Shown: positions 1-64,000 of the stretch, piece by piece | How the letters are laid out: the number at the start of each line of letters is the position of its first letter | Numbering within the stretch: the stretch's first letter is position 1 | Origin: Bacillota bacterium | Lineage (GTDB): Bacteria > Bacillota > SHA-98 > UBA4971 | Reading direction: 5' to 3' | Assembly (NCBI GenBank): GCA_030024085.1 | Contig: JASEJE010000009.1 | Span: 1 to 64,000 of the forward strand | DNA length: 64,000 bases | Made by a program: the position numbers and the translations under genes | The notes under the pieces: model-generated | The model's input: the letters and a program-made list of their open reading frames with translations, nothing else | Database searches by the model: none | What the model was told of the DNA's origin: nothing

Positions 1-70
1 CCCGTCGTGCAAGCACCGGCAACCCGGAATCTTCTCCCAAACCGGCATGGATTTCCGAACTCACACTTAA
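1..70. repeat. CTAAG-type structured repeat, copy A (right part only)
   Basis: The window opens inside a copy of the short repeat family also seen at 1934-2126 and 40951-41144. The shared right half runs from GTCGTGCAAGCACCGGCAAC through the CCAAACCGGCATGGAT-like segment to a terminal CACACTTAA, which corresponds to CCACACTTAG in the better-kept copies. The left half lies outside the window. Confidence 0.75.
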
Positions 71-178
71 GGGGCAGCCACGCGGCCCTGACTGACCCTT
101 CCGGACGCGACGCTGCTGTGGTATGCTCAAGAAGGTGCTGGGGGCGCTCAGCCGCAGCGCTTCCCCATCCACCAGGGA

Positions 179-907
179 TTGTCGAAATGCGGTGGACCCG
201 GCCGGTGCCGCCAGGCGCCGTGCCACCTGCGCAGCAAGGAGGAGATCACCATCAAACGTAAGCCGAAGTACAATGACCACATCACCTACCTTCTCGAACG
301 CGGAATGGCAGAGGTACTTGTGGCGAATACGGGATTGATGGGCGTCGAAACGGCGGAGAGCACGTTTCACACGGTGCTTGAAATCGACCCGGGAAACATC
401 GAGGCGCTCAACCTGCTAGCCCAGATCTGCGCTCAGACCCGGAGGCACAAAGAGGCCCGCGAGTTTCTTGCGTGCGCTGTGGAGAGTGCTGGCAGCGAAA
501 AGGACCCGGAGGTCGCAGTCGAACTTGTGAAGAACCTCGCGGAAATCTACGAGGGGGCGCATAGATTCCAGCTTGCAGCCGGGATCTACGAACTCGGGCT
601 CGAGCGCATCGATAGCGCAGTGTTTCATCACGGTATCGCGTACTGCTACGCGAAGCTCGGGCACTACCGGAAGGCCCTGTCCCATTCGAGGCGAGCTGTC
701 GAGATGGATCCCAACAACTCCGTATTCGTGAGCGACCTTGGATACACGCTCCTAGAGACGGGAGACCTCCATGGGGCAAAGTCCCTGTTCGAGCGCGCCA
801 TTGAACTGGACCCGGCCAACAAGCTCGCCAGGGGGAACCTTGCACATTGCGTCGAACTGATGGAACAGGGAAGAGCAGATCAGGACGAGCGCTCCGGGCG
901 ATCATAG
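179..907 (+). CDS. Tetratricopeptide repeat protein
   Basis: A soluble TPR protein of at most 242 residues, probably a protein-interaction scaffold with no enzymatic domain. Typical TPR helix pairs are visible, such as ALNLLAQICAQTRRHKEAREF, YCYAKLGHYRKALSHSRRAVEMDPN and LGYTLLETGDLHGAKSLFERAIELDPAN. The last two are consecutive canonical 34-residue units. The start is unclear. The track uses a TTG at 179. A strong AAGGAGG at 236-242 sits just before in-frame ATC codons (ATC at 251), which would be a rare start. The first in-frame ATG is at 305, without a clear ribosome site. There is no signal peptide or membrane segment. The next gene is a decayed peptidase, so the context gives no hint of the partner. 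Confidence 0.75.
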   Translation: MSKCGGPGRCRQAPCHLRSKEEITIKRKPKYNDHITYLLERGMAEVLVANTGLMGVETAESTFHTVLEIDPGNIEALNLLAQICAQTRRHKEAREFLACAVESAGSEKDPEVAVELVKNLAEIYEGAHRFQLAAGIYELGLERIDSAVFHHGIAYCYAKLGHYRKALSHSRRAVEMDPNNSVFVSDLGYTLLETGDLHGAKSLFERAIELDPANKLARGNLAHCVELMEQGRADQDERSGRS

Positions 908-979
908 ATCATAGGAGAAAGCGAGAGAAAGCGGACTGCGCCTGTCGGCTCACCGCGCGGGGGCGCGGACCAGCGAATC

Positions 980-1670
980 GTGCCCGCTCGTATGGACGAG
1001 TCCCACATGTGCGAAAAGGGGGCGGGGGAGATCGAGAACAGCGCCACAAGCCCCACCAGGCCCAGGGCGAGGGATATCGGGATAGAAATCGGGGTGTTCA
1101 GGCCAGGGAGATCGAATGCCATCATCGACGTGGCGGGGGTCGGGGTCGGCCACTGCACCCTGGTGAGCGGCGACGGGAAGCTGGTGCCGGGCAAGGGGCC
1201 CGTGAGGACCGGCGTCACAGTAGTGGTGCCGCACGCGGGGAGCCTGTTCGAGGAGAAGGTGCCCGCCGCCGCGTTTGCCCTGAACGCTTTCGGAAAGGCC
1301 ATCGGCCTCGAACAGCTCAACGAGCTTGGGAACCTTGAGACCCCAATAGCGCTCACCAACACCCTGAACGCTCCGCTCGTGGCGGACGCGATCATCGAAT
1401 GGTCGCTCGGGCGAAACCCGGACATCGGGATCGCCACCAGCACGGTTAACCCTGTGGTGGGTGAGGTAAACGATGGTTTCCTGAACGACATCCAGGGGCG
1501 GCACGTGCGCAAGGAGCATGTCTTTGAGGCGATAGGCCGCGCCCTGGAAATGGCCGAGGCTGCAGCCGAGGCAGAAGCCGGGGCCGCGACCGGGGCCAGG
1601 GTCGGGGTCGGAACCACGACCACAGCGAGCCTCGCCGCCGACGGCTCGTCCGTCGTCAGCGGCGCGCCTT
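980..1670 (+). pseudogene. Truncated P1/DmpA-family aminopeptidase
   Basis: The first two thirds of an L-aminopeptidase/D-esterase of the DmpA (P1, Ntn-hydrolase) family. Family landmarks are NAIIDVAGVGVGHCTL near the N-terminus and the conserved LEQLNELGNLETPIALTNT segment, followed by IGIATSTVNPVVGE. Members are about 350 residues long and self-cleave before a catalytic serine in the C-terminal half. Here the recognisable homology stops around base 1660 in an Ala/Glu/Gly-rich stretch. The ORF then runs on into unrelated sequence, ending at 1774 (Cys-rich, ending MALASWRTRGRQ). The catalytic serine region is therefore missing and the protein should be inactive. The downstream neighbour is a fragment of a PIN toxin in the opposite direction, so this spot looks like a deletion or rearrangement joint. 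Confidence 0.75.
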
Positions 1671-1933
1671 GTTCTTGTGCTTGTTGTATGGCTCTTGCCA
1701 GTTGGCGCACGAGGGGTCGGCAGGGAGGTGCTCATCGATGGAACGCGTGGAACAGCGTATACCGGATGCGCTGAGGATGTTGCCCGAGAGCGAGAAAGGT
1801 ACATTCTCGAGGGCGATAACGTCCTCGCCGTTATACGTGCAGGCCCTGTCCATGCCCAGCGCCCGCATCTGAGCCACCAACCAGGCGTCGAAGATATCTC
1901 CGCCCGCTGCCCCCCTCTCCCAGACGACTTCCG
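1656..1933 (-). pseudogene. C-terminal fragment of a PIN-domain (VapC-like) protein
   Basis: The minus-strand ORF contains GGDIFDAWLVAQMRALGMDR followed by ACTYNGEDVIALENV. This matches the C-terminal half of PIN-domain ribonucleases of the VapC type, where an acidic residue in the FDAWLVAQ helix and one in the T-x-N-x-x-D loop bind metal. The N-terminal half, with the first catalytic aspartate, is absent. Reading upstream, the gene runs straight into structured repeat copy B at 1934. No VapB-like antitoxin is visible. The end of the ORF (PYNKHKNKARR) may be readthrough into foreign sequence. Recognition rests on the one conserved segment, so confidence is moderate. Confidence 0.5.
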
Positions 1934-2126
1934 GCAAGTGTGGGTGCAGAGTCTACTGCCACTTTTCCAGGGGTTGCCGGTGCTGCACTCCGGGGACGGC
2001 GCGCTTGCGGCGCGCCTCGTTAGATTTGGCGCTCAGGCTTGCCAAATCGAGAGCGCCCCGTCGTGCAAGCACTGGCAACCGGGAAGCTCCTACCAGACTG
2101 GCACGGATCTCTGAACCCACACTTAG
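1934..2126. repeat. CTAAG-type structured repeat, copy B
   Basis: A 193-bp element. Its ends are near-perfect inverted repeats: left CAAGTGTGGGTGCAGAG, right CTCTGAACCCACACTTAG read inward. Inside are nested hairpins. GGGTTGCCGGTGCTGCAC pairs with GTGCAAGCACTGGCAAC, GGCGCGCTTGCGGCGCGCC is self-complementary, and GATTTGGC pairs with GCCAAATC. It is almost identical to copy C at 40951-41144. The gene fragments on both sides are cut at its borders. Confidence 0.8.
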
Positions 2127-2450
2127 TCGCAGGTCCAGATCCTCAGGACTAAAGACAAAGACCGTCAGTTTGACCTTCTTGACCGCACCATGGCCATTGC
2201 GCACGAAACTATTACGCCCGTCAACCGCCTCGATAACAATCTGCTCTGGTCCGCGCACCTCCGGCTTGGAGAGCAGCCATCGATTCATCCGAGAAGCCAA
2301 AAGCCTGGCTTCGGTCTCGCTCATCCCCAGCTCGCTCTTGAGTTCCGCGGCTACTTGATTCTCCAGAGTCTTCTTCCTTGCCGAGGTCACCTGATTCGCT
2401 CTGCTGATTACCGAGCCTCTGTCGCCTACGCGAAAACCCACGAACGGCAT
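2127..2450 (-). pseudogene. N-terminal part of a DUF1670 protein, cut by repeat B
   Basis: This encodes about 105 residues of a DUF1670-family protein: RKKTLENQVAAELKSELGMS, SETEARLLASRMNRWLLSKP, GPEQIVIEAVDGRNSFVRNG and KKVKLTVFVFSPEDLDLRL. The family is common in thermophilic and high-GC Firmicutes, is usually around 250-300 residues and has no proven function that I know of. The reading frame continues from DLDLRL directly into the right end of structured repeat B, which adds an unrelated tail and a stop near 1953. The C-terminal half is lost. The coding sequence stops being family-like exactly at the repeat border, so insertion or deletion at the repeat is the likely cause. Confidence 0.7.
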
Positions 2451-2519
2451 CCCACGCCTGACGTATACGGCGTAGCTCGTTGCCGGGTTGCCCGGCCGCC
2501 AAGACAGTCCGTTGCGAGA

Positions 2520-3335
2520 CTACGGCTTGATGCCCGCTTTCTTCTTAATGAAGGCTTGAAAGCTCTTGTAGAAGTCCGCCAGCTTCTGGGCGTTCGCCTT
2601 TGCTCCTTCCATGAGCCGCTTTATCTCTTGTTGACTGGGCGGGGTACCTTGATTAGCGCCCTGCCCTGCCCCTAGACGCCCCCCGCTTGCCTGTGGAGTG
2701 AGGCCGTACTTCGCAGGGTCGAAATCAAAGTTGTCTACATATGCGATCTGCTTTGCCGAAAGAGCCTTCTCTATCTTCTCGATCGCCTGACGGAGCGCTT
2801 CCTCGTGGGCCTCGCGTTGCCTGCGAAGCTCCTGCATCCTAGTGTCATCTCTCTGCACAGTGCCTTGGCCTGTCTGACCCTGGCCCTGCCAACCAGGACG
2901 ATTTCCGATTTCAAATTGGGCCGGATCGACCTCGAGCCGGATAAGGCCCTTCTCAACCAGGGACTTGAATGTAGGCCATATGCTGGTCGCTTGATCTCGA
3001 GTAAGAGCAAGCTTCTTATCGCGCTCCATGTCCATGATTCCTGCGAGAAGCCAGACGAGATCTTGCTCAGCAGACTGCCTCGTTACCCACTGGCCGCCCG
3101 CCGGCAGCTGGCCACCCGCAGCTCCGGCCTGAGCAATCAGGAAACCAGAATCGCTGTTCTTATCACTCGTCGACGCGCCCGTCGACGCGCCCGCCGGCGC
3201 ACTCGACAGCGCGCTTGCCGCCACCGCCACCAGGATCACGACCCCCAGTGGGAGCAGCAATCCACCGACCAGCCCACCGGCCAGCCCGCCAACTAACCGT
3301 TTCCCGAGTCCCAGGCTTATGCGCAGACGCGTCAC
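2520..3335 (-). CDS. Exported protein, last gene of the MacAB-TolC-like operon
   Basis: A 271-residue exported protein of unknown function. A basic start (MTRLRISLGLGKR) is followed by a hydrophobic segment, GLVGGLLLPLGVVILVAVAA, which is a signal peptide or membrane anchor. A low-complexity stretch comes next, then a helical domain with WLLAGIMDMERDKKLALTRDQA, a charged coiled-coil-like part (QELRRQREAHEEALRQAIEKIEKALS) and a conserved-looking YVDNFDFDPAKYGL. The LALTRDQA piece resembles the LTxxQ motif of Spy/CpxP proteins, but the match is short. The GTG start is supported by GGGAGG eight bases upstream. It lies 31 bases downstream of the permease gene on the same strand, so it probably belongs to the efflux operon and may act as a periplasmic sensor or accessory. 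Confidence 0.7.
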   Translation of the reverse strand: MTRLRISLGLGKRLVGGLAGGLVGGLLLPLGVVILVAVAASALSSAPAGASTGASTSDKNSDSGFLIAQAGAAGGQLPAGGQWVTRQSAEQDLVWLLAGIMDMERDKKLALTRDQATSIWPTFKSLVEKGLIRLEVDPAQFEIGNRPGWQGQGQTGQGTVQRDDTRMQELRRQREAHEEALRQAIEKIEKALSAKQIAYVDNFDFDPAKYGLTPQASGGRLGAGQGANQGTPPSQQEIKRLMEGAKANAQKLADFYKSFQAFIKKKAGIKP

Positions 3336-3366
3336 CTCGAGTCCCTCCCCTCACTCACCCACTCAC

Positions 3367-4575
3367 TCACTCGTACCGCAGGGCCTCTACAGGGTTCAAG
3401 CGCCCTGCTCTGCTTGCCGGGTATATGCCGAAGAAGAGCCCAACAGCGAGCGAAAAGCAGAACGGAAGTAGTACAGCGCCCAGGGAGACCGCGGCAGGCC
3501 ACCCTGCGACCCGGGCCGCAATCCTCGAGCCGGCGCTCCCGACGATGATGCCGATCACGCCACCGACAACGCTCAGCACAACCGATTCGATCAGGAATTG
3601 CATCAGGATATCCACCGTTCTTGCGCCCAAAGCCTTTCGCAGCCCTATCTCTCTTGTCCTCTCGGTCACGGAGACCAGCATTATGTTCATGACCCCGATC
3701 CCGCCGACAAGAAGCGACACGCTGGCGATGCCCGCGAGAAGGAGGGTGAACACCCGGGTGACGTCCTGGGCAGCGCCCAGGACATCGGCCTGGTTTCTCA
3801 CGTAAAAGGCGTCGGTGCTGCCCAGGCGGGCGGCCAGAGCGGACACTATCTCGTCATTGGCGGCGTCCATGGATTTCGCGTCGTGGGCCTGGGCGTAGAT
3901 CGTCCGCACGTACTTCGTCCCCAGGATGCGCTTCTGGGCAGTTGTTATCGGAACGTAAATCGCATCGTCCACGTTGGTCATGCCGCTCTGACCCTTGGAC
4001 CCCATGACACCGACGACCCGCAGGCGCACCTGACCGACCTTGAGCTCTTGCCCGATGGGATCCGCACCCGAAAAGAGTTCATCGATGACGCCCTGGCCCA
4101 CCACGGCGACCTTCGCCGCCGATAGAACATCCTGCTCTGTAAAGAAGGACCCCGAGGCAACGGTGAAAGCCCTTACCGACAGATACTCAGGGGTTGTCGC
4201 CACAACCTGCGTTTGTATGCTGCTCGACCCGTACCTCACAGTGGTACCTCTCGAGATCTCCGGGGCCACGGCACCGACGGACGGGCACTCATCGCGTATC
4301 GCCTGGACCTCGTCCATTGTAAGGACATCCATACTTCCAAATGCACCCATGGTCCGCGCGCCCGGCTCCCGGGTCCTGCCGGGCATGACGATCAGAAGGT
4401 TAGAGCCGAGCCGCTCTATTTGGGACGATACCTGGAGATTCGCACCCTCGCCGATCGCCACCATGATGACGACTGCAGCAACTCCTATGATCACGCCCAG
4501 CATCGTGAGGCCCGAACGCATCTTGTTGCTTGTGATACTCGAGAGCGCCGTGCGAACGCCTTCTAGCAGGTTCAC
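3367..4575 (-). CDS. MacB-like ABC transporter permease (FtsX domain)
   Basis: A 402-residue inner-membrane subunit of the MacB/LolCE mechanotransmission class. The N-terminal helix is followed by the hallmark KMRSGLTMLGVIIGVAAVV. A periplasmic MacB_PCD domain (about residues 45-245) comes next. Three C-terminal FtsX helices follow: GIASVSLLVGGIGVMNIMLV, the VTERTREIGLRKALGA loop that couples to the ATPase, and two further segments ending near PASRAGRLNPVEALRYE. Length and order are normal. The GTG start overlaps the stop of the ATPase gene by four bases (GTGA), so the two are translationally coupled. With the adaptor and TolC genes upstream it should form a tripartite exporter for peptides, antibiotics or lipoproteins. 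The substrate cannot be read from sequence. Confidence 0.92.
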   Translation of the reverse strand: MNLLEGVRTALSSITSNKMRSGLTMLGVIIGVAAVVIMVAIGEGANLQVSSQIERLGSNLLIVMPGRTREPGARTMGAFGSMDVLTMDEVQAIRDECPSVGAVAPEISRGTTVRYGSSSIQTQVVATTPEYLSVRAFTVASGSFFTEQDVLSAAKVAVVGQGVIDELFSGADPIGQELKVGQVRLRVVGVMGSKGQSGMTNVDDAIYVPITTAQKRILGTKYVRTIYAQAHDAKSMDAANDEIVSALAARLGSTDAFYVRNQADVLGAAQDVTRVFTLLLAGIASVSLLVGGIGVMNIMLVSVTERTREIGLRKALGARTVDILMQFLIESVVLSVVGGVIGIIVGSAGSRIAARVAGWPAAVSLGAVLLPFCFSLAVGLFFGIYPASRAGRLNPVEALRYE

Positions 4576-5336
4576 CCCGCCTTCACCTCCTCGGCGGTGC
4601 CCTCTGTGAGGCCGGCGATCAGGGCATCCAGCGATTCGTCTCGCTCTGCGATTGTCCTCGAGGACAGGGTTTCATCCGCAACTATGAGCCCATCGCGGAA
4701 GCGGACGATTCTCTTGGCATACTGGGCAATATCGGCGTTATGGGTAACCAGGACTACGGTGATCCCGCTATCGTTTAGTGCCTGGAAGATCGCCATGATT
4801 TCCACACCCGACTTCGTATCCAGATTGCCTGTGGGCTCATCTGCGAGGACGATCTGCGGGTGCGTTACCAGGCTTCGTGCTATGGCGACCCGCTGCTGCT
4901 GGCCGCCTGAAAGCTCCGAAGGTTTATGATGAAGCCGATCCTTGAGCCCCACCGCCTCCAGTGCCCTCACCGCGAGGAGTCTTCGAGTACGCCTGGGCAC
5001 ACCCCGATAGATCAACGGTAGCTCGACGTTGGCAGCCGCGTTGAGCCTCGGCAGGAGGTTATACGTCTGAAAGACAAACCCTATGCGCCGATTTCTCACG
5101 CGGGCGAGCTCGGTGTCGTCCATCTCGCTCACGAGCACCTCATCGAGAGAATAGGACCCTTCTGTGGGTTGGTCCAGGCAACCGAGGATATTCATGAACG
5201 TGGTCTTGCCAGAGCCCGAGGGACCCATGATGGCGACGAATTCGCCTTCGTCGATGCGAAGCGACACGCCTCGCAGCGCAGCAACCTCAATGCTGCCAAC
5301 CCTGTAGATTTTCCTCAACCGATCAACTTCGATCAC
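4572..5336 (-). CDS. MacB/LolD-type ABC transporter ATP-binding protein
   Basis: The nucleotide-binding subunit that powers the adjacent FtsX-type permease. Walker A GPSGSGKTT, the family-specific QTYNLLPRLNAAANVELPL, signature LSGGQQQRVAIARSL, Walker B IVLADEPTGNLD and the switch histidine in VVLVTHNADIA are all present. The track starts at 5387. A GTG at 5336, giving MIEVDRLRKIYRVG, is better placed. It is preceded by GGGGTGAG, and the encoded N-terminus matches the usual beginning of this family, whereas the extra 17 residues (GAGPGPDSAVVRGESS) look non-homologous. Its stop codon overlaps the start of the permease. Confidence 0.92.
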   Translation of the reverse strand: MIEVDRLRKIYRVGSIEVAALRGVSLRIDEGEFVAIMGPSGSGKTTFMNILGCLDQPTEGSYSLDEVLVSEMDDTELARVRNRRIGFVFQTYNLLPRLNAAANVELPLIYRGVPRRTRRLLAVRALEAVGLKDRLHHKPSELSGGQQQRVAIARSLVTHPQIVLADEPTGNLDTKSGVEIMAIFQALNDSGITVVLVTHNADIAQYAKRIVRFRDGLIVADETLSSRTIAERDESLDALIAGLTEGTAEEVKAG

Positions 5337-5497
5337 GCTCGACTCACCCCGTACGACGGCCGAGTCGGGGCCGGGACCAGCTCCCATGAACCCACTCTTC
5401 TAGTGGACCCACTTCACTCGTGGACCCACTCCTGTGTAAGCCCCGTGAGAACTCGTCGCTAGAGCCCGGCACCCGCCTCGCTATCTTGCCGTCCGTG

Positions 5498-7063
5498 TCA
5501 TGGTCTGCCGCCGAAGAACGCGCCGCCTCCGAAGGGCATCATGGGGTTCGTACTCTGGCCTCTGGTGCCTCCGGCGCCTGCAGACGCGCTATTGGACCTG
5601 CGGATCGCCACTATTTCACCTGCCTCAAGCCCGGAAATAACCTCCGTGATGCTTCCGTCGGTGATGCCCAGCTCGACACGCTTGAAGAAAGGTTCCCCGT
5701 TTTCGTCGAGGGTGCGAGCCATTAGCTGCCCACGACGTTCCTCCAGCGCTGCATTGGGGATTGTAAGCACGTTAGCGCGCCGATCCAGGATGATATCCAC
5801 GTCAGCTGTCATGCCTGCCTTCAGGATTCGGCTATCATCGGTGACCCCGACCGTTACTTCGAAGTAAACCACGCTGCTGATGACCTTCCCCTGTTCTGCA
5901 ACGCCTTCCACGACTCCCCTGAAAACCCTTCCGGGAACCGACTCCACCTTCACATCGGCCTGCTGACCCACCCTGACACTGTGGACGTCTGTTTCATCGA
6001 CGTTCGCCACGACCTCGAGGTGTGTGAGGTCCGCGACCACCGCAAGCACGCTGGATTGCCCTGCGAGTTGCCCCGGCTGGGCTGCAACCTCGGTAACCGT
6101 TCCGTCTATAGGTGACACGATCCGCGTGAGGCTCAGGTTGCGCTCCGCCGCGCTGACGGCGTTTCTGGCCTGAGCCACCTGCGCTTGCGCAGTGAGAAGC
6201 TGTTGCTGGACGCTCGTGGCTTCGGCGTTCGCCTGCGCCACGCTCAGGTTTGTCCTGGCCTGGGCCACCGCCGCCTCGGCTGCCGCAAGCTCGTCAGGAT
6301 CGGGACCGGCGAGCAGCAGGTCCAGCTTTTGCTCCGCAGACTTCAGCGATTCAACCGCGGTGAGGTACTTGCTTTCAGCGTTTTCCAATTGTTGACGTGT
6401 CACCGCGCCCTGTCCGAACAGGGTCTTGTTACGCTCATACTCCTTCTTTGCGCTGTCGACAGTGAGCTGCGCCTGGCTGACCTGGGACCTGGCCTGCTCG
6501 ATATCCTGCGGCGTTGCACCCTCTTTAAGCTGGGCCAGCTTTGCCTCGGCGTTGAGGAGGTTCACCCTGGCTTGCTCTACCTGGAGCCTGTTTTCGGTCG
6601 GAGCAAGCTTCGCCTGCGTCTCTGCCTCTGCGAGCTTCGCCTCCGCAACGGCCAGGTTGTCTCTGGCTTCCTGAAGGCGCTCCCGGGCGTCGGTGTCATC
6701 GAGCCGGACGAGCAACTGACCCTTCTTGACGACGTCCCCTTGCCTGACGAGGACCTCGGTGACAGTCCCGCTGACCTTCGGCACGATCTGGTATGTTGAC
6801 CCTGGCCTCACCGTGCCGGAGGCTGTGACCTTGAGCGTGATCGAGCCCGTCTGCACCGGAACAAGCTGGTAAAGCTCTTCTGAGCTTGCAGCCCCCCGGT
6901 TATTGAGCACGAGTGCCCGGTAAAAGGCATACCCGGCTATCCCAACGGCGCACACAATAGCGACCACGACGGCTATGAGACGCCGTCTGCCCCTGCGCCG
7001 CCCGTTTGCGGTCTTGCGCGCATTCGTCCCACCGCTGCCAGTCGTTCCACCACTGCCAGTCAT
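5498..7063 (-). CDS. MacA/HlyD-family periplasmic adaptor of the efflux system
   Basis: The membrane-fusion subunit linking the MacB-like transporter to a TolC-like channel. After a Gly/Ser/Thr-rich start and a basic patch (GRRRGRRR) there is one membrane anchor, LIAVVVAIVCAVGIAGYAFY. A first barrel-sandwich half (SGTVRPGSTYQIVPKVSGTV) comes next. A very long alpha-helical hairpin of about residues 110-330, rich in Ala, Gln and Glu, follows. Then come the second lipoyl half (IVSPIDGTVTEVAAQPGQLA), a beta-barrel and a membrane-proximal domain. The start chosen at 7063 has GAGGTGG upstream and overlaps the TGA of the preceding TolC-like gene (ATGA). The track's start at 7129 adds 22 residues of overlap. 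The C-terminal tail is Gly-rich (GGGAFFGG). Confidence 0.92.
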   Translation of the reverse strand: MTGSGGTTGSGGTNARKTANGRRRGRRRLIAVVVAIVCAVGIAGYAFYRALVLNNRGAASSEELYQLVPVQTGSITLKVTASGTVRPGSTYQIVPKVSGTVTEVLVRQGDVVKKGQLLVRLDDTDARERLQEARDNLAVAEAKLAEAETQAKLAPTENRLQVEQARVNLLNAEAKLAQLKEGATPQDIEQARSQVSQAQLTVDSAKKEYERNKTLFGQGAVTRQQLENAESKYLTAVESLKSAEQKLDLLLAGPDPDELAAAEAAVAQARTNLSVAQANAEATSVQQQLLTAQAQVAQARNAVSAAERNLSLTRIVSPIDGTVTEVAAQPGQLAGQSSVLAVVADLTHLEVVANVDETDVHSVRVGQQADVKVESVPGRVFRGVVEGVAEQGKVISSVVYFEVTVGVTDDSRILKAGMTADVDIILDRRANVLTIPNAALEERRGQLMARTLDENGEPFFKRVELGITDGSITEVISGLEAGEIVAIRRSNSASAGAGGTRGQSTNPMMPFGGGAFFGGRP

Positions 7064-8532
7064 AGCTTCCACCTCTCGGTTCCCAGCAATCCGACCGCCT
7101 TGCCCAGGCGCGCCCGGGCCAGGTAGCAATCGAATAGAGCCTGGACTTCCCCGGCCTTTGCGTTGGCCAGAGACTGGGTAGCGTCGATGACCTCGGCCAC
7201 CACCCCTGCACCTGCCTCAAAGCGCGCCTCCGTCACGCGGAGCGCCTCTTCGGCCTCGTCCACCGCCTTCTTTGCGAGCTCCAGTTTTAGCAGGGCTTGT
7301 TTCAGTCCCACCGATGCCGCGTAGACATCTTCAACTACTGTCTGCTTCTGACGCTCCAGTGCAGACTCTTGTATCCTCAGGCTCGTCTCTGCTTGCCCGA
7401 GTTTCTCGCGGGACACGCCTCCGTCCCAAAGCGGCCAGGATACTTCAATGCCCGCGCTCGATGTGGACGTGGACTTTGACGCGGCCGGAGCCCCCGGTGC
7501 CCCGACTGTGGAGCGAGAATCCTCAGCCCCTTCGTTCGCGAGCGTAAGTGTCCAACCTACCTGTCCGGATGTGAGGTCAAGTGAACCTGTGGCGGAAACC
7601 GAAACGTCTCCCTGGTTCGAATACGTTGCGGAAAGGCCCACGGAGGGCCACAGGGACCTCCGTGCCGTTTCCAAGGCGGCGCGTGCCTTTTGCATCGATA
7701 AGCTTGCTTGCTTCACTTCCGTCCGGTTTTCGAGGGCAAGCTTCACCAGTTCCTCGAGGTTCTGCTCCTCCTGCTCCACCTGGAAATCGTTCACGAGGTC
7801 GAACCTCGTCTCCGCCGGTAGGCCCAATAGCAGCGCCAGGGAACGCATGGCCGCATCCAGGTCGTCCCCGGCCTTGAGCTGATTGAACCTGGCCTGGTCA
7901 AGCTGGCTCTGAGCCTTCATGAGGTCGAGCTTGGTTGCCACACCCAGGGACAGCTTGCTGCGCACCTCGTCCAGGAAATTGCTCGCCCCTTCAAGGGCGC
8001 CGTCGTTCAAGGACTTGATCTGCTGTGCTTTGAGAACGTTGAGGTAAGCTGAGATTACGTTGAACATCACGTTCTGCCTGGCCCTGGCAAGATCGAGCTC
8101 CGTCCCGTCCAGGTCGATGGCGGCAAGTTCGGTAGGTGAAAGCCCGACGCTAAACGGTGCCGGAAGGATGCCCGGCAGCGTCTGACTTGCCGTCACGCGC
8201 ACGGAAGAGCTGGTATCCGACGTCAAATCTCCCGCCAGGGAATAGACCGAGGTGTCATAATACGAACCCTGGAGAACGACCTTCGGCTGCCGAGACCCGC
8301 TGCTTTCCCGAAGCCTGGAGCGGCTCAGCTCGAGCGCCTGCAGGCTGCTGACGAGTTCGGGACTCTGCCTGGCAGCAAGGTCAAGGGCATCGGCCAGCGT
8401 CAAGCGAACGGGTAGCGATGCCGTGGCGTCCGCCGCTTCGATTCCCCGCGGCCATGCTATAGCTAGGATCGCCACGCCCGCCGCGAGGACGAGGGGTTTT
8501 AACCGTCCTGTCGTCATTGCCCTGATCATCAC
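7060..8532 (-). CDS. TolC-family outer membrane channel protein (second of two)
   Basis: A 490-residue TolC-like outer membrane efflux protein. An N-terminal signal peptide (KPLVLAAGVAILAIAWPRGIEA) is followed by two OEP repeats of long heptad-rich helices. Typical segments are LTLADALDLAARQSPELVSS, IQALELSRSRL-like helices, LDEVRSKLSLGVATKLDLMK, and near the end EAEEALRVTEARFEAGAGVV followed by EVIDATQSLANAK. A Ser/Thr/Ala-rich insertion (GAPGAPAASKSTSTSSAG) lies in the middle. It overlaps both neighbours by four bases (ATGA junctions), which places it firmly in the operon. A TolC homologue implies an outer membrane in this organism. Confidence 0.9.
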   Translation of the reverse strand: MMIRAMTTGRLKPLVLAAGVAILAIAWPRGIEAADATASLPVRLTLADALDLAARQSPELVSSLQALELSRSRLRESSGSRQPKVVLQGSYYDTSVYSLAGDLTSDTSSSVRVTASQTLPGILPAPFSVGLSPTELAAIDLDGTELDLARARQNVMFNVISAYLNVLKAQQIKSLNDGALEGASNFLDEVRSKLSLGVATKLDLMKAQSQLDQARFNQLKAGDDLDAAMRSLALLLGLPAETRFDLVNDFQVEQEEQNLEELVKLALENRTEVKQASLSMQKARAALETARRSLWPSVGLSATYSNQGDVSVSATGSLDLTSGQVGWTLTLANEGAEDSRSTVGAPGAPAASKSTSTSSAGIEVSWPLWDGGVSREKLGQAETSLRIQESALERQKQTVVEDVYAASVGLKQALLKLELAKKAVDEAEEALRVTEARFEAGAGVVAEVIDATQSLANAKAGEVQALFDCYLARARLGKAVGLLGTERWKL

Positions 8533-9647
8533 GAGGCGGTACCTCCCGTTTCCCGGCTGGTATCGCCGATGGCCCGGTTGAACTGCGACCTTGCTACGTT
8601 GTAGTCATATATGGCCTGGAGCGCGTCGATTTGGCTTTGAGTATACTGGTTCTGCGCGGTGAGGACATCCAGGTTCGTGGCCATGTCCGCCTCGAAGAGG
8701 AGCTGGGTCACCCGCAGGTTCTCCTGTGCCTCACCAACCTTCTTGGCCGTAAGTTCCACTTTGGCCTCGGCCTGTTTGAGTGCTACATAGGCCTGGCGGA
8801 CCGCCAGGGCTATCTTGTTCCGCTGCTCCGCAAGCTTCACCCTGGCGTCATCGGCTGCGAGCCTGGCGCGTTCGTACGTGAGCCTCGGCGTGAAGTTGTT
8901 GTCAGCCAGGCTAACGTTCATGTCCGCGACCTCGACGGCCGATTGTGCCTGCGCGATCTCAACCCGGTTGGCGAGAGCGAACTCGATGCTGGCTTCAAGG
9001 TTGAGGTCTCCTGTCTTTTCATAAGAAAACTCGTCACACAGGCGAAGGATGGTCTCCGGAGCGAACCCGATGGCCTGATTCAGCGCGACCATTGCAAGAT
9101 CCCTGTTGAGGATGGCACTTGCGAGGTTATTACGTGCGGAGGCAACTTGGTTCTCCGCCCTGATAAGGTCGAGCCTGGTGGCCATGCCCACCTTTTCCTT
9201 GGCCATGGCTATCTCGAGCTGTCTCTCGGCGAGGGCAAGCGCCTGTTCGGAAATGGACACGAGATGCTCGGCCTTGAGAAGCGAGTAATACTGCTGGTCT
9301 GTGTTGAGGACCACGTCCTGTTTGGCTATCTTGAGGTTCTTCTCAGCGACCGTTAAGTTCATGCGAGCCTGGTAAACCGACGTCGGAGATGGTTTTGTGA
9401 GGTTGGTGGCCTCCGTTTGCGCCAGAGCGAGCTCGGCATCCTTCACCGCGTTGGCAGCCAGGAGCACGCTCGCGCTGTGCTTCAGCGCCAGCTCCCGACA
9501 TTCCTCGAGGCTCACCTCTCTCACCGCAGGTTCACCCGTGTTGTCACTCGCGAATGCAGCAGAGGAAAACGCTGTTACGAGGGACAGCGCGACTACCGCC
9601 ATCCAACGTAACCTCAACACGTCTAGACGACGTCTCCACAGCGACAT
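8529..9647 (-). CDS. TolC-family outer membrane protein (first of two)
   Basis: A TolC-like efflux channel protein of about 372 residues. It has a signal peptide around RLRWMAVVALSLVTAFSSAAFA, then EVSLEECRELALKHSASVLL and two families of long Ala/Leu/Glu-rich helices, including AKEKVGMATRLDLIRAENQV and LLFEADMATNLDVLTAQNQY, the repeated TolC hairpin motif. The track start at 9719 adds a non-signal-like leader. The ATG at 9647, with GGAGGGAGGAAC upstream, gives a proper signal peptide. Two different TolC paralogues in one operon suggest either a hetero-oligomeric channel or one channel and one modified family member. Confidence 0.88.
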   Translation of the reverse strand: MSLWRRRLDVLRLRWMAVVALSLVTAFSSAAFASDNTGEPAVREVSLEECRELALKHSASVLLAANAVKDAELALAQTEATNLTKPSPTSVYQARMNLTVAEKNLKIAKQDVVLNTDQQYYSLLKAEHLVSISEQALALAERQLEIAMAKEKVGMATRLDLIRAENQVASARNNLASAILNRDLAMVALNQAIGFAPETILRLCDEFSYEKTGDLNLEASIEFALANRVEIAQAQSAVEVADMNVSLADNNFTPRLTYERARLAADDARVKLAEQRNKIALAVRQAYVALKQAEAKVELTAKKVGEAQENLRVTQLLFEADMATNLDVLTAQNQYTQSQIDALQAIYDYNVARSQFNRAIGDTSRETGGTAS

Positions 9648-9948
9648 CCTGAACCGTTCCTCCCTCCAGTACCCAAGACTTCCGACTATCTTCCCGCAAA
9701 ATCCCTCCATAAGCTGCACTTAAGAGAGGCACTTAAAAGAGGGGGGATGCCCGGAGGCAGCCCCCGACAGATCTGGTGACCGACTACTGCAGTTCGATCC
9801 CGGGTCTGGCCGCGACTGTGTCTGGACCTAGCTACGACCGTGACACGGCCTGCTGGATCTCGTGCCGCAGTCCCTGTTCGTGTTCCGCGTGCAGCCTTCT
9901 GGTAGACCGCACACCCGCTCGTGCTGAATGGTGCTGCTCTCGCTTTCC

Positions 9949-10002
9949 GCAGCCTGTGCAGCCTGTGCAGCCTGTGCAGCCTGTGCAGCCTGTGCCGCCT
10001 GG
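9949..10002. repeat. 9-bp tandem repeat (GCAGCCTGT)x5
   Basis: Five exact head-to-tail GCAGCCTGT units are followed by one degenerate unit (GCCGCCTGG). Because the period is a multiple of three, every reading frame across it is an open tripeptide repeat, which inflates the ORF track here. Confidence 0.9.
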
Positions 10003-10274
10003 GCCAGGCTGGCATTGGCCATGGTTGTGCGGATCATCATCCCAGCTACGACGGACATACAGGGCGCGGCAGCCCTCCAGACCAGCCTTTTGGCCCTGAC
10101 GATCCCCACCTCCTCTCACACCGAGCCCGTTTGGTGGCCCAGCCCTGGCCATGTAGGTGGCCCCGGTTCTGTGGGACCCTGGATCTGTGCCGCGAATCAC
10201 CGGTGCCTCCTGTAATGGTGTGTCCTGCGAGCCAGGGGTCGGGAGAACTGGATTTTCTCCCTGACTTTGGATTC

Positions 10275-10303
10275 TTTACTATGTATAACGCGCGGTATGT
10301 CAA
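10275..10303 (-). promoter_or_regulatory. Possible sigma-A promoter for the efflux operon
   Basis: The minus strand carries a consensus -35 box TTGACA (10298-10303). It is followed after 16-17 bases by TAGTAA/AGTAAA, a poor -10 box, in a locally AT-rich patch of an otherwise GC-rich region. The direction fits transcription into the TolC-MacAB operon. The weak -10 box keeps confidence low. Confidence 0.35.
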
Positions 10304-10374
10304 GAAATTGTGACAGAGAAGGTAACATTTTGTGAACGCGGGCCCACCAGGGTGCGCGAACGGTCTACACAACT

Positions 10375-10575
10375 CCAAGTATGGCGCCATGAGTTTGCCA
10401 CACTTTTCCTGGCGGTGTTAGGGTTGCCGGTGCTTGCTAGGGCGGGGCGCCTGGAATTTGGCTAGCCCGTACGCCAAATTCGAACGAAGCGCGCCGCAAG
10501 CGCGTCGTCCCGGGAGTGCAACACCGGCAACCCTGGACAGGAGTTGCGCACTGGAAAGCAGCGCAAACTACTTAG
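10375..10575. repeat. CTAAG-type structured repeat, copy D
   Basis: A 201-bp copy closely related to copy E (13210-13420) and in the same orientation. The left end is CCAAGTATGGCGCCATGAGT; the right end is AACTACTTAG. The internal arms GGGTTGCCGGTGCTTGC and its complement region near CACCGGCAACCC are kept. GCGCGCCGCAAGCGCG and AATTTGGC/GCCAAATT form inner hairpins. The right end contains the stop codon of the histidine kinase gene. Confidence 0.8.
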
Positions 10576-12389
10576 CAACGACCTGCGTCGTATCCTGTGC
10601 CAGCCCCGTCCGCTTCGTCTAGCGGCACTGCTGGCAGTGTGAAACTGAACGCTGAGCCCTTGCCAGGCTCGCTCTCCACGGCAACACGTCCTCCGTGGGC
10701 TGCTACGATCTGCTTCACGATGGCGAGACCCAAGCCAGTGCCGCCGAGGGCGCGCGCACGCGACTTCTCGACCCGATGAAAGCGTTCCCAGACGTAAGGA
10801 AGGTCTTCAGCGGGAATGCCCGGGCCGTGGTCTTCGACGCTGATGGTGACCTCGTCTCCAGAAGACCGCGCCCGGATCATGATCGCACCGCCGGGCGGGG
10901 AGAACCGGACGGCGTTACTCAAGAGATTAATCAAGACCTGCTCTACACGATCCTCATTCGCGAGTATGAGCGGGAGATCTTCAGGGATGTCTCTTTCCAC
11001 TTGAACCTGATGTTCCTGCAACTGCGGCGTGAGCTTGAATAAAACACGAGCTACCAGTTCGGAGGCATCAATGGGATTGAGGTCCCAGCTTACCTGGCCC
11101 GACTCCATCAGCGCAAGATCCAGGAGGTCATGAATAAGACGGTTCAAACGCAGGGTTTCCCTGTGCATTACCTGAAGATACTGCTTTTTGACAGAGTCGT
11201 CCGAGATCACCCCATCCATCATGGCCTCCAGGAAACCCTGAATAGAGGTCAGGGGGGTACGGAGCTCGTGGGACACGTTTGCGACAAAGTCGCGGCGAAG
11301 CTGTTCCAGTTGGCGAAGCTCGGTAATGTCCTGGAAGACTCCGACTGCTCCATAGATCCTGCCTTCCGTCCCCTTCAGTGGAGCCACATGCACGAGGACA
11401 AACGTCTTGCCGTCAACAAGCCTGTGTTCCGCCGACTGTTCCTGACCCGAGTCGAGGACGCCGCCGAAGAGTTCTGCGAGCCCGGGACATGCGGAAAGAT
11501 CCGCAAGCGACAGGCCGAGCAAACCCGTGTCCTCGCATTTCAACATGCGCGCGGCCGCGGGATTGGCCAGGATCATTCTGCCGTGCTGGTCCGTGGCGAT
11601 AACACCTTCGGACATGTTTGACAGGATATTCTCGATCTTCTGCTTCTCCTGATGGAGAGTGCCGATGGTCTGTTCAAGGACGTCGGACAGATGATTGAAA
11701 CTGTCAGCAAGCTGTCCCAACTCGTCTCGCGACGCCACGGTGATCTTCTGCGCGAAATTGCCCCTCGCCATTTCCAGGGTGATTCTGCTCATCGCCCTGA
11801 GAGGACGGGAAATCGAGCGGGAAAAGAAGTAACCCAGAAGGGTGGAAACCAGTATCGCAATGCCTGCAGCATACACAATCAGGCGCTCGACCGCTCCAAC
11901 CGTGGCTGCAATATCAGCAACAGGCGTAAAGAGTAATAGGCCCCCGACCACCTGTCCTTTCGCTCTTATGGGTACAGCCACCGAGAGCATGGTCTGATTG
12001 AAGCGAGGATTGAAATCGCGCTTGGAAACCACCTCTCCTTGCAGAATGCGGCGGTTTTCATCCGCCTCGAACTGCAGGTGCGGCGGGCCTGGCAAGCGTG
12101 CGCCGCCTGCCAGTATAAAACCACCCCGATCTACTACTGCCATGCGGATATTCTGCGCATAACCCATGGTCCCGAGCACACGGTCAAGAGAAGCGAGACT
12201 CTCCCCTTGTTCAAGGTATGATTCCATCAGCTCGCCGATGGCCTTGCCCCTTTGGATAAGCTGGCGCTCCCTTGCAGAATAGTAGTAGTTGGCGAAAAGC
12301 TGCGACATGACGACGCCCACAGCCAGCAGAGTCAAGAGCGCTACGATCAGGTACGACCCCAGGAGTTTTGCAAAAAGGCTTCTGCACAT
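10572..12389 (-). CDS. Membrane sensor histidine kinase (PhoR/WalK-like)
   Basis: A 605-residue two-component sensor. It has an N-terminal membrane helix (LLGSYLIVALLTLLAVGVVM), an extracytoplasmic sensor of about 130 residues and a second helix (LIVYAAGIAILVSTLLGYFF). These are followed by a HAMP domain (SRPLRAMSRITLEMARGNF) and a PAS domain beginning ILSNMSEGVIATDQHGRMIL. The HisKA box VSHELRTPLTSIQGF carries the phosphoacceptor His. The ATPase domain shows N (NLLSNAVRFSP), G1 (DHGPGIP) and G2 (GTGLGLAIV) boxes. It starts directly at the end of the response regulator gene, with no gap. The final codons run into structured repeat D, and the TAA stop is part of the repeat's terminal CTAAG. 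The neighbouring Spy-like and efflux genes suggest an envelope-stress role. Confidence 0.93.
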   Translation of the reverse strand: MCRSLFAKLLGSYLIVALLTLLAVGVVMSQLFANYYYSARERQLIQRGKAIGELMESYLEQGESLASLDRVLGTMGYAQNIRMAVVDRGGFILAGGARLPGPPHLQFEADENRRILQGEVVSKRDFNPRFNQTMLSVAVPIRAKGQVVGGLLLFTPVADIAATVGAVERLIVYAAGIAILVSTLLGYFFSRSISRPLRAMSRITLEMARGNFAQKITVASRDELGQLADSFNHLSDVLEQTIGTLHQEKQKIENILSNMSEGVIATDQHGRMILANPAAARMLKCEDTGLLGLSLADLSACPGLAELFGGVLDSGQEQSAEHRLVDGKTFVLVHVAPLKGTEGRIYGAVGVFQDITELRQLEQLRRDFVANVSHELRTPLTSIQGFLEAMMDGVISDDSVKKQYLQVMHRETLRLNRLIHDLLDLALMESGQVSWDLNPIDASELVARVLFKLTPQLQEHQVQVERDIPEDLPLILANEDRVEQVLINLLSNAVRFSPPGGAIMIRARSSGDEVTISVEDHGPGIPAEDLPYVWERFHRVEKSRARALGGTGLGLAIVKQIVAAHGGRVAVESEPGKGSAFSFTLPAVPLDEADGAGTGYDAGRC

Positions 12390-13073
12390 TTACTCTGTCG
12401 CCTCGAATTTGTAGCCGCGCCCCCATACGGTCTTGATGTATGTAGCCTCACCATTTGCGTGGAGTTTCTCACGTAATCGCTTGATATGAGTATCGACCGT
12501 GCGTGCGTCGCCCAGGTACTCGTACCCCCAAACCTCTTCGAGAAGCTGTTCACGGCTGTATACGCGGCCTGGGTGGCAAGCCAGAAACCACAGCAGCTCG
12601 AATTCTCTTGGGGCCATCGCCACCTCCCTGTCATTCACCGTCACGCGGTTGGCATCACGGTCTATGGTGAGATCTCCGTAGGTGAGCACACGCCCGCCGG
12701 CTCCGGGGCTCGCGTTGGTCCTTCGCAAGACCGCCCTTACGCGCGCGACCATCTCACGGGGACTGAACGGCTTGGGAATATAGTCGTCAGCACCAAGCTC
12801 GAGGCCGAGCACGCGGTCAAACTCCTCCGTCCTCGCACTGAGCATGATGATGGGTACACTCGAGGTTTTCTTTACCTCCCTGCAGACAGTCCAACCATCG
12901 AATTTGGGCAACATGATATCCAGGATGATAAGGTCAGGGGTGTTGGCCTTGACCTTATTGAGCGCTTCCTCGCCGTCACTCGCAGTTTCCACGCGGAAGC
13001 CGTCATTCTCGAGGTACATGCGTACCAATTCGCGGACCGATTCCTCGTCTTCCACTACCAGAATGGTACTCAA
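12390..13073 (-). CDS. OmpR/PhoB-family response regulator
   Basis: A DNA-binding partner of the adjacent kinase, about 227 residues long. The receiver domain shows the acidic pair (VVEDEE), the phosphorylation Asp52 in LIILDIMLP, T/S in IIMLSAR and Lys in IPKPF. The winged-helix effector domain ends with the trans_reg_C pattern DARTVDTHIKRLREKL and TVWGRGYKF. The track begins at 13238, but the leader there (ARTVRKCTSLQHSLQ) is not homologous. I prefer the TTG at 13073, which yields LSTILVVEDEES and has GGGAGG 11 bases upstream. Structured repeat E lies upstream, between this gene and the Spy-like gene. Confidence 0.92.
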   Translation of the reverse strand: MSTILVVEDEESVRELVRMYLENDGFRVETASDGEEALNKVKANTPDLIILDIMLPKFDGWTVCREVKKTSSVPIIMLSARTEEFDRVLGLELGADDYIPKPFSPREMVARVRAVLRRTNASPGAGGRVLTYGDLTIDRDANRVTVNDREVAMAPREFELLWFLACHPGRVYSREQLLEEVWGYEYLGDARTVDTHIKRLREKLHANGEATYIKTVWGRGYKFEATE

Positions 13074-13209
13074 TGCTGCGAACGCCTCCCGGGAAACGAC
13101 AATGATCCTGGTAAGCCTGCAGCGCCCGGAGCGGGGGCGTGACCCCCGCCCGGACGACTGCAGGCTGTGCTGTAGAGATGTACACTTGCGCACGGTGCGT
13201 GCGGTGGAC

Positions 13210-13420
13210 CTAAGTGTGGCGCCATAAGTCTCCGCCATCTTCCCTGACGGTGTTGGGGTTGCCGGTGCTTGCTAGGGCGGGGCGTCGAGAATTCGGCTAG
13301 CCTTGAGCGCCAAATTCGAACGAGGCTCACCGCACGCGCCGTCCCCGGAGGGCAGTACCGGCAACCCTGGACAGAACTCACCCGCTGAGAAGTAGCGCGA
13401 ACTTGTGGCGATCTACTTAG
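13210..13420. repeat. CTAAG-type structured repeat, copy E
   Basis: A 211-bp copy, direct repeat of copy D. Left CTAAGTGTGGCGCCATAAGT, right GATCTACTTAG. The internal arms GGGGTTGCCGGTGCTTGC and GTACCGGCAACCC, and the inner pair GAATTCGGC and GCCAAATTCG, are present. It fills the gap between the Spy-like gene and the response regulator. Its right end contributes the TAA stop of the Spy-like gene. Confidence 0.8.
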
Positions 13421-13905
13421 AACCATCCGCACGGGCCCATTCTGCCGGGCGCACCGTGCCTGCCGCGTCTACCACCACCCCAAGGGGTTGTCATCTTCGC
13501 CAGTTGTTCCTGCGTCAGGATGGACTTCATTTGCTCTTGGTTCTGTTGACCGATTTCGTAGAGTTGCTTGCGCAGGTTGTTCAACTGCTCGGTCTTGGAG
13601 TTGATGGCAGACTGATCTGGATTCTTCTGCAGTCTGAGCTGTCTTAGCTCAAACATGAGGTCCTGAAGCTGGATTCTCAGGTCCTTCGTCTTGTCGTACA
13701 TGGCTTTTTGAAGTTCCTGGAGCTTCGCTATCTGCTCGTCGGTGAGTTGAAGCTCATCCACGGGGTTACGCCAATTATCACGCGCAAATGGCATAGTGGC
13801 GCCAGCTCCCCAGAAACCCCAACCACGCCCGCCGGCCGAAGCCGTAAACGCCAGCCCGAGCACCAGCAACAGGGTTAGAGCAGGTAGCAGGATTTTGCCT
13901 CTCAT
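13417..13905 (-). CDS. Spy/CpxP-like (LTxxQ) exported protein
   Basis: A periplasmic helical protein of 162 residues. The signal peptide MRGKILLPALTLLLVLGLAFTASA is followed by a Gly/Trp-rich linker and then an LTDEQIAKLQELQKAMYDKT helix. Long Gln/Leu-rich amphipathic helices come next, and a second LTQEQLAKM motif precedes a Gly/Arg-rich tail. LTxxQ motifs of this spacing define the Spy/CpxP family of periplasmic chaperones and stress sensors. In Cpx-type systems the CpxP homologue is regulated by, and feeds back on, the adjacent two-component pair. The same logic would fit here, as the kinase genes lie just downstream. The start is supported by AAAGGAGG upstream. The final codon is followed by a TAA that belongs to repeat E. 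Confidence 0.8.
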   Translation of the reverse strand: MRGKILLPALTLLLVLGLAFTASAGGRGWGFWGAGATMPFARDNWRNPVDELQLTDEQIAKLQELQKAMYDKTKDLRIQLQDLMFELRQLRLQKNPDQSAINSKTEQLNNLRKQLYEIGQQNQEQMKSILTQEQLAKMTTPWGGGRRGRHGAPGRMGPCGWF

Positions 13906-14031
13906 GTGTCCACCTCCTTTCGGCGTCTCCTTCTCGAGGGTATCCGCGGAAGGTCCGCGATGTTACCCTCAAGAATGATTATATCCGCCTCTTTTCAGGA
14001 TTCTATGAAGAAAGTGTGGCGAAAGATCGAA

Positions 14032-14246
14032 CTATTGCACCATCGTTCCGTCAGAGGAGATTGACCCGCTTGACAGCGGATCGACAAGATCGACGAGTTC
14101 CTTGGCCATTTCGGGCCGGGCGCGCTCCAGCGCCGCACGCAGCCTGCGCCGTCCTTCACGGAGCATGGAGACCGCGCTCCGCTGGGCGGCGTTGGCGACG
14201 ACCTTCTTGCTCTTCCAGATTTCTTCTTGGTGTGATATGCTGACAC
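14032..14246 (-). pseudogene. Remnant of a second IS256-like element (5' end)
   Basis: The short start MSAYHTKKKSG (GTG start at 14246) and about 100 bases of leader (CCTCAAATTCCACGAA region on the plus strand) closely resemble the 5' end of the IS256-like gene at 15099. A frame change then gives a helical stretch, MLREGRRRLRAALERARPEM, ending at 14032. No DDE catalytic region is present. It is best read as the broken start of a related transposase next to the first copy. The exact family assignment of this stub is uncertain. Confidence 0.5.
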
Positions 14247-14386
14247 TGGTGGTTCCCTCCCATGAGTTCCTACAGCTCCGTTTTACCACAACGCAGCCAG
14301 GAGCGGGTACCTCAAATTCCACGAAGTTTGGGTCATCCGCCCGCTTGAGAGGCGGCCATAGTTGAAGTGGTTGGGTTAGGCTCTGT

Positions 14387-15099
14387 CTATAGGTTCGTGA
14401 GCAGCCCTTTGCACACCGAAGAATTCTCAGTGGCGCCCTCCCACAAGCCGAGCACGTATTTCTTACCCTCAATATCAATGCCGACCGCACAGACCGCCGT
14501 ATGCTCTGCCACCACAATCCCGTCGATGTATAGAACCACCAGGTCAACTCCATCTAATGGTCTGGAAAGGAGCTCAGCGAGCGCCGCTTGAGTCATTCGG
14601 GCGAACCTGCGGCTTATCGCGCTCTTGGAGATGTCCGCCGCTTCTACCTCACCCACATGCTCAAACCCAAAGGCATAGTTACGCGTCGATAGACCATGCA
14701 GCATCGTCTCAAGTGCATGGCGCGCCAGGACCTCACTACTCTCGAACGCCTCATACGTCCCGAGCGTAACCTCTTTGCCGTCGACCGTGCAGGCCCGCGG
14801 CTTTGACACCTCGACCTTACGCCCCCCAGTACTACCTTTCTGGGCTCGTGGCTGTGCCTGTAGCTAGACCGCTCGGCGCTGTGCTTGCCCTTCTTGCCGA
14901 TCTTCTCCTCCAGCTCCTCCTCAAACATCATCTCGAGCGTGTTGAGTCCCACCTCTACGCACAGCGCAAGCAGCCCGTCTTTGACCCTCTGGCGTATCGC
15001 CTCCAGGCTCAGCGCCACCTCGCGGGAGATTGGTGTTTTCGTTGCGTCTTCTTTCCTGTCGGTCCTTCCAGTCTTGATCTTCCTGTGGTATGCTGACAT
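14387..15099 (-). pseudogene. IS256-family (Mutator-type) transposase, frameshifted and truncated
   Basis: The N-terminal half reads MSAYHRKIKTGR, then VEVGLNTLEMMFEEELEEKI and GKHSAERSSYRHSHEPRKVV. The frame then shifts in a run of six G near 14822-14827. It continues as VEVSKPRACTVDGKEVTLGT, EAADISKSAISRRFARMTQA and LVVLYIDGIVVAEHTAVCAV, where the Asp is the first DDE residue. It stops at ATENSSVCKGLLTNL, about 150 residues short of a normal transposase of roughly 400. Both the frameshift and the missing end make it inactive. Its neighbours are another IS256 stub and the start of the ribose operon. Confidence 0.85.
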
Positions 15100-15189
15100 T
15101 GGCGGCTCCCTCCATTCTTCCACAGCTCCGCTTTATCACAACGGAGCCGGGAGCCGCTACCTCAAATTCCACGAACTTTGGGACATCCT

Positions 15190-15715
15190 CGTAAGCAGCT
15201 TCTCGTATGCCGACGCCGTGATGCTACGCAACCCAATCACCCGATATTCACTGCCAGAACAGGGGCTTTCAACGGAGATACGGCTTATCCTGCTTTATGG
15301 TAGGTGCAGTCCACATGTAAATAGTCCCCACATAACCACAGCTAGCCAGAATACCTGGTAGCTAGTGGGAGAAATCAACGGTCTCATGAAACCTTACTTA
15401 GCGCTTCTGAAGGTTCCGGGCAGAGGCAGCCCGGGAGAAGAGCCGACGTACTGCCTGGCTGACGACGGGGGTTTTGTGATGGCATCAACCAGATATCACC
15501 ACAGCGAGATGTTGGCGTACGCTGCATTGCGTCCGCGTCACGACATGGATAAGGAGGAATCAGACGAGAATTTGTGGTGGGACGGGAGGAATTATCGCCT
15601 CGGTGACGAAATAGCAACTCACAAATCTACTCAGATACCACCATGACAGTTACCATGAAACCACCATCGTTCCCCAGTTGATGTGGCTGCTTGGCCTTGA
15701 TGGGGGTGTCTAAGC
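15190..15715. other. Gap before the ribose operon with a partial small inverted-repeat element
   Basis: The region contains CTGGTAGCTAGTGGGAGAAATCAACGGTCTCATG at about 15354-15388. This is the right end of the small element seen complete at 49897-50014. The 93-residue ORF 15365-15646 begins inside that end, has no recognisable domain and is not called. The operon promoter and DeoR operators should lie in the last 150 bases, but I see no clear box. Confidence 0.5.
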
Positions 15716-16486
15716 GTGCTGCCGGAGGAGAGACGTCAACAGATCCTGCGAGTGGTGATGTCGAAAAAGAGCGCCACAGTGGACGCACTTGCCATGATGC
15801 TCGGCATCTCGGCAAACACAGTCCGACGAGACCTGAATGCTCTGGCGCGCCAGAACCTGCTCGTGAGGACGCACGGCGGCGCTGTAGCCAACTATGTGAG
15901 CACCGGCATCCTCGATTCGAACTACATGGAGCGTAGCCAGCAGTTCATTGAGGAGAAACAAAGGATCGGTTCTGCGGCCGTCAGGCTGATTAATGACGGT
16001 GAAACCGTTATCCTTGATTACGGGTCCACGGCGCTCCAAATCGCCAAACAGATGCGCCAACTCAAGAAGTGCACGGTACTGACAAGCTCCCTGCCAGTAG
16101 CCGTCGAACTGCTAAACGCCCCGCAAATACTGGTTTATCTGAGCGGCGGCATTATCAACCACTCAACCTACGGCCTGATCGGGCCTGACGCGGAAAGCTT
16201 CTACGACGGCGTCAACGCAGACAAGGGCTTCATTTCTGTAGCAAGAGTCGACATCGAACACGGGCTTATGAGTTCCAACTGGTTCGAAGTAAACGTGAAG
16301 AGGAAAATGATGGAGCGATGCAGGGAGGTCATCCTGTTGCTCCCGCACTATCGCCTCGACACCAGAGGTATGGTTGGCTTTGGTCAACTCAGTGCTGTTC
16401 ATAAGGTCATCACTGACAAACTGTTACCACCCAGCTATCAGGAGTTCTTCGATCGGCTCGGAGTGCAAGTTATTGTGGCGACATGA
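15716..16486 (+). CDS. DeoR-family transcriptional regulator of the ribose/deoxyribose operon
   Basis: A 256-residue sugar-responsive repressor. The N-terminal helix-turn-helix (TVDALAMMLGISANTVRRDL, then NLLVRTHGGAV) is the DeoR signature. The C-terminal DeoRC sensor has the phosphosugar-binding pattern DYGSTALQIAKQM, LSGGIINHSTYGLIGPDA and a late Asp/Lys segment. It starts at a GTG (15716). It is the first gene of a nine-gene plus-strand operon and probably responds to ribose-5-phosphate or deoxyribose-5-phosphate made by the following kinase. The final lysine/asparagine-rich effector motif is less standard than in DeoR of enteric bacteria. Confidence 0.88.
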   Translation: MLPEERRQQILRVVMSKKSATVDALAMMLGISANTVRRDLNALARQNLLVRTHGGAVANYVSTGILDSNYMERSQQFIEEKQRIGSAAVRLINDGETVILDYGSTALQIAKQMRQLKKCTVLTSSLPVAVELLNAPQILVYLSGGIINHSTYGLIGPDAESFYDGVNADKGFISVARVDIEHGLMSSNWFEVNVKRKMMERCREVILLLPHYRLDTRGMVGFGQLSAVHKVITDKLLPPSYQEFFDRLGVQVIVAT

Positions 16487-16501
16487 AAGGTCGGGAGTGA
16501 C

Positions 16502-17452
16502 GTGAACCGGACACCGAATGTGGTAGTTATCGGAAGTCTGATATTTGATTTTGTAGCGTTCACCCAGCGGATGCCCGAGCAAGGTGAGACAGTGGAAGGG
16601 TATGCTTTTGGCATGTATCCGGGAGGGAAGGGCGCCAACCAAGCGGTCCAGGTAGGACGTCTGGGCGGTCTTTGCTACATGATAGGCATGGTGGGCAACG
16701 ACTTCATGGGCAGGACTATCATTGAGTCCCTGCAATCTTCGAACGTAAACACGGACTACATCGCTCAGACCGAAAGCACGCATACCGGCTCTTGCTGCAT
16801 CTTCGTGGACGCATCAGGCCAGAACAGGATAGTGATGGTGCCCCAGGCCAACCATTGCTTTAGCTGTGCGGATCTGGATAGGGTGGAACACGTGGTAGCA
16901 CAGTGCGATATAGTTCTGATGCAGTTGGAGCTGCCCTTGCCCGTTGTGGAGTACGCCGTCTGCATGGCCAAGAGGCATGACAGAATCGTGATCCTGAACC
17001 CGGCGCCGTTCCGCGAGTTCAGAAGCGAGATCGTGCAGCAGGTGGACGTCATCACCCCGAACTACACCGAAGCGAAGGGTCTGGCGGGCCTGGCCGCGCG
17101 GGAGCCTTCACTGACCGAGTTGGGGGCCAGGATGCGGTCAATCAAGAAGCACGGATGGACGGTGGTAACCCTCGGGTCAAACGGGGCGTTGGTCGTTACG
17201 GAGACCGACATGGTCCATGTTCCGGCGTACAGGATAGAGGCTGTGGATGAGACGGCCGCGGGCGATGCGTTCAACGGAGCGCTCGCCTACGCGTTGGCCG
17301 CCGGGAAGGCGCCGTTGGAGGCTGTCAAGTATGCTAACGCCGCTGGTGCACTTGCTGCGATGCGCAGGGGCGCTCAGCCGTCGATTGGGACGCGCCGTGA
17401 GATAGACCAGTTGATTACGGAGCAAGGGTACTTGAAGGAGATGACGCTGTGA
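16502..17452 (+). CDS. rbsK: Ribokinase (PfkB family), possibly a deoxyribokinase
   Basis: An ATP-dependent sugar kinase of 316 residues. PfkB signature 1 is YPGGKGANQAVQVGRLGG; signature 2 is ETAAGDAFNGALAYALAAG with the catalytic Asp in GDAF. VTLGSNGALV provides the anion-hole side. Length and motifs fit RbsK. Some members of this family (DeoK) act on 2-deoxyribose, and the adjacent deoC makes that activity plausible; motifs alone cannot decide. A GTG start follows the regulator by 15 bases (GGGAGTGAC upstream). Its end overlaps deoC by four bases (GTGA). Confidence 0.9.
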   Translation: MNRTPNVVVIGSLIFDFVAFTQRMPEQGETVEGYAFGMYPGGKGANQAVQVGRLGGLCYMIGMVGNDFMGRTIIESLQSSNVNTDYIAQTESTHTGSCCIFVDASGQNRIVMVPQANHCFSCADLDRVEHVVAQCDIVLMQLELPLPVVEYAVCMAKRHDRIVILNPAPFREFRSEIVQQVDVITPNYTEAKGLAGLAAREPSLTELGARMRSIKKHGWTVVTLGSNGALVVTETDMVHVPAYRIEAVDETAAGDAFNGALAYALAAGKAPLEAVKYANAAGALAAMRRGAQPSIGTRREIDQLITEQGYLKEMTL

Positions 17453-18171
17453 TCACGAGTGAAATAGCGAAGTACATCGACCACACGTTGTTGACTCCGT
17501 ATGCCACCGCAAGTGACATACGGATGCTATGCCAGCAAGCTAAGGAGCACCGGTTCGCGGCTGTATGCGTCCCTCCCTGCAGGGTGGGGCTGGCTGCCAG
17601 TTGTCTTCGAGACTCTTCTCAAGTTGCTGTCTGCACGGTCATCGGGTTTCCCCTTGGTTTCAGCTCCACAGCAGTAAAGGTGATGGAGGCCCGCACCGCC
17701 GTGGAGCAAGGGGCGACGGAAATCGATATGGTCATGAACGTGGGAGCGTTCAAAGAAGGCGATTTTTCGCACGTATCCGGCGAAGTGAATGAAGTGGTCA
17801 AAGCCGTCCATGGCAGGGTGGTCAAAGTCATAATCGAAACGGGGCTCCTCACGCGAGAGGAGATAGCCGCTGTCTCACGGTTGCTGATGGAGACTGGGGC
17901 CAATTTCATCAAGACCTGCACCGGGTACACGGAGAAAGGCGCGACGGTCGAAGATATCAAGCTGATCAGAGACATAGTCGGCGATAGGCTGAGAATCAAG
18001 GCATCTTCAAAGATAAGGGATTACAAGACTGCTTTGAGCATGATTTCAGCCGGCGCGGACAGGCTCGGCACGGTGCAGACCATGAAGATACTCCGGGAGG
18101 AAGCCGAAGCATTGGCGGCAGAAGCACCGGCGGCAGAACCGTCGGTGGCAGAGCGCGGGTCAAGGCGGTAG
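17449..18171 (+). CDS. deoC: Deoxyribose-phosphate aldolase
   Basis: Cleaves 2-deoxy-D-ribose-5-phosphate into acetaldehyde and glyceraldehyde-3-phosphate. The TIM barrel has the class I Schiff-base lysine in VKVIIETGLL and a second conserved Lys in LRIKASSKIRDY. Other landmarks are YIDHTLLTPYAT at the start, VCTVIGFPLGF, and ANFIKTCTGYTEKGATV. The 240-residue length is typical, with a short Ala/Glu-rich C-terminal tail (AEAPAAEPSVAE). It is translationally coupled to the kinase. The presence of DeoC requires that a deoxyribose phosphate is formed by this operon, which ribose itself would not give. Confidence 0.95.
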   Translation: MITSEIAKYIDHTLLTPYATASDIRMLCQQAKEHRFAAVCVPPCRVGLAASCLRDSSQVAVCTVIGFPLGFSSTAVKVMEARTAVEQGATEIDMVMNVGAFKEGDFSHVSGEVNEVVKAVHGRVVKVIIETGLLTREEIAAVSRLLMETGANFIKTCTGYTEKGATVEDIKLIRDIVGDRLRIKASSKIRDYKTALSMISAGADRLGTVQTMKILREEAEALAAEAPAAEPSVAERGSRR

Positions 18172-18200
18172 CCGCTCTGCCGCGACAATGTCATGATGCC

Positions 18201-19121
18201 ATGGATCAAAAGGCGCTGGTCTTCGACATTCAACGCTTTTCATATCATGACGGGCCCGGAATCAGGACCGTGGTATTCCTGAAGGGCTGCAACCTGAGGT
18301 GTTTCTGGTGCCAGAATCCTGAAAGCCAGTCGGCCGTTCCTGAGATCATGTTCTGCCCTCAGAAATGCATAGGGTGTGGCAAGTGCGTGGAAGCATGCCC
18401 CAACGGCTGCCACGGCGTCACACGCGAGGGTGTCAGGGTTTTTCGGCGGGAGGCATGCATAGGTTGCGGGAGGTGTGCGGCCGTCTGCGCCTCAGAGGCT
18501 CTACAACTGGTCGGGAGGAGCATGTCGGTGGATGAGGTTGCCGAGACGGTTCTCCGCGATATCCCGTTCTACAGGCTATCCGGTGGCGGTGTGACCATTA
18601 GCGGGGGCGAGCCGCTCTTGCAGGACGCGTGGTGCCGCGCGCTGTTGAAGTGCTGCAGGGAGGAGGGCGTCAGCACCGCGGTGGAGACCGCAGGCAATGT
18701 GCCGTGGAAGAACCTCGAGAGAATTCTGCCGGTGACTGATTACGTGATGTACGATGTCAAGGTCCTCGATGCTCTTATGCACAGGGAGTGGTGTGGTTCC
18801 ACGAACCTGCGAGTGCTGGAGAACCTCAGGCTCCTGAGGAATACCAGCGTGAATCTGATCATCCGAATTCCCGTCATTCCGGGCGTGAACGACACTTCCG
18901 AGTTTGTCGCGGAAGTAGGGAACATGGTTGATGGTTACCCCAACCTCATGGGCATCGAATTGTTGCCGTTCAACAAGCTCGGCAAGGCGAAGTACACGGC
19001 GTTGGGCAGGGAATACGAGGCAGAGAGACTGGCCGAGCTCCCATCTAGAAAGATGCAGGAGCTTCGCCGGTTCCTGGGGTCACGAGGCGTGGTGCACAAT
19101 GACGGCCGAGACCCCGGATGA
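18201..19121 (+). CDS. Glycyl-radical enzyme activating enzyme (radical SAM)
   Basis: Installs the glycyl radical on the enzyme encoded at 22793 by reductive cleavage of S-adenosylmethionine. The radical SAM cluster motif CxxxCxxC is in KGCNLRCFWCQNPES. A ferredoxin-like insert carries two further 4Fe-4S motifs (CIGCGKCVEACPNGC and CIGCGRCAAVC). This domain is typical of activases for the dehydratase-type enzymes rather than the short pyruvate formate-lyase activase. GGGVTISGGEPLLQ is the SAM-binding GGE motif. Length is 306 residues. It sits in the operon between deoC and the transporter genes, separated from its target by the transporter. Confidence 0.93.
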   Translation: MDQKALVFDIQRFSYHDGPGIRTVVFLKGCNLRCFWCQNPESQSAVPEIMFCPQKCIGCGKCVEACPNGCHGVTREGVRVFRREACIGCGRCAAVCASEALQLVGRSMSVDEVAETVLRDIPFYRLSGGGVTISGGEPLLQDAWCRALLKCCREEGVSTAVETAGNVPWKNLERILPVTDYVMYDVKVLDALMHREWCGSTNLRVLENLRLLRNTSVNLIIRIPVIPGVNDTSEFVAEVGNMVDGYPNLMGIELLPFNKLGKAKYTALGREYEAERLAELPSRKMQELRRFLGSRGVVHNDGRDPG

Positions 19122-19250
19122 GTGCCGTCACGCAACCGGCGAGAGGAGGTGGTAGCCTGGTGATCTCATTGACATGAGGTGCTCGGTGCCGACGTTTCGA
19201 TTACGTGCAGCTGCGTGCATGACTATGTGCAGCGAGGAGGTAACAGCAAG

Positions 19251-20180
19251 ATGAAAAGGGTTCTCGCAGCAGTCGTGTTGGGCATGCTACTGGTTCTCTC
19301 CCTAGGGTCAAGCATGTCTGCGGCTCAGAAGTCCGTAGGGATAGTGATCTCCACCCTTAACAACCCATTCTTTGTGGTGCTTGCGAAAAACGCGGAGAAG
19401 AGAGCCATCGAGTTGGGGTACAAGCCCATAGTCCTGGATTGCCAGAATGACCCCATTAAAGAGGCCAGCAACGTAGAAGACCTGATTGCCCAAAAGGCCT
19501 CTATCATCCTCTTGAACACCAGTGAGGCAAGTTCTGCGGTCAACTCGGTCAAGAAGTGTAACAAAGCCGGCATACCGGTCATCTGCCTCGACCGTGCGAT
19601 ACCCGGCGGCGAAAGCGCGATGTTTATCACGTCTGACAACGTCGCGGGCGGTCGTATGGCCGGAGAATTCCTCGCAAAGAAGCTCAACTACAAGGGGAAC
19701 GTTGTCGAGCTTGAGGGGGTCCTGGGAATATCCGCGACCAGGGACCGCGGCGAAGGCTTTGACAGCGTGATCGCCAAGTATCCCGGTTTGAAGCTGATAG
19801 CGAAGCAAACCGCCGATTTCGACCGCGGCAAGGGGCTTCAGGTGATGGAGAACCTAATCCAGGCGCACCCGAGCATTGATGCCGTGTTCGCTCAGAACGA
19901 CGAGATGGCCCTTGGAGCGATGAGGGCTCTCGAGGCTGCCAACCTCCTGAAGAAGGTTATTGTGGTTGGTTACGATGGCATTGAGGACGCGCTGGTCGCA
20001 GTGGACAGCGGAAAGATGACTGCAACAATCGCTCAGAGGTTCGATGAGCTGGGGATAAAGGCGGTTGAGTACGCCGATAAGATCCTCAAAGGAGAAAGCG
20101 TGCCCAAGCACGTCGCGCTTGACGTCGCCCTCGTAACCTCGGACAACGTCAAAGAGTATCTCAAGGCCATAGGCAAGTAG
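19251..20180 (+). CDS. rbsB: Sugar-binding protein of a ribose-type ABC importer
   Basis: Periplasmic-binding protein of the RbsB/LacI fold (Peripla_BP_4), 309 residues from this start. The signal peptide is MKRVLAAVVLGMLLVLSLGSSMSAA. The mature part follows the family pattern: VGIVISTLNNPFFVVLAKNA, DCQNDPIKEASNVEDLIAQK, LDRAIPGG, FITSDNVAGGRMAGEFLA, FAQNDEMALGAMRAL and VVGYDGIEDALVAV. The ATG at 19251 has GAGGAGG nine bases upstream and gives a clean signal peptide. The track's start at 19179 does not. The ligand is likely ribose, deoxyribose or a related pentose or pentitol. The binding residues resemble RbsB, but this cannot separate these ligands. Confidence 0.93.
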   Translation: MKRVLAAVVLGMLLVLSLGSSMSAAQKSVGIVISTLNNPFFVVLAKNAEKRAIELGYKPIVLDCQNDPIKEASNVEDLIAQKASIILLNTSEASSAVNSVKKCNKAGIPVICLDRAIPGGESAMFITSDNVAGGRMAGEFLAKKLNYKGNVVELEGVLGISATRDRGEGFDSVIAKYPGLKLIAKQTADFDRGKGLQVMENLIQAHPSIDAVFAQNDEMALGAMRALEAANLLKKVIVVGYDGIEDALVAVDSGKMTATIAQRFDELGIKAVEYADKILKGESVPKHVALDVALVTSDNVKEYLKAIGK

Positions 20181-20247
20181 CACGACCACAGGTGAATAGC
20201 ACACAGTTCTTGCGAGGCGAGAGCGCGGTCGGGGGAGGGCCCAAGGC

Positions 20248-21756
20248 GTGAGCGAAAGCGAACTCCTAATGGAAGCAGTCAACCTGGAAAAGCACTTCCC
20301 AGGGGTCAAAGCGCTGGACAAGGTCAGCCTGCAGGTGAAGAGCGGCGAAGTCCTGGGACTGGTCGGAGAAAATGGAGCTGGCAAGTCGACGCTGGTGAAG
20401 ATAATCGGTGGAGTGTACCCCAAGGATGCAGGGGAGCTCCGCCTGAACGGGAAACCCCTGACCCACCTCTCGCCTGGTATTGCCCAGAGGTTGGGCATCG
20501 CCATCATGCACCAGGAACTGAACCTGGTGCCGTACCTGAGCGTTGCGCAGAACATTCTTCTCGGCCGAGAGTCGACACGCGGGACCGGCATCCTGGATCG
20601 AAGGGCGATGGACCGGAGGGCGCAGGCTGTTCTCGCGACCTTGGGTGTGTCTCTGGACACGAGGAGACTCGTGGCCGAATTGAGTATAGCCGAAAAACAG
20701 CTGGTAGAGATCGCAAAGGCCCTCTCCCGCGACGCCAAGATAATCATCATGGATGAACCTACAGCAGCTCTCACGCGCAAGGAGGCCGAGAACCTCTTCA
20801 GGATAATCAAGGAACTCAAGAGGCAGAAGAAGGGCCTCATCTACATAACGCACCGCATAGAAGAGCTTGTAAAGGTTGCGGACCGCGTGGTCGTCCTCAG
20901 AGACGGCAGAATCGTCGGTGAGGGCCAGATCGCCGAACTTGGCCCGGCCCAGATAATCAAGATGATGGTCGGTCGGGAGATTAACGAGCAGTATCCCTAC
21001 TGCGCGGGTACTCCTGGTCGTGAGGTCTTGAGGCTGGAGAACATTCGCAGGGATGGCGTATTACGCGACGTGAGCCTGTGTCTTCGGGCGGGTGAGGTTG
21101 TGAGCATATTCGGACTGGTTGGAGCCGGGCGGACGGAGCTCGCCAGGGCGATCATAGGCGTCGACAAGATCAGCGGCGGTCGCGTAATCGTCGATGGGGA
21201 AGTCGCAGGCGGGCTCACACCCCAGAGGGCTATCAGCAAGGGTATATTCTACCTGCCTGAAGACCGGAAGAATCAGGGCCTGTTCTTGGAGAGGTCCATC
21301 AGGAGCAACACTATCGTGTCTTCGCTGAGGCGCCTCAGCAACTGGGGCGGAGTGATAGACTACGACAAGGCCAATCGGATGGTTGTCGATTACGTGCAGA
21401 GATTGTCCATCCACCCCCCGGCGATCCTCAGAGTATGCAAGCACTTAAGCGGCGGCAATCAGCAGAAAGTGCTGTTGGCTCGGGCCGTGATGACCAAACC
21501 CTGCATACTCATCCTGGACGAGCCTACGAGAGGCATAGACGTGGGCAGCAAGACAGAGATCTATAACCTCATCAACAAGTTGAAGGCTGACGGCGTTGGG
21601 ATCATCGTCATAACGTCTGACCTTCCTGAAGCTTTGGGGATCAGCGATCGCCTGTTCGTGATGCATGAAGGCAGGATCACAGCCCAGTTGGCTCATTCAG
21701 AGGCTGATCAAGAGAGAGTAATGGAGTTTGCCCTAGGGACTGGAGGCAAGTCTTGA
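20248..21756 (+). CDS. rbsA: Sugar ABC importer ATPase with two NBDs, RbsA-type
   Basis: A duplicated ATPase of 502 residues typical of the CUT2 class. The N-terminal NBD has Walker A GENGAGKST, signature LSIAEKQLVEIAKAL and Walker B IIIMDEPTAAL. The C-terminal NBD has a degenerate Walker A (GLVGAGRTEL), signature LSGGNQQKVLLARAV and Walker B ILILDEPTRGIDVG. The interdomain NQGLFLERSIRSN segment is also characteristic. The start is a GTG 67 bases after rbsB. It powers the permease encoded immediately downstream. Confidence 0.94.
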   Translation: MSESELLMEAVNLEKHFPGVKALDKVSLQVKSGEVLGLVGENGAGKSTLVKIIGGVYPKDAGELRLNGKPLTHLSPGIAQRLGIAIMHQELNLVPYLSVAQNILLGRESTRGTGILDRRAMDRRAQAVLATLGVSLDTRRLVAELSIAEKQLVEIAKALSRDAKIIIMDEPTAALTRKEAENLFRIIKELKRQKKGLIYITHRIEELVKVADRVVVLRDGRIVGEGQIAELGPAQIIKMMVGREINEQYPYCAGTPGREVLRLENIRRDGVLRDVSLCLRAGEVVSIFGLVGAGRTELARAIIGVDKISGGRVIVDGEVAGGLTPQRAISKGIFYLPEDRKNQGLFLERSIRSNTIVSSLRRLSNWGGVIDYDKANRMVVDYVQRLSIHPPAILRVCKHLSGGNQQKVLLARAVMTKPCILILDEPTRGIDVGSKTEIYNLINKLKADGVGIIVITSDLPEALGISDRLFVMHEGRITAQLAHSEADQERVMEFALGTGGKS

Positions 21757-21757
21757 G

Positions 21758-22702
21758 ATGACTACGAGTCCGCATTACAAAACCTATCCGGCCATAACCG
21801 TGGAGAAGCTGAAGCCGCTGGTAGGCTTGTTTCTCCTGTCATCGATCCTGACGTTCCTGAACCCCCGGTTCCTTACCCTGGCGAACATCATGAACGTGTT
21901 CAGGCAGACGTCCGTTAACGCAATACCGGCCATTGGTATGACGTTTGTGATCCTTACCGGCGGGATAGACCTCTCAGTGGGCTCGGTTCTCGCCCTGACT
22001 GGAGCGATAGTCGCCTACATGCTGCGAGCAGGTGTCAACGTCCTCGTTTCCGTGGCTGGCGGAGTTGCGCTTGGTGTTCTGCTCGGAGCACTTACAGGGC
22101 TGATAATAACCAAGCAGAAGGTCCCACCGTTCATAGCGACGCTTGCCTTCATGGCCATCTACAGGGGGGCTACAATGGTCCTTACTGGAGGGCAGCCGAT
22201 AACCGGCCTCGGGGATAGCTTCGCATTCATTGGCTGCGGGTACGTCGGCCCCGTTCCTTTCCCTGTGTTGCTGCTCGCCGTGATCAGTATCGGTGGTTGG
22301 TTCATCTTGGCCAAGACGAGGTTCGGCGAGCACATATATGCGACCGGCGGTAACGAAGATGCGGCCTACCTGAGCGGGGTGTCGGTCCACGGGGTCAAAG
22401 CCTCTGTCTATGCGATCAGCGGACTCCTTGCCGCTGTTTGCGGCATGGTCGTGGCGTCGCGGCTCGACTCGGCTCAGCCGGTGGCCGGGCTCGGCCTGGA
22501 GCTGGACGCCATTGCTGCCGTCATCCTGGGAGGGACGAGCCTGTCAGGAGGAAAGGGGCACATTCCCGGCACCCTCATAGGCGCGCTGATCATCGGCGTC
22601 ATAAACAACGGGCTGAATCTTATAGGGCTTTCGTCGTTCTACCAGCAACTGGTTAAGGGAGGCGTCATTCTGGTCGCGGTGCTGCTGGACAGGAGAAAGT
22701 GA
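21758..22702 (+). CDS. rbsC: Sugar ABC importer permease, RbsC-type
   Basis: An integral membrane permease of 314 residues in the BPD_transp_2 family, with eight to ten hydrophobic segments. Conserved family stretches are MTFVILTGGIDLSVGSVLAL, GLIITKQKVPPFIATLAFMA, SGLLAAVCGMVVASRLDSAQ, LDAIAAVILGGTSLSGGKG and IIGVINNGLNLIGLSSFYQQ. It follows rbsA after one base. Together rbsA, rbsB and rbsC make a complete high-affinity CUT2 importer. Confidence 0.94.
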   Translation: MTTSPHYKTYPAITVEKLKPLVGLFLLSSILTFLNPRFLTLANIMNVFRQTSVNAIPAIGMTFVILTGGIDLSVGSVLALTGAIVAYMLRAGVNVLVSVAGGVALGVLLGALTGLIITKQKVPPFIATLAFMAIYRGATMVLTGGQPITGLGDSFAFIGCGYVGPVPFPVLLLAVISIGGWFILAKTRFGEHIYATGGNEDAAYLSGVSVHGVKASVYAISGLLAAVCGMVVASRLDSAQPVAGLGLELDAIAAVILGGTSLSGGKGHIPGTLIGALIIGVINNGLNLIGLSSFYQQLVKGGVILVAVLLDRRK

Positions 22703-22792
22703 TGACCAGTCCGCCCGGACTTTCAGGTGCCAGGCTGTTATGGACTGTTACGCGGCGGGCTCTCAGGTACCGCCTCAAAGGAGGGAAGGCCA

Positions 22793-25060
22793 GTGCTACC
22801 GCAGAGGATACAGAAGCTCAGGGCGATAATCATGAGATTGGAGGAAATAAAGAAGTATGTTCCGCGTCAGGTCATCACTTACGAGCCCGACGAAAGCAAG
22901 AGTCCGATCTTGAGGCACGCGGAAGCTTACGCTCAGGTTCTGTCTCGGGTGAGTGTCAACCACCTCCCCGGGGAGCTGATCGTAGGCAACAACCTTGACA
23001 AATTCTCGCCGCGTCCGGGGCACCTTACCGAAAGCGAGTTGCGCAAGATCCGGGATTATCCCAGGCAGTGTCCCGCCGAACTCCTTGCCGCGATGCGAGA
23101 GGAGATCTTCTATCTGTGGGCGTGGTCCGACGGGCACATACTTCCAGGCTACGAAAAGGTACTAAAACTGGGAGTGTCCGGAGTAATCGACGAGTTGCTC
23201 TCTAGGTTAGAGGATCCTGGACTTGACGGCGAACAGAGGGAGTTCATTGAAGCTGCTCTAATCGAGTGGAATGCTGTTCTCTCTTACGTGGATCGCCATT
23301 ACAGGCACTTCCTTGAGCTGGCGCTTGGGGCGGCGGATCCGAAAGGGCGAGAGTACTTGCTGGATCTTGCCAGGATTTGCACGAGAGTCCCTCGCAATCC
23401 TGCATCATCTTTCCGCGAGGCTCTGCAATCCATATGGTTTACTTTCATCGCGGCCCAGTTCGACGACTGCAGTAATCACTCTCTGGGAAGGCTTGACCAA
23501 TACCTCTATCCTTACTACTCGCATGATATCTCAACGGGCGTACTCGACGCCGAGCACGCAAGAGAGCTCTTTCTGGAGTTCTGGCTCAAATTCAACCTCG
23601 GTTATAGGCTCCAGGAGATGGAGAGAATCCGGGTCGAAGGCAAGGGCGTGGGAGGCGCCCTCGACGTTGAAGACGGGCTGTCCTGGCTCGTCCTGAGGGC
23701 GATCGACGACACGCATCCTGACATAGGCCAGACGATCGATATTTGCGGACTGGACGAGAACGGCGAGGACGCCACTAACGAACTGTCGTGGCTCATAATC
23801 GATGCTGTTGACGAACTGAGGACGTTCGAACCCAAGCCGGTCGTCAAGTTCACCGACAAGACCAATAAGGATCTGCTGAGAAAGTGCTACGCAATAAACG
23901 CTACGGGGTTCGGCTTGCCGAGCTTCAGCTTCCATGAGGCCGGAGCGAAGGGGCTGAGACGCTACGACGGGCTGTTCGATGAACAGGATATCCTTAACCA
24001 CAGTCACATCGGGTGTGTTGAAGTCGGGATCCCCGGAAAGTCATACACCGATCCCATGAACGCGTTCATCAACCTGCCCAAGGTAGTGCTCATAACCTTG
24101 AACAACGGCTATTACAACGGCAGTAAAGTCGGCCTCGAACTGAAGGCGGCCGACACGTGGGAGGAGTTCTCGGACAACTTCTATCGCCAGTTACGGTACT
24201 TTGTGAGTTTATACGCTGCCGGCATGAACGAGTGCTATCCCTTCTACTCTCAGTGGTTCCATAGACCGCTTGTCTCAACGCTCATAGACGGCTGCGTGGA
24301 GAAAGCCGTCCCGGTGGACAGGGGAGGAGCCAAGTACTGGGTAAAGGGCGTAAACTGCACCGGATTCGCCACCGCCGTGGACTCGTTGTACTCAGTGAAG
24401 AGCGTAGTCTTCGAACAGCGTAAACTGTCTCTTGACGAGTTTGCAGAGCTGCTTGCACCGGACTACGCCGACCACGAATACCTGAGGCAAGAGATCAAGA
24501 ACAGGATCCCGAAGTACGGCAACGGCCACGCCGAAGTAGACAGCCTTGCGCGGGAGGTGGCCGAGCGGTACTGTTCGGTCGTTAGAGAATGCAGGACGTT
24601 CAATGGCGGAAGATACCGCCCCGGGCTGTACAGTTTCTACGGGCCCGTGAAGACAATGGGTAAAGTGACCGGGGCCACCCCCGACGGCAGGAAGGCGGGG
24701 CAGGTGCTTTCGCTGAACGGTGCGCCCTCGCACGGCAGCATAAGGAACGGTCTTTCAGGCGCTCTGGAGTCCATGACGGCGGTTGACCACAGCCAGTTCG
24801 ACAACGCCGCCGCGGTAGATGTGCAGCTCAGCCAGGGCGTTCCCCCCGAGGTCATCGGGTACATCGTGGAGTACCTCTCTACGAAGGGCATCCTTTACGT
24901 CCAGTTCTCGGTCGTAAGTCGGGATGAACTGGTGAAGGCACAGAGAACGCCTGAACTGTACCAGGATCTGGTAGTAAGAGTCACCGGTTTCAGCGCGAGG
25001 TTCGTGTCGTTGTCCAAGGAGACACAGGACGAGATCATCAACAGGTCCTGGTGGAGTTGA
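22793..25060 (+). CDS. Glycyl radical enzyme of the dehydratase/eliminase type
   Basis: A large anaerobic radical enzyme of 755 residues. The thiyl-radical Cys and the general-base Glu lie in IGCVEVG, the GCVE motif of the diol-dehydratase/eliminase branch, which separates it from pyruvate formate-lyase (two adjacent Cys). Other family segments are GATPDGRKAGQVLSLNGAPS and, at the C-terminus, VRVTGFSARFVSL, where the Gly becomes the radical. I prefer the GTG at 22793 (AAAGGAGG upstream) to the track start at 22727, which adds an atypical leader. I cannot assign the substrate to a known subgroup. The first Cys-containing loop (VNCTGFATAV) is also conserved in relatives. Its neighbours (ribokinase, DeoC, RbsABC, RbsD) point to a pentose or pentitol. 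Dehydrating ribitol at C1-C2, for instance, would give 2-deoxyribose, the precursor of the DeoC substrate. Confidence 0.92.
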   Translation: MLPQRIQKLRAIIMRLEEIKKYVPRQVITYEPDESKSPILRHAEAYAQVLSRVSVNHLPGELIVGNNLDKFSPRPGHLTESELRKIRDYPRQCPAELLAAMREEIFYLWAWSDGHILPGYEKVLKLGVSGVIDELLSRLEDPGLDGEQREFIEAALIEWNAVLSYVDRHYRHFLELALGAADPKGREYLLDLARICTRVPRNPASSFREALQSIWFTFIAAQFDDCSNHSLGRLDQYLYPYYSHDISTGVLDAEHARELFLEFWLKFNLGYRLQEMERIRVEGKGVGGALDVEDGLSWLVLRAIDDTHPDIGQTIDICGLDENGEDATNELSWLIIDAVDELRTFEPKPVVKFTDKTNKDLLRKCYAINATGFGLPSFSFHEAGAKGLRRYDGLFDEQDILNHSHIGCVEVGIPGKSYTDPMNAFINLPKVVLITLNNGYYNGSKVGLELKAADTWEEFSDNFYRQLRYFVSLYAAGMNECYPFYSQWFHRPLVSTLIDGCVEKAVPVDRGGAKYWVKGVNCTGFATAVDSLYSVKSVVFEQRKLSLDEFAELLAPDYADHEYLRQEIKNRIPKYGNGHAEVDSLAREVAERYCSVVRECRTFNGGRYRPGLYSFYGPVKTMGKVTGATPDGRKAGQVLSLNGAPSHGSIRNGLSGALESMTAVDHSQFDNAAAVDVQLSQGVPPEVIGYIVEYLSTKGILYVQFSVVSRDELVKAQRTPELYQDLVVRVTGFSARFVSLSKETQDEIINRSWWS

Positions 25061-25118
25061 CCGCATTGAGATTGAGCGAGGGTTACGCGTTGAACGAGGT
25101 TGAGGGAGGGTTTTCCGC

Positions 25119-25631
25119 ATGAAACGAGGACGAATACTAAACTATGAGCTAAACCAGGCCATCGCCTCCATGGGGCATTACGATTTGATGATCATCGCTG
25201 ACGCGGGCTTCCCAATCCCATATTCGGTGAAGAGGGTGGATCTGGCGCTCGAAAGGGACGTGCCGGGGATACTTCAGGTGCTGGACCTGGTGAGCAGCGA
25301 CCTGGTCTACGAGAGGGTAGTGGTCGCCGAAGAGCAGAAGCTGTACAACCCGTGCCTGTTCAAGAAGATCCAGGAATACTGTGCCGGGTGCGTCCTGGAG
25401 ACCTGGCCCGCTATAAGGATCGTGGAGGAGCTCGCGCCGAAGGCCAAGGCGGTCGTGAGGACGGGTGCTTTTGACCCCTGGGGCAACGTGTGCCTGTTCT
25501 CAGGGGTGGATGCCGCCCGTTGGTTTGACAAGGAAGGAGTCATCGTGCCGGACTTTTACGCCGAAAGGGTGAGACGGGGGGCTGCGGGCGCTCCTGGCGC
25601 TTCTGGGGTTTCTGGGGCTACTGGGGGCTGA
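25119..25631 (+). CDS. rbsD: D-ribose pyranase-like protein (RbsD/FucU family)
   Basis: Interconverts the pyranose and furanose forms of an incoming pentose so that the kinase can use it. RbsD landmarks are GRILNYELNQAIASMGHYDL with the catalytic His, IIADAGFPIP, VKRVDLALERDVPGILQVL, VVVAEEQKLYNP and AVVRTGAFDPWGNVCLFSGV near the C-terminus. Length is 170 residues, some 30 more than usual. The extension ends in a low-complexity collagen-like tail (AAGAPGASGVSGATGG). A good GAGGGAGGG precedes the ATG. It closes the operon. No hairpin with a T-run is visible after it. Confidence 0.9.
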   Translation: MKRGRILNYELNQAIASMGHYDLMIIADAGFPIPYSVKRVDLALERDVPGILQVLDLVSSDLVYERVVVAEEQKLYNPCLFKKIQEYCAGCVLETWPAIRIVEELAPKAKAVVRTGAFDPWGNVCLFSGVDAARWFDKEGVIVPDFYAERVRRGAAGAPGASGVSGATGG

Positions 25632-26379
25632 GAGCCTCACAGCAGGATCCCTTTTCAAGCCACTTCGACAGGCACGCTAATGTGCGCCGGGACTCCACCG
25701 GCTGCCGTGAGTGCATGGCCTTGGCGGGGACGTTGGTTCCCCTTGAGGTAGGTATCTCTCGGGTCGTCGCACGAGGTGGGGCGGTCCGCGCGACCGTCCC
25801 GCTCGTGGCGCCGAGCTTGGCCGTGGTGGCGCTCATGAGCTTCTCGGGGAACTAGACCAGCCTCTTGCGGATGCCCACTGCGACGCTATACACTGCCTGC
25901 TGCGATGTCATCCTGACACGTGAGGACCGTCGGACCGTCCGACACGCACCCGACGGATATCGCAAGTGCCTCCAGAGCATCAACAAAGCGTGTTTAGGCG
26001 GAATGCGCACCATCTCCGCGCAGCGCAGAGCTTGCGGGTTTAGCCTCACTCCTCGAAACTGAAAGCCTCTGGGGAGTGTGCCAGAGAAACACGTAACAGA
26101 AAACGAGCGATGCCACGGCAAAGAACTCGAGGAACTGGGGCGTTACGCGGAGTGGTTGATTAGCCGGAGGAAATGGCACTCTTGGTCAAGGGCTTGCTAG
26201 CCCCGACCGCGAAGCCGGGGCTTCTATACTCCTGCGTTAGTCTCATGGCGCTCACGGCCGTAGTTTCCTCTGCTTGGCGGGGGTGGGGCGTTGAACTCAA
26301 CCCAGTAACAACTTTATCTAAGCGGAAGTTCCCGTGGTGTCGAGGCCTAAATCCGTTGGGGCACTTGGTTTCTTGAGGA
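25632..26379. other. Gene-free stretch with unrecognised decayed coding sequence
   Basis: Several short minus-strand ORFs occur (for example 25618-25836 and 25852-26121). Their peptides, such as REIPTSRGTNVPAKAMHSRQ, look like pieces of a former gene broken by stops, but I cannot name the family. Transposase debris follows directly, so this is probably degenerated mobile DNA. Confidence 0.4.
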
Positions 26380-26700
26380 GCAGGAGTTTTCAGCCTCGTG
26401 GCTACGGCAAAGGTAGGCCCAGGTGAGCGAAGATCCGGCGGTGCAGTTCGTCGGGCTGGGTGGTGAGGTTGACCGGATGTCCTGCTCTACGAACTTCAGC
26501 GACTTGTAGCCCCTCACGGCCGCCTCCGCAGGAAGCTTGTCCGCGCCCACGTCGGTCCTGATCACATAGATGCCATCCAGTTCGGCCTCGCGGGCGACCT
26601 GCTCTTCCTTCAGCCGGTATTCGAAGCGGCCGTCGTCAATGGCCAGCTCGATGTGCTTCTCCTGTATGTACGCCTGCTTGCGGCGACATGCATCGCCGTG
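26380..26700 (-). pseudogene. IS1634-family transposase remnant
   Basis: On the minus strand an open frame reads QAYIQEKHIELAIDDGRFEY, LKEEQVAREAELDGIYVIRT, then AEAAVRGYKSLKFVEQDI. This is the characteristic C-terminal half of IS1634/IS4-like transposases: the DGIYVIRT strand carries one catalytic Asp, and the following Y-K-SL-x-VE helix carries the Glu. After EQDI the frame shifts, and both ends of the gene are missing. It is inactive. Confidence 0.7.
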
Positions 26701-27321
26701 GCTACCCGTCTCATCAGAGCATTATACCACTCGTGCCATATTTGTCACCACCACTGTCGCGCGTTGCGTGGCTACACAATTCAGACAAAACGAAGGCGCA
26801 AACCCGCGCCGCTATTAAGCCTAGGCCCCTTTCAGGAGCGGGGACTTGCGCTTAACCACGCCACCGGATATCGCGATCACCCCGGCGGCCATGCCGGCCC
26901 GGCCGGAGGTTGACCAGCGGGCCGCGGGCTGGTTTGCAGTTCGGGGCGCGGCCTGCGTCGCGCACGCCGCGCAGTTGACAGAAGGGAACCCGGGTCGGTG
27001 ACGAAGCTAAGAATCCCACGGCATCGCGGGTTTCCTGCCCCAGACGCCGCTTGCCTTCATGGCGGCCACCCTGGTGGCAATTCTGCTTCACAAACTCGGT
27101 TATCCCGTGGGGCGTCCAGAAATACCATTTGTTTGACATATCACGCCTTCTCAGGCTCGCTGGCGTCAGCAAAACCGCCTATACCGAGCCGCGCGGGAGC
27201 ACGTAGGGGAGGCCGACGAAATTCACATGCCGGCAATGCTTACATGCTGAATGTGCGCGACAGAATTGCTGCAGAAGGGATGTGTGGTGAAGGGCGTCTG
27301 ACCGGAAACCCGCATAAAAGC
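26701..27321. other. Gap between transposase debris and tRNA-Lys
   Basis: I see no gene here. The minus-strand ORF 26852-27172 (containing NKWYFWTPHGITEFVKQNCH) has no family I recognise and no convincing ribosome site. Confidence 0.4.
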
Positions 27322-27397
27322 TGGTGAGCCATGCAGGATTCGAACCTGCGACACCCGGATTAAAAGTCCGGTGCTCTACCACCTGAGCTAATGGCCC
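27322..27397 (-). tRNA. tRNA-Lys (anticodon TTT)
   Basis: The minus strand folds into a complete 76-nt cloverleaf. Acceptor GGGCCAT pairs with ATGGCTC (one G-U), the D arm has AGCTCAGGTGGTAGAGC, and the anticodon stem CCGGA/TCCGG encloses CTTTTAA. The T arm GCAGG/CCTGC encloses TTCGAAT. The 3' CCA is encoded. Anticodon TTT reads lysine codons. It stands alone, with no neighbouring tRNA genes. Confidence 0.97.
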
Positions 27398-27675
27398 ACC
27401 CAAAAGAACCGTGCTATGCAACTGGCATGCCCGCCCGCGGCCCTGGCCGTCGGCGCACATCATCATACTACCACAAGTGCGGCGTCCTATCAAGGGAGGG
27501 GCGTTTCCAGGGAGGGCGTTTCCAGCGGTGGAACGGTTTCGGGATCCCGTGAAGTGGCTGGGCTAGAAGTCCGCTCCAAAACCCGTCGCTCTTCAGTGGA
27601 CACCACGCTAACACTCCGCGCATCAAGGCGTACAGGACGCCTTGATAGGTTCAGGAGGCGTTCTGGAGCAGGCTT

Positions 27676-28286
27676 CTAGTACTACTTTGTCAGATACGAA
27701 ATGCCACCCGGCCTCGTGGGCCTGGCGGGCTTGTCTGGCATGGCGACTCCTCGCCCCGGTGGTCCTTGACCGTGCACTCCCTGGAGGACCCGTGATGTAC
27801 GGAACGCGTAAGGTGGAAGTAGTGATATACGTCAGCAGTTGGATTCGACGCGTGACGAAGAGAACGCGTAATGCCAGGACCAGTGATGTACATCAGTCGA
27901 TCGTTCCCAATGATGACGTAGGGAACGGCTCAGGAGGAATCCGTGATGTGCGTCACTCGTCCCGGCTCGACGAGTGACCTATGGAACGATGCATGGAGAA
28001 CCCGTGACGGAGGGAACGGATAAGGCGGGAACGATGACGCACGTCACCGATTGGCTCCTGATGCGTGACGTGCAGAACGGGAAGAGCCTGACGAGTGACG
28101 TAGGTCACGCGTCCCCTGGCACGTGTGACGTTGGGAACGGGTAGGGCCGTGACCAGTGAGGTACGTCACCCGATAGCCCTCAATGATGACATAGGGAACG
28201 CTTAACGAAAAACCCGTGACGTACGTCAGCTGTCAGCTCAAGCGACGGCAGTACCAGGAGATCCATACGTAACAGAGTAGTACTGG
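27676..28286. mobile_element. Non-coding repeat-array element, copy 1 (TIR-bounded)
   Basis: A 611-bp element bounded by inverted ends: left CTAGTACTACTTTGTCAGATACG, right AACAGAGTAGTACTGG, whose reverse complement is CCAGTACTACTCTGTT. The left arm of about 110 bp matches the left arm of copy 2 at 50122. The middle is a 457-bp array of fifteen ~30-bp units. On the right only the last ~25 bases of the inverted arm remain; about 90 bases present in copy 2 are deleted. There is no credible ORF and no visible target duplication. The unit order and array length are identical to copy 2. Confidence 0.75.
27792..28248. repeat. Fifteen-unit ~30-bp repeat array (copy 1)
   Basis: Units of 29-31 bp each begin GTGAYGTA or GATGACGTA. 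Type A continues GGGAACGGGTAAGGC, as in GTGACGTTGGGAACGGG. Type B is a palindrome around GTGACGTACGTCAC followed by a C/T-rich half. The order is ABABABA-ABABABAB, with the same A-A step at units 7-8 as in copy 2. The DNA between motifs is not unique spacer sequence but a diverged part of the same unit. Confidence 0.85.
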
Positions 28287-28481
28287 GTGCGAGTTCGGAA
28301 AGGGGCGCCACTTTTCCAGGTGCTCGTGGTGCTCGGGCGACGGGGCCTTTGACGTTTGACGGAGGACCGCAGAGCCGGCGAGCCGGAACACGCTGACGAA
28401 ATGGCGGAGACTAACGAACCTGCACTCGTCCGCACGAAAGCCGGCCGCGTGGCGCACGCCTCGACGGAGAAGGCCGATGGT

Positions 28482-28720
28482 TGGCCCGGCGCCCTGGATC
28501 ACGGGCCGGCCTTTCCCGCTTCCGGCCTCTCGCATGGTCGCGCATTTGCACTGTGTGTCGCACGTCAGGCGTTGGGCTTCGCGCGTGGCGGGCCGCACCG
28601 CACACGTGGGTGGCCCGGCGCCCGGAACCATCGGCCCGCCGCATTACGCTCCGGGCGCCTCGCGCCGTCTTGCATTGCGCTTTGTGCGTCGCACTTTGGG
28701 CGCCGCTCGTCGCCCGGTTC
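28482..28720. repeat. Degenerate ~130-bp tandem duplication
   Basis: Two adjacent related blocks start TTGGCCCGGCGCCCTGG (28482) and TGGCCCGGCGCCCGGAA (about 28611). Both continue through matching CGGGCCGGC/TCGGCCCGC, CTCTCGCATGG/CTCGCGCCG, TTGCACTGTGTGTCGCAC/TTGCGCTTTGTGCGTCGCAC and GGCGTTGGGC/GGGCGCCGC parts. No gene is supported in 28287-28765. Confidence 0.5.
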
Positions 28721-28765
28721 CGCCCGGCCCCGCGCCGCGCCGCGACCTGGCTCGTCACGTGGGGA

Positions 28766-29575
28766 TCATCGTGGCAGCCCTGGGAGCCCCGGCCCCGGCC
28801 CTGGTGCTGGCCCCGCGGGACCAGTCCCGCCTGGCGGCGCACCTCCTGGCGCGGGTGCAGGCGGCACCGGCCCGTGCCCATGCCCTGACGCGCCGTGGGA
28901 CTGCATTGGCACCTGCGCCGCCATGGCAAGGCGCAGACGCCTTTCGACGTCAGGCCAGTTCACCACGTTCCACCATGCCCTGATGTAGTCGGCGCGCCGG
29001 TTCTGGTAGTCCAGGTAGTAGGCGTGCTCCCAGACGTCCAGCACCAGCACGGGTATCGTGCCCCATTGCGTCAGGTCCTCATGCCTCCAGGCCGTCAGGA
29101 TCTCAAGGCGCCCCCACTGGGGCTGCCAGACGAGCACGCCCCAGCCGGAACCTTCCACGTCGAGAGCCGCTCTGGAGAACTGCTCGTGAAACGCCAGGAC
29201 GCTGCCGAAATGCGCGACGATATGGTCTCTCACCAGCCCGGTGGGCTCGCCGCCGCCTGACGGGCTCATGTTCGTCCAGTATATGCTGTGGAGGATGTCC
29301 CCTGAGCCATTGAAGGCGAGCTCCCGCTCCCAGTAGCGGACGAGCGAGAAGTCCAGGCGAGCCCTCTCGTCCACCAGGGCCAGCTCGGCCGCATTAAGCC
29401 CTTCGACGTAAGCCGCGTGGTGCCGGTCGTGATGGATCCGGAGCTGGGTCTCGCTGATGTACGGTTCGAGCGCGTCGTATGCATACGGCAGGGGCGGAAG
29501 CCGGTGCCCGCCCGGCGGCACGGGCACCACCGCTCCTGAGGTTTCCGCCCCCGGTTGATTGCCCTTCGGGGTCAC
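28766..29575 (-). CDS. Fe/Mn superoxide dismutase with a Pro/Gly-rich tail
   Basis: Converts superoxide to oxygen and hydrogen peroxide. Metal ligands are visible as the His in LRIHHDRHHAAYVEGLN, the His in DILHSIYWTN, and the Asp and His in VLDVWEHAYYLDYQNRR. The domain order is standard: a helical hairpin first, then the alpha/beta domain ending WWNVVNWPDVERRL. The track start at 29662 gives a leader without homology. The GTG at 29575 has GGGAGG eight bases upstream and is preferred. After the normal end come about 45 extra residues (HGHGPVPPAPAPGGAPPGG and similar), a low-complexity tail unlike the family. There is no secretion signal, so it is cytoplasmic and protects an oxygen-sensitive metabolism. 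Confidence 0.93.
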   Translation of the reverse strand: MTPKGNQPGAETSGAVVPVPPGGHRLPPLPYAYDALEPYISETQLRIHHDRHHAAYVEGLNAAELALVDERARLDFSLVRYWERELAFNGSGDILHSIYWTNMSPSGGGEPTGLVRDHIVAHFGSVLAFHEQFSRAALDVEGSGWGVLVWQPQWGRLEILTAWRHEDLTQWGTIPVLVLDVWEHAYYLDYQNRRADYIRAWWNVVNWPDVERRLRLAMAAQVPMQSHGASGHGHGPVPPAPAPGGAPPGGTGPAGPAPGPGPGLPGLPR

Positions 29576-29881
29576 AATGGTCGCCTCCCTATCAGGGGCC
29601 CTCCCGTTTCTCGAACGGTGGTGCTGGGAGGGCCGACAAGTTTCAGGCCTCTGGACCCCCACTTAGCCAAGTGGCTGTATATCTTATGCAGCCTGTGTAG
29701 GCTATGAGATGGCTGCGCCCCGCCGTTCAATAGGAGAATACGCGACGCGCTCAGCAAGAGGCCGGGAGAAGGATTCTGTCTGCTGGCGTCGAATCCAGAA
29801 GTGCCGCACAGGCTTCCGGTGGCACATATGTCCGGTGGCGCGGCGGTAAGTCAGCGAGAGTCAGGGAAGGTGAAGTCGGCC

Positions 29882-30193
29882 ATGGACATCAGAGAAGAGC
29901 GTGCAGCAATGGACGAGAGACGGCTGGCCGCGCTCGAGACGCTGGCCTCTGTGGTGAGATGGCTCAAAGAGACGAAACCGTCGGAGATATTCTATGTTGA
30001 GGGCGAGGGCAAGGGCAAGGCGCCCGCCCCCACCATGAGCGACGAGCATCTCAGGGTGATCTGGCAGCGGTGGGTCGCCAAGGCGAGCGACGTCATGGAG
30101 AGGAGCGCCATGATCCCCGACCTGCTCCTGTCGGACCTCGAGAGCCTCTTCAAGGAAACGAAGAAGGATGCCCAGGAGACAAGAGCATCTTAG
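29882..30193 (+). CDS. Small hypothetical protein, probably helical
   Basis: 103 residues from the ATG at 29882, which has GGAAGGTG upstream; the track's longer start at 29801 is not supported. The sequence is charged and helical (MDIREERAAMDERRLAALET, LRVIWQRWVAKASDVMERSA, LLLSDLESLFKETKKDAQET), with no cysteines, signal or membrane segment. I do not recognise the family. It overlaps the next small gene by 26 bases, so the two were probably translated as a pair. Confidence 0.6.
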   Translation: MDIREERAAMDERRLAALETLASVVRWLKETKPSEIFYVEGEGKGKAPAPTMSDEHLRVIWQRWVAKASDVMERSAMIPDLLLSDLESLFKETKKDAQETRAS

Positions 30194-30479
30194 GGCGGCC
30201 AGCGTCCTCCTGGGGCACGCGGACCCGCTCGTCCATAAACTGATGGACCAATCAATGGAGAGGCTCGGCCCGAGGCACAGGTACGTTACACATAATATGG
30301 AGTACGTGCGCGCCATCCGTCAGTTGTTCGGCGACGAGGCTGCGCTGGAGGCTACCCTCCATCTCCTTCAGGACTGGGGAGTCATAGGCGAAGAGGATTA
30401 CGCGTTTGGCGTGGCGAGGCGCCCGCTGCGGCAGAGGCCGGCGGCGCCTCGCCGGGGTGCGACTCTCGCAAGACGATGA
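30168..30479 (+). CDS. Small hypothetical protein overlapping the previous gene
   Basis: 103 residues. The first 20 codons overlap the end of the preceding gene in another frame. The core, VHKLMDQSMERLGPRHRYVT followed by RAIRQLFGDEAALEATLHLL, looks like a compact helical domain with conserved-type HR and TH positions. The last 20 residues are basic and Pro/Arg-rich. I do not recognise the family. The pairing with the upstream small gene is the only functional hint. Confidence 0.55.
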   Translation: MPRRQEHLRAASVLLGHADPLVHKLMDQSMERLGPRHRYVTHNMEYVRAIRQLFGDEAALEATLHLLQDWGVIGEEDYAFGVARRPLRQRPAAPRRGATLARR

Positions 30480-30579
30480 CTGACTGTTTTTCGGCTTGTC
30501 TCGGCCTTGCGGGTTCAGCTCTTTGGGATCGCGTCGGGGCGCCGCTCGGGCAGATCGGTCAGAGGTGGGGTGTGACGAG

Positions 30580-31539
30580 ATGATGGGTCCCGGCGAGTCG
30601 AGACCGCGAGTGCTCGAGTATGTGGAGCTGAGGCTACCCGACCTGCAAGCGCTTGACCGAGCTACGACGGTGTTCCTCATGAGCGTTAGCCCCATCGAGG
30701 TCCACGGGCCGCACCTCCCTGTGGGCACAGACGTGTTCATCTCCGAGGAGCTCCTCCGCCGCTACGTAGCCGCGCTTGCCAGCCGCCACCCTGAGTTGAC
30801 CTTCGTGAAGCTGCCGCCGCTCCACTGCGGGTCCGACGCGCTGCCGGTGCCTGGCTCCCTCTCGGTGCCGGCGCCGCACCTGGAGGGCGTGCTCGTGGCG
30901 TACGGACGCGGCCTTGCGAATCAAGGGTTCCGCTACCTCTTTGTGGCGGACAACCATGGCGGCCCGCGCCACCAGATGGCTATCGAGGCGGCGGCCCGCA
31001 CGCTCTGGCGCAGGCACAGGTTCTATCTCATAGACCCGTTCGGCGTGGACTACCGGCTCATGGTGCAGCACGACCCGGATTTCCTTCGGCGCACCGGCCT
31101 CGGCCCTGGGACGTGCGGGGACGATGCCGACAACCACGCGGGCACCAACGAGACCTCGCTCATGCTCGCGTGCGACCCGGCGCGCGTGTCAACGGACTTT
31201 CACGAAGTCCCGCCGTCTCATTTGCCGCAGCGCCGCACGGGGGCGGCGGCGCTGGTGGCCGGGCTCGGGCACCTTCTTCGCGCCCTGGGAGCGCACGTCA
31301 TCGGCCGCGACCTCAAGCATCTCGCGAACACCCTTGCCTGGGTCGGGGACCCCGCGATGAAGCCCTACATGGGCGATCCTGGCAGGGCAAGTGCGGAGGC
31401 CGGGGAGGCCATGCTATCCGCCCGCGTCGCAATCGGCGTGGACCTTTTCGAACGTGCTCTCGCGAGCGCCGGACGCGCGCCTGTGCACATCACGCCGATG
31501 CTCTGGGGTGTACGCTTCCTGCGCCGCCTGCCCGAGTAG
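30580..31539 (+). CDS. Creatininase-family amidohydrolase
   Basis: A metal-dependent hydrolase of the creatininase/creatinine amidohydrolase fold, which includes MftE-like peptidases and formamide hydrolases. Family motifs are MSVSPIEVHGPHLPVGTDVF (metal His and Asp), FVADNHGGPRHQMAIEAAAR (NxHGG motif) and DNHAGTNETSLMLACDP (HAG-x-x-ETS, metal Glu). Length is 319 residues from the ATG at 30580, which is preceded by GAGGTGG. The track start at 30496 is less likely. Substrates vary widely in this family and the neighbours do not identify one here. Confidence 0.88.
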   Translation: MMGPGESRPRVLEYVELRLPDLQALDRATTVFLMSVSPIEVHGPHLPVGTDVFISEELLRRYVAALASRHPELTFVKLPPLHCGSDALPVPGSLSVPAPHLEGVLVAYGRGLANQGFRYLFVADNHGGPRHQMAIEAAARTLWRRHRFYLIDPFGVDYRLMVQHDPDFLRRTGLGPGTCGDDADNHAGTNETSLMLACDPARVSTDFHEVPPSHLPQRRTGAAALVAGLGHLLRALGAHVIGRDLKHLANTLAWVGDPAMKPYMGDPGRASAEAGEAMLSARVAIGVDLFERALASAGRAPVHITPMLWGVRFLRRLPE

Positions 31540-31884
31540 CCTGTCTGCCGTTCGAGCGCGCGTTGCCCTGCTGTGTAACCGACCATGCCGTCACCACACG
31601 CCATCCGGGTGACTGGGAGACGGCACTGGGATCCCGTTGGCGAAGGAGAGTACCGTCGCGCCCTACAGCTTGTCGAAGAAGTGTGGCCCTGGGTTGTGAG
31701 CCTGATCCTGTGAGAGTCTGGCCCCGCCGGCCTCGACGGCAGCAGGACGCTGGAGTTGCCACATGGTCGGGGCGGTAGGGCCCACCCCGCGGGGCCAGGG
31801 TCGGCGGCGCACACAAAAAACGGCGGGACGGAAGGAATTTGCGACGGAGCATCGAATAGTGATGATGACAAGGCTGAGAAAACG

Positions 31885-31910
31885 AGCGGTGGTTCGCCGC
31901 TTGTGTTTTT
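31885..31910 (+). terminator. Weak terminator-like hairpin
   Basis: AGCGG-TGGTTCG-CCGCT is followed by TGTGTTTTT. The stem is only five GC-rich pairs, extended by an interrupted AAAC/GTTT pairing. It lies 345 bases after the creatininase gene and just before the LacI operators. Confidence 0.35.
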
Positions 31911-31918
31911 CCCGCTGT

Positions 31919-31934
31919 CTGCAAGGGCTTGCAG
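31919..31934. promoter_or_regulatory. LacI-family operator O1
   Basis: CTGCAAGGGCTTGCAG is a near-perfect palindrome with the CG-type centre (here GG) typical of LacI-family sites. It is 66 bp, about six helical turns, from the second site. Both lie just upstream of a LacI-family gene. Confidence 0.65.
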
Positions 31935-31984
31935 AAACCGGCCCTAATGCGCGCGTCAAGTGCGGAGACACCTTGTTACTTAGT

Positions 31985-32000
31985 CTGCAAGCGCTTGCAG
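31985..32000. promoter_or_regulatory. LacI-family operator O2
   Basis: CTGCAAGCGCTTGCAG is a perfect 16-bp palindrome with the central CG of LacI-family operators. It is 55 bases upstream of the regulator's ATG, which suggests autoregulation, possibly with looping to O1. Confidence 0.75.
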
Positions 32001-32054
32001 AAAGCTGTGACCACGATGTCTTTGGCCGAAGCCGAAGAAGAGGAGCCGAGACGC

Positions 32055-33062
32055 ATGACCACGATGAAGGACATTGCAAAAGTCCTAGGCCTCAATGAGT
32101 CCACGGTGTCAAGGGCGCTCAACAACCACCCGTACGTGCGTCCCGAAACCAGGGAAAAGGTCATGGAGGCCGCCAGGCGCATGAATTACAGGCCTAACAC
32201 ACTCGCGCGGAGCCTCGCCACAAGCCGTAGCTACGTGGTTGGTCTCGTGATCTCGAACATCGCCAATCTCTTTTTCGCGGAAGTCACCAAGGGTATCGAA
32301 GAAGTGGCGGACGCTCACGGATACAGCGTGATCCTCTGCGACACCGGCAGGAACCCCGCGAAGGAGCTCAAGTATCTGGACCTTCTTGCAAGACGCCAGG
32401 TAGACGGCATCATCTTCATGAGCGGACGGCTTCCTGCGCACGTCGTGGCAGCCATAAAGCAACAGAGTTGTCCCGTCGTGACGATAAGCCGTGACGGCAC
32501 GCGCCACGGCATACCCACGGTGCGCATCAACAACAGGGCGGAGGCGGCGAAGGCCACGCGATATCTCATTAATCTCGGGCATCGGCGAATTGGTTTCATC
32601 AGCGGTCAGCTCGACGATGCGGAGTCCGGGCTCCCACGCCTTGAGGGGTATCGTGCCGCCCTCGAGGAGAGCGGGATAGAGTTCGACCCCGCCATAGTCC
32701 AGGAAGGCGACTTCCGGATGGAGTCCGGGATGCGGGCGTGCGCCAGGATCATGCAGGCCGCACCGCGACCGACGGCCATATTCGCAGCCAACGACGAGAT
32801 GGCCATTGGGGCCATGAAAACCCTGTCCCAGCTCGGGTTCAAGGTGCCGGCCGATGTCGCGGTGATCGGGTTCGACGACACAGCCTTTGCAACTGTGGTT
32901 ACGCCGCCTCTCACCACCATAGCGCAGCCACTGCGGATGCTGGGCACGAGCGCCATGGAGATGCTCCTCAAGCTGATGGCAGGGCAGCGCCTGGCGGAGA
33001 TCGAGACCGTCCTCGAATGCCAGCTCGTGGTAAGAGCGTCCTGCGGCGGCACGGGACTTTGA
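32055..33062 (+). CDS. LacI-family transcriptional regulator
   Basis: A 335-residue repressor. The helix-turn-helix reads MKDIAKVLGLNESTVSRALN, with the hinge helix NYRPNTLARSLATSRS, then a periplasmic-binding-like sensor (VGLVISNIANLFFAEVTKGI, TAIFAANDEMAIGAMKTL, VIGFDDTAFATVVTPPLTT). The start at 32055 follows a GGAG and gives the standard LacI N-terminus; the track's start at 31929 would read through both operators. It precedes a glycosyltransferase, a sugar ABC importer and a glycosidase, its likely targets. I could not find a third copy of the operator in front of those genes. Confidence 0.93.
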   Translation: MTTMKDIAKVLGLNESTVSRALNNHPYVRPETREKVMEAARRMNYRPNTLARSLATSRSYVVGLVISNIANLFFAEVTKGIEEVADAHGYSVILCDTGRNPAKELKYLDLLARRQVDGIIFMSGRLPAHVVAAIKQQSCPVVTISRDGTRHGIPTVRINNRAEAAKATRYLINLGHRRIGFISGQLDDAESGLPRLEGYRAALEESGIEFDPAIVQEGDFRMESGMRACARIMQAAPRPTAIFAANDEMAIGAMKTLSQLGFKVPADVAVIGFDDTAFATVVTPPLTTIAQPLRMLGTSAMEMLLKLMAGQRLAEIETVLECQLVVRASCGGTGL

Positions 33063-33411
33063 TCCTTCCTCCAACCCCTGACAGAAAACGGAGGCGCCCA
33101 AAAGGAGCGGGAGGCGAAATTACCCCTCCTACCTGGGGTGGTGAAGAAGCTCAAGGGGAAGAGCGCAGGCCGGGGCATGGCCGCCAGGGCATGGCCGCCA
33201 CGGCAGGGCGGCTAGGGCAGGGTGGGGGGTGAGCGCACGAGTGCGCGAGGAGCAGGCGAACACACGTCAGGGTCCTGCGGGTGGATGGATTCATGTCACG
33301 CGGCGGTGACCGCGGGTACAGCCCCGAGCCGAAGCCGACGCACAGGAGAGGATTGCGGTAAGGGCGGAGAGAGGTCGCGGCAAGAGCAGAGAGAGGGAGT
33401 GGCAAAGACAG
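33063..33411. other. Intergenic region between the LacI gene and the glycosyltransferase
   Basis: About 350 GC-rich bases with purine-rich runs (GGAAGAGCG, AGAGAGAGGGAG). The short imperfect repeat GGGGCATGGCCGCC/AGGGCATGGCCGCC at 33173-33201 is the only structure noted. No operator or promoter box is obvious. Confidence 0.4.
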
Positions 33412-34698
33412 GTGCACCACGGGTCAGCGCTTCCTGAGGAAGTCGCGCGCCGAGTAGCGGCGCTGAAGAAGGCGGACATTGTCATCGGAATACCAAGCTA
33501 CAACAACTCATCCACGATCGGCCAGGTCGCGGCGGCCGCCGCGGCAGGCGCCGCGACCTGCTTTCCTGGCCTGCGCGCCGTGCTGCTCAACTCGGACGGC
33601 AGGTCCACCGACGGCACGCAGGGCGTCGTGCTCGCGCAAGAACTGCCGCCCGGCGTCGAAAGCCTTGCGTTCACGTATGCCGGGCTTCCCGGCAAGGGAT
33701 CGGCTCTCAGGGCGATCTTCGAGGTCACGGTCGCCCTCGACGCGACCGCGTGCGTCGTGGTCGACTCCGACCTGCGCAGCATCAGACCGGACTGGATAGG
33801 CAGGCTCGCCGGGCCGGTCTTCGAGGGGTACGATTTCGTGGCGCCTTACTACGTAAGACACAAGCACGATGCCACCATCACCAACACCATCTGCTACCCC
33901 CTCACTCGGGCCCTCTACGGGCTTCGGGTCAGGCAGCCGATAGGGGGGGACTTCGGCTTCTCAGGCGCCCTCGCCCGGCGATATCTCGCGAAGGACGTCT
34001 GGTCTACGGACGTGGCGAGGTTCGGCGTGGACATATTCATGACGACCACGGCCGTCGTCGAGTCGGGAGAGGTGGTCCAGGCCGCTCTGGGTGCGAAGGT
34101 GCACGACGCCAAGGACCCCGGCTCCGACCTCGGACCCATGTTCAGGCAGGTCGTGTCCACGCTCTTCGGGATGATATGCGACTATGAAGCCGTCTGGAAG
34201 AATGTGACTGGCTCGAGGCCTGTCGAGGTGCGGGGGGCGGCCGACATCGGACCGGTGGAGCCCGAGCAGGTCCCCATCGACGAGAGGCGGCTTGTCGAGG
34301 CTTTCAGGGCGGGCCGACGGACGTGCGGGCACATCTGGGAAGCGGTCCTGGGACGGGCCGCCCTCTCGGCCCTCGACGCGCTGGTCGCCTCGCAGGATCC
34401 CGGGCTTCCTGCCGATCTCTGGGTGGACATCGTGTACGGCTTTGCGAAGGCCTATTGCCAAGGTGCCGTGGACCGTGCGTCCCTGGTGCAAGCGCTGAGT
34501 CCTCTCTATAACGGGAGGATCGCGGCTTTCGCCAGGGAGGCCCGGCACATGACGAGCGTGGAGGCCGAGGCCCTTGTCGAACGCCAGAGCATCCTGTTCG
34601 AGCAGAAGAAACCCGAGTTCGTGCGGGCGTGGGACACATGCCTGGGCAGGGCTTGCCTGGGCACGGCTCCGGGACGGCAGCGCAGGCGGTGTCGCTGA
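33412..34698 (+). CDS. Family 2-like glycosyltransferase, mannosylglycerate-synthase-like
   Basis: A GT-A fold glycosyltransferase of 428 residues. The nucleotide-sugar part shows IVIGIPSYNNSSTIGQV, LNSDGRSTDGT, GLPGKGSALRAIFE and the metal-binding VVVDSDLRSI. Then come YPLTRALYGLRVRQPIGGDF, an acceptor-side motif resembling retaining enzymes that make mannosylglycerate or glucosyl-3-phosphoglycerate, and FGVDIFMTTTAVV. A helical C-terminal domain completes it. A GH63-like hydrolase and an importer in the same cluster support a link to glycosylglycerate-type compatible solutes. This is inference from motif and context. The TGA stop falls in the first unit of a hexanucleotide repeat, so the last residues (GRQRRRCR) may not be native. 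Confidence 0.8.
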   Translation: MHHGSALPEEVARRVAALKKADIVIGIPSYNNSSTIGQVAAAAAAGAATCFPGLRAVLLNSDGRSTDGTQGVVLAQELPPGVESLAFTYAGLPGKGSALRAIFEVTVALDATACVVVDSDLRSIRPDWIGRLAGPVFEGYDFVAPYYVRHKHDATITNTICYPLTRALYGLRVRQPIGGDFGFSGALARRYLAKDVWSTDVARFGVDIFMTTTAVVESGEVVQAALGAKVHDAKDPGSDLGPMFRQVVSTLFGMICDYEAVWKNVTGSRPVEVRGAADIGPVEPEQVPIDERRLVEAFRAGRRTCGHIWEAVLGRAALSALDALVASQDPGLPADLWVDIVYGFAKAYCQGAVDRASLVQALSPLYNGRIAAFAREARHMTSVEAEALVERQSILFEQKKPEFVRAWDTCLGRACLGTAPGRQRRRCR

Positions 34699-34735
34699 AG
34701 CTGAAGCTGAAGCTGAAGCTGAAGCTGAAGCTGAA
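34694..34735. repeat. Hexanucleotide repeat (GCTGAA)x7
   Basis: Seven exact tandem GCTGAA units at the 3' end of the glycosyltransferase gene. One frame reads TGA stops, the others read (LK)n or (AE)n. Slippage here would extend or shift the protein end. Confidence 0.95.
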
Positions 34736-35125
34736 GGTGAGGGTGTACGGCCGGTCGAAGTCTACTCGGTTGCCTGATTCTGGCAGTGCTTGTGGGCCCC
34801 GCCTCGCAGGCCCGGGCCCGAGACCGCGGGCCGCGTACTGCGCCGCGCGCGTCGCCGACTGCAGACGGCAGGGTGTGCAGATTGCGGAGTGGGGAGTTGA
34901 GGCGCGGAAAAGGCTCCAGGCAGGAGGACAGGGTTACTTCGGAAGGAGGCGAGACAAGGCGCACCGACTGGTGTGCCGGCCACATGGGCGCGAGCATCAC
35001 CATGCGGGCGCAGAGCAAGCCAGGCAGAGCGGGAGAGAAGCTAGTGGCTCGAGGCGGACGTAAAACAAGCGGCATGAGTGGCACAAGCGGTGTGATTACC
35101 GGAATCGAACAGGAGGTGCAACCAG
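34736..35125. other. Leader region of the sugar-binding protein gene
   Basis: About 390 bases with no supported gene. ORF 34786-35424 overlaps the binding-protein gene in another frame and lacks homology. I see no operator of the CTGCAAGCGCTTGCAG type. Confidence 0.4.
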
Positions 35126-36460
35126 ATGGCAAGAGGCTGGAAGACGGTTTCGCGAGCGGCGTCACTGATCCTTGCGGTGCTCCTGCTCGGGAGCGTCGCG
35201 GCCACCGCGCCAGTGCTCGCGGCGGGCACGACCATCGAGTTCTGGCACTGCGAGGTCGAGCAGGCGCGCCAGGACACCACCAACGCCCTTCTCGCCGAGT
35301 TCCAGGCGGCGAACCCGGGGATCGTGGTGAAGGTGCAGGCTATCGAGGAGAACGACATGAGGACGAAGCTGACCACCGCCCAGGCGGCAAGGAGACTCCC
35401 CAACCTGGTGTCGCTCTCGTCTGAGCTCATCCTTCGCCTCGGCAACGCGGGCCTGCTCGACACGAAAGCCGCTGCAGAGGTCATCGACGGCTTCGGACGG
35501 AAGGACTTCTACGCAGGGGCTCTCGGCTTCGTCTCGACTCCGGAAGGCGGCCATTACGCAGTCCCCTACACAGGATGGGTCCAGGGCATATGGTATCGCA
35601 AGGACTGGTTCGAGGCGAAAGGCCTTGCCGCCCCTACCACATGGGAAGCCATCCTGGCTGCGGCGAAGGCGTTCAACGCTCCTAACGACAGAGTGTACGG
35701 GATCATCATCGGCACGTCGAAAGACCTTTATGCCGAGCAGGTCTTCACGCAGTTCGCCCTCTCCAACAGGGCGTACCTGTTCAGCGCTGACGGGAAGGTC
35801 ACGTTCAACACACCCGAGATGGTCGAGGCGCTCAGGTTCTACAAAGATCTTGCGAACTACACCCCGCCAGGCCCGGAGTCGTGGCGCGAGGCGCGCGACC
35901 TCTACCTCAACGGCACATGCGCGATGATGTTCTACTCGACGTTCATCATGGACGACATCGGCATCGAGAGGACGGGCTTCAAAGGCGCGATCGTGCGCGA
36001 CCTGGTGAAGAAAACGGGCTTCGCACCATTCGTGAAGCACGCGGTTCCGGCATCGTTCGGCGCTGTGAGCGCTTTCGGCATCACCTCGACGAGCTCCCAG
36101 GAGCAGGTGGAGGCGTGCAAGAAGCTCATAAGGTTCCTCATGACGAAGGAGGACTACATCAAGCTGATGCACATGGCGCCCGGAGGGTTCAACCCCGTGC
36201 TGAAGAGCGTGGCGAAGTCGCCGGAGTTCCTCGAGGAGCCGGTCCTCAAGGCATGGGGAGACACATACAGGACCATCGCCGAAGGGCTCGACAGCATCCA
36301 GACGTTCGCCCTGAGGGAAGGGCGGATATTCCCCGATTACGGTAACATATCGGCGCAGTTCATCATCGGTGAGGCTCTTTACAACCTGACCGAGAAGAAC
36401 TGGACGCCGGAAGAGACCGCCGAGTGGGCGCAGAAGAAGATGGAGCAGACGGTGAAGTAG
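35126..36460 (+). CDS. Extracellular sugar-binding protein (SBP family 1)
   Basis: The ligand-binding lipoprotein or secreted part of a CUT1 sugar ABC importer, 444 residues long. The signal peptide runs to LLLGSVAATAPVLAAGTT, without a lipobox Cys. Mature features typical of the family are IEFWHCEVEQ, LVSLSSELILRLGNAGLLD, YAVPYTGWVQGIWYRKDWFE, KGLAAPTTWEAILAAAKAF and AVSAFGITSTSSQEQVEACK. AGGAGGTG precedes the ATG by five bases. Its two permeases follow; no dedicated ATPase gene is present, so a shared MsmK-like ATPase must serve it. Confidence 0.93.
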   Translation: MARGWKTVSRAASLILAVLLLGSVAATAPVLAAGTTIEFWHCEVEQARQDTTNALLAEFQAANPGIVVKVQAIEENDMRTKLTTAQAARRLPNLVSLSSELILRLGNAGLLDTKAAAEVIDGFGRKDFYAGALGFVSTPEGGHYAVPYTGWVQGIWYRKDWFEAKGLAAPTTWEAILAAAKAFNAPNDRVYGIIIGTSKDLYAEQVFTQFALSNRAYLFSADGKVTFNTPEMVEALRFYKDLANYTPPGPESWREARDLYLNGTCAMMFYSTFIMDDIGIERTGFKGAIVRDLVKKTGFAPFVKHAVPASFGAVSAFGITSTSSQEQVEACKKLIRFLMTKEDYIKLMHMAPGGFNPVLKSVAKSPEFLEEPVLKAWGDTYRTIAEGLDSIQTFALREGRIFPDYGNISAQFIIGEALYNLTEKNWTPEETAEWAQKKMEQTVK

Positions 36461-36646
36461 GCCGGAAGCAGGCCGGGACGCCGGGACGCCGGGACGCCGG
36501 TGGGCGGGGACTGGCATCGGCGGGGACTGACGCGGATGGTGGAGCGGGCTTGTGAGGGACCCTGGTGTCAGGGTCCGAGCAGGGCCCGGGGGACCACGCC
36601 AGATGGGACCCGGCGCAGGTGAGCACGACGAAGGGGGCGGTGGAGC

Positions 36647-37540
36647 ATGGCAGTAGCACCGGTCAGGAGGCGGCGACGGACGGTCGCGCAGCAAGAAGCG
36701 CTCCTCGCGGCGGCTCTCATCGCCCCCAGCGTCATCGTGATCGGCCTCGTGGTGGTGTACCCGGTCCTCTCCAGCATACGGATGGGGTTCAGCGATATCC
36801 CGCTCGACCCCAGGGCCCCCGCAGCTTTCGTCGGGTTCGCCCACTATGCCGAGATCCTCACGGACTCAGAGTTCTGGCACGCACTTGTCCGGTCGCTTGC
36901 CTTCACCGCCGCGACGGTGGCCGGGAGCACGCTTCTCGGGCTTGCCGTTGCGATCCTGCTGAACAGGCCGTTCCTGGGGCGCGGGATCGCGCGGGGTATC
37001 GTGCTGATGCCCTACGTCGCCCCTGTGATATCGCTGGTGTTTGCCTGGCAGTACATGTTCCATCCTGTATACGGGTTCGTGAATCACTGGCTCGTGGATG
37101 TCATCCCGGTTTTCGCAGGCCCCAGGGACTGGGTGGAGTCGCCCGCGTTCGCCATGCCCATGGTGATCATCTTTGATATCTGGCGCTACTTCCCGTATGC
37201 GTTCCTCATGATCCTTGCGAAGCTGCAGTCCATCCCGGGGACCCTGTACGAGGCGGCCGAGGTCGACGGCGCCGGGGCATGGGCGAAGTTCCGGTACGTC
37301 ACCCTTCCTGAGCTGGGTTTCGTCATCGGCGCCGTTGTGGTCCTGAGATGGATATGGAACTTCAACAAGTTCGACGAGATATGGCTCCTCTCGCGGAACG
37401 TGGTTACGGTCACGGTCTACACCTACCTGCGGGCGTTTCAGACGTTCAACCTCGGCCAGGCGGCCGCCGCGTCCGGGATCCTGGTGGTCGGGCTTGTCGT
37501 GTTCGTCAGCATCTATGTCAAGAAGGTGCTCAGGTGGTAG
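36647..37540 (+). CDS. Sugar ABC importer permease, MalF-type
   Basis: A CUT1 permease of 297 residues with six predicted membrane helices: LIAPSVIVIGLVVVYPVLSS, ARGIVLMPYVAPVISLVFAW and later segments. The EAA-type coupling loop is LYEAAEVDGAGAWAKFRYVT followed by LPELGF. The ATG is preceded by GGTGGAGC. It lies 186 bases after the binding protein; that spacer contains a (CGGGACGC)n short tandem repeat around 36475-36500. Confidence 0.93.
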   Translation: MAVAPVRRRRRTVAQQEALLAAALIAPSVIVIGLVVVYPVLSSIRMGFSDIPLDPRAPAAFVGFAHYAEILTDSEFWHALVRSLAFTAATVAGSTLLGLAVAILLNRPFLGRGIARGIVLMPYVAPVISLVFAWQYMFHPVYGFVNHWLVDVIPVFAGPRDWVESPAFAMPMVIIFDIWRYFPYAFLMILAKLQSIPGTLYEAAEVDGAGAWAKFRYVTLPELGFVIGAVVVLRWIWNFNKFDEIWLLSRNVVTVTVYTYLRAFQTFNLGQAAAASGILVVGLVVFVSIYVKKVLRW

Positions 37541-37944
37541 CACTGGATGCCGGTGCCAGTACTGCCGCGGATGGCGCAGGCGGACGCTAATGCCGGCACC
37601 GCCGCTGTCGCTGGGACTGCCGCCGTCGCGGGCACTGCCGCTGGCGCTGGAGAGAGCGCTCGCTCTATGTGTGGGTTCACTATAGATAACCAAGCTCGAA
37701 GTTGGGAATTGCGTGCGCCGCGGGGGACATGGACATCGGGCACGTTCGCTGCGCACACGGACATTGTTCCAACTTCGGAGTGGGCTACCTGTAGTCTGCA
37801 GCACTTTGCCGGTGCGCCCGGGATAGGCCCTTGCGCGACGCGATGTTGCGCACTTGGGTGGGCAAGGCGGCAGGTGCCTTTGCACTTGGACTTGCACTTG
37901 GACTTGGGGCTGGTGGATGCGTCCTTGGAAGGGGTGTTGGAACG
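37541..37944. other. Spacer between the two permease genes
   Basis: An unusually long 400-base spacer inside an operon. It is filled with low-complexity DNA, for example GCTGTCGCTGGGACTGCCGCCGTCGC-type tracts at 37590-37650 and the near-duplicate TTGCACTTGGACTTGCACTTGGACTTGG at 37879-37906. No gene is supported. Confidence 0.45.
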
Positions 37945-38799
37945 ATGGGTCGTCGTTTCAGGGAACAGGCTCTGGTGAGGCTGGGGATCGGGGCCGTCCT
38001 GCTCATGTGCCTTTTTCCGTTCCTCGTGATGCTGTCTGTGTCTCTGAAACCTCCGGGTGATGAGACCACGTATCCACCCACCCTGATCCCGAGGAACGTC
38101 ACCCTGAGGCACTACGGCGATCTGTTTAATCCGAGGCTCTTTCCGTTCACCATGTACTTCAAGAACAGCCTCGTCATTGCGTGCTCATCCGCGGCCGTGG
38201 CGCTCGCCGTGGCCATCCCGGGCGCATACGCTTTCGCGAGGCTGAGGTTCCCGGGAAGAGGCCTCGTCCAGCGCGGGATACTGTTCATCTACATGTTCTC
38301 GGGCATCCTGCTGGTGGTGCCGTATTTCCGCATGATCGTCGGATTCCAGGAGACGACCGGCATTCAACTGATAGACACGAGGACGGTGCTCATCCTTACG
38401 TACCTTGCGTTCACCCTGCCCGTGTCACTGTATATGCTTGCGAACTACTTCCGCACGATCCCAGCGGAGATCGAGGAAGCCGCGCTTATCGACGGGTGCA
38501 CTCGAGCGGACGCGATCTGGCGCGTCATAGTCCCGCTGTCGGCTCCGGCGCTGGTGGCGGTGTACATTTATGCTTTCATGATCGCGTGGAACGAGTACCT
38601 GTTTGCCCTCGTTTTCCTGATTTCGCCGGAGAACCTGACCCTGCCGCGGGGGCTTTCCGAGCTGTTCAACACGGAGCACTACATATGGGGCCGCATGATG
38701 GCTGCATCCCTGCTGACCGCTGTGCCGGTCGTGGTGCTCTTCTTGCTCCTGGAGAAGTTCATGACGGCAGGCCTTACCTTTGGGGCGGTGAAGGAGTGA
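37945..38799 (+). CDS. Sugar ABC importer permease, MalG-type
   Basis: The second CUT1 permease, 284 residues from the ATG at 37945 (GGAAGGGG upstream). The track's start at 37831 adds a Gly/Leu-rich leader. The first helix is IGAVLLMCLFPFLVMLSVSL, followed by the usual LRHYGDLFNPRLFPFTMYFK and YFKNSLVIACSSAAVALAVA. The coupling loop is EIEEAALIDGCTRADAIWRV, and the protein ends in LEKFMTAGLTFGAVKE. Together with the MalF-type partner it forms the pore. Confidence 0.92.
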   Translation: MGRRFREQALVRLGIGAVLLMCLFPFLVMLSVSLKPPGDETTYPPTLIPRNVTLRHYGDLFNPRLFPFTMYFKNSLVIACSSAAVALAVAIPGAYAFARLRFPGRGLVQRGILFIYMFSGILLVVPYFRMIVGFQETTGIQLIDTRTVLILTYLAFTLPVSLYMLANYFRTIPAEIEEAALIDGCTRADAIWRVIVPLSAPALVAVYIYAFMIAWNEYLFALVFLISPENLTLPRGLSELFNTEHYIWGRMMAASLLTAVPVVVLFLLLEKFMTAGLTFGAVKE

Positions 38800-38863
38800 A
38801 GGCGCAGGTCCGCATACGCGACCGGAAGACATGATTTGCGGTGTCAAGGGGAGGCGCTCAGGG

Positions 38864-40096
38864 ATGCGGCTTGATTCGAGCGAGAGGGAACGGCTGCGCG
38901 AGATGGTCGCTGGCGTGGTGAAGAAGCACCACGTAGACATAGGCGGCCATTCATATACCAAGCCGTCGAGCAAGGTATACGAGCAGCAGTGGCTGTGGGA
39001 CTCGTGCTTTCACGCCATAATCCACCTGGACCTCGGCGACAGCGAGCAGGCGCGGTCCGAGATCAGGGCGATGCTGTCGCGGCAGGTCGCGGACGGGCCT
39101 GACGCGGGAATGGTGCCGCACATGAACTACTTCACTGGCGGCGGCGAGGCGCTCTGGGGTACGCCCGACCGCAGCGGCATCACCCAGCCGCCGATGTTGG
39201 GGTCCGCCGTCCGCGAGATCGCCCGCCGCGCAGGTGACATGGGATTCGTGCGCGAGGTCTTCGAGCCGCTCTGCCGCTACTACTCGTGGCTTGCGGCGCG
39301 CCGCGACCCCGACGGCGACGATCTCGTGTCAATCATCCACCCATGGGAGTCGGGATGGGACAACTCGCAACGTTGGGACGAGCTCGCCGGATTCGGAGAG
39401 GACGAGGAGCGGAACAAGGCCATTCGCAACGAGATGTGCGCACGCCTGAAGGGCCTGGGGTTCGATAGCGCTGCGGCCCTGGCAGCCGGCTGGTTCGACG
39501 TGGAGCCGGTCGATTTCAACTGCATCTACGCCGAGAACCTCGCCGCACTGGCCTGGTGCGCCCAGGAGCTTGGGTTTGCCGATACGGCCTGCGACTTTGC
39601 TGAAAGGGCCCGAAGGGTGCGCAAAGCCATCCGCAGCAAGATGAGGGACCCCGCTACCGGCCTCTACTTCGACATCGCCAGGATCGGCGGCGAAGAGCGG
39701 CACATCCGCGTCGAGACCCCGGCCATGTTCTTTCCGCTCTTCGCGGGCGTCCCGACGGCCGGAGAAGCGCCGGCTCTTGTCCGCAGGTTGTTGTCACCTT
39801 CCTCCTTCTGGCCGCGCTACCCGGTTCCCACAGTGTCTATGGAAGACCCGAGGTTCGCCCCGGACCGCTACTGGCGCGGCACCACCTGGGTCAACATCAA
39901 CTGGTTTGTCATGCAAGGTCTGCTTCTGTATGGATTCCGCGAGGCGGCCGAGGGCCTCGCCCGCCGCACCGTGGACCTCGTCCTCCAGAACAGCCTCTGG
40001 GAGTACTACGACCCCCGCACCGGCCGCGGCCTGGGCGCGGAGGACCTCTCATGGTCCGGGCTGGTCATAGACATGATCACGCTCGCGGAAACATGA
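38864..40096 (+). CDS. GH63-like glycosidase, mannosyl/glucosylglycerate-hydrolase type
   Basis: An (alpha/alpha)6-barrel glycoside hydrolase of about 410 residues. Characteristic pieces are QQWLWDSCFHAIIHLDLGDS, IIHPWESGWDNSQRWDELAG (the PWESGxDNSxRWD motif of GH63 mannosylglycerate hydrolases and relatives), PTVSMEDPRFAPDRYWRGTT and WVNINWFVMQGL. The start at 38864 (MRLDSSERERL) has GGGGAGG upstream; the track also offers 38831. No signal peptide is present, so it acts on imported substrate in the cytoplasm. It is the third gene after a matching binding protein and two permeases. Glucosylglycerate, mannosylglycerate and short alpha-glucosides such as trehalose-like sugars are the main candidates. 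Confidence 0.85.
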   Translation: MRLDSSERERLREMVAGVVKKHHVDIGGHSYTKPSSKVYEQQWLWDSCFHAIIHLDLGDSEQARSEIRAMLSRQVADGPDAGMVPHMNYFTGGGEALWGTPDRSGITQPPMLGSAVREIARRAGDMGFVREVFEPLCRYYSWLAARRDPDGDDLVSIIHPWESGWDNSQRWDELAGFGEDEERNKAIRNEMCARLKGLGFDSAAALAAGWFDVEPVDFNCIYAENLAALAWCAQELGFADTACDFAERARRVRKAIRSKMRDPATGLYFDIARIGGEERHIRVETPAMFFPLFAGVPTAGEAPALVRRLLSPSSFWPRYPVPTVSMEDPRFAPDRYWRGTTWVNINWFVMQGLLLYGFREAAEGLARRTVDLVLQNSLWEYYDPRTGRGLGAEDLSWSGLVIDMITLAET

Positions 40097-40127
40097 TTAT
40101 CCCATATCTCCCGAAAGGCGCCTTTTG

Positions 40128-40147
40128 TGATCCCATTAATGGGATCA
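40128..40147. promoter_or_regulatory. 20-bp perfect palindrome
   Basis: TGATCCCATTAATGGGATCA is an exact 20-bp palindrome 31 bases after the glycosidase gene and 130 bases before the end of the convergent DUF3795 gene. It could be a protein-binding site or a T-run-less bidirectional terminator hairpin. Confidence 0.5.
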
Positions 40148-40276
40148 TGACTCTCTCGGTAACGGGTAGCCCGATGACAGCAAGCCCTTATGCTCCTTGC
40201 TTTCGTTACGGTCGGCATCGCGCGGCTGTGTGGGGTGCGAGGCTGGATGGCACCCGGCTCTGTGCGCCAGTTGTGT

Positions 40277-40603
40277 CTATACCATGCTTTTCAGCCGCTC
40301 CAGCGCCTTTCTGTATCCGTCGTCACTGCCGGCCCACTCCTCGAGCCGAGCGCACGGGAAGCGGCTGCACTCGGCGCAGGACCGAAGGCCATTGTCATCA
40401 ACCGAGCACCGCAGTATCCAGCAGTCGGCCGACCAGTGTCTTGACCTGTCACCCAGGCAGCCGTCGCAGTGGACGTCTTCTTCGCGCAGTTTGAGGCCGC
40501 GTTCCTTCTCGAACCACCTCAGGATCCTCCCCATGGTTTCCGGATCACCTGGCGCCCTGAAGATGTCACACGCGCTGCAGTCAAGCCCGCACGGAGCGAT
40601 CAT
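40277..40603 (-). CDS. DUF3795 cysteine-rich protein
   Basis: A small, probably metal-binding protein of 108 residues. The DUF3795 pattern is clear: MIAPCGLDCSACDIFRAPGD near the start, HCDGCLGDR in the middle and the C-terminal ADCWILRCSVDDNGLRSCAE with CSRFPCARLEEW. The eleven or so Cys residues suggest a zinc or Fe-S site. Biochemical function is not established. The ATG at 40603 has GGGAGG upstream; the track start at 40702 is not homologous. It lies convergent to the sugar cluster. Confidence 0.85.
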   Translation of the reverse strand: MIAPCGLDCSACDIFRAPGDPETMGRILRWFEKERGLKLREEDVHCDGCLGDRSRHWSADCWILRCSVDDNGLRSCAECSRFPCARLEEWAGSDDGYRKALERLKSMV

Positions 40604-40751
40604 GCGATCCTCCCCGCCCACTATCAACACCTCCCACAATGCGCGCAGTCGACCATCTGTTCCCACATTATCACATGGCTGTGGCAACGCAGCAACGGTC
40701 ATCAGTGAAAACTACGGCAGCCACGACAGGCGAGGCAGTACGCCGCGAGCT

Positions 40752-40950
40752 TCAGGACAGAAACATCGAGTATGCAAGCCTGGCTGTCCGGCTGATTGCC
40801 TCGTCAGGGTCGTGCGTGGCGGCCTTCACGATTTGTCTCGCGCGCGGCAACCCCGACTGGGCCAGGGCTGCGATGACATTGCGGCGACGCATTTCAGGGA
40901 CCCCGCTGAACGGCGCCGCCACCAAGTGGAGCAAGTCGGCAGTCTCAAGC
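40752..40950 (-). pseudogene. C-terminal fragment of a HEAT-like helical repeat protein
   Basis: The minus-strand frame reads RRRNVIAALAQSGLPRARQI and KAATHDPDEAISRTARLAYS, resembling the last helix pairs of a HEAT/PBS-lyase repeat protein, and stops at 40752. Upstream it enters the left end of structured repeat C, so the N-terminal part is missing. Recognition is tentative. Confidence 0.35.
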
Positions 40951-41144
40951 CTAAGTGTGGGTGCAGAGTCTACTGCCACTTTTCCAGGGGTTGCCGGTGT
41001 TGCACTCCGGGGACGGCGCGCTTGCGGCGCGCCTCGTTAGATTTGGCGCTTGAGGCTTGCCAAATCCTCAACGCTCCGTCGTGCAAGCGCCGGCAACCCG
41101 GAAGCTCCTACCAAACTGGCACGGATCTGTGAATCCACACTTAG
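40951..41144. repeat. CTAAG-type structured repeat, copy C
   Basis: A 194-bp copy nearly identical to copy B. It begins CTAAGTGTGGGTGCAGAG and ends GTGAATCCACACTTAG, so the outer ten bases are a perfect inverted repeat. Inner hairpins are the same: GGGTTGCCGGTG/CGCCGGCAACCC, GGCGCGCTTGCGGCGCGCC and GATTTGGC/GCCAAATC. It lies 79 bases beyond the stop of the GH13 gene. Confidence 0.85.
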
Positions 41145-41223
41145 TTGGTCAGCAGGTCGGCGATCAGCCCAAGCGTCATGTGGGGTGCACCCCCTTTGCT
41201 CTCCGCACCTGCACGAGCGCTCC

Positions 41224-42558
41224 TTACCCCGGCACCTTCACGACGAGCGGCATGCCATCCAGCCTGCAGATTCGGCGGCCCTCCTTCTCCCAAGGACGGA
41301 CCTCGGCATGCTCCCCAAGGCACACCTCGACCTGGCCGGGACCATCGAGGCTGGTTCCCTCGCCGTCGGTTCCATCGTCGAGGTCAACCACCCCGCACTT
41401 GTTGGCCAGGTTGACGAGGGCAACGTAGGTCGCGCCTTCACCAGCCCACGTGATCTCAACCACGCCTTCGGCGAGCTCGACGACGGAAAACTCCGTGCAG
41501 GTGCCCTTGATCTCCCTGGCGAGCCGCACGACCTTCTCCACAAACACCGCGAACTCGCTGTCGGCATGCTCCCAGTCCACCGGGTCCTTCTCGAAGAGGC
41601 TGGGGGCGCTTCGGGCGCGGATCTCCTGTCCCGCGTAGAGCAGCGTCGCCCCTGGTAGCAGCGCGTAGAAGACAGTCCAGTTCGCCAGGGAGTCTCGATC
41701 CCGGATCACCCCGGCGGCGCGCAGGTTGTCATGGTTCTCCAGGAACCTCAGCTTCACGGCGCCCGCCGGGTAAAGCGTCTCCTGGACGTGGAGGTGGTTC
41801 AGGTAATCGCGGAGCGGCCGTCGGCCTTGAAAGTATCCCTTGAGGTACTCGAACCCGTCGTAATCGTAGGTCAGGTCGAAGGCCGCGTGCAGTTCCGGGT
41901 CGGAATGCGCCGTATAGCCCCTGTCCCGCAAGTACTTGACGAAGGACTTCTCCACGCTCTCGGCGAGCCAGATGAGATCCTTCTTCTCTGCGAGCCTGGC
42001 GCGGGCGGCGCGCCAGAAGTCGAGCGGGACCAGGGGGGCGACGTCACAGCGGAAGCCGTCCACGCCCAGGTCAACCCACTTCTTAAGGGTCGCGATCTGG
42101 TATTCCCAGAGGTCGCGGCGGCCGTAGTCGAGGTCGTACACGTCCGACCAGTCCGGCACCTTGGTAGTGAACTCGCCGCCAACATCGCGCAGGAACCACT
42201 CCGGGTGTTCCTGGAGGAGGACGCTGTCCCGCGAAGTGTGGTTGTATACCACGTCGAGCATGACCTTCATGTCGAGAGCGTGCGCTTTGTCGACCAGCAT
42301 TCGGAAAGACCGTTCGTCGCCCAGTTCAGGGTCAATGGCGCGGTAGTCCCTGATGGCGTAGGGGCTTCCGAGGGTTCCCTTGCGCCCTGCTCTGCCCACC
42401 GGGTGGATGGGCATGAGCCACAGGATATCCGTATGCAGGCTTCGGATCCTTTCGAGATCACGGTAGATCCCGGTAAACGTCCCTTCGCTCGTGTGATTCC
42501 TGGGGAAAATCTCGTAGATGACCGCGCTTTTCACCCACTTGGGAGTATCAATGGCCAT
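41224..42558 (-). CDS. GH13 alpha-amylase-family glycosidase
   Basis: A cytoplasmic alpha-glucan or alpha-glucoside acting enzyme of 444 residues. GH13 regions are VMLDVVYNHTSRDS (region I), LGVDGFRCDVAPLVP with the nucleophile Asp (II), LIWLAESVEKSF with the acid/base Glu (III), and KLRFLENHDNLR with the transition-state Asp (IV). The start of the barrel, VKSAVIYEIFPRNHTSEGTF, is typical. The ATG has GGAGG eight bases upstream. There is no signal peptide. It is convergent with the sugar ABC cluster and may belong to the same glucoside or compatible-solute metabolism. The exact specificity is not readable. Confidence 0.9.
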   Translation of the reverse strand: MAIDTPKWVKSAVIYEIFPRNHTSEGTFTGIYRDLERIRSLHTDILWLMPIHPVGRAGRKGTLGSPYAIRDYRAIDPELGDERSFRMLVDKAHALDMKVMLDVVYNHTSRDSVLLQEHPEWFLRDVGGEFTTKVPDWSDVYDLDYGRRDLWEYQIATLKKWVDLGVDGFRCDVAPLVPLDFWRAARARLAEKKDLIWLAESVEKSFVKYLRDRGYTAHSDPELHAAFDLTYDYDGFEYLKGYFQGRRPLRDYLNHLHVQETLYPAGAVKLRFLENHDNLRAAGVIRDRDSLANWTVFYALLPGATLLYAGQEIRARSAPSLFEKDPVDWEHADSEFAVFVEKVVRLAREIKGTCTEFSVVELAEGVVEITWAGEGATYVALVNLANKCGVVDLDDGTDGEGTSLDGPGQVEVCLGEHAEVRPWEKEGRRICRLDGMPLVVKVPG

Positions 42559-42649
42559 GATGGCGACCTCCGTTACTCAGCGTCATGTGTCTCGCGTGTC
42601 TCCCGCTCGTCTTTCTTCAAAGCGCCTGAGGGCTGGCTCGCCTTGCCCG

Positions 42650-45600
42650 TCAGAACAGTCTTTGCTGTTCAATGCGGTGTTTCTTTGCCTTGCCGCCGCC
42701 GTATTCGACGAATTCCACGAGTTCGCCGGGGATCTCCCGCACGAACCTGGACTGGGCTGGGCTTCGGCCCGCCGGCGCGCCGGGCGGGCCGATGAGCACG
42801 AGCACCTCCGCCGCCCTGGTGAGCGCCACGTAGAAGAGCCTGCGCTCCTCCGCCAGGGCGTCGCCGTCCGCAGCGTCCTCCGCCGCGTCCTTCCACGGCA
42901 CGATGCCTTCGGCCAGTCCGACGAGGACGACGGCCGGGAATTCGAGGCCCTTGGCCGCGTGCATGGTGAGGAGGCTGATCCCCTCCTCCCCCGGCCGGGC
43001 GAGGTCTTCTTGACGTTCGTGGTCAGCCTCCTGGCCGGTTGCGAGGCGAAACATGAACTCAGCCAGGGACCGGTCCCCGGCCGCCCTCGCCACCTGCCGA
43101 AGCGCCCGAGAGGCCGCGCTCCTGGGGCCTGCCGCGCGCAAGAGCAGTTCCGCTGCGGTCGCCGATTCGGTCAGGGCGCCGAGCTCGGCCGCCAGGTCCA
43201 AGAATCCCCGGATTCTCGCACGCGCGCTGCCAGTGAAGCGGCCGGCGTCCAGTAGCTCCCTCATGGCGGCCTCCAGGCGGGACCGGGGGACGGCGCCGGC
43301 GTCTTCCTGGGGTTGCCGGGACCGGGCGGTCGTGGCGGCGCTTATCCGGGGGCGGGCGGCGCCGTCCTCGTGCTCTGCGGGATCCAGCCCTGACCTCGCC
43401 AGCAGGGCGAGGGCCTCGGCGCCCGGATCGAAACGGGTCCCGCGGAGCGCGATCATGAAGCGCAGGTCCGTCGGCCTGTCGATGTAGCGGAGGATGTCCA
43501 GCGCCTCGCGGACCTCCGGCGCGGCGACGAGCGCCCGTCGGCCGAGGGTTCGATAGGGGATGCCTTCGGACAGGAGCGCCTCCTCGAGAGGCTCTGCCTG
43601 GCGGCCCGTGCGAAAGAGGACGGCGATCTCGCCCAGGCTGAACGTACGGGCCATACCCTTGCCACTCTGCCGGTCGGCCGCGAGCATGCCGATCCCGCCT
43701 ACGAGACGTTCGATCTCGCGGATCACCGCCCTGGCCTCGGCCTGCGGGCCCTCTGCGGCTATGTAGCGGAGTTGCTGCCCACCTGGCTGTCCCTCTTGCT
43801 CCGCCGCCGCGCTGGCGTTCGCCCCGCCAATGATGGCATTGGCGGCCCGCACGATCGTGCTTGTGCTGCGGTAGTTCAGGGTCAGGTGGAAGCTCGCGGC
43901 GGAGGGGAAGTCCGCCGCCAGCTGCGCAAAGAAGCGATGGTCCGCTCCTCGAAAGCCATAGATCGCCTGGTCTGGGTCACCGATGACGAAGAGGTTGGTG
44001 CCGTCGCCGGCCAGAGCCTTGACCAGCTGATACTGAACCGGGTTCACGTCCTGAAACTCATCGACCAGCAGGTGTGTGGTCCATTTTCGGGCCGTCTGGC
44101 GGGCCGTCCTGTCGTTCTGGATCAGGTCCAGCGCAGACAGGAGCAGGTCGTCATAGTCGCAGGCGCCGGCTGCGGCGAGGCGTTGCTGATAGCACTGGTA
44201 TGGCTCGGCAAGCGCCGCGGGCACCCCCGGATCTTCCGGCCGCAACCCCTGGCTCTTGGCACGAGAGATGGCTTCTGCGATCCCCGCTGCTCGCATCGTT
44301 TGCACCGCTCGCACCACTGGCGCCGCCGCAACCGCTTCCGCCGCAAGAGCGGAGGCTTCCTGGGCGTCGAGCACCAGCGGTGGCGTCCCGCGCACTTCGG
44401 TGAGGAGATCGAGGCAGAAGCGGTGGAAAGTCCCGACCCGCACGCCGCCGGCCTCGGCGCCGACCGCGGACACGAGGCGCCGACGCATTTCGTCCGCCGC
44501 GCGATGGGTGAACGTGATGGCCGTGATAGCCTCAGGGCGCACGCCTTTCTGGAGCAGGAACACTATCCGCTGGATGAGCGTCCTGGTCTTGCCTGTCCCA
44601 GGGCCTGCCGTGACAATGACCGGGCCGGCCGTGGCTGTGACCGCCCGCTGCTGGGCGGGGCTCAGCCCGTCGAGCGGGGAGGCGAGGGAGGGCCTGCGCT
44701 GTAGCGGCTCTGCCGCCGCTCGTGCCGCCGGAGCCGCTAGCGCCGCCTGTGCCACCTGTTCCGCCGCGTGATCCCCCACCCCCACCCGCACCTCCACCTC
44801 CGCATGAGCCGGCGCCTCCGCCAGCGCCTGGGCCGCCTCCAGGCCGTCGCCAGTGCAGGCCGTGGTCCTCCCAGGTCTCTCAGGTCTCTCGGGTCCAGGT
44901 GCCTCAGGTCTCTCAGGGCGGCGCATGGCGGTGCCCCTGGCCCTATCCCTGGCCCCGGCCCCGGCTTCGGCCATGGCTCCGCCCGTGGCAAGGAGCCGGG
45001 GCAGCGCGAAGAGGGCGGCCTGTCCGGAGAGCTGGCGCCTTTCCTCGGGGCGGAAGATCGTCAATTTGCCGTACTCTCCGTCATAACCAGGGCGGTACTC
45101 GATCTCTCCCGCGCGGACCCTGCGTACCGCCTCGGCGACGACGGTACCGGCCACGGTCGCGATCCCATCGAGATCGGCTTCCCGAAGAAGGGAGATCTCG
45201 GGACCGAGCGCGTCCACGAGCCTCGTGCTCGTCTCCCGGACCCGTTTGCTCGCCGCGCCGACACCAAGGGCGTCGGCCACGATCTCGTCCAGGGAAACCA
45301 GGGAGGTATACATGTTCGCCCCGGGCGGGCGGAAGCCCTCAGGACGGTCGGCCAGGTCCGCCACGCGGTGCAGCACTCCGACAGTGACCGGCCGTCCGCA
45401 GACCCGGCAGATGCCTTTCGCTGCGAGGGTCTCGTCAGGGTGCCAGCACACCCCGCAGTTTCGGTGGCCGTCGTAGTGGTACTTTCCTTCCTCAGGGTAG
45501 AACTCCACTGTCCCGACGACGCGGCCCTCCTGGCGCCGCAGGGCAGCCACCATGCCCCGGTACGAGAACGGCGCCTCGAACTCGTTTGCCTCGCGGCCGA

Positions 45601-46270
45601 GCTTGTCAGGGGAATGGGCATCGGAATTCGAGATGAGCGTCAGACGATCCAGGGCCGACAGCCGCCAGTTCATCGGGGGATCCGAGGAGAGCCCCGTCTC
45701 GTAGGCCGGGATCTCGCCCGCGAGGTCCCCGAAGCATTCCTCGAGGGCGTCGAAACCGGAATTGGCGCCGAAGAGGGAGAAATGGGGCGTCCAGATGTGG
45801 GCGGGCACGAGCACGGCCGCCGGTTCAACCTCGAGGATAATGGCCAGGAGCGTGCGGCTATCGATGCCGATGATCGGCCGGCCGTCGGCCTCCAGGTTCG
45901 CCCCCCGCGCCTCCAGGGCCGCGCTCACCCGGGCCGCCGCGTCGAGGTTCGGCAGCAGGACGAGATGGTGGATCTTGCGGGTGCGGCCGCCCTGCTTGTA
46001 GATGCAACTGATTTCGCCGGTCACGACGAAACGCACCTGCGCCTCAGGACCCGCAGCCGTGCGCAGCCGGTAGAAGCCCTCCTCTGCCTCGACGAGTTCC
46101 GCGCCAAGCTCCGCACGCCATCCCGCGTGGGTGAAGTCCCCCGTGCCGACGGCGGCGAGGCCCTTGCGGGCCGCGGCCTGGGCCAGGGGGCCTGGCCGGC
46201 AGGTGTCGCTGGTCGCGCGGGAGTAATGGGAGTGGACGTGCAGGTCGGCGAGGTATGTCACGTATTCCAT
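42650..46270 (-). CDS. Endonuclease Q (PHP)-UvrD helicase fusion protein
   Basis: A 1206-residue fusion. The N-terminal 420 residues form an Endonuclease Q/TIGR00375-type PHP phosphoesterase: ADLHVHSHYSRATSDTC (metal site), FVVTGEISCIYK, VLVPAHIWTPHFSLFGANSG, SNSDAHSP, and a zinc ribbon NCGVCWHPDE/GICRVCGRP. EndoQ nicks DNA 5' of deaminated bases (uracil, hypoxanthine). A low-complexity linker (about 430-535, Ala/Glu/Arg/Pro-rich) leads to a UvrD/PcrA superfamily 1 helicase. Its motifs are PVIVTAGPGTGKTRTLIQRI (I), ITFTHRAADEMRRR (Ia), LLVDEFQDVNPVQYQLVKAL (II), VIGDPDQAIYGFRGAD (III) and LLTMHAAKGLEFPAVVLVGL (V), with motif VI near RRLFYVALTRA. The ATG at 46270 follows AAGGGTG. Nicking and unwinding in one chain suggests dedicated repair of deaminated DNA. 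Confidence 0.9.
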   Translation of the reverse strand: MEYVTYLADLHVHSHYSRATSDTCRPGPLAQAAARKGLAAVGTGDFTHAGWRAELGAELVEAEEGFYRLRTAAGPEAQVRFVVTGEISCIYKQGGRTRKIHHLVLLPNLDAAARVSAALEARGANLEADGRPIIGIDSRTLLAIILEVEPAAVLVPAHIWTPHFSLFGANSGFDALEECFGDLAGEIPAYETGLSSDPPMNWRLSALDRLTLISNSDAHSPDKLGREANEFEAPFSYRGMVAALRRQEGRVVGTVEFYPEEGKYHYDGHRNCGVCWHPDETLAAKGICRVCGRPVTVGVLHRVADLADRPEGFRPPGANMYTSLVSLDEIVADALGVGAASKRVRETSTRLVDALGPEISLLREADLDGIATVAGTVVAEAVRRVRAGEIEYRPGYDGEYGKLTIFRPEERRQLSGQAALFALPRLLATGGAMAEAGAGARDRARGTAMRRPERPEAPGPERPERPGRTTACTGDGLEAAQALAEAPAHAEVEVRVGVGDHAAEQVAQAALAAPAARAAAEPLQRRPSLASPLDGLSPAQQRAVTATAGPVIVTAGPGTGKTRTLIQRIVFLLQKGVRPEAITAITFTHRAADEMRRRLVSAVGAEAGGVRVGTFHRFCLDLLTEVRGTPPLVLDAQEASALAAEAVAAAPVVRAVQTMRAAGIAEAISRAKSQGLRPEDPGVPAALAEPYQCYQQRLAAAGACDYDDLLLSALDLIQNDRTARQTARKWTTHLLVDEFQDVNPVQYQLVKALAGDGTNLFVIGDPDQAIYGFRGADHRFFAQLAADFPSAASFHLTLNYRSTSTIVRAANAIIGGANASAAAEQEGQPGGQQLRYIAAEGPQAEARAVIREIERLVGGIGMLAADRQSGKGMARTFSLGEIAVLFRTGRQAEPLEEALLSEGIPYRTLGRRALVAAPEVREALDILRYIDRPTDLRFMIALRGTRFDPGAEALALLARSGLDPAEHEDGAARPRISAATTARSRQPQEDAGAVPRSRLEAAMRELLDAGRFTGSARARIRGFLDLAAELGALTESATAAELLLRAAGPRSAASRALRQVARAAGDRSLAEFMFRLATGQEADHERQEDLARPGEEGISLLTMHAAKGLEFPAVVLVGLAEGIVPWKDAAEDAADGDALAEERRLFYVALTRAAEVLVLIGPPGAPAGRSPAQSRFVREIPGELVEFVEYGGGKAKKHRIEQQRLF

Positions 46271-46444
46271 GTATATCACCCTTGCGTTGCTGCGTTGCCA
46301 GATTTAACGGGCGGGGCGCGCGGGGCGGGGCGTCCGCGATGCGGTATCGCGCACAAATGCTGCCGAAGTTCGCATTGGCGCATTGCCAGATCAGCGGGAA
46401 GAGCGGACATTGTCCCTGAGCGGCCCTGCCACATTGCTCCTGGA

Positions 46445-47128
46445 TCACCAGTCGTAGTACTTTTCGAGGTCTCCTCTCCAGCTCTCCTGCTCGTACTCGG
46501 GGAGCTTGCCTATGCGGCATCTTGGTTTCGCCACCACTTCTCTAACCTCGAAGGCGGTGAAGAAGCTCATGCTGTATGCTGTTCTGACCACCAGCGCTGT
46601 GTCGAGACCCTTGTAGGTGCCTGCACACGATATGATTTCATCACCTTCGCTCACCTTGCCGGCATCGGTCGCCATAACCGCCGCCTCGATAGCGATCTTG
46701 GTGCCCGCGCCGAACACCTCGAGGGTCTTGTCCATGATGGCCTCCGGCGCAGGGTAGTCCCACTTGATCGCCCGGGATGGAGGGGCGAGAGGTCTCGAAC
46801 CCTGAACGATCCTTACTCCGTTTTTCGCCAGGACCTCGCGGATATGCGAGTATTCCTCGCGCATCAACCCGATTGGTATGTCACCCTTCGGCCCCCACGT
46901 GGTCGCGGGATAATGGGTGACGACAACAAGTTCTGTGCCCGTGCCCCGGAGTGCGTCCAGAGCCCTCAGGGCGCTCCTGCCGGTCTCAGAAGCGATCACG
47001 ACCGTCCGGATGCCGAGCTGCCGGCACCTTTCCCGGACTGCATGCAACACGCTTTCCGTGTTCACTTCGCCACAATACCCGAAATAGACGGTGTCCCTGG
47101 TTACGGTGCCCCTGGTTGCGTCCGCCAT
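46445..47128 (-). CDS. Pyruvate kinase C-terminal-domain-like protein (COG1751 type)
   Basis: A 227-residue stand-alone relative of the pyruvate kinase C-terminal allosteric domain. Features are TVYFGYCGEVNTESVLHAVR, TVVIASETGRSALRALDALR, ELVVVTHYPATTWGPKGDIP, and VFGAGTKIAIEAAVMATDAG followed by VSEGDEIISCAGTYKGLDTA. The catalytic barrel of pyruvate kinase is absent, so it is not a pyruvate kinase. The family is common in archaea and Firmicutes, with no defined role. The ATG at 47128 has a G-rich site eight bases upstream; the track start at 47251 adds a non-homologous leader. Confidence 0.8.
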   Translation of the reverse strand: MADATRGTVTRDTVYFGYCGEVNTESVLHAVRERCRQLGIRTVVIASETGRSALRALDALRGTGTELVVVTHYPATTWGPKGDIPIGLMREEYSHIREVLAKNGVRIVQGSRPLAPPSRAIKWDYPAPEAIMDKTLEVFGAGTKIAIEAAVMATDAGKVSEGDEIISCAGTYKGLDTALVVRTAYSMSFFTAFEVREVVAKPRCRIGKLPEYEQESWRGDLEKYYDW

Positions 47129-47268
47129 GGGCCGATCCCCCCATCCATGTCTCATCCACATTGCCTCTGACCGTGCTATCTCCGACCGTCCTGGCCGTTT
47201 CCTGTTCCCCAGTTCGCGAGCTGACCCGGCATCTCCTTCCTCTCGAAACACCTCCTGGAGCAGACTAT

Positions 47269-47306
47269 GTGCGCAAACTCCACCTCAGTGCGAAAACTCC
47301 ACCTCA
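47269..47306. repeat. 19-bp direct tandem repeat
   Basis: GTGCGCAAACTCCACCTCA is followed immediately by GTGCGAAAACTCCACCTCA, with one difference. It lies in the divergent promoter region between the COG1751-type gene and the bactofilin-like gene, so it may be a pair of regulator half-sites or a simple duplication. Confidence 0.7.
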
Positions 47307-47482
47307 CCGGGGTCACACGAACTGAGTGCAGCCCGGGAAGGGATGAATGGGTACCCGCCGCCAGCAGAGGGAAACAATACAATTGGGGCGAATATAAACC
47401 AGTGAGAAGACGCATGGGCGACGAACCCGGGTTGGATTCGCCCCCACGTCTTTCCCTACTAGAGGAACGGGAGGAGTGACCC

Positions 47483-48721
47483 ATGAATCAGAAGGCGCTT
47501 GCTGTGTTCGGTCTTGCGTTCTGCGTAGTGGTCGCCTTTGTGGTTTGTCTGGGCGTGTGTCAGCCCGGGCTCGCGCTCATGGGGCTGCAGCCGTTCGGCC
47601 CGGCCGAAGGCGTTTCCGCCGCGTCCACGGCGGGGAGCGCTACCGGGGACTCGGTCGTGGTGAGGGCGGGAGAGACCATCGACGATGACGCGTTTCTGGC
47701 GGGGAGGTCCGTAAGCGTTAAAGGGACCGTGACGGGCGACCTCGTTGCGGCCGGTGCTAACGTCGTGGCAGACGGCAACGTGAGAGGCGACGCCCTTCTT
47801 GCCGGGCGCAGCGTCACCGTGCAGAACACGGTGGACGGCGACGCCCGCCTCGCAGCGCAGGACATCACCGTGGGCGCCCAGATCGGCGGAAACCTCATGT
47901 TCTTTGCACAAACCAGCGCCATCTCCGCGCCCACGCACGTCGGGCGGAACCTCACCGCGGCCTGCCAGACGCTGGACATCGATGGCACCGTGGCGGGCAA
48001 GGCCCGCGTCGCCGGCGATGTGGTGACGGTCAACGGCAAGGTCGGCAAGGACCTCATCGTTGAGGCGTCCAGCCTCATCATCACAGACTCTGCCGAGATC
48101 GGGGGTGATGTCCGCTTCACGGGCGAAAGACCGGCCGACATAGCCCCCGGGGCCAAGATCCACGGTGAGGTCAGGTTCACCCCGCTTCCAACAGCCCCGG
48201 CCGTGCCGCCCGCGCGGCGTGCGCTGCAAGTCATCCTCAACCTCATCAAGTTTGTGGTGCTCGGCGCTCTCCTGGCGCTCTTCGCAGCCAAAGGGGTTCG
48301 AACCATCACGGACGTCATGGCTGAGAGGGCGCTCGCCAGCTTCGGGGTGGGCGTGGTGTCGGTCATCGCCGTGCCTGTGGTCCTCGTTATATTGGGGGTC
48401 GTCATCGTGGGCGCGTCCGCCGCATGGGTGCTGGGCGCAGCCTTCACCAGCGTTGGGATTGTGGCGCTGTTCGCGTTCAAGGTGCTTGTGGCGGTCCTCG
48501 TGGGCAGGCTGATACTGAAGCGCGCCCGGAAGGGCCAGGAGCCTCCGCTTCTCCACGCCGCGCTCCTCGGGACCGTCATCGTCTTCGTGGTCACGCTCGT
48601 CCCGGTCATCGACTTTGCCGTGGCCGTCCTCGGCACCCTGCTGACCCTTGGGGCGCTGCTTATCGCCCTTAAGGACAGCGTGCTCTCGTGGCCGTGTGGG
48701 CGCGGGCCTGCACAGGCGTGA
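47483..48721 (+). CDS. Bactofilin-like beta-helix protein with C-terminal membrane domain
   Basis: A 412-residue membrane protein. The signal segment ALAVFGLAFCVVVAFVVCLG is followed by about 170 residues of short turns, VSVKGTVTGDLVAAGANVVA, DGNVRGDALLAGRSVTVQNT and GRNLTAACQTLDIDGTVAGK. These are the repeated hydrophobic-Gly pattern of polymer-forming (bactofilin/DUF583) beta-helices. The C-terminal 170 residues contain about five membrane helices (LNLIKFVVLGALLALFAAKG, VSVIAVPVVLVILGVVIVGA and others). Such proteins probably form an extracytoplasmic or periplasmic scaffold. GGGAGGAG precedes the ATG. The slipin gene follows after 60 bases, so both may organise the membrane. Confidence 0.85.
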   Translation: MNQKALAVFGLAFCVVVAFVVCLGVCQPGLALMGLQPFGPAEGVSAASTAGSATGDSVVVRAGETIDDDAFLAGRSVSVKGTVTGDLVAAGANVVADGNVRGDALLAGRSVTVQNTVDGDARLAAQDITVGAQIGGNLMFFAQTSAISAPTHVGRNLTAACQTLDIDGTVAGKARVAGDVVTVNGKVGKDLIVEASSLIITDSAEIGGDVRFTGERPADIAPGAKIHGEVRFTPLPTAPAVPPARRALQVILNLIKFVVLGALLALFAAKGVRTITDVMAERALASFGVGVVSVIAVPVVLVILGVVIVGASAAWVLGAAFTSVGIVALFAFKVLVAVLVGRLILKRARKGQEPPLLHAALLGTVIVFVVTLVPVIDFAVAVLGTLLTLGALLIALKDSVLSWPCGRGPAQA

Positions 48722-48781
48722 CCGACCGGACTTGCCGGCAGACATACGCTCGGTGACATAGATCAAAAGGAGGCGGTTGAG

Positions 48782-49702
48782 GTGATGCCCTACCCGGTTA
48801 TCATGGTGTTCAGGGTGGTCCTGTGGGCGGTCGTTGCGTGGTGGGCGCTGTGGGCTGCGCTGGCCCTCTTCACCCGGGCCACGACGGTGTTTGTATTCCT
48901 GCTCCTCACCGGCCTGGTGTGGACGTACTTCGGTCTGCGCCTTGTGGCGGGCCCTGCGTTTGTGGTGTACATACTGATTCCGCTCGTGTTCCTTCCGAGC
49001 ATGGTGCGGATAATCACGGAGTACCAGCGCGGCGTGCTGTTCAGGTTCGGGCGCCAGGTGGGCGTGTTGAAGCCTGGCCTCAACGTGATCTTCCCGTTCG
49101 GCATCGACCAGGTGAGGAAGATCGACCTGCGCACGTTCACCATCGACGTGCCCAAGCAGGAGATCATCACGCGCGACAACGTCCCGGTGATGGTGGATGC
49201 CGTCGTCTACTTCAACGTTTTCGACCCGGTCCTCGCTGTGGTCAAAGTGGCGGACTTCGTCAAGAGCACCACCTTGCTCGGCCAGACCATCCTCCGGTCG
49301 GTGCTGGGGCAGCACGAACTCGACGAGATGCTTTCGAAGCGGACCGAGCTCAACACGACGCTCCAGAAGCTGCTCGACGAGGCGACCGACCCGTGGGGCG
49401 TGAAGGTTTCGGCGGTGGAGATCAAGGCCGTCGAGCTGCCTGAAACGATGAAGCGCGCCATGGCCAAGCAGGCCGAGGCCGAGCGCGAGCGGCGGGCGAA
49501 GGTCATCGCAGCGGATGGCGAGTACCAGGCGTCGGAAAAGCTGGCGGCGGCGGCGCGTGTCATCGCGACGGAGCCTTCGGCGCTCCAGCTTCGCTACCTG
49601 CAGACGCTCTCTGAGATCGCCGTGGAGCGCAATTCGACCATCCTCTTCCCGCTGCCCATGGAGGTGCTGCGGATGTTCGAGCGGCGCACGGAGGGGAAGT
49701 AG
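48782..49702 (+). CDS. Slipin (stomatin/SPFH-domain membrane protein)
   Basis: A 306-residue membrane-scaffold protein. Two N-terminal hydrophobic segments (VIMVFRVVLWAVVAWWALWA and LLTGLVWTYFGLRLVAGPAF with a third after it) precede the SPFH domain. That domain shows ITEYQRGVLFRFGRQVGVLK, LRTFTIDVPKQEIITRDNVP, VDAVVYFNVFDPVLAVVKVA and RSVLGQHELDEMLSKR, then a coiled coil (MKRAMAKQAEAERERRAKVI). The start is GTG 48782 or the next codon, ATG; AAGGAGG sits seven bases upstream. Slipins are often paired with NfeD proteases; none is adjacent here. Confidence 0.93.
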   Translation: MMPYPVIMVFRVVLWAVVAWWALWAALALFTRATTVFVFLLLTGLVWTYFGLRLVAGPAFVVYILIPLVFLPSMVRIITEYQRGVLFRFGRQVGVLKPGLNVIFPFGIDQVRKIDLRTFTIDVPKQEIITRDNVPVMVDAVVYFNVFDPVLAVVKVADFVKSTTLLGQTILRSVLGQHELDEMLSKRTELNTTLQKLLDEATDPWGVKVSAVEIKAVELPETMKRAMAKQAEAERERRAKVIAADGEYQASEKLAAAARVIATEPSALQLRYLQTLSEIAVERNSTILFPLPMEVLRMFERRTEGK

Positions 49703-49896
49703 GACGGCGCCACAGCCTCAACGACCGGCACAGGCGTTCGACTAAGCCCATTTTCCGCATTAGGAGCGCGGCTAAATTGACAAATGGCCTGCTGAAGGGC
49801 CAGTTGCCGGGGTCCTCCAACTGTTTTGCGACAGGTGACCATTGCGTCCTTTAGCTGGGAAGACGTTTCTACTGCGGAAAACGAGCTAAGTAAGGA

Positions 49897-50014
49897 TGCA
49901 GGAGACTGTTGATTTCCTCCACTTTATGGCAACGCAGCTCGGTGGAATCCCGGAAAACGGTTGCCGTCCACGGCCAAACTGGTAGCTACTAGGGAAAATC
50001 AACAGTCTCATGCA
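49897..50014. mobile_element. Small inverted-repeat element (MITE-like)
   Basis: A 118-bp sequence with ~22-bp inverted ends: left TGCAGGAGACTGTTGATTTCC, right GGAAAATCAACAGTCTCATGCA. The right end plus adjacent TAGCTA-type sequence recurs at about 15354-15388, so this is a dispersed family. It has no coding capacity. Confidence 0.65.
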
Positions 50015-50035
50015 GAATGCTCTCGACTTTGGGAG

Positions 50036-50080
50036 GGGCTCGCGGTGACTCAAAAGGAAAGAGTGCCACACCGCGAGCCC
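50036..50080. other. Hairpin with 12-bp perfect GC-rich stem
   Basis: GGGCTCGCGGTG and CACCGCGAGCCC are exact inverted copies around a 21-base A-rich loop, between the small inverted-repeat element and repeat-array element 2. There is no T-run, so it is not a classical intrinsic terminator. It may be the end of a decayed IS. Confidence 0.6.
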
Positions 50081-50121
50081 TGTAGCTGCGACAAAACCCG
50101 GAGGAATTAGCGAATCCTCAC

Positions 50122-50830
50122 CTAGGACTGCTCTGTCAGATACGAAATGCCATCCGGTTTGGCGGGCCTGGCGAGCTTATCTGGCAGGGCGACCCCTGGC
50201 CCTGGTGGCCCTTGACCGTGCAGTTCCCAGGAAACCCGTGATGTACGGAACGGGTGCCGCAGAAAGAGTGATGTACGTCAGCAGTCGGTTTCTATGCGTG
50301 ACGCAGGGAACGGGTAAGGCCGGGACCGGTGATGTACATCAGCGGATGGCTCTCAATGATGACGTAGGGAACGGCTCAGGAGGAACCCGTGATGTACGTC
50401 ACTGGTCCCGCTTCGACGAGTGACGTATGGAACGATTCATGGAGAACCCGTGATGCAGGGAACGGGTAAGGCGGCAACAATGATGTACGTCACCGATTGG
50501 CTCCCGATGCGTGACGTATGGAACGGGAAGAGCCTGACGAGTGACGTGCGTCATCCTTCCCCTTGCATGTGTGATGTAGGGAACGGGTAAAGCCCGGACC
50601 AGTGATGTACATCAGGGGATGGTTCTCAAGCGTGACGCAGGGAACGGTTGAGGAGCGACCCGTGACGTACGTCACCCGTCGGCTCAAGTGACGGTGCTAT
50701 TGTGCTACGTATGCATCCCTTGGCAAGACTGCGCTGTCAAAGGCCACCAGAGCAAGGACTTGGTCCATCAAATGGGCTTGCCAGACCCGCCGAATTGGAT
50801 AGCATTACGCATCTGGTAAAGTAGTATTAG
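50122..50830. mobile_element. Non-coding repeat-array element, copy 2 (complete, long TIRs)
   Basis: A 709-bp element. The first 100 bases, starting CTAGGACTGCTCTGTCAGAT, align without gaps and at about 70% identity to the reverse complement of the last 100, starting CTAATACTACTTTACCAGAT. Many differences are transitions that would still allow G-U pairs in RNA. Between the arms lies a 457-bp array of fifteen ~30-bp units with the same order as copy 1. No ORF is credible. I see no clear target duplication. Confidence 0.8.
50238..50694. repeat. Fifteen-unit ~30-bp repeat array (copy 2)
   Basis: Units such as GTGACGCAGGGAACGGGTAA (type A) alternate with GTGATGTACGTCACTGG or GTGACGTACGTCACCC (type B, palindromic core GTGACGTACGTCAC). 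The order is ABABABA-ABABABAB. The array is exactly as long as copy 1 (457 bp). Corresponding units in the two copies are more alike than neighbouring units within a copy, so the array was copied as a whole. Confidence 0.88.
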
Positions 50831-51203
50831 CACGTGGAGGGAAAGCAGGCACAGGCGAGCAAGTTCGGGCAGCAAGTTCAAGTACGCGGCTGACGCAGCG
50901 CCGCCTGCCGGACGGATGAGGGGTCAGGCGCGTCTGGGGCTCGGGGAGGACGTTTTCCATGAGGCCTTTCATCGATTACAGCCAGCCGTTTGCGTCGCGT
51001 CGCAGCCCGGTCATGGGACGCCGGGGGGGCGGCGGCCAGCTCATCTGGCGCGACTCCGACACCGGCGTGTTCATCTGCGGCTCCGAGCCTCGCAAAGACG
51101 GGTTGGCCGTGGCGTGGTAAGCAAGGAGGGGCGCGCCGTGAGGGGCTGACGCGCCCGCCCGCGCGCCGGCACCTGGTCATAGATTGACGAGGCGTCCCGG
51201 GCC

Positions 51204-51414
51204 GACTGGCTGGAAAGTGGTCACTTTTCGCGGCGCAGGTCGCGGGTTGGTCGCAGGGCGGCCAGCCTCAGCGAGCGACTGGCTGAAAATCAGCCACTTC
51301 GTCGGGGCAACTGGACGCGGAATGACCAGTCTGACCCACGGGCGCCGCAGCGTGGCCGCGGAGTGGCCGCTCTTGCCCGCGGACGTCAGCGACTGGCCAC
51401 GAAATGGCACACCT
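51204..51414. repeat. Three dispersed ~24-bp repeats (GACTGGC...CACTT)
   Basis: GACTGGCTGGAAAGTGGTCA at 51204, GACTGGCTGAAAATCAGCCA at 51277 and GACTGGCCACGAAATGGCAC at 51391 are variants of one motif. The second contains a perfect TGGCTGA/TCAGCCA hairpin. Function unknown. Confidence 0.55.
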
Positions 51415-51421
51415 GGTTCAT

Positions 51422-51501
51422 CCTACCTCCTACCTCCCACCTTGCACCTTGCACCTTGCGCCTTGCACCTCGCATGTCGGATGTCGCACCTCGCATGTCG
51501 C
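51422..51501. repeat. Microsatellite-like tract (CCTACCTC, CACCTTG, CGCATGTCG units)
   Basis: Short tandem units succeed each other: CCTACCT twice, CACCTTG or GCACCTTG about four times, then GCACCTCGCATGTCG twice separated by GATGTC. It sits 40 bases upstream of the probable carAB promoter. Confidence 0.8.
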
Positions 51502-51539
51502 GAAGCGAGCAACAGGGCACTGAAAGTTTATGCACACCA

Positions 51540-51567
51540 TTGACTTTCACATGCTCCTGTCTATAAT
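51540..51567 (+). promoter_or_regulatory. Sigma-A promoter of carAB
   Basis: TTGACT (51540-51545), 16 bases, then consensus TATAAT (51562-51567). This is the best -35/-10 pair in the window and is oriented towards carA. The transcript would have a leader of about 200 bases. A direct repeat, ATGCATCACT/ATGCATCGCT, lies at about +15 to +35 and could be a regulator site. No PyrR or T-box element was recognised. Confidence 0.7.
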
Positions 51568-51776
51568 ACCAGTAAGGGGCCATAATATGCATCACTATGC
51601 ATCGCTGTGGCTTGCCTGGCTTATCCCATCGTTTCGTCTTCGGGTAGACGTGCGTGGCAAGTGCGCTCGCGGTGGCGAACGGGGGGAGCGGGAAGACAGC
51701 GTAGGAGCAGCGCAGTGAAGCAGATCGGGCTATGGCAGCAGACGGCGGGTTGACCCGCTGGTGAGGTGGGAGCTAC

Positions 51777-53375
51777 ATGAGGGCCCTGATGGTGCTCGAG
51801 GACGGCTTCTCGCTTGAAGGCAGGGCCTTCGCGGGGAGCGGGGAAGCGTACGGCGAGGTCGTGTTTAACACGAGCATGGCAGGTTACCAGGAGATCATCA
51901 CGGATCCGTCGTACAAAGGCCAGATCGTTTCGTTTACATACCCCCTGATCGGCAACTACGGTGTAAACGAACACGACGTCGAGTCGGAGCGCCCCCAGGT
52001 AGAAGCGCTCATAGTCCGCGAGTACAGCCGCGTCCCCAGCAACTGGAGATCCACCCGCACCCTGCGCGACTACCTGGAGGCCAACGGGGTGCTCGGGATC
52101 GAGGAGGTGGACACCCGCGCTCTCACAAGGCACGTCCGCGAGGTGGGCGCCATGCGCGGGGTCATCTCCACCACGGACCTCGACCGCGAAAGCCTGCTCA
52201 GGAAGGTGCTGTCCCACCCGGGGCTTGTGGGGCGCGACATGGTAAGCCGTGTCACCTGCGCCCGGGAGTACACGTGGAACACCTCCGGCCGCTACCGCGT
52301 GGTCGCCGTGGACTTCGGAATCAAGCGCAGCATCCTGCGGATGCTCGATGGAGCGGGGTGCCAGGTGACCGTCGTGCCGGCCTACACCCCGGCAGAAGAG
52401 ATCCTCGCGAAGGACCCGGACGGCATCTTCCTCTCCAACGGGCCGGGCGATCCCGCCGGGGTCCCTGTGGTGGCTCGGGAGGTTGAGAAGCTCGTAGGGC
52501 AAAAGCCCATCTTCGGGATATGCCTCGGCCACCAGATCCTCGGCCTTGCGCTCGGCCTCTCCACCTTCAAGCTGAAATACGGCCACAGGGGCGCCAACCA
52601 TCCCGTAAAGAATCTCGTTACGGGCAAAGTCGAGATCACTTCCCAGAACCACGGCTTTTGCGTTCAGGCGGCCCTTTCGTCCATCCACGAAATGCCCCTG
52701 GCGGCCGCCGCCGCGTCAGGCGCCGTGCCAGGCATGCCTGGCGTGCCTGGGGTGCCGGCCGTACCCGGCTCGTCCCGCTGGTCCGGCGCACCCGGGCCCG
52801 GCACACCAGTCTGGGGGGCCTCAGCATGGCGCGCAGCCACGGCGGGGCGTGTGGGCACGGCATGGCGCGCAGCCACAGCGGGATGCGCGACCACAGCGGG
52901 GCCCACAAGCACCGCAGGACGCACGGGCACGACGGACGACGGGGCTGGCGCGGCTGGTGCGGCGGGGCTGGGGGCCTCGCGAGGGTCGGCAGGCCGCGCG
53001 GCGGCCCCGCCGTCCGATGTGAACCAGATGGTCTCCCAGCTTGAGCGGACCCAGGCAGCTATTCGCATCACCCACGTCAACCTCAACGACGGCACCCTGG
53101 AAGGCATGGAGGTGCCCGAACTCCTCTGTTTCTCCGTGCAGTATCACCCTGAGGCATCGCCTGGCCCGCACGACTCCCGTTACCTGTTCGGGAAGTTCAT
53201 CAGCATGATGGAGGGGAACCGCGGTGGTGGCGGCCACCAGGTAGCAAGCCCTACCGTCCGCTGGGGGGCCGCACGCACGGCCATCGGCCGGACCACAAGC
53301 GAGGCGATGGGCCGGAGAACGAGCGGCGCCGTCTGCACCGTTTGCCACGCCCGTCCAGGAGTGACGCATGCATAA
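51777..53375 (+). CDS. carA: Carbamoyl-phosphate synthase small subunit with large insertion
   Basis: The glutaminase subunit that supplies ammonia for carbamoyl phosphate in pyrimidine and arginine synthesis. The N-terminal domain (MVLEDGFSLEGRAFAGSGEA, NYGVNEHDVESERPQVEALI) and the class I amidotransferase domain (LSNGPGDPAG, IFGICLGHQILGLALG with the catalytic Cys, QYHPEASPGPHDSRYLFGKF with His and Glu) are complete. At 532 residues it is about 150 longer than usual. Some 120 extra residues (about 301-421), rich in Ala, Gly, Thr and Pro, interrupt the domain between SQNHGFCVQAALSSI and RITHVNLNDGTLEGMEVPEL. A 45-residue tail follows the normal end. The insertion is in frame and falls in a loop. 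carB follows after 15 bases. Confidence 0.95.
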   Translation: MRALMVLEDGFSLEGRAFAGSGEAYGEVVFNTSMAGYQEIITDPSYKGQIVSFTYPLIGNYGVNEHDVESERPQVEALIVREYSRVPSNWRSTRTLRDYLEANGVLGIEEVDTRALTRHVREVGAMRGVISTTDLDRESLLRKVLSHPGLVGRDMVSRVTCAREYTWNTSGRYRVVAVDFGIKRSILRMLDGAGCQVTVVPAYTPAEEILAKDPDGIFLSNGPGDPAGVPVVAREVEKLVGQKPIFGICLGHQILGLALGLSTFKLKYGHRGANHPVKNLVTGKVEITSQNHGFCVQAALSSIHEMPLAAAAASGAVPGMPGVPGVPAVPGSSRWSGAPGPGTPVWGASAWRAATAGRVGTAWRAATAGCATTAGPTSTAGRTGTTDDGAGAAGAAGLGASRGSAGRAAAPPSDVNQMVSQLERTQAAIRITHVNLNDGTLEGMEVPELLCFSVQYHPEASPGPHDSRYLFGKFISMMEGNRGGGGHQVASPTVRWGAARTAIGRTTSEAMGRRTSGAVCTVCHARPGVTHA

Positions 53376-53390
53376 GGAGGACTCGGTCAT

Positions 53391-56891
<3,501 letters not shown>

Positions 56892-56919
56892 CGTTCGGCG
56901 ACATCCCTGAATTCGGAGG

Positions 56920-57198
56920 TGCCTCCGGGTGTTGGTTCAGGGAGCACTGCCGCTTTTCCAGGCGTTACCGGTGCTTGCGCGATGGGGCCGCTCAACTTGG
57001 CCACTCGCCCGCGGGCCAAGTCTTGAGGAGGCACCCCGCTTGGGGCGCGTCCCCTGAGTGAGAGCACCGGTACCTCGCAACGTAGTGAGAGCACCGGTAC
57101 CCCGCAACGTAGTGGCAAAGTGCCTGCGACTAATGAAACCATACTGAGCAACTTGTGGGCCACTACCAGACTGGTGCGAACTCGCAAACCTACATTTG
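56920..57198. repeat. CTAAG-type structured repeat, copy F (diverged)
   Basis: A longer, diverged relative 29 bases after the carB stop. The shared parts are ACTGCCGCTTTTCCAGGCGT-TACCGGTGCTTGC on the left and CTACCAGACTGGTGCGAACT followed by AACCTACATTTGC on the right. The inner region contains a new 28-bp direct duplication (GTGAGAGCACCGGTACCYCGCAACGTA). The end bases are degraded. Confidence 0.55.
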
Positions 57199-57362
57199 CT
57201 ACTGGGTTGCCACTCCTGAGGAGACCCCTCGTAATTTTGAGCACGATAAGAAGGAGTTTCCCGGTCCGCAGAGAACTCTATTATTAAACCTGGCCATAAT
57301 AACTCCCCCAGACGCCCTTCGCGGCCTCCCAGCTCAGTGATGCGTACCAGGACGAGGGATTC
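57199..57362. promoter_or_regulatory. Promoter region of the ROK regulator, AT-rich patch
   Basis: In this GC-rich genome the stretch CTCTATTATTAAACCTGGCC-ATAATAAC (57277-57303) stands out. TTATT and AATAA are inverted around 12 bases and could be a ROK operator overlapping a TATTAT -10 box. No clear -35 box. Confidence 0.3.
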
Positions 57363-58664
57363 ATGATAGAAGGGGAGCATATCGTGAGCAAGGTAAGAAT
57401 TCTGCGGCTTATCAAGGAAAACGGACCGGTGTCGCGCGTTCAGCTTCAGCACATGCTCGGTTTGAGTTTCCCTGCGGTGGCGGCAGCGGTCACCGAACTC
57501 CTCAGCGACGGGCTCATCACGCCAGCCGGGACGGTCAGTGGCGGCCTTGGTAGAAAGGCTGAGCTGCTCGAGTTCAATACGCGGAAAGGCCATGTGGTCG
57601 GAATAGACGTCGGCGCCAGGAAGATCCGGCTTGCCGTGGCGAACCTGGCCGGCAACATCCTTCAAAGGGCTGAGATTCCCACGCTTGCGTACGAGGGCGG
57701 TCCCAGGGTTATGGACCGCCTCGTAACGCTTCTTGAGAGCGTCCTTGAGGCCGATAACATCTCCGAGTCAGAACTTTTGGCCGTAGGAGTCGGCGCGCCC
57801 GGCATAAGTGAGGAGAAGACCGAGGTAAACCTCCTGTTTCCCTTCATCCCGTCGTGGGAGGGCGTGCCCATAAGGAGCACTCTGGAGAGGCGCTTCGGCG
57901 TGCCTGTGCTCGTGGAGAACGACGTGGACGTGGCTGTCATCGGCGAGCGAACGTGGGGCGCAGGGCGGGGATGCGACAATCTGGTTTTCGTGAACGTGGC
58001 CGTCGGTGCGGCGGCAGGCATCATCCTCGACGGGAAGCTTCACAGGGGCGCAAGACGGGCTGCTGGCGAGATCGGGTTCATGGTTGTGGACCGGAGCCTG
58101 GTGCGGGACAGCTTCTCAGACCAGGGCGCGCTCGAGGACGCTATCACGGGTCCGGGGATCGTGAGGCGTTTCAAGGCCCGGCTCGGACTCGAGCCGGATC
58201 GGCCTGTACCCCTGCCGACATCGGGCCCACCCTCCGGGCCGGCCGCGGCCCCTGAAGGGGTTCAACTGGAGGTGGCTGACGCCGAGGCTGTGTTCGCTCT
58301 GGCCGGGACCGGCCACCGCGTCGCCCAGGAGGTAATCGATGAAACTGTGAGCTACCTCGCCATGGCCCTCTCCAACCTCATTGCCGTGCTGGACCCTGAG
58401 ATGGTCGTGCTCGGGGGCGGTGTAGGTCTTGCTCTCCACAGCAGTGCAGGGGAGAGGATCGTCGAGTTCATCGCCAGGCACGTCCCCTTTGTGCCGCGCA
58501 TCGTCCCTGCCAAGCTGGGGAACGACGCCGGCGTGTTCGGTGCCATCGCGGTGGCGCTCGAAAAGGCCCAGGAGAGGCTCGAGAGAAGCCTTGCGTCATC
58601 TGCCCCCGCTAGGTCGCAGAGTTGCTCGTGCAGCGCGTCCGGCGCCTCCTCCGGTTCCGATTGA
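57363..58664 (+). CDS. ROK-family transcriptional regulator
   Basis: A 433-residue NagC/XylR-like repressor. The winged helix-turn-helix is at the N-terminus (VRILRLIKENGPVSRVQLQH, LSFPAVAAAVTELLSDGLIT), followed by a ROK sugar-kinase-like domain (VVGIDVGARKIRLAVANLAG, VPVLVENDVDVAVIGERTWG, AGEIGFMVV, VVLGGGVGLALHSSAG). The usual Cys-x-Cys-x-x-x-x-Cys zinc motif of ROK proteins is missing after GARRAAGEIGF, so zinc is probably not bound. A GTG at 57384 with AAGGGGAG six bases upstream is an equally good start. The C-terminal tail is Ser/Ala/Cys-rich. It should control the sugar importer operon downstream. Confidence 0.9.
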   Translation: MIEGEHIVSKVRILRLIKENGPVSRVQLQHMLGLSFPAVAAAVTELLSDGLITPAGTVSGGLGRKAELLEFNTRKGHVVGIDVGARKIRLAVANLAGNILQRAEIPTLAYEGGPRVMDRLVTLLESVLEADNISESELLAVGVGAPGISEEKTEVNLLFPFIPSWEGVPIRSTLERRFGVPVLVENDVDVAVIGERTWGAGRGCDNLVFVNVAVGAAAGIILDGKLHRGARRAAGEIGFMVVDRSLVRDSFSDQGALEDAITGPGIVRRFKARLGLEPDRPVPLPTSGPPSGPAAAPEGVQLEVADAEAVFALAGTGHRVAQEVIDETVSYLAMALSNLIAVLDPEMVVLGGGVGLALHSSAGERIVEFIARHVPFVPRIVPAKLGNDAGVFGAIAVALEKAQERLERSLASSAPARSQSCSCSASGASSGSD

Positions 58665-58697
58665 TAGTGGGTAGTTGATGGGGGGCAGGAGGCAGCG

Positions 58698-58838
58698 ATG
58701 AAGCCGATGAAGCCAAAGACGAACCGTCGGACCAGCACAAGCACGAAGACGGCCGGAAAGATGAGCAGGATGAGGAAGAAGACGGTAGCGAAGACGGGGG
58801 CGACGACGGGACAGGAGGAAAGGGGGGGGATCTTCTGA
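58698..58838 (+). CDS. Possible small basic peptide (46 aa)
   Basis: The ATG at 58698 has GCAGGAGG seven bases upstream. It opens 46 codons rich in Lys, Thr and Arg (MKPMKPKTNRRTSTSTKTAG ... GQEERGGIF). No family is recognised. It may be a chance ORF, since the opposite strand here reads as a hydrophobic stretch. I list it because of the good ribosome site. Confidence 0.3.
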   Translation: MKPMKPKTNRRTSTSTKTAGKMSRMRKKTVAKTGATTGQEERGGIF

Positions 58839-59146
58839 GGCATTGTGTTGATCAGGGGTCCGGTGGTTGCGGTTGACTGCGGGCTAAACCAGCTTCGGCC
58901 GGGCATTGATCGAGCTTCGATTGGGGGTTGACCGAGCACATGCATCGGGGGGTTGCTGGGGCGCGCTCAAGCGCCGCTCAAGCGCCGCTCAAGCGCTGCC
59001 CGAGCCCTTACCGAGGGCTGACCGAGGGTTGATCACGGACTGGTTCAGGTATCGGAAAAAGCCGGGTGAGTGCGGACACAGGTGTGCTGTGTGCAACTGA
59101 AAAGCCGACCGCTAGCTCGAAATCCAGAAAAGGAGGTCCCGCTGCA
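58839..59146. other. Leader region of the second sugar-binding protein gene
   Basis: No gene. GCTCAAGCGCC is repeated three times in tandem at 58965-58997, and GACCGAGGG-type repeats occur just after it (59009-59030). Confidence 0.5.
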
Positions 59147-60421
59147 ATGAGAACGGCGAGCCTGAAGGCGTTTTTCACGGTGATGCTGACCATTACGCTC
59201 GGTCTCGGGCTATTGGCAGGGACCGTCTCTGCCGGGAAGACGAAGATACAGATCGCCTACTCCGAAGACGTGTCGGGCCACAAGATCAACCTCGAGCTTG
59301 TCAAGGCGTTCGAGGAGAAATACCCGGACATCCAGGTTGAGGCCATCAACATCCCGGAGAAGTACTGGGATAAGCTCCTGACCATGTTTGCCGGCGGCAC
59401 GGCGCCAGATGTGGTGTATATGAACTACATGAACCTTGCCGGCTTCGCTGACAAGGGCGTTCTCGAGGACTTCATGCCGTGGATAGAAAAGAGCCCCGAC
59501 TTCAACCTGCCGGACTTCTTCCCGTCGCTGATAAAGCAGGTTCGCTACAAGGGCGGGCTCTACGAGCTGCCGAAGGACTTCACCACCTCCGTGATCTACT
59601 ATAACAAGGACATGTTTAAGGAAGCGGGCCTCAAGTTCCCCGACGCAAACTGGACGTGGGATGACTTCCGCAACGCCGCGAAGGCGCTTACGAAGGACAA
59701 GGACGGCGACGGCCGCATCGACCAGTATGGGTGGGACGGCCTGTTCGACACATCGCTCAACACGTGCTGGATATGGCAAAACGGCGGCGAGATCATCGAC
59801 AGCGACGGCAAGGCCGTGCTGGATAGCCCCCAGAACATAGAAGCGTACCAGTTCGTCGCAGACCTCATCCTGAAGGATAAGGTCGCGCCGGACGAGGCAA
59901 CCTTCTCGCAGCTGGGCGGGGCGAGCGCCATGTTTGCGTCGGGCCGCCTCGGCATGCGCATCGTCGGTCGCTGGGAGACCCCGACCCTCGCGGCGGTCAA
60001 GGGGATCAACTGGGACGTGGCGCCGCTCCCACGCAAGAAGGCCCGGGGCAACACGATGTTCATAGGAGGCTGGAGCATATACAGCAAGTCTCCCAACAAG
60101 GAGGCCGCGTGGAAACTGGTTCAATTCCTGACCGGCACCGAGGGCCAGAAGCTCAACGCGAAACTGGGCCTCGCAATCCCGTCGCGTAAGTCCATTGCGA
60201 GCACCCCGGTCTTCATGGAGAGCATTCTGCCGCCTGCGAGCAACCAGGTGTTCCTGGACGCCGCCGAGTATGGCCGGGTCCTGCCCATCACCCCGTACTG
60301 GCAGCCGGTGTACCGCGTGCTGAAGGAGGCCTTCTACCAGATCAGGACCGGCAAGAAGACCCCGGCGGAGGCTCTTCACGAAGCGAACGCAAGCATAGCG
60401 AGCGCTCTCAAGGGCGAGTAG
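59147..60421 (+). CDS. Extracellular sugar-binding protein (SBP family 1)
   Basis: The ligand-binding subunit of a second CUT1 importer, 424 residues. The signal peptide MRTASLKAFFTVMLTITLGL-GLLAGTVSAG starts at the ATG at 59147, which has AAAGGAGG nine bases upstream; the track's 59066 start does not fit. Mature motifs are VKAFEEKYPDIQVEAINIPE, FAGGTAPDVVYMNYMNLAGF, YELPKDFTTSVIYYNKDMFK, WTWDDFRNAAKALTKDKDGD and FIGGWSIYSKSPNKEAAWKL. Neighbouring isomerase and kinase genes suggest a monosaccharide or amino sugar. Confidence 0.94.
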   Translation: MRTASLKAFFTVMLTITLGLGLLAGTVSAGKTKIQIAYSEDVSGHKINLELVKAFEEKYPDIQVEAINIPEKYWDKLLTMFAGGTAPDVVYMNYMNLAGFADKGVLEDFMPWIEKSPDFNLPDFFPSLIKQVRYKGGLYELPKDFTTSVIYYNKDMFKEAGLKFPDANWTWDDFRNAAKALTKDKDGDGRIDQYGWDGLFDTSLNTCWIWQNGGEIIDSDGKAVLDSPQNIEAYQFVADLILKDKVAPDEATFSQLGGASAMFASGRLGMRIVGRWETPTLAAVKGINWDVAPLPRKKARGNTMFIGGWSIYSKSPNKEAAWKLVQFLTGTEGQKLNAKLGLAIPSRKSIASTPVFMESILPPASNQVFLDAAEYGRVLPITPYWQPVYRVLKEAFYQIRTGKKTPAEALHEANASIASALKGE

Positions 60422-60870
60422 AAGCGCCGTTCGCTCCTACCGTCTGCCGTCCCTGCCCGGCCGCGCCCCACCAGGCCGGCGCGCGCTGCGTAGCCTGAGC
60501 TATCGTGCCGGAGGGGCGCGGAAGGCGCCCGAAGGGCGCACGAACAGCGCGCAAAACACGGGCGAAGGACGTGCGAGCTGCGCGTGCGGCGCCACGGCGC
60601 CAGCTGAAGACGGTTTGCGGGTTCCCCCAGGCGGCGGGACGCGCCTCCTGGGGGAACCTGCGGACCTCTCCGGCCCGGCCTGCCGCCCCGGATCGCCCTG
60701 CCGACCCGGGCCCGGCGCGAGGCCCCAGTCGGTCCAGACAACCGGACCACGCCCGCGCACCCCAGGCTAGGCTGGCGGACCCCGGAGTGCAGCGAAGGTC
60801 GGGTCAGATATCGGGAGCAGGCATCGAGAGCAGGCATCGAGATCGCTTTTTTGCGGGAGGGCGTGGTCGA
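60422..60870. other. Long spacer in the second sugar operon
   Basis: 450 bases of very GC-rich sequence without a supported gene. The ORF continuing upstream from the permease to 60505 is Arg/Ala/Pro-rich and non-homologous. A 12-bp tandem repeat, GAGCAGGCATCG twice, occurs at 60819-60842 and GCGGGAGG follows as the permease ribosome site. Confidence 0.45.
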
Positions 60871-61848
60871 GTGACCTACAGGCGACTGGTGACGAGGACC
60901 GCCGCGAGCCGGGACGAAGGCCAGGGGGAAACGCGGGGAAGGCGCAGCCCCCGCCTGTCCCTCAGAACGCAGGAGGCTATCTGGGGATGGGTGCTCGCCA
61001 TGCCTATCATCCTCGGCATGCTCCTCTGGACGTTAGGCCCGATGGTCGCGTCGGCCATTCTGAGCTTCATGAAGTGGGACCTTCTCACCCCTCCCAAATG
61101 GGTGGGGGTTGCCAACTATGTGAAGATGTTCACGGGCGACCGCCTCTTCTGGCAGGCCGTCAAGGTGACAACCCTCTACGCGCTCTTCAGGGTGCCCCTG
61201 GGTCTTGCCTTCGGCCTCCTGATCGCGCTCCTTATGAACCAGAAGCTGCCGGGCATATACGCTTTCCGGACCATCTACTACCTTCCGTCGGTGCTTTCAG
61301 GCGTGGCGGTGGCCCTCCTGTGGATGTGGATATTCGCTCCAGACTTCGGGCTGCTCAATGTGGTTCTCTGGAAGGTATTCCACATCAAGGGGCCGTCGTG
61401 GCTGTTCTCCGAGACCTGGGCGCTCCCGGCCATGGTCATCATGAGCCTGTGGGGAGTCGGAGGCGGGATGCTGATCTGCCTTGCAGGCCTGCAGGGCATC
61501 CCGACGGAGCTTTATGAGGCCGCCGAGATCGACGGTGCAGGGCCGTTCGCGAAGCTTACCAGGATAACCTTGCCGCTCATGTCGCCGGTCCTCTTCTTCA
61601 ACCTCGTGCAGGGCATCATCTCGGCGCTCCGGGTGTTCACCGAAGCTTACGTCATGACCGGTGGAGGCCCGAACTACGCAACATACTTCTACGGCCTCCA
61701 CATATACACGACGGCGTTCGCCGATTTCAAGATGGGCTACGCGTCGGCCCTCGCGTGGTTTCTGTTCCTCTACATACTTGCGCTGACGCTCCTTGTGTTC
61801 AAGTCGTCGCCTGCCTGGGTGTACTACGAGGGGCGTCCGAGAGCATGA
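60871..61848 (+). CDS. Sugar ABC importer permease, MalF-type
   Basis: A CUT1 permease of 325 residues from the GTG at 60871. Helices include AIWGWVLAMPIILGMLLWTL and AFRTIYYLPSVLSGVAVALL; the coupling loop is ELYEAAEIDGAGPFAKLTRI, followed by TLPLMSPVLFFNLVQGII. The N-terminal 35 residues are basic and polar. GGGAGG ends ten bases before the start. It pairs with the MalG-type permease downstream. Confidence 0.92.
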   Translation: MTYRRLVTRTAASRDEGQGETRGRRSPRLSLRTQEAIWGWVLAMPIILGMLLWTLGPMVASAILSFMKWDLLTPPKWVGVANYVKMFTGDRLFWQAVKVTTLYALFRVPLGLAFGLLIALLMNQKLPGIYAFRTIYYLPSVLSGVAVALLWMWIFAPDFGLLNVVLWKVFHIKGPSWLFSETWALPAMVIMSLWGVGGGMLICLAGLQGIPTELYEAAEIDGAGPFAKLTRITLPLMSPVLFFNLVQGIISALRVFTEAYVMTGGGPNYATYFYGLHIYTTAFADFKMGYASALAWFLFLYILALTLLVFKSSPAWVYYEGRPRA

Positions 61849-61955
61849 CAGGCGATGGGCGTGCTGCCTCGGTGCTCCATGCCAGGGGATCCATGCTGGC
61901 AGGCTCGATGCGGGGAACGCGATGCGGGGAGGATCGTCTCGAGGGGGTATTCCGT

Positions 61956-62858
61956 ATGAGCGGCGTTTCGGTTGACGTGGACCAGCAGCGCATCTATGCG
62001 CTCCGCCGGAGGTTTCGCCGGAGAAAGAGGCTGCTCGCATTCGCGCAGCGGAGCACGAGCTACATCGTGCTTGCCTTCGGGGCAGTCCTGATCATGATAC
62101 CGTTCTTGTGGATGGTGTCTACGTCGCTCAAGGAGTGGAGCAGCCTTTTCCTCTACCCGCCCCAGTGGATTCCGCGCCCTGTGGTCTGGAGGAACTACGT
62201 GGACGCTCTCACGCTGGTGCCGTTCTTCACGTTTCTGAAGAACACCTGCATAATCACGTTCACGAGCCTCATCGGGCAGATCCTCAGCGCGTCCATGGTG
62301 GCGTTCAGCTTCGCCCGGCTCCGCTGGCCCGGCCGCGACGTGATCTTCATCATTCTCCTAAGCACCCTCATGCTTCCTTACGAGGTCACGCTCATCCCCA
62401 AGTTCATGATGTTTAGGGCGCTGGGCTGGATAAACACTTTCAAACCGCTGATAGTGCCCGACTACTTCGGGGGAGGGGCGTTCCTCGTCTTTCTTCTGCG
62501 GCAGTTCTACATGACGATCCCGGCCGAGCTCGACGATGCGGCCCGCATCGACGGGTGCAGCACGGTCGGCATCTGGTGGCGCATCATAATGCCGCTTGCC
62601 AAGCCGGCCCTGGGGATAGTCGCCATCTTCGGCTTCCAGGGGCACTGGAACGATTTCATGGGGCCTCTCATCTACCTGAACTCGACCGAGAAGTTTACGC
62701 TTGCCCTGGGCCTGAACCTTTTCAAGAACCAGTACACGGCGCAGTACCAGTACATCATGGCGGCATCGCTCATAGTGATGCTCCCTCTCCTCGTCAATTT
62801 CTACATCGCTCAGCGTTACTTCGTGCAGGGTGTGGTGATCACAGGGCTGAAGGGCTGA
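61956..62858 (+). CDS. Sugar ABC importer permease, MalG-type
   Basis: The partner CUT1 permease, 300 residues from the ATG at 61956 (the track's start at 61755 overlaps the MalF gene and is not homologous). Typical parts are SYIVLAFGAVLIMIPFLWMV, STSLKEWSSLFLYPPQWIPR, NTCIITFTSLIGQILSASMV, PAELDDAARIDGCSTVGIWW and FGFQGHWNDFMGPLIYLNS. The end RYFVQGVVITGLKG is diagnostic for this class. No ATPase gene is present in the cluster. Confidence 0.93.
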   Translation: MSGVSVDVDQQRIYALRRRFRRRKRLLAFAQRSTSYIVLAFGAVLIMIPFLWMVSTSLKEWSSLFLYPPQWIPRPVVWRNYVDALTLVPFFTFLKNTCIITFTSLIGQILSASMVAFSFARLRWPGRDVIFIILLSTLMLPYEVTLIPKFMMFRALGWINTFKPLIVPDYFGGGAFLVFLLRQFYMTIPAELDDAARIDGCSTVGIWWRIIMPLAKPALGIVAIFGFQGHWNDFMGPLIYLNSTEKFTLALGLNLFKNQYTAQYQYIMAASLIVMLPLLVNFYIAQRYFVQGVVITGLKG

Positions 62859-63106
62859 GGGACTGAAGCATGAAGCAATGAGCGGTGCAGCCGTGGGCCG
62901 GACGTGGGGGGTTTTGTGCGGGCCGCCACGCCGACACGCCACCGAGGGGCCGACGCGCCGACACGCCGCTGGCAGGCCGATGCGTCGATGGGCCTCGGAT
63001 CCGCGGGCCGATGGGCCGGCGAGCAGACGCGCCCTCGCACCGGCGCACCGGCGCGCCCATGCGCCGGTCGGCAGGTTCCATTCGGCGAGGAACGGGGGAA
63101 CGACCT

Positions 63107-63802
63107 TTGAAGATCGGATGCAGCACGTTGTGGCTCTTGCGACACCCGCTGGACGTCGCCGTCGAGCAGCTGGTGGGCCTCGGGTTCGACCACGTGGAGA
63201 TCGGGTTTCAGCCCGGGGAGACGACCCCATACCCAGTGGACCGGGCCACCTTCCGGAGGCTGGAAGACATCATCGCGCGCTCGGCCGTCAGCTTGTCCGT
63301 CCACGCGCCGTGGGGACGGATATACGAGCTTACCGGGGAAGCCTGGGGCGAGGCGATGGTGCACTTCAGGCGGTGCTTCGAGTTCGCGCGGGACCTCGAG
63401 GCCGACTTCACGGTGTTCCATTACAGGGAGGAACGCTCGGACCGGCTGTCGGAGCTGTTCCGGGTCGCCCGGGAGCACGACAACGCCGTCGCCATAGAGG
63501 ACTATGACGTCGGATACCCCGTGGTGTGGGACGTTGGGCACGCCCACCTTCGTGGCGCCCTCGAGCAGGAACTCGAAACCATCGGCTGGCGCGCCTGTGA
63601 GGTGCATCTTCATAACAACTTCGGCCGGACCGACGACCATTTCCCGCTCCTGAGAGGGGAGATAGACATTCCGGCGCTCCTTGCCCGCATGCTGCGCCGC
63701 AGGTTCGACGGGATTCTCACGCTTGAGTTCGAGGAGGTCGCGTCCGCGCGGGAAGTTGAAGAGAGCATGGATCTTGTCAGACGGGTTTTGTCAGGCGGGT
63801 GA
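63107..63802 (+). CDS. Sugar phosphate isomerase/epimerase-like TIM barrel
   Basis: An AP-endonuclease-2/xylose-isomerase-like TIM barrel of 231 residues, starting at the TTG at 63107: MKIGCSTLWLLRHPLDVAVE, FDHVEIGFQPGETTPYPVDR, LSVHAPWGRIYELTGEAWGE, AIEDYDVGYPVVWDVGHAHL, CEVHLHNNFGRTDDHFPLLR and DGILTLEFEE. The metal ligands Glu, Asp/His, His and Glu of the family are recognisable (EDY, DVGHAH, HLHNN, EFEE). The preceding 250 bases are a low-complexity CCGGCGC/GCCGA-rich region in which the track ORF begins. Its place after the sugar permeases implies that it acts on the imported sugar or its phosphate. Confidence 0.85.
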   Translation: MKIGCSTLWLLRHPLDVAVEQLVGLGFDHVEIGFQPGETTPYPVDRATFRRLEDIIARSAVSLSVHAPWGRIYELTGEAWGEAMVHFRRCFEFARDLEADFTVFHYREERSDRLSELFRVAREHDNAVAIEDYDVGYPVVWDVGHAHLRGALEQELETIGWRACEVHLHNNFGRTDDHFPLLRGEIDIPALLARMLRRRFDGILTLEFEEVASAREVEESMDLVRRVLSGG

Positions 63803-63827
63803 TCATGGTGACGGAGGGGTAGGTCGC

Positions 63828-64000
63828 CTGAAGACGGCCATCTGCATCGACAGCGGCGGGACCAAGACCATCTGCCTTGTGGCCCGCGCCGACGGCACCC
63901 TGCTGGGGGCGGGGGTTGGCGGCCCGGGCAACGAGCTCCATTTGCGCCCGGGCGAGGCCTCCGAGGCCCTGGCGGAGGCGCTCCGCCAGGCCCTTGCCCC
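63828..64000 (+). CDS. BadF/BadG-type sugar kinase (N-acetylglucosamine-kinase-like), N-terminal part
   Basis: The window ends inside this gene. The visible 57 residues, KTAICIDSGGTKTICLVARA and GVGGPGNELHLRPGEASEAL, are the phosphate-1 loop and early domain of the BadF/BadG/BcrA/BcrD ATPase family, which includes N-acetylglucosamine kinases. No ATG, GTG or TTG is suitably placed. GGAGGGG is eight bases before a CTG at 63828, which would be a non-standard start. It would phosphorylate the sugar taken up by the preceding importer. Confidence 0.75.
   Translation, partial: MKTAICIDSGGTKTICLVARADGTLLGAGVGGPGNELHLRPGEASEALAEALRQALA

What the first reader, a model, noticed from the sequence alone, without database searches (positions are those of the whole stretch)
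50122..50830. Copy 2 of the array element carries ~100-bp terminal inverted arms
The first and last 100 bases are inverted copies at about 70% identity without gaps, and over a third of the mismatches are G-U compatible. A transcript would fold the fifteen-unit array into the loop of a giant stem. Long inverted arms plus a conserved cargo array look like a non-autonomous transposon or a large structured RNA. Copy 1 kept only the last ~25 bases of the right arm, so the termini are preserved even after internal deletion, as expected of transposon ends.
Basis: seen in the sequence. Interest (0 to 1): 0.7.

Follow-up and report, generated by a model that had tools for sequence, protein, structure and literature searches.

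The report
Two abutting MITEs mimic long arms
The apparent 100-base inverted arms are two related small non-coding transposons sitting side by side in opposite directions; the larger carries an unusual, conserved array of evenly spaced palindromic sites and has about 40 copies in this bacterium.

Summary
The arms are real (50122-50224 versus 50728-50830, 73/103 matches; next-best opposite-strand placement 49/103), but they are not the two ends of one element. Forty loci in the genome match the element. The standard copy is about 611 bp: a 114-bp left end, 15 phased palindromic units and a ~38-bp right end, with ~20-bp terminal inverted repeats and YTAR/TA-type flanks. Three insertions have empty or near-empty sites in sister genomes. 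In the copy at 50122 the normal right end is missing, and an inverted 140-bp sister element (50691-50830) abuts at its own tip. That sister occurs alone elsewhere. The array element looks like the 140-bp element with an array placed inside it, which explains the inverted homology. Copy 1 is the normal form, not a deletion product. The giant-hairpin RNA reading fails: no covariation, and G-U mismatches (14) match A-C mismatches (10). The notable residue is the array: GTGAYG-TA-CRTCAC-type sites at 30/30/31-bp spacing, more conserved than their linkers and than the element ends, and also present in two other families of the class. No autonomous partner was found.

The parts
50122..50125 (.). CTAG flank of the array element (YTAR type), shared with the end of the neighbouring repeat of family II
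50126..50237 (+). Left end (LE) of the array element; homologous to the LE of the 140-bp element X
50238..50687 (+). 15-unit phased palindrome array, 7 A sites (GTGAYGTACRTCAC type) and 8 B sites (GTGACGTAGGGAAC type), 30/31-bp spacing
50688..50694 (+). Array tail GTGACGG; the normal ~38-bp right end that follows it in other copies is missing here. Junction with element X at 50691-50694
50691..50830 (-). Inverted copy of the 140-bp element X (the 'right arm'); core tip at 50695, TTAG flank at 50827-50830
27676..28286 (+). Copy 1: standard full-length array element with both normal ends
50020..50125 (-). Adjacent repeat of another family (II), ending at the same CTAG

Best explanation
Window 50122-50830 is a composite of two related non-autonomous DNA transposons (MITE-like) in opposite orientation. 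The first is an array element: LE plus a 15-unit palindrome array, normally closed by a ~38-bp right end, total ~611 bp; here the right end is lost. The second is a 140-bp element X, built of the same LE and right end without the array, and inverted so that its LE faces the first element's LE; this creates the 103-nt inverted repeat. Shown: copy number, short terminal inverted repeats, YTAR/TA-type flanks, empty or near-empty sites, X existing alone, junction at X's tip. Inferred: movement in trans by a YTAR/TA-targeting DDE transposase (IS5/IS427- or IS1182-like) that is lost, unassembled or missed; and the array acting as phased duplex-DNA sites for a dyad-symmetric DNA-binding protein, either the transposase or a host regulator. 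The long arms have no function as a unit.
For: 40 matching loci in the genome; apart from the query itself, matches covering the left and array parts stop at query 573-579. Full copies 610-644 bp with short terminal inverted repeats. The right arm has its own copies in sisters and aligns end to end with 140-bp X elements: 84% to X in G003/G004, 65% to the array element's own LE. Empty or near-empty sites for L021, L014 and L016. Exact 4-bp flank repeats 7/25 against 3.1 expected, p about 0.02. YTAR is the target of IS5 (PMC10359306) and IS711 (PMC2266754). A transposase-bearing element with CTAG ends exists in the genome.
Against: No autonomous element with X-type ends was found, and IS5/IS427-specific models were not tried. 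Flank repeats are imperfect. Two of the three empty sites are gapped. No empty site could be shown at this very locus. The composite rests on one draft assembly.
Confidence: 0.85

Rival explanations
1. A foldback-type transposon with genuine ~100-bp terminal inverted repeats: the 709-bp LE-array-inverted LE unit is the mobile form and the other copies are deletion derivatives.
For: Long inverted arms present; both outer tips carry LE-type terminal sequence and YTAR-type tetramers (CTAG, TTAG), so the unit could in principle move.
Against: No other copy in the genome has this right part in this arrangement; the right arm is closer to stand-alone X elements of sister species (84%) than to the left arm (65%).
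Confidence: 0.05
2. A large structured RNA with a giant closing stem, the array forming the loop.
For: Fold z-score -18.4; the array alone folds better than shuffles (z -6.6).
Against: Covariation term -0.12 and unfavourable for the whole element; G-U 14 versus A-C 10 among arm mismatches; no Rfam match; the stem exists only in this copy. Array palindromes explain the remaining z-score.
Confidence: 0.03
3. The array is the real functional unit (a phased host-protein or transposase-loading site) and the MITE ends are only its latest vehicle.
For: A and B sites are more conserved (0.87, 0.88) than linkers (0.77) and ends (0.72-0.80). Arrays occur in G015 and G016 where I recognised no X ends in the flanks printed. 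The 30/30/31 phase persists in diverged arrays.
Against: Unrelated neighbouring genes; the amplification in G000 follows the LE/RE ends; transposase-binding repeats would also be conserved; older arrays may simply have lost their ends. Compatible with the best explanation rather than exclusive of it.
Confidence: 0.35

Closest known systems
MITEs of insertion sequences with YTAR targets (IS5; IS711 of Brucella)
   Same: Short non-coding element with terminal inverted repeats, YTAR or TA at the flanks, many copies; IS711 duplicates the TA of YTAR and prefers palindromic repeats as targets (PMC2266754); IS5 duplicates YTAR (PMC10359306).
   Different: No partner transposase with these ends found; the interior is a phased palindrome array.
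IS1182-type element of this genome (DUF772 + DDE_Tnp_1, G000:C36 and C11) and its family Z MITEs
   Same: Same CTAG junctions, one CTAG shared with an array element (27676-27679); the transposase gene lies next to ends CTAGAAGCnnGCTCCAAA.
   Different: Terminal sequence differs from X, so it is not shown to move X.
BOX elements of Streptococcus pneumoniae (from general knowledge, not tested)
   Same: Modular repeat with two fixed ends and a variable number of internal modules, dispersed in intergenic DNA.
   Different: Unrelated sequence; no 30/30/31-bp palindrome phasing that I know of.
Foldback transposons with long terminal inverted repeats
   Same: Long inverted arms around a loop in this one copy.
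   Different: Arms belong to two separate elements; standard copies have only ~20-bp terminal repeats.

Membership tests
MITE (non-autonomous DNA transposon) | Short, non-coding, dispersed in many copies | tested here: met
   610-644 bp and 140-bp forms; 40 loci; unit spacing 30/30/31 is not a multiple of three; longest ORF inside is 72 aa
MITE (non-autonomous DNA transposon) | Terminal inverted repeats | tested here: met
   CTAGTACTGCTCTGTCA ... TGACAGAGCAGTACTAG
MITE (non-autonomous DNA transposon) | Target-site duplication | tested here: inconclusive
   Exact YTAR-type tetramer on both sides in 7 of 25 copies against 3.1 expected, p about 0.02; TA alone also possible
MITE (non-autonomous DNA transposon) | Empty sites in relatives | tested here: met
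   L021 contiguous in G003 and G004; L014 and L016 similar but gapped
MITE (non-autonomous DNA transposon) | Autonomous partner with the same ends | tested here: inconclusive
   None found with PF13358 (own genome), PF13546, PF01609, PF05598 (genus) plus end scans; draft genome, IS5/IS427-specific models not tried
Foldback transposon with long terminal repeats | Long inverted arms shared by family members | tested here: not met
   Only this copy has them; the right arm is a separate element X
Large structured RNA | Covarying base pairs across copies | tested here: not met
   Covariation term -0.12; unfavourable in the whole element
Large structured RNA | Defined transcript | not testable with these tools
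   No expression data
CRISPR array | Near-identical repeats with unrelated spacers | tested here: not met
   Repeats are 14 bp and variable; linkers are homologous between copies; cas genes not searched for

The most novel reading that the evidence does not exclude
The 30/30/31-bp phased array of GTGAYG-TA-CRTCAC-type dyads is a distinct selected DNA module, a nucleoprotein scaffold or transposase-loading array, found in several genera of this class and amplified in this genome by capture inside a 140-bp MITE.
Probability: 0.35. Interest if true: 0.6.

Novelty: new variant of a known kind. Interest (0 to 1): 0.35.

Why it matters
It shows how two abutting small transposons can imitate a giant inverted-repeat element or a giant RNA hairpin. 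It also leaves a testable oddity: a MITE-like element whose most conserved part is a phased palindrome array rather than its ends.

Tried and rejected
Rfam scan (only a tRNA far away). IMG/VR scan for the A-B pattern: no match. GTDB species scan: only the sister MAG UBA6811. IS630 (PF13358), DDE_5 (PF13546), DDE_Tnp_1 and DUF772 transposases as partners of X. Covariation in A-B-A segments and in the whole element. G/T versus A/C mismatch asymmetry in the A palindromes: an apparent strand bias at one pair (64 to 8), but it reflects a few ancestral unit types and is not independent evidence. Empty site at the slipin-carA locus: the sister intergenic regions differ too much. Genes next to arrays in G015/G016: unrelated, mostly housekeeping. 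Literature: nothing held that describes this family.

Full report
Observation. Bases 50122-50224 and 50728-50830 are inverted copies, 73/103 without gaps; the next-best placement of the left arm on the opposite strand of the window is 49/103. Between them lie 15 units at 30/31-bp spacing: seven palindromes of type GTGAYGTACRTCAC and eight hybrid sites of type GTGACGTAGGGAAC. The 709-nt fold has z = -18.4, a standard copy -6.3, the array alone -6.6. Of 30 mismatches between the arms 24 are transitions; 14 are G-U compatible and 10 are A-C, so the G-U fraction is what transition-biased divergence gives.

What the family looks like. The genome (G000, 65 contigs) holds 40 loci that match (my count of separate loci). 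Apart from the query itself, matches covering its left and array parts stop at query position 573-579 (window ~50694-50700). Full copies run 610-644 bp, mostly 610-621, and have LE CTAGTACTGCTCTGTCAGATACGAAATGCC... and RE ...CATATGTGACAGAGCAGTACTAG, that is, ~20-bp terminal inverted repeats with YTAR-like outer tetramers.

What the right arm is. Searching the intergenic region in the genus showed that window ~50703-50830 has its own copies in sister species, for example G003:C73 at 90% and G004:C46 at 87%. Read out, these are small elements, four of the seven examined exactly 140 bp, with the same LE and RE types and mostly YTAR-like flanks but no array. The right arm aligns with them over the whole 140 bp: 84% to X in G003/G004, 65% to the array element's own LE. 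The array element is therefore X with a ~465-bp array between LE and RE, or X is its array-less form. At 50691-50694 the array tail GTGACGG is fused directly to X's tip; the array element's ~38-bp right end is gone. A fusion at an element tip suggests a transposase-cut event (inference).

Mobility. Joined flanks of L021 align contiguously with G003 and G004. L014 and L016 show the same in shorter or gapped form, with bases or neighbouring segments differing at the site. Exact 4-bp flank repeats occur in 7 of 25 copies against 3.1 expected from shuffled pairing (p about 0.02); TA alone is also compatible. IS5 insertion is accompanied by a YTAR duplication (PMC10359306); IS711 duplicates the TA of YTAR and is reported to prefer palindromic repeats as targets (PMC2266754). 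Neighbouring repeat families share single YTAR-type sites with the array elements: family Z ends at 27679 where copy 1 begins at 27676, and family II ends at 50125 where copy 2 begins at 50122. An IS1182-type transposase (DUF772 + DDE_Tnp_1; the IS1182 name is from general knowledge) is encoded next to Z-type ends, so Z elements probably have a partner. No partner with X ends was found. MITE surveys note that partners are hard to find because only the ends are conserved (PMC3852290).

RNA reading. RNAalifold on A-B-A segments gives a covariation term of -0.12, and whole-element folding gives no favourable covariation term, although its consensus energy is lower than that of column-shuffled alignments, as expected for palindromes. 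Nothing matches Rfam there.

The array. In 23 full or nearly full copies the A and B sites have mean pairwise identity 0.87 and 0.88, linkers 0.77, the left terminal repeat 0.80, the right end 0.72: the interior sites, not the termini, are the conserved part. A model built from the array finds it in five of the six genus genomes searched and in two other families of the class (G015, G016), at 30/30/31-bp spacing even where linkers have diverged. I recognised no X ends next to the G015 and G016 arrays in the flanks printed, and the neighbouring genes are unrelated. The conserved core GTGA-N6-TCAC resembles a CRP/FNR-type site (resemblance only, from general knowledge). My reading is that the array binds a dyad-symmetric protein, the transposase or a host regulator; this is inferred, not shown.

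Verdict. Two related MITE-like elements abut in opposite orientation. The long arms are a by-product; the phased array is the part worth further study.

Noticed in passing
window 49742-49891 and 49885-50040: Two further dispersed inverted-repeat families with many copies in sister species (90% identity and more); the first has YTAR-like ends (CTAAGCCCATTTTCCGCA ... TGCGGAAAACGAGCTAAG).
   Followed up: partly
window 27563-27679: A family Z MITE (CTAGAAG..GCTCC ends) abuts copy 1 and shares its CTAG; its likely autonomous relative is an IS1182-type element in contigs C36 and C11.
   Followed up: partly
L160 / G015:C8 about 150400-151200: In another family of the class the array lies between what looks like the end of a CRISPR array and a second array of different palindromes (CTGCCAAGATTCTTGGCAG type).
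   Followed up: no
window 51203-51410: Another set of spaced imperfect palindromes (CTGGCTGAAAATCAGCCA type) upstream of carA, similar in style to the array.
   Followed up: no
array unit positions 18 and 27 (ancient arrays): In diverged arrays two linker positions, T18 and A27, are also conserved, symmetric about a second axis 15 bp from the palindrome centre.
   Followed up: no
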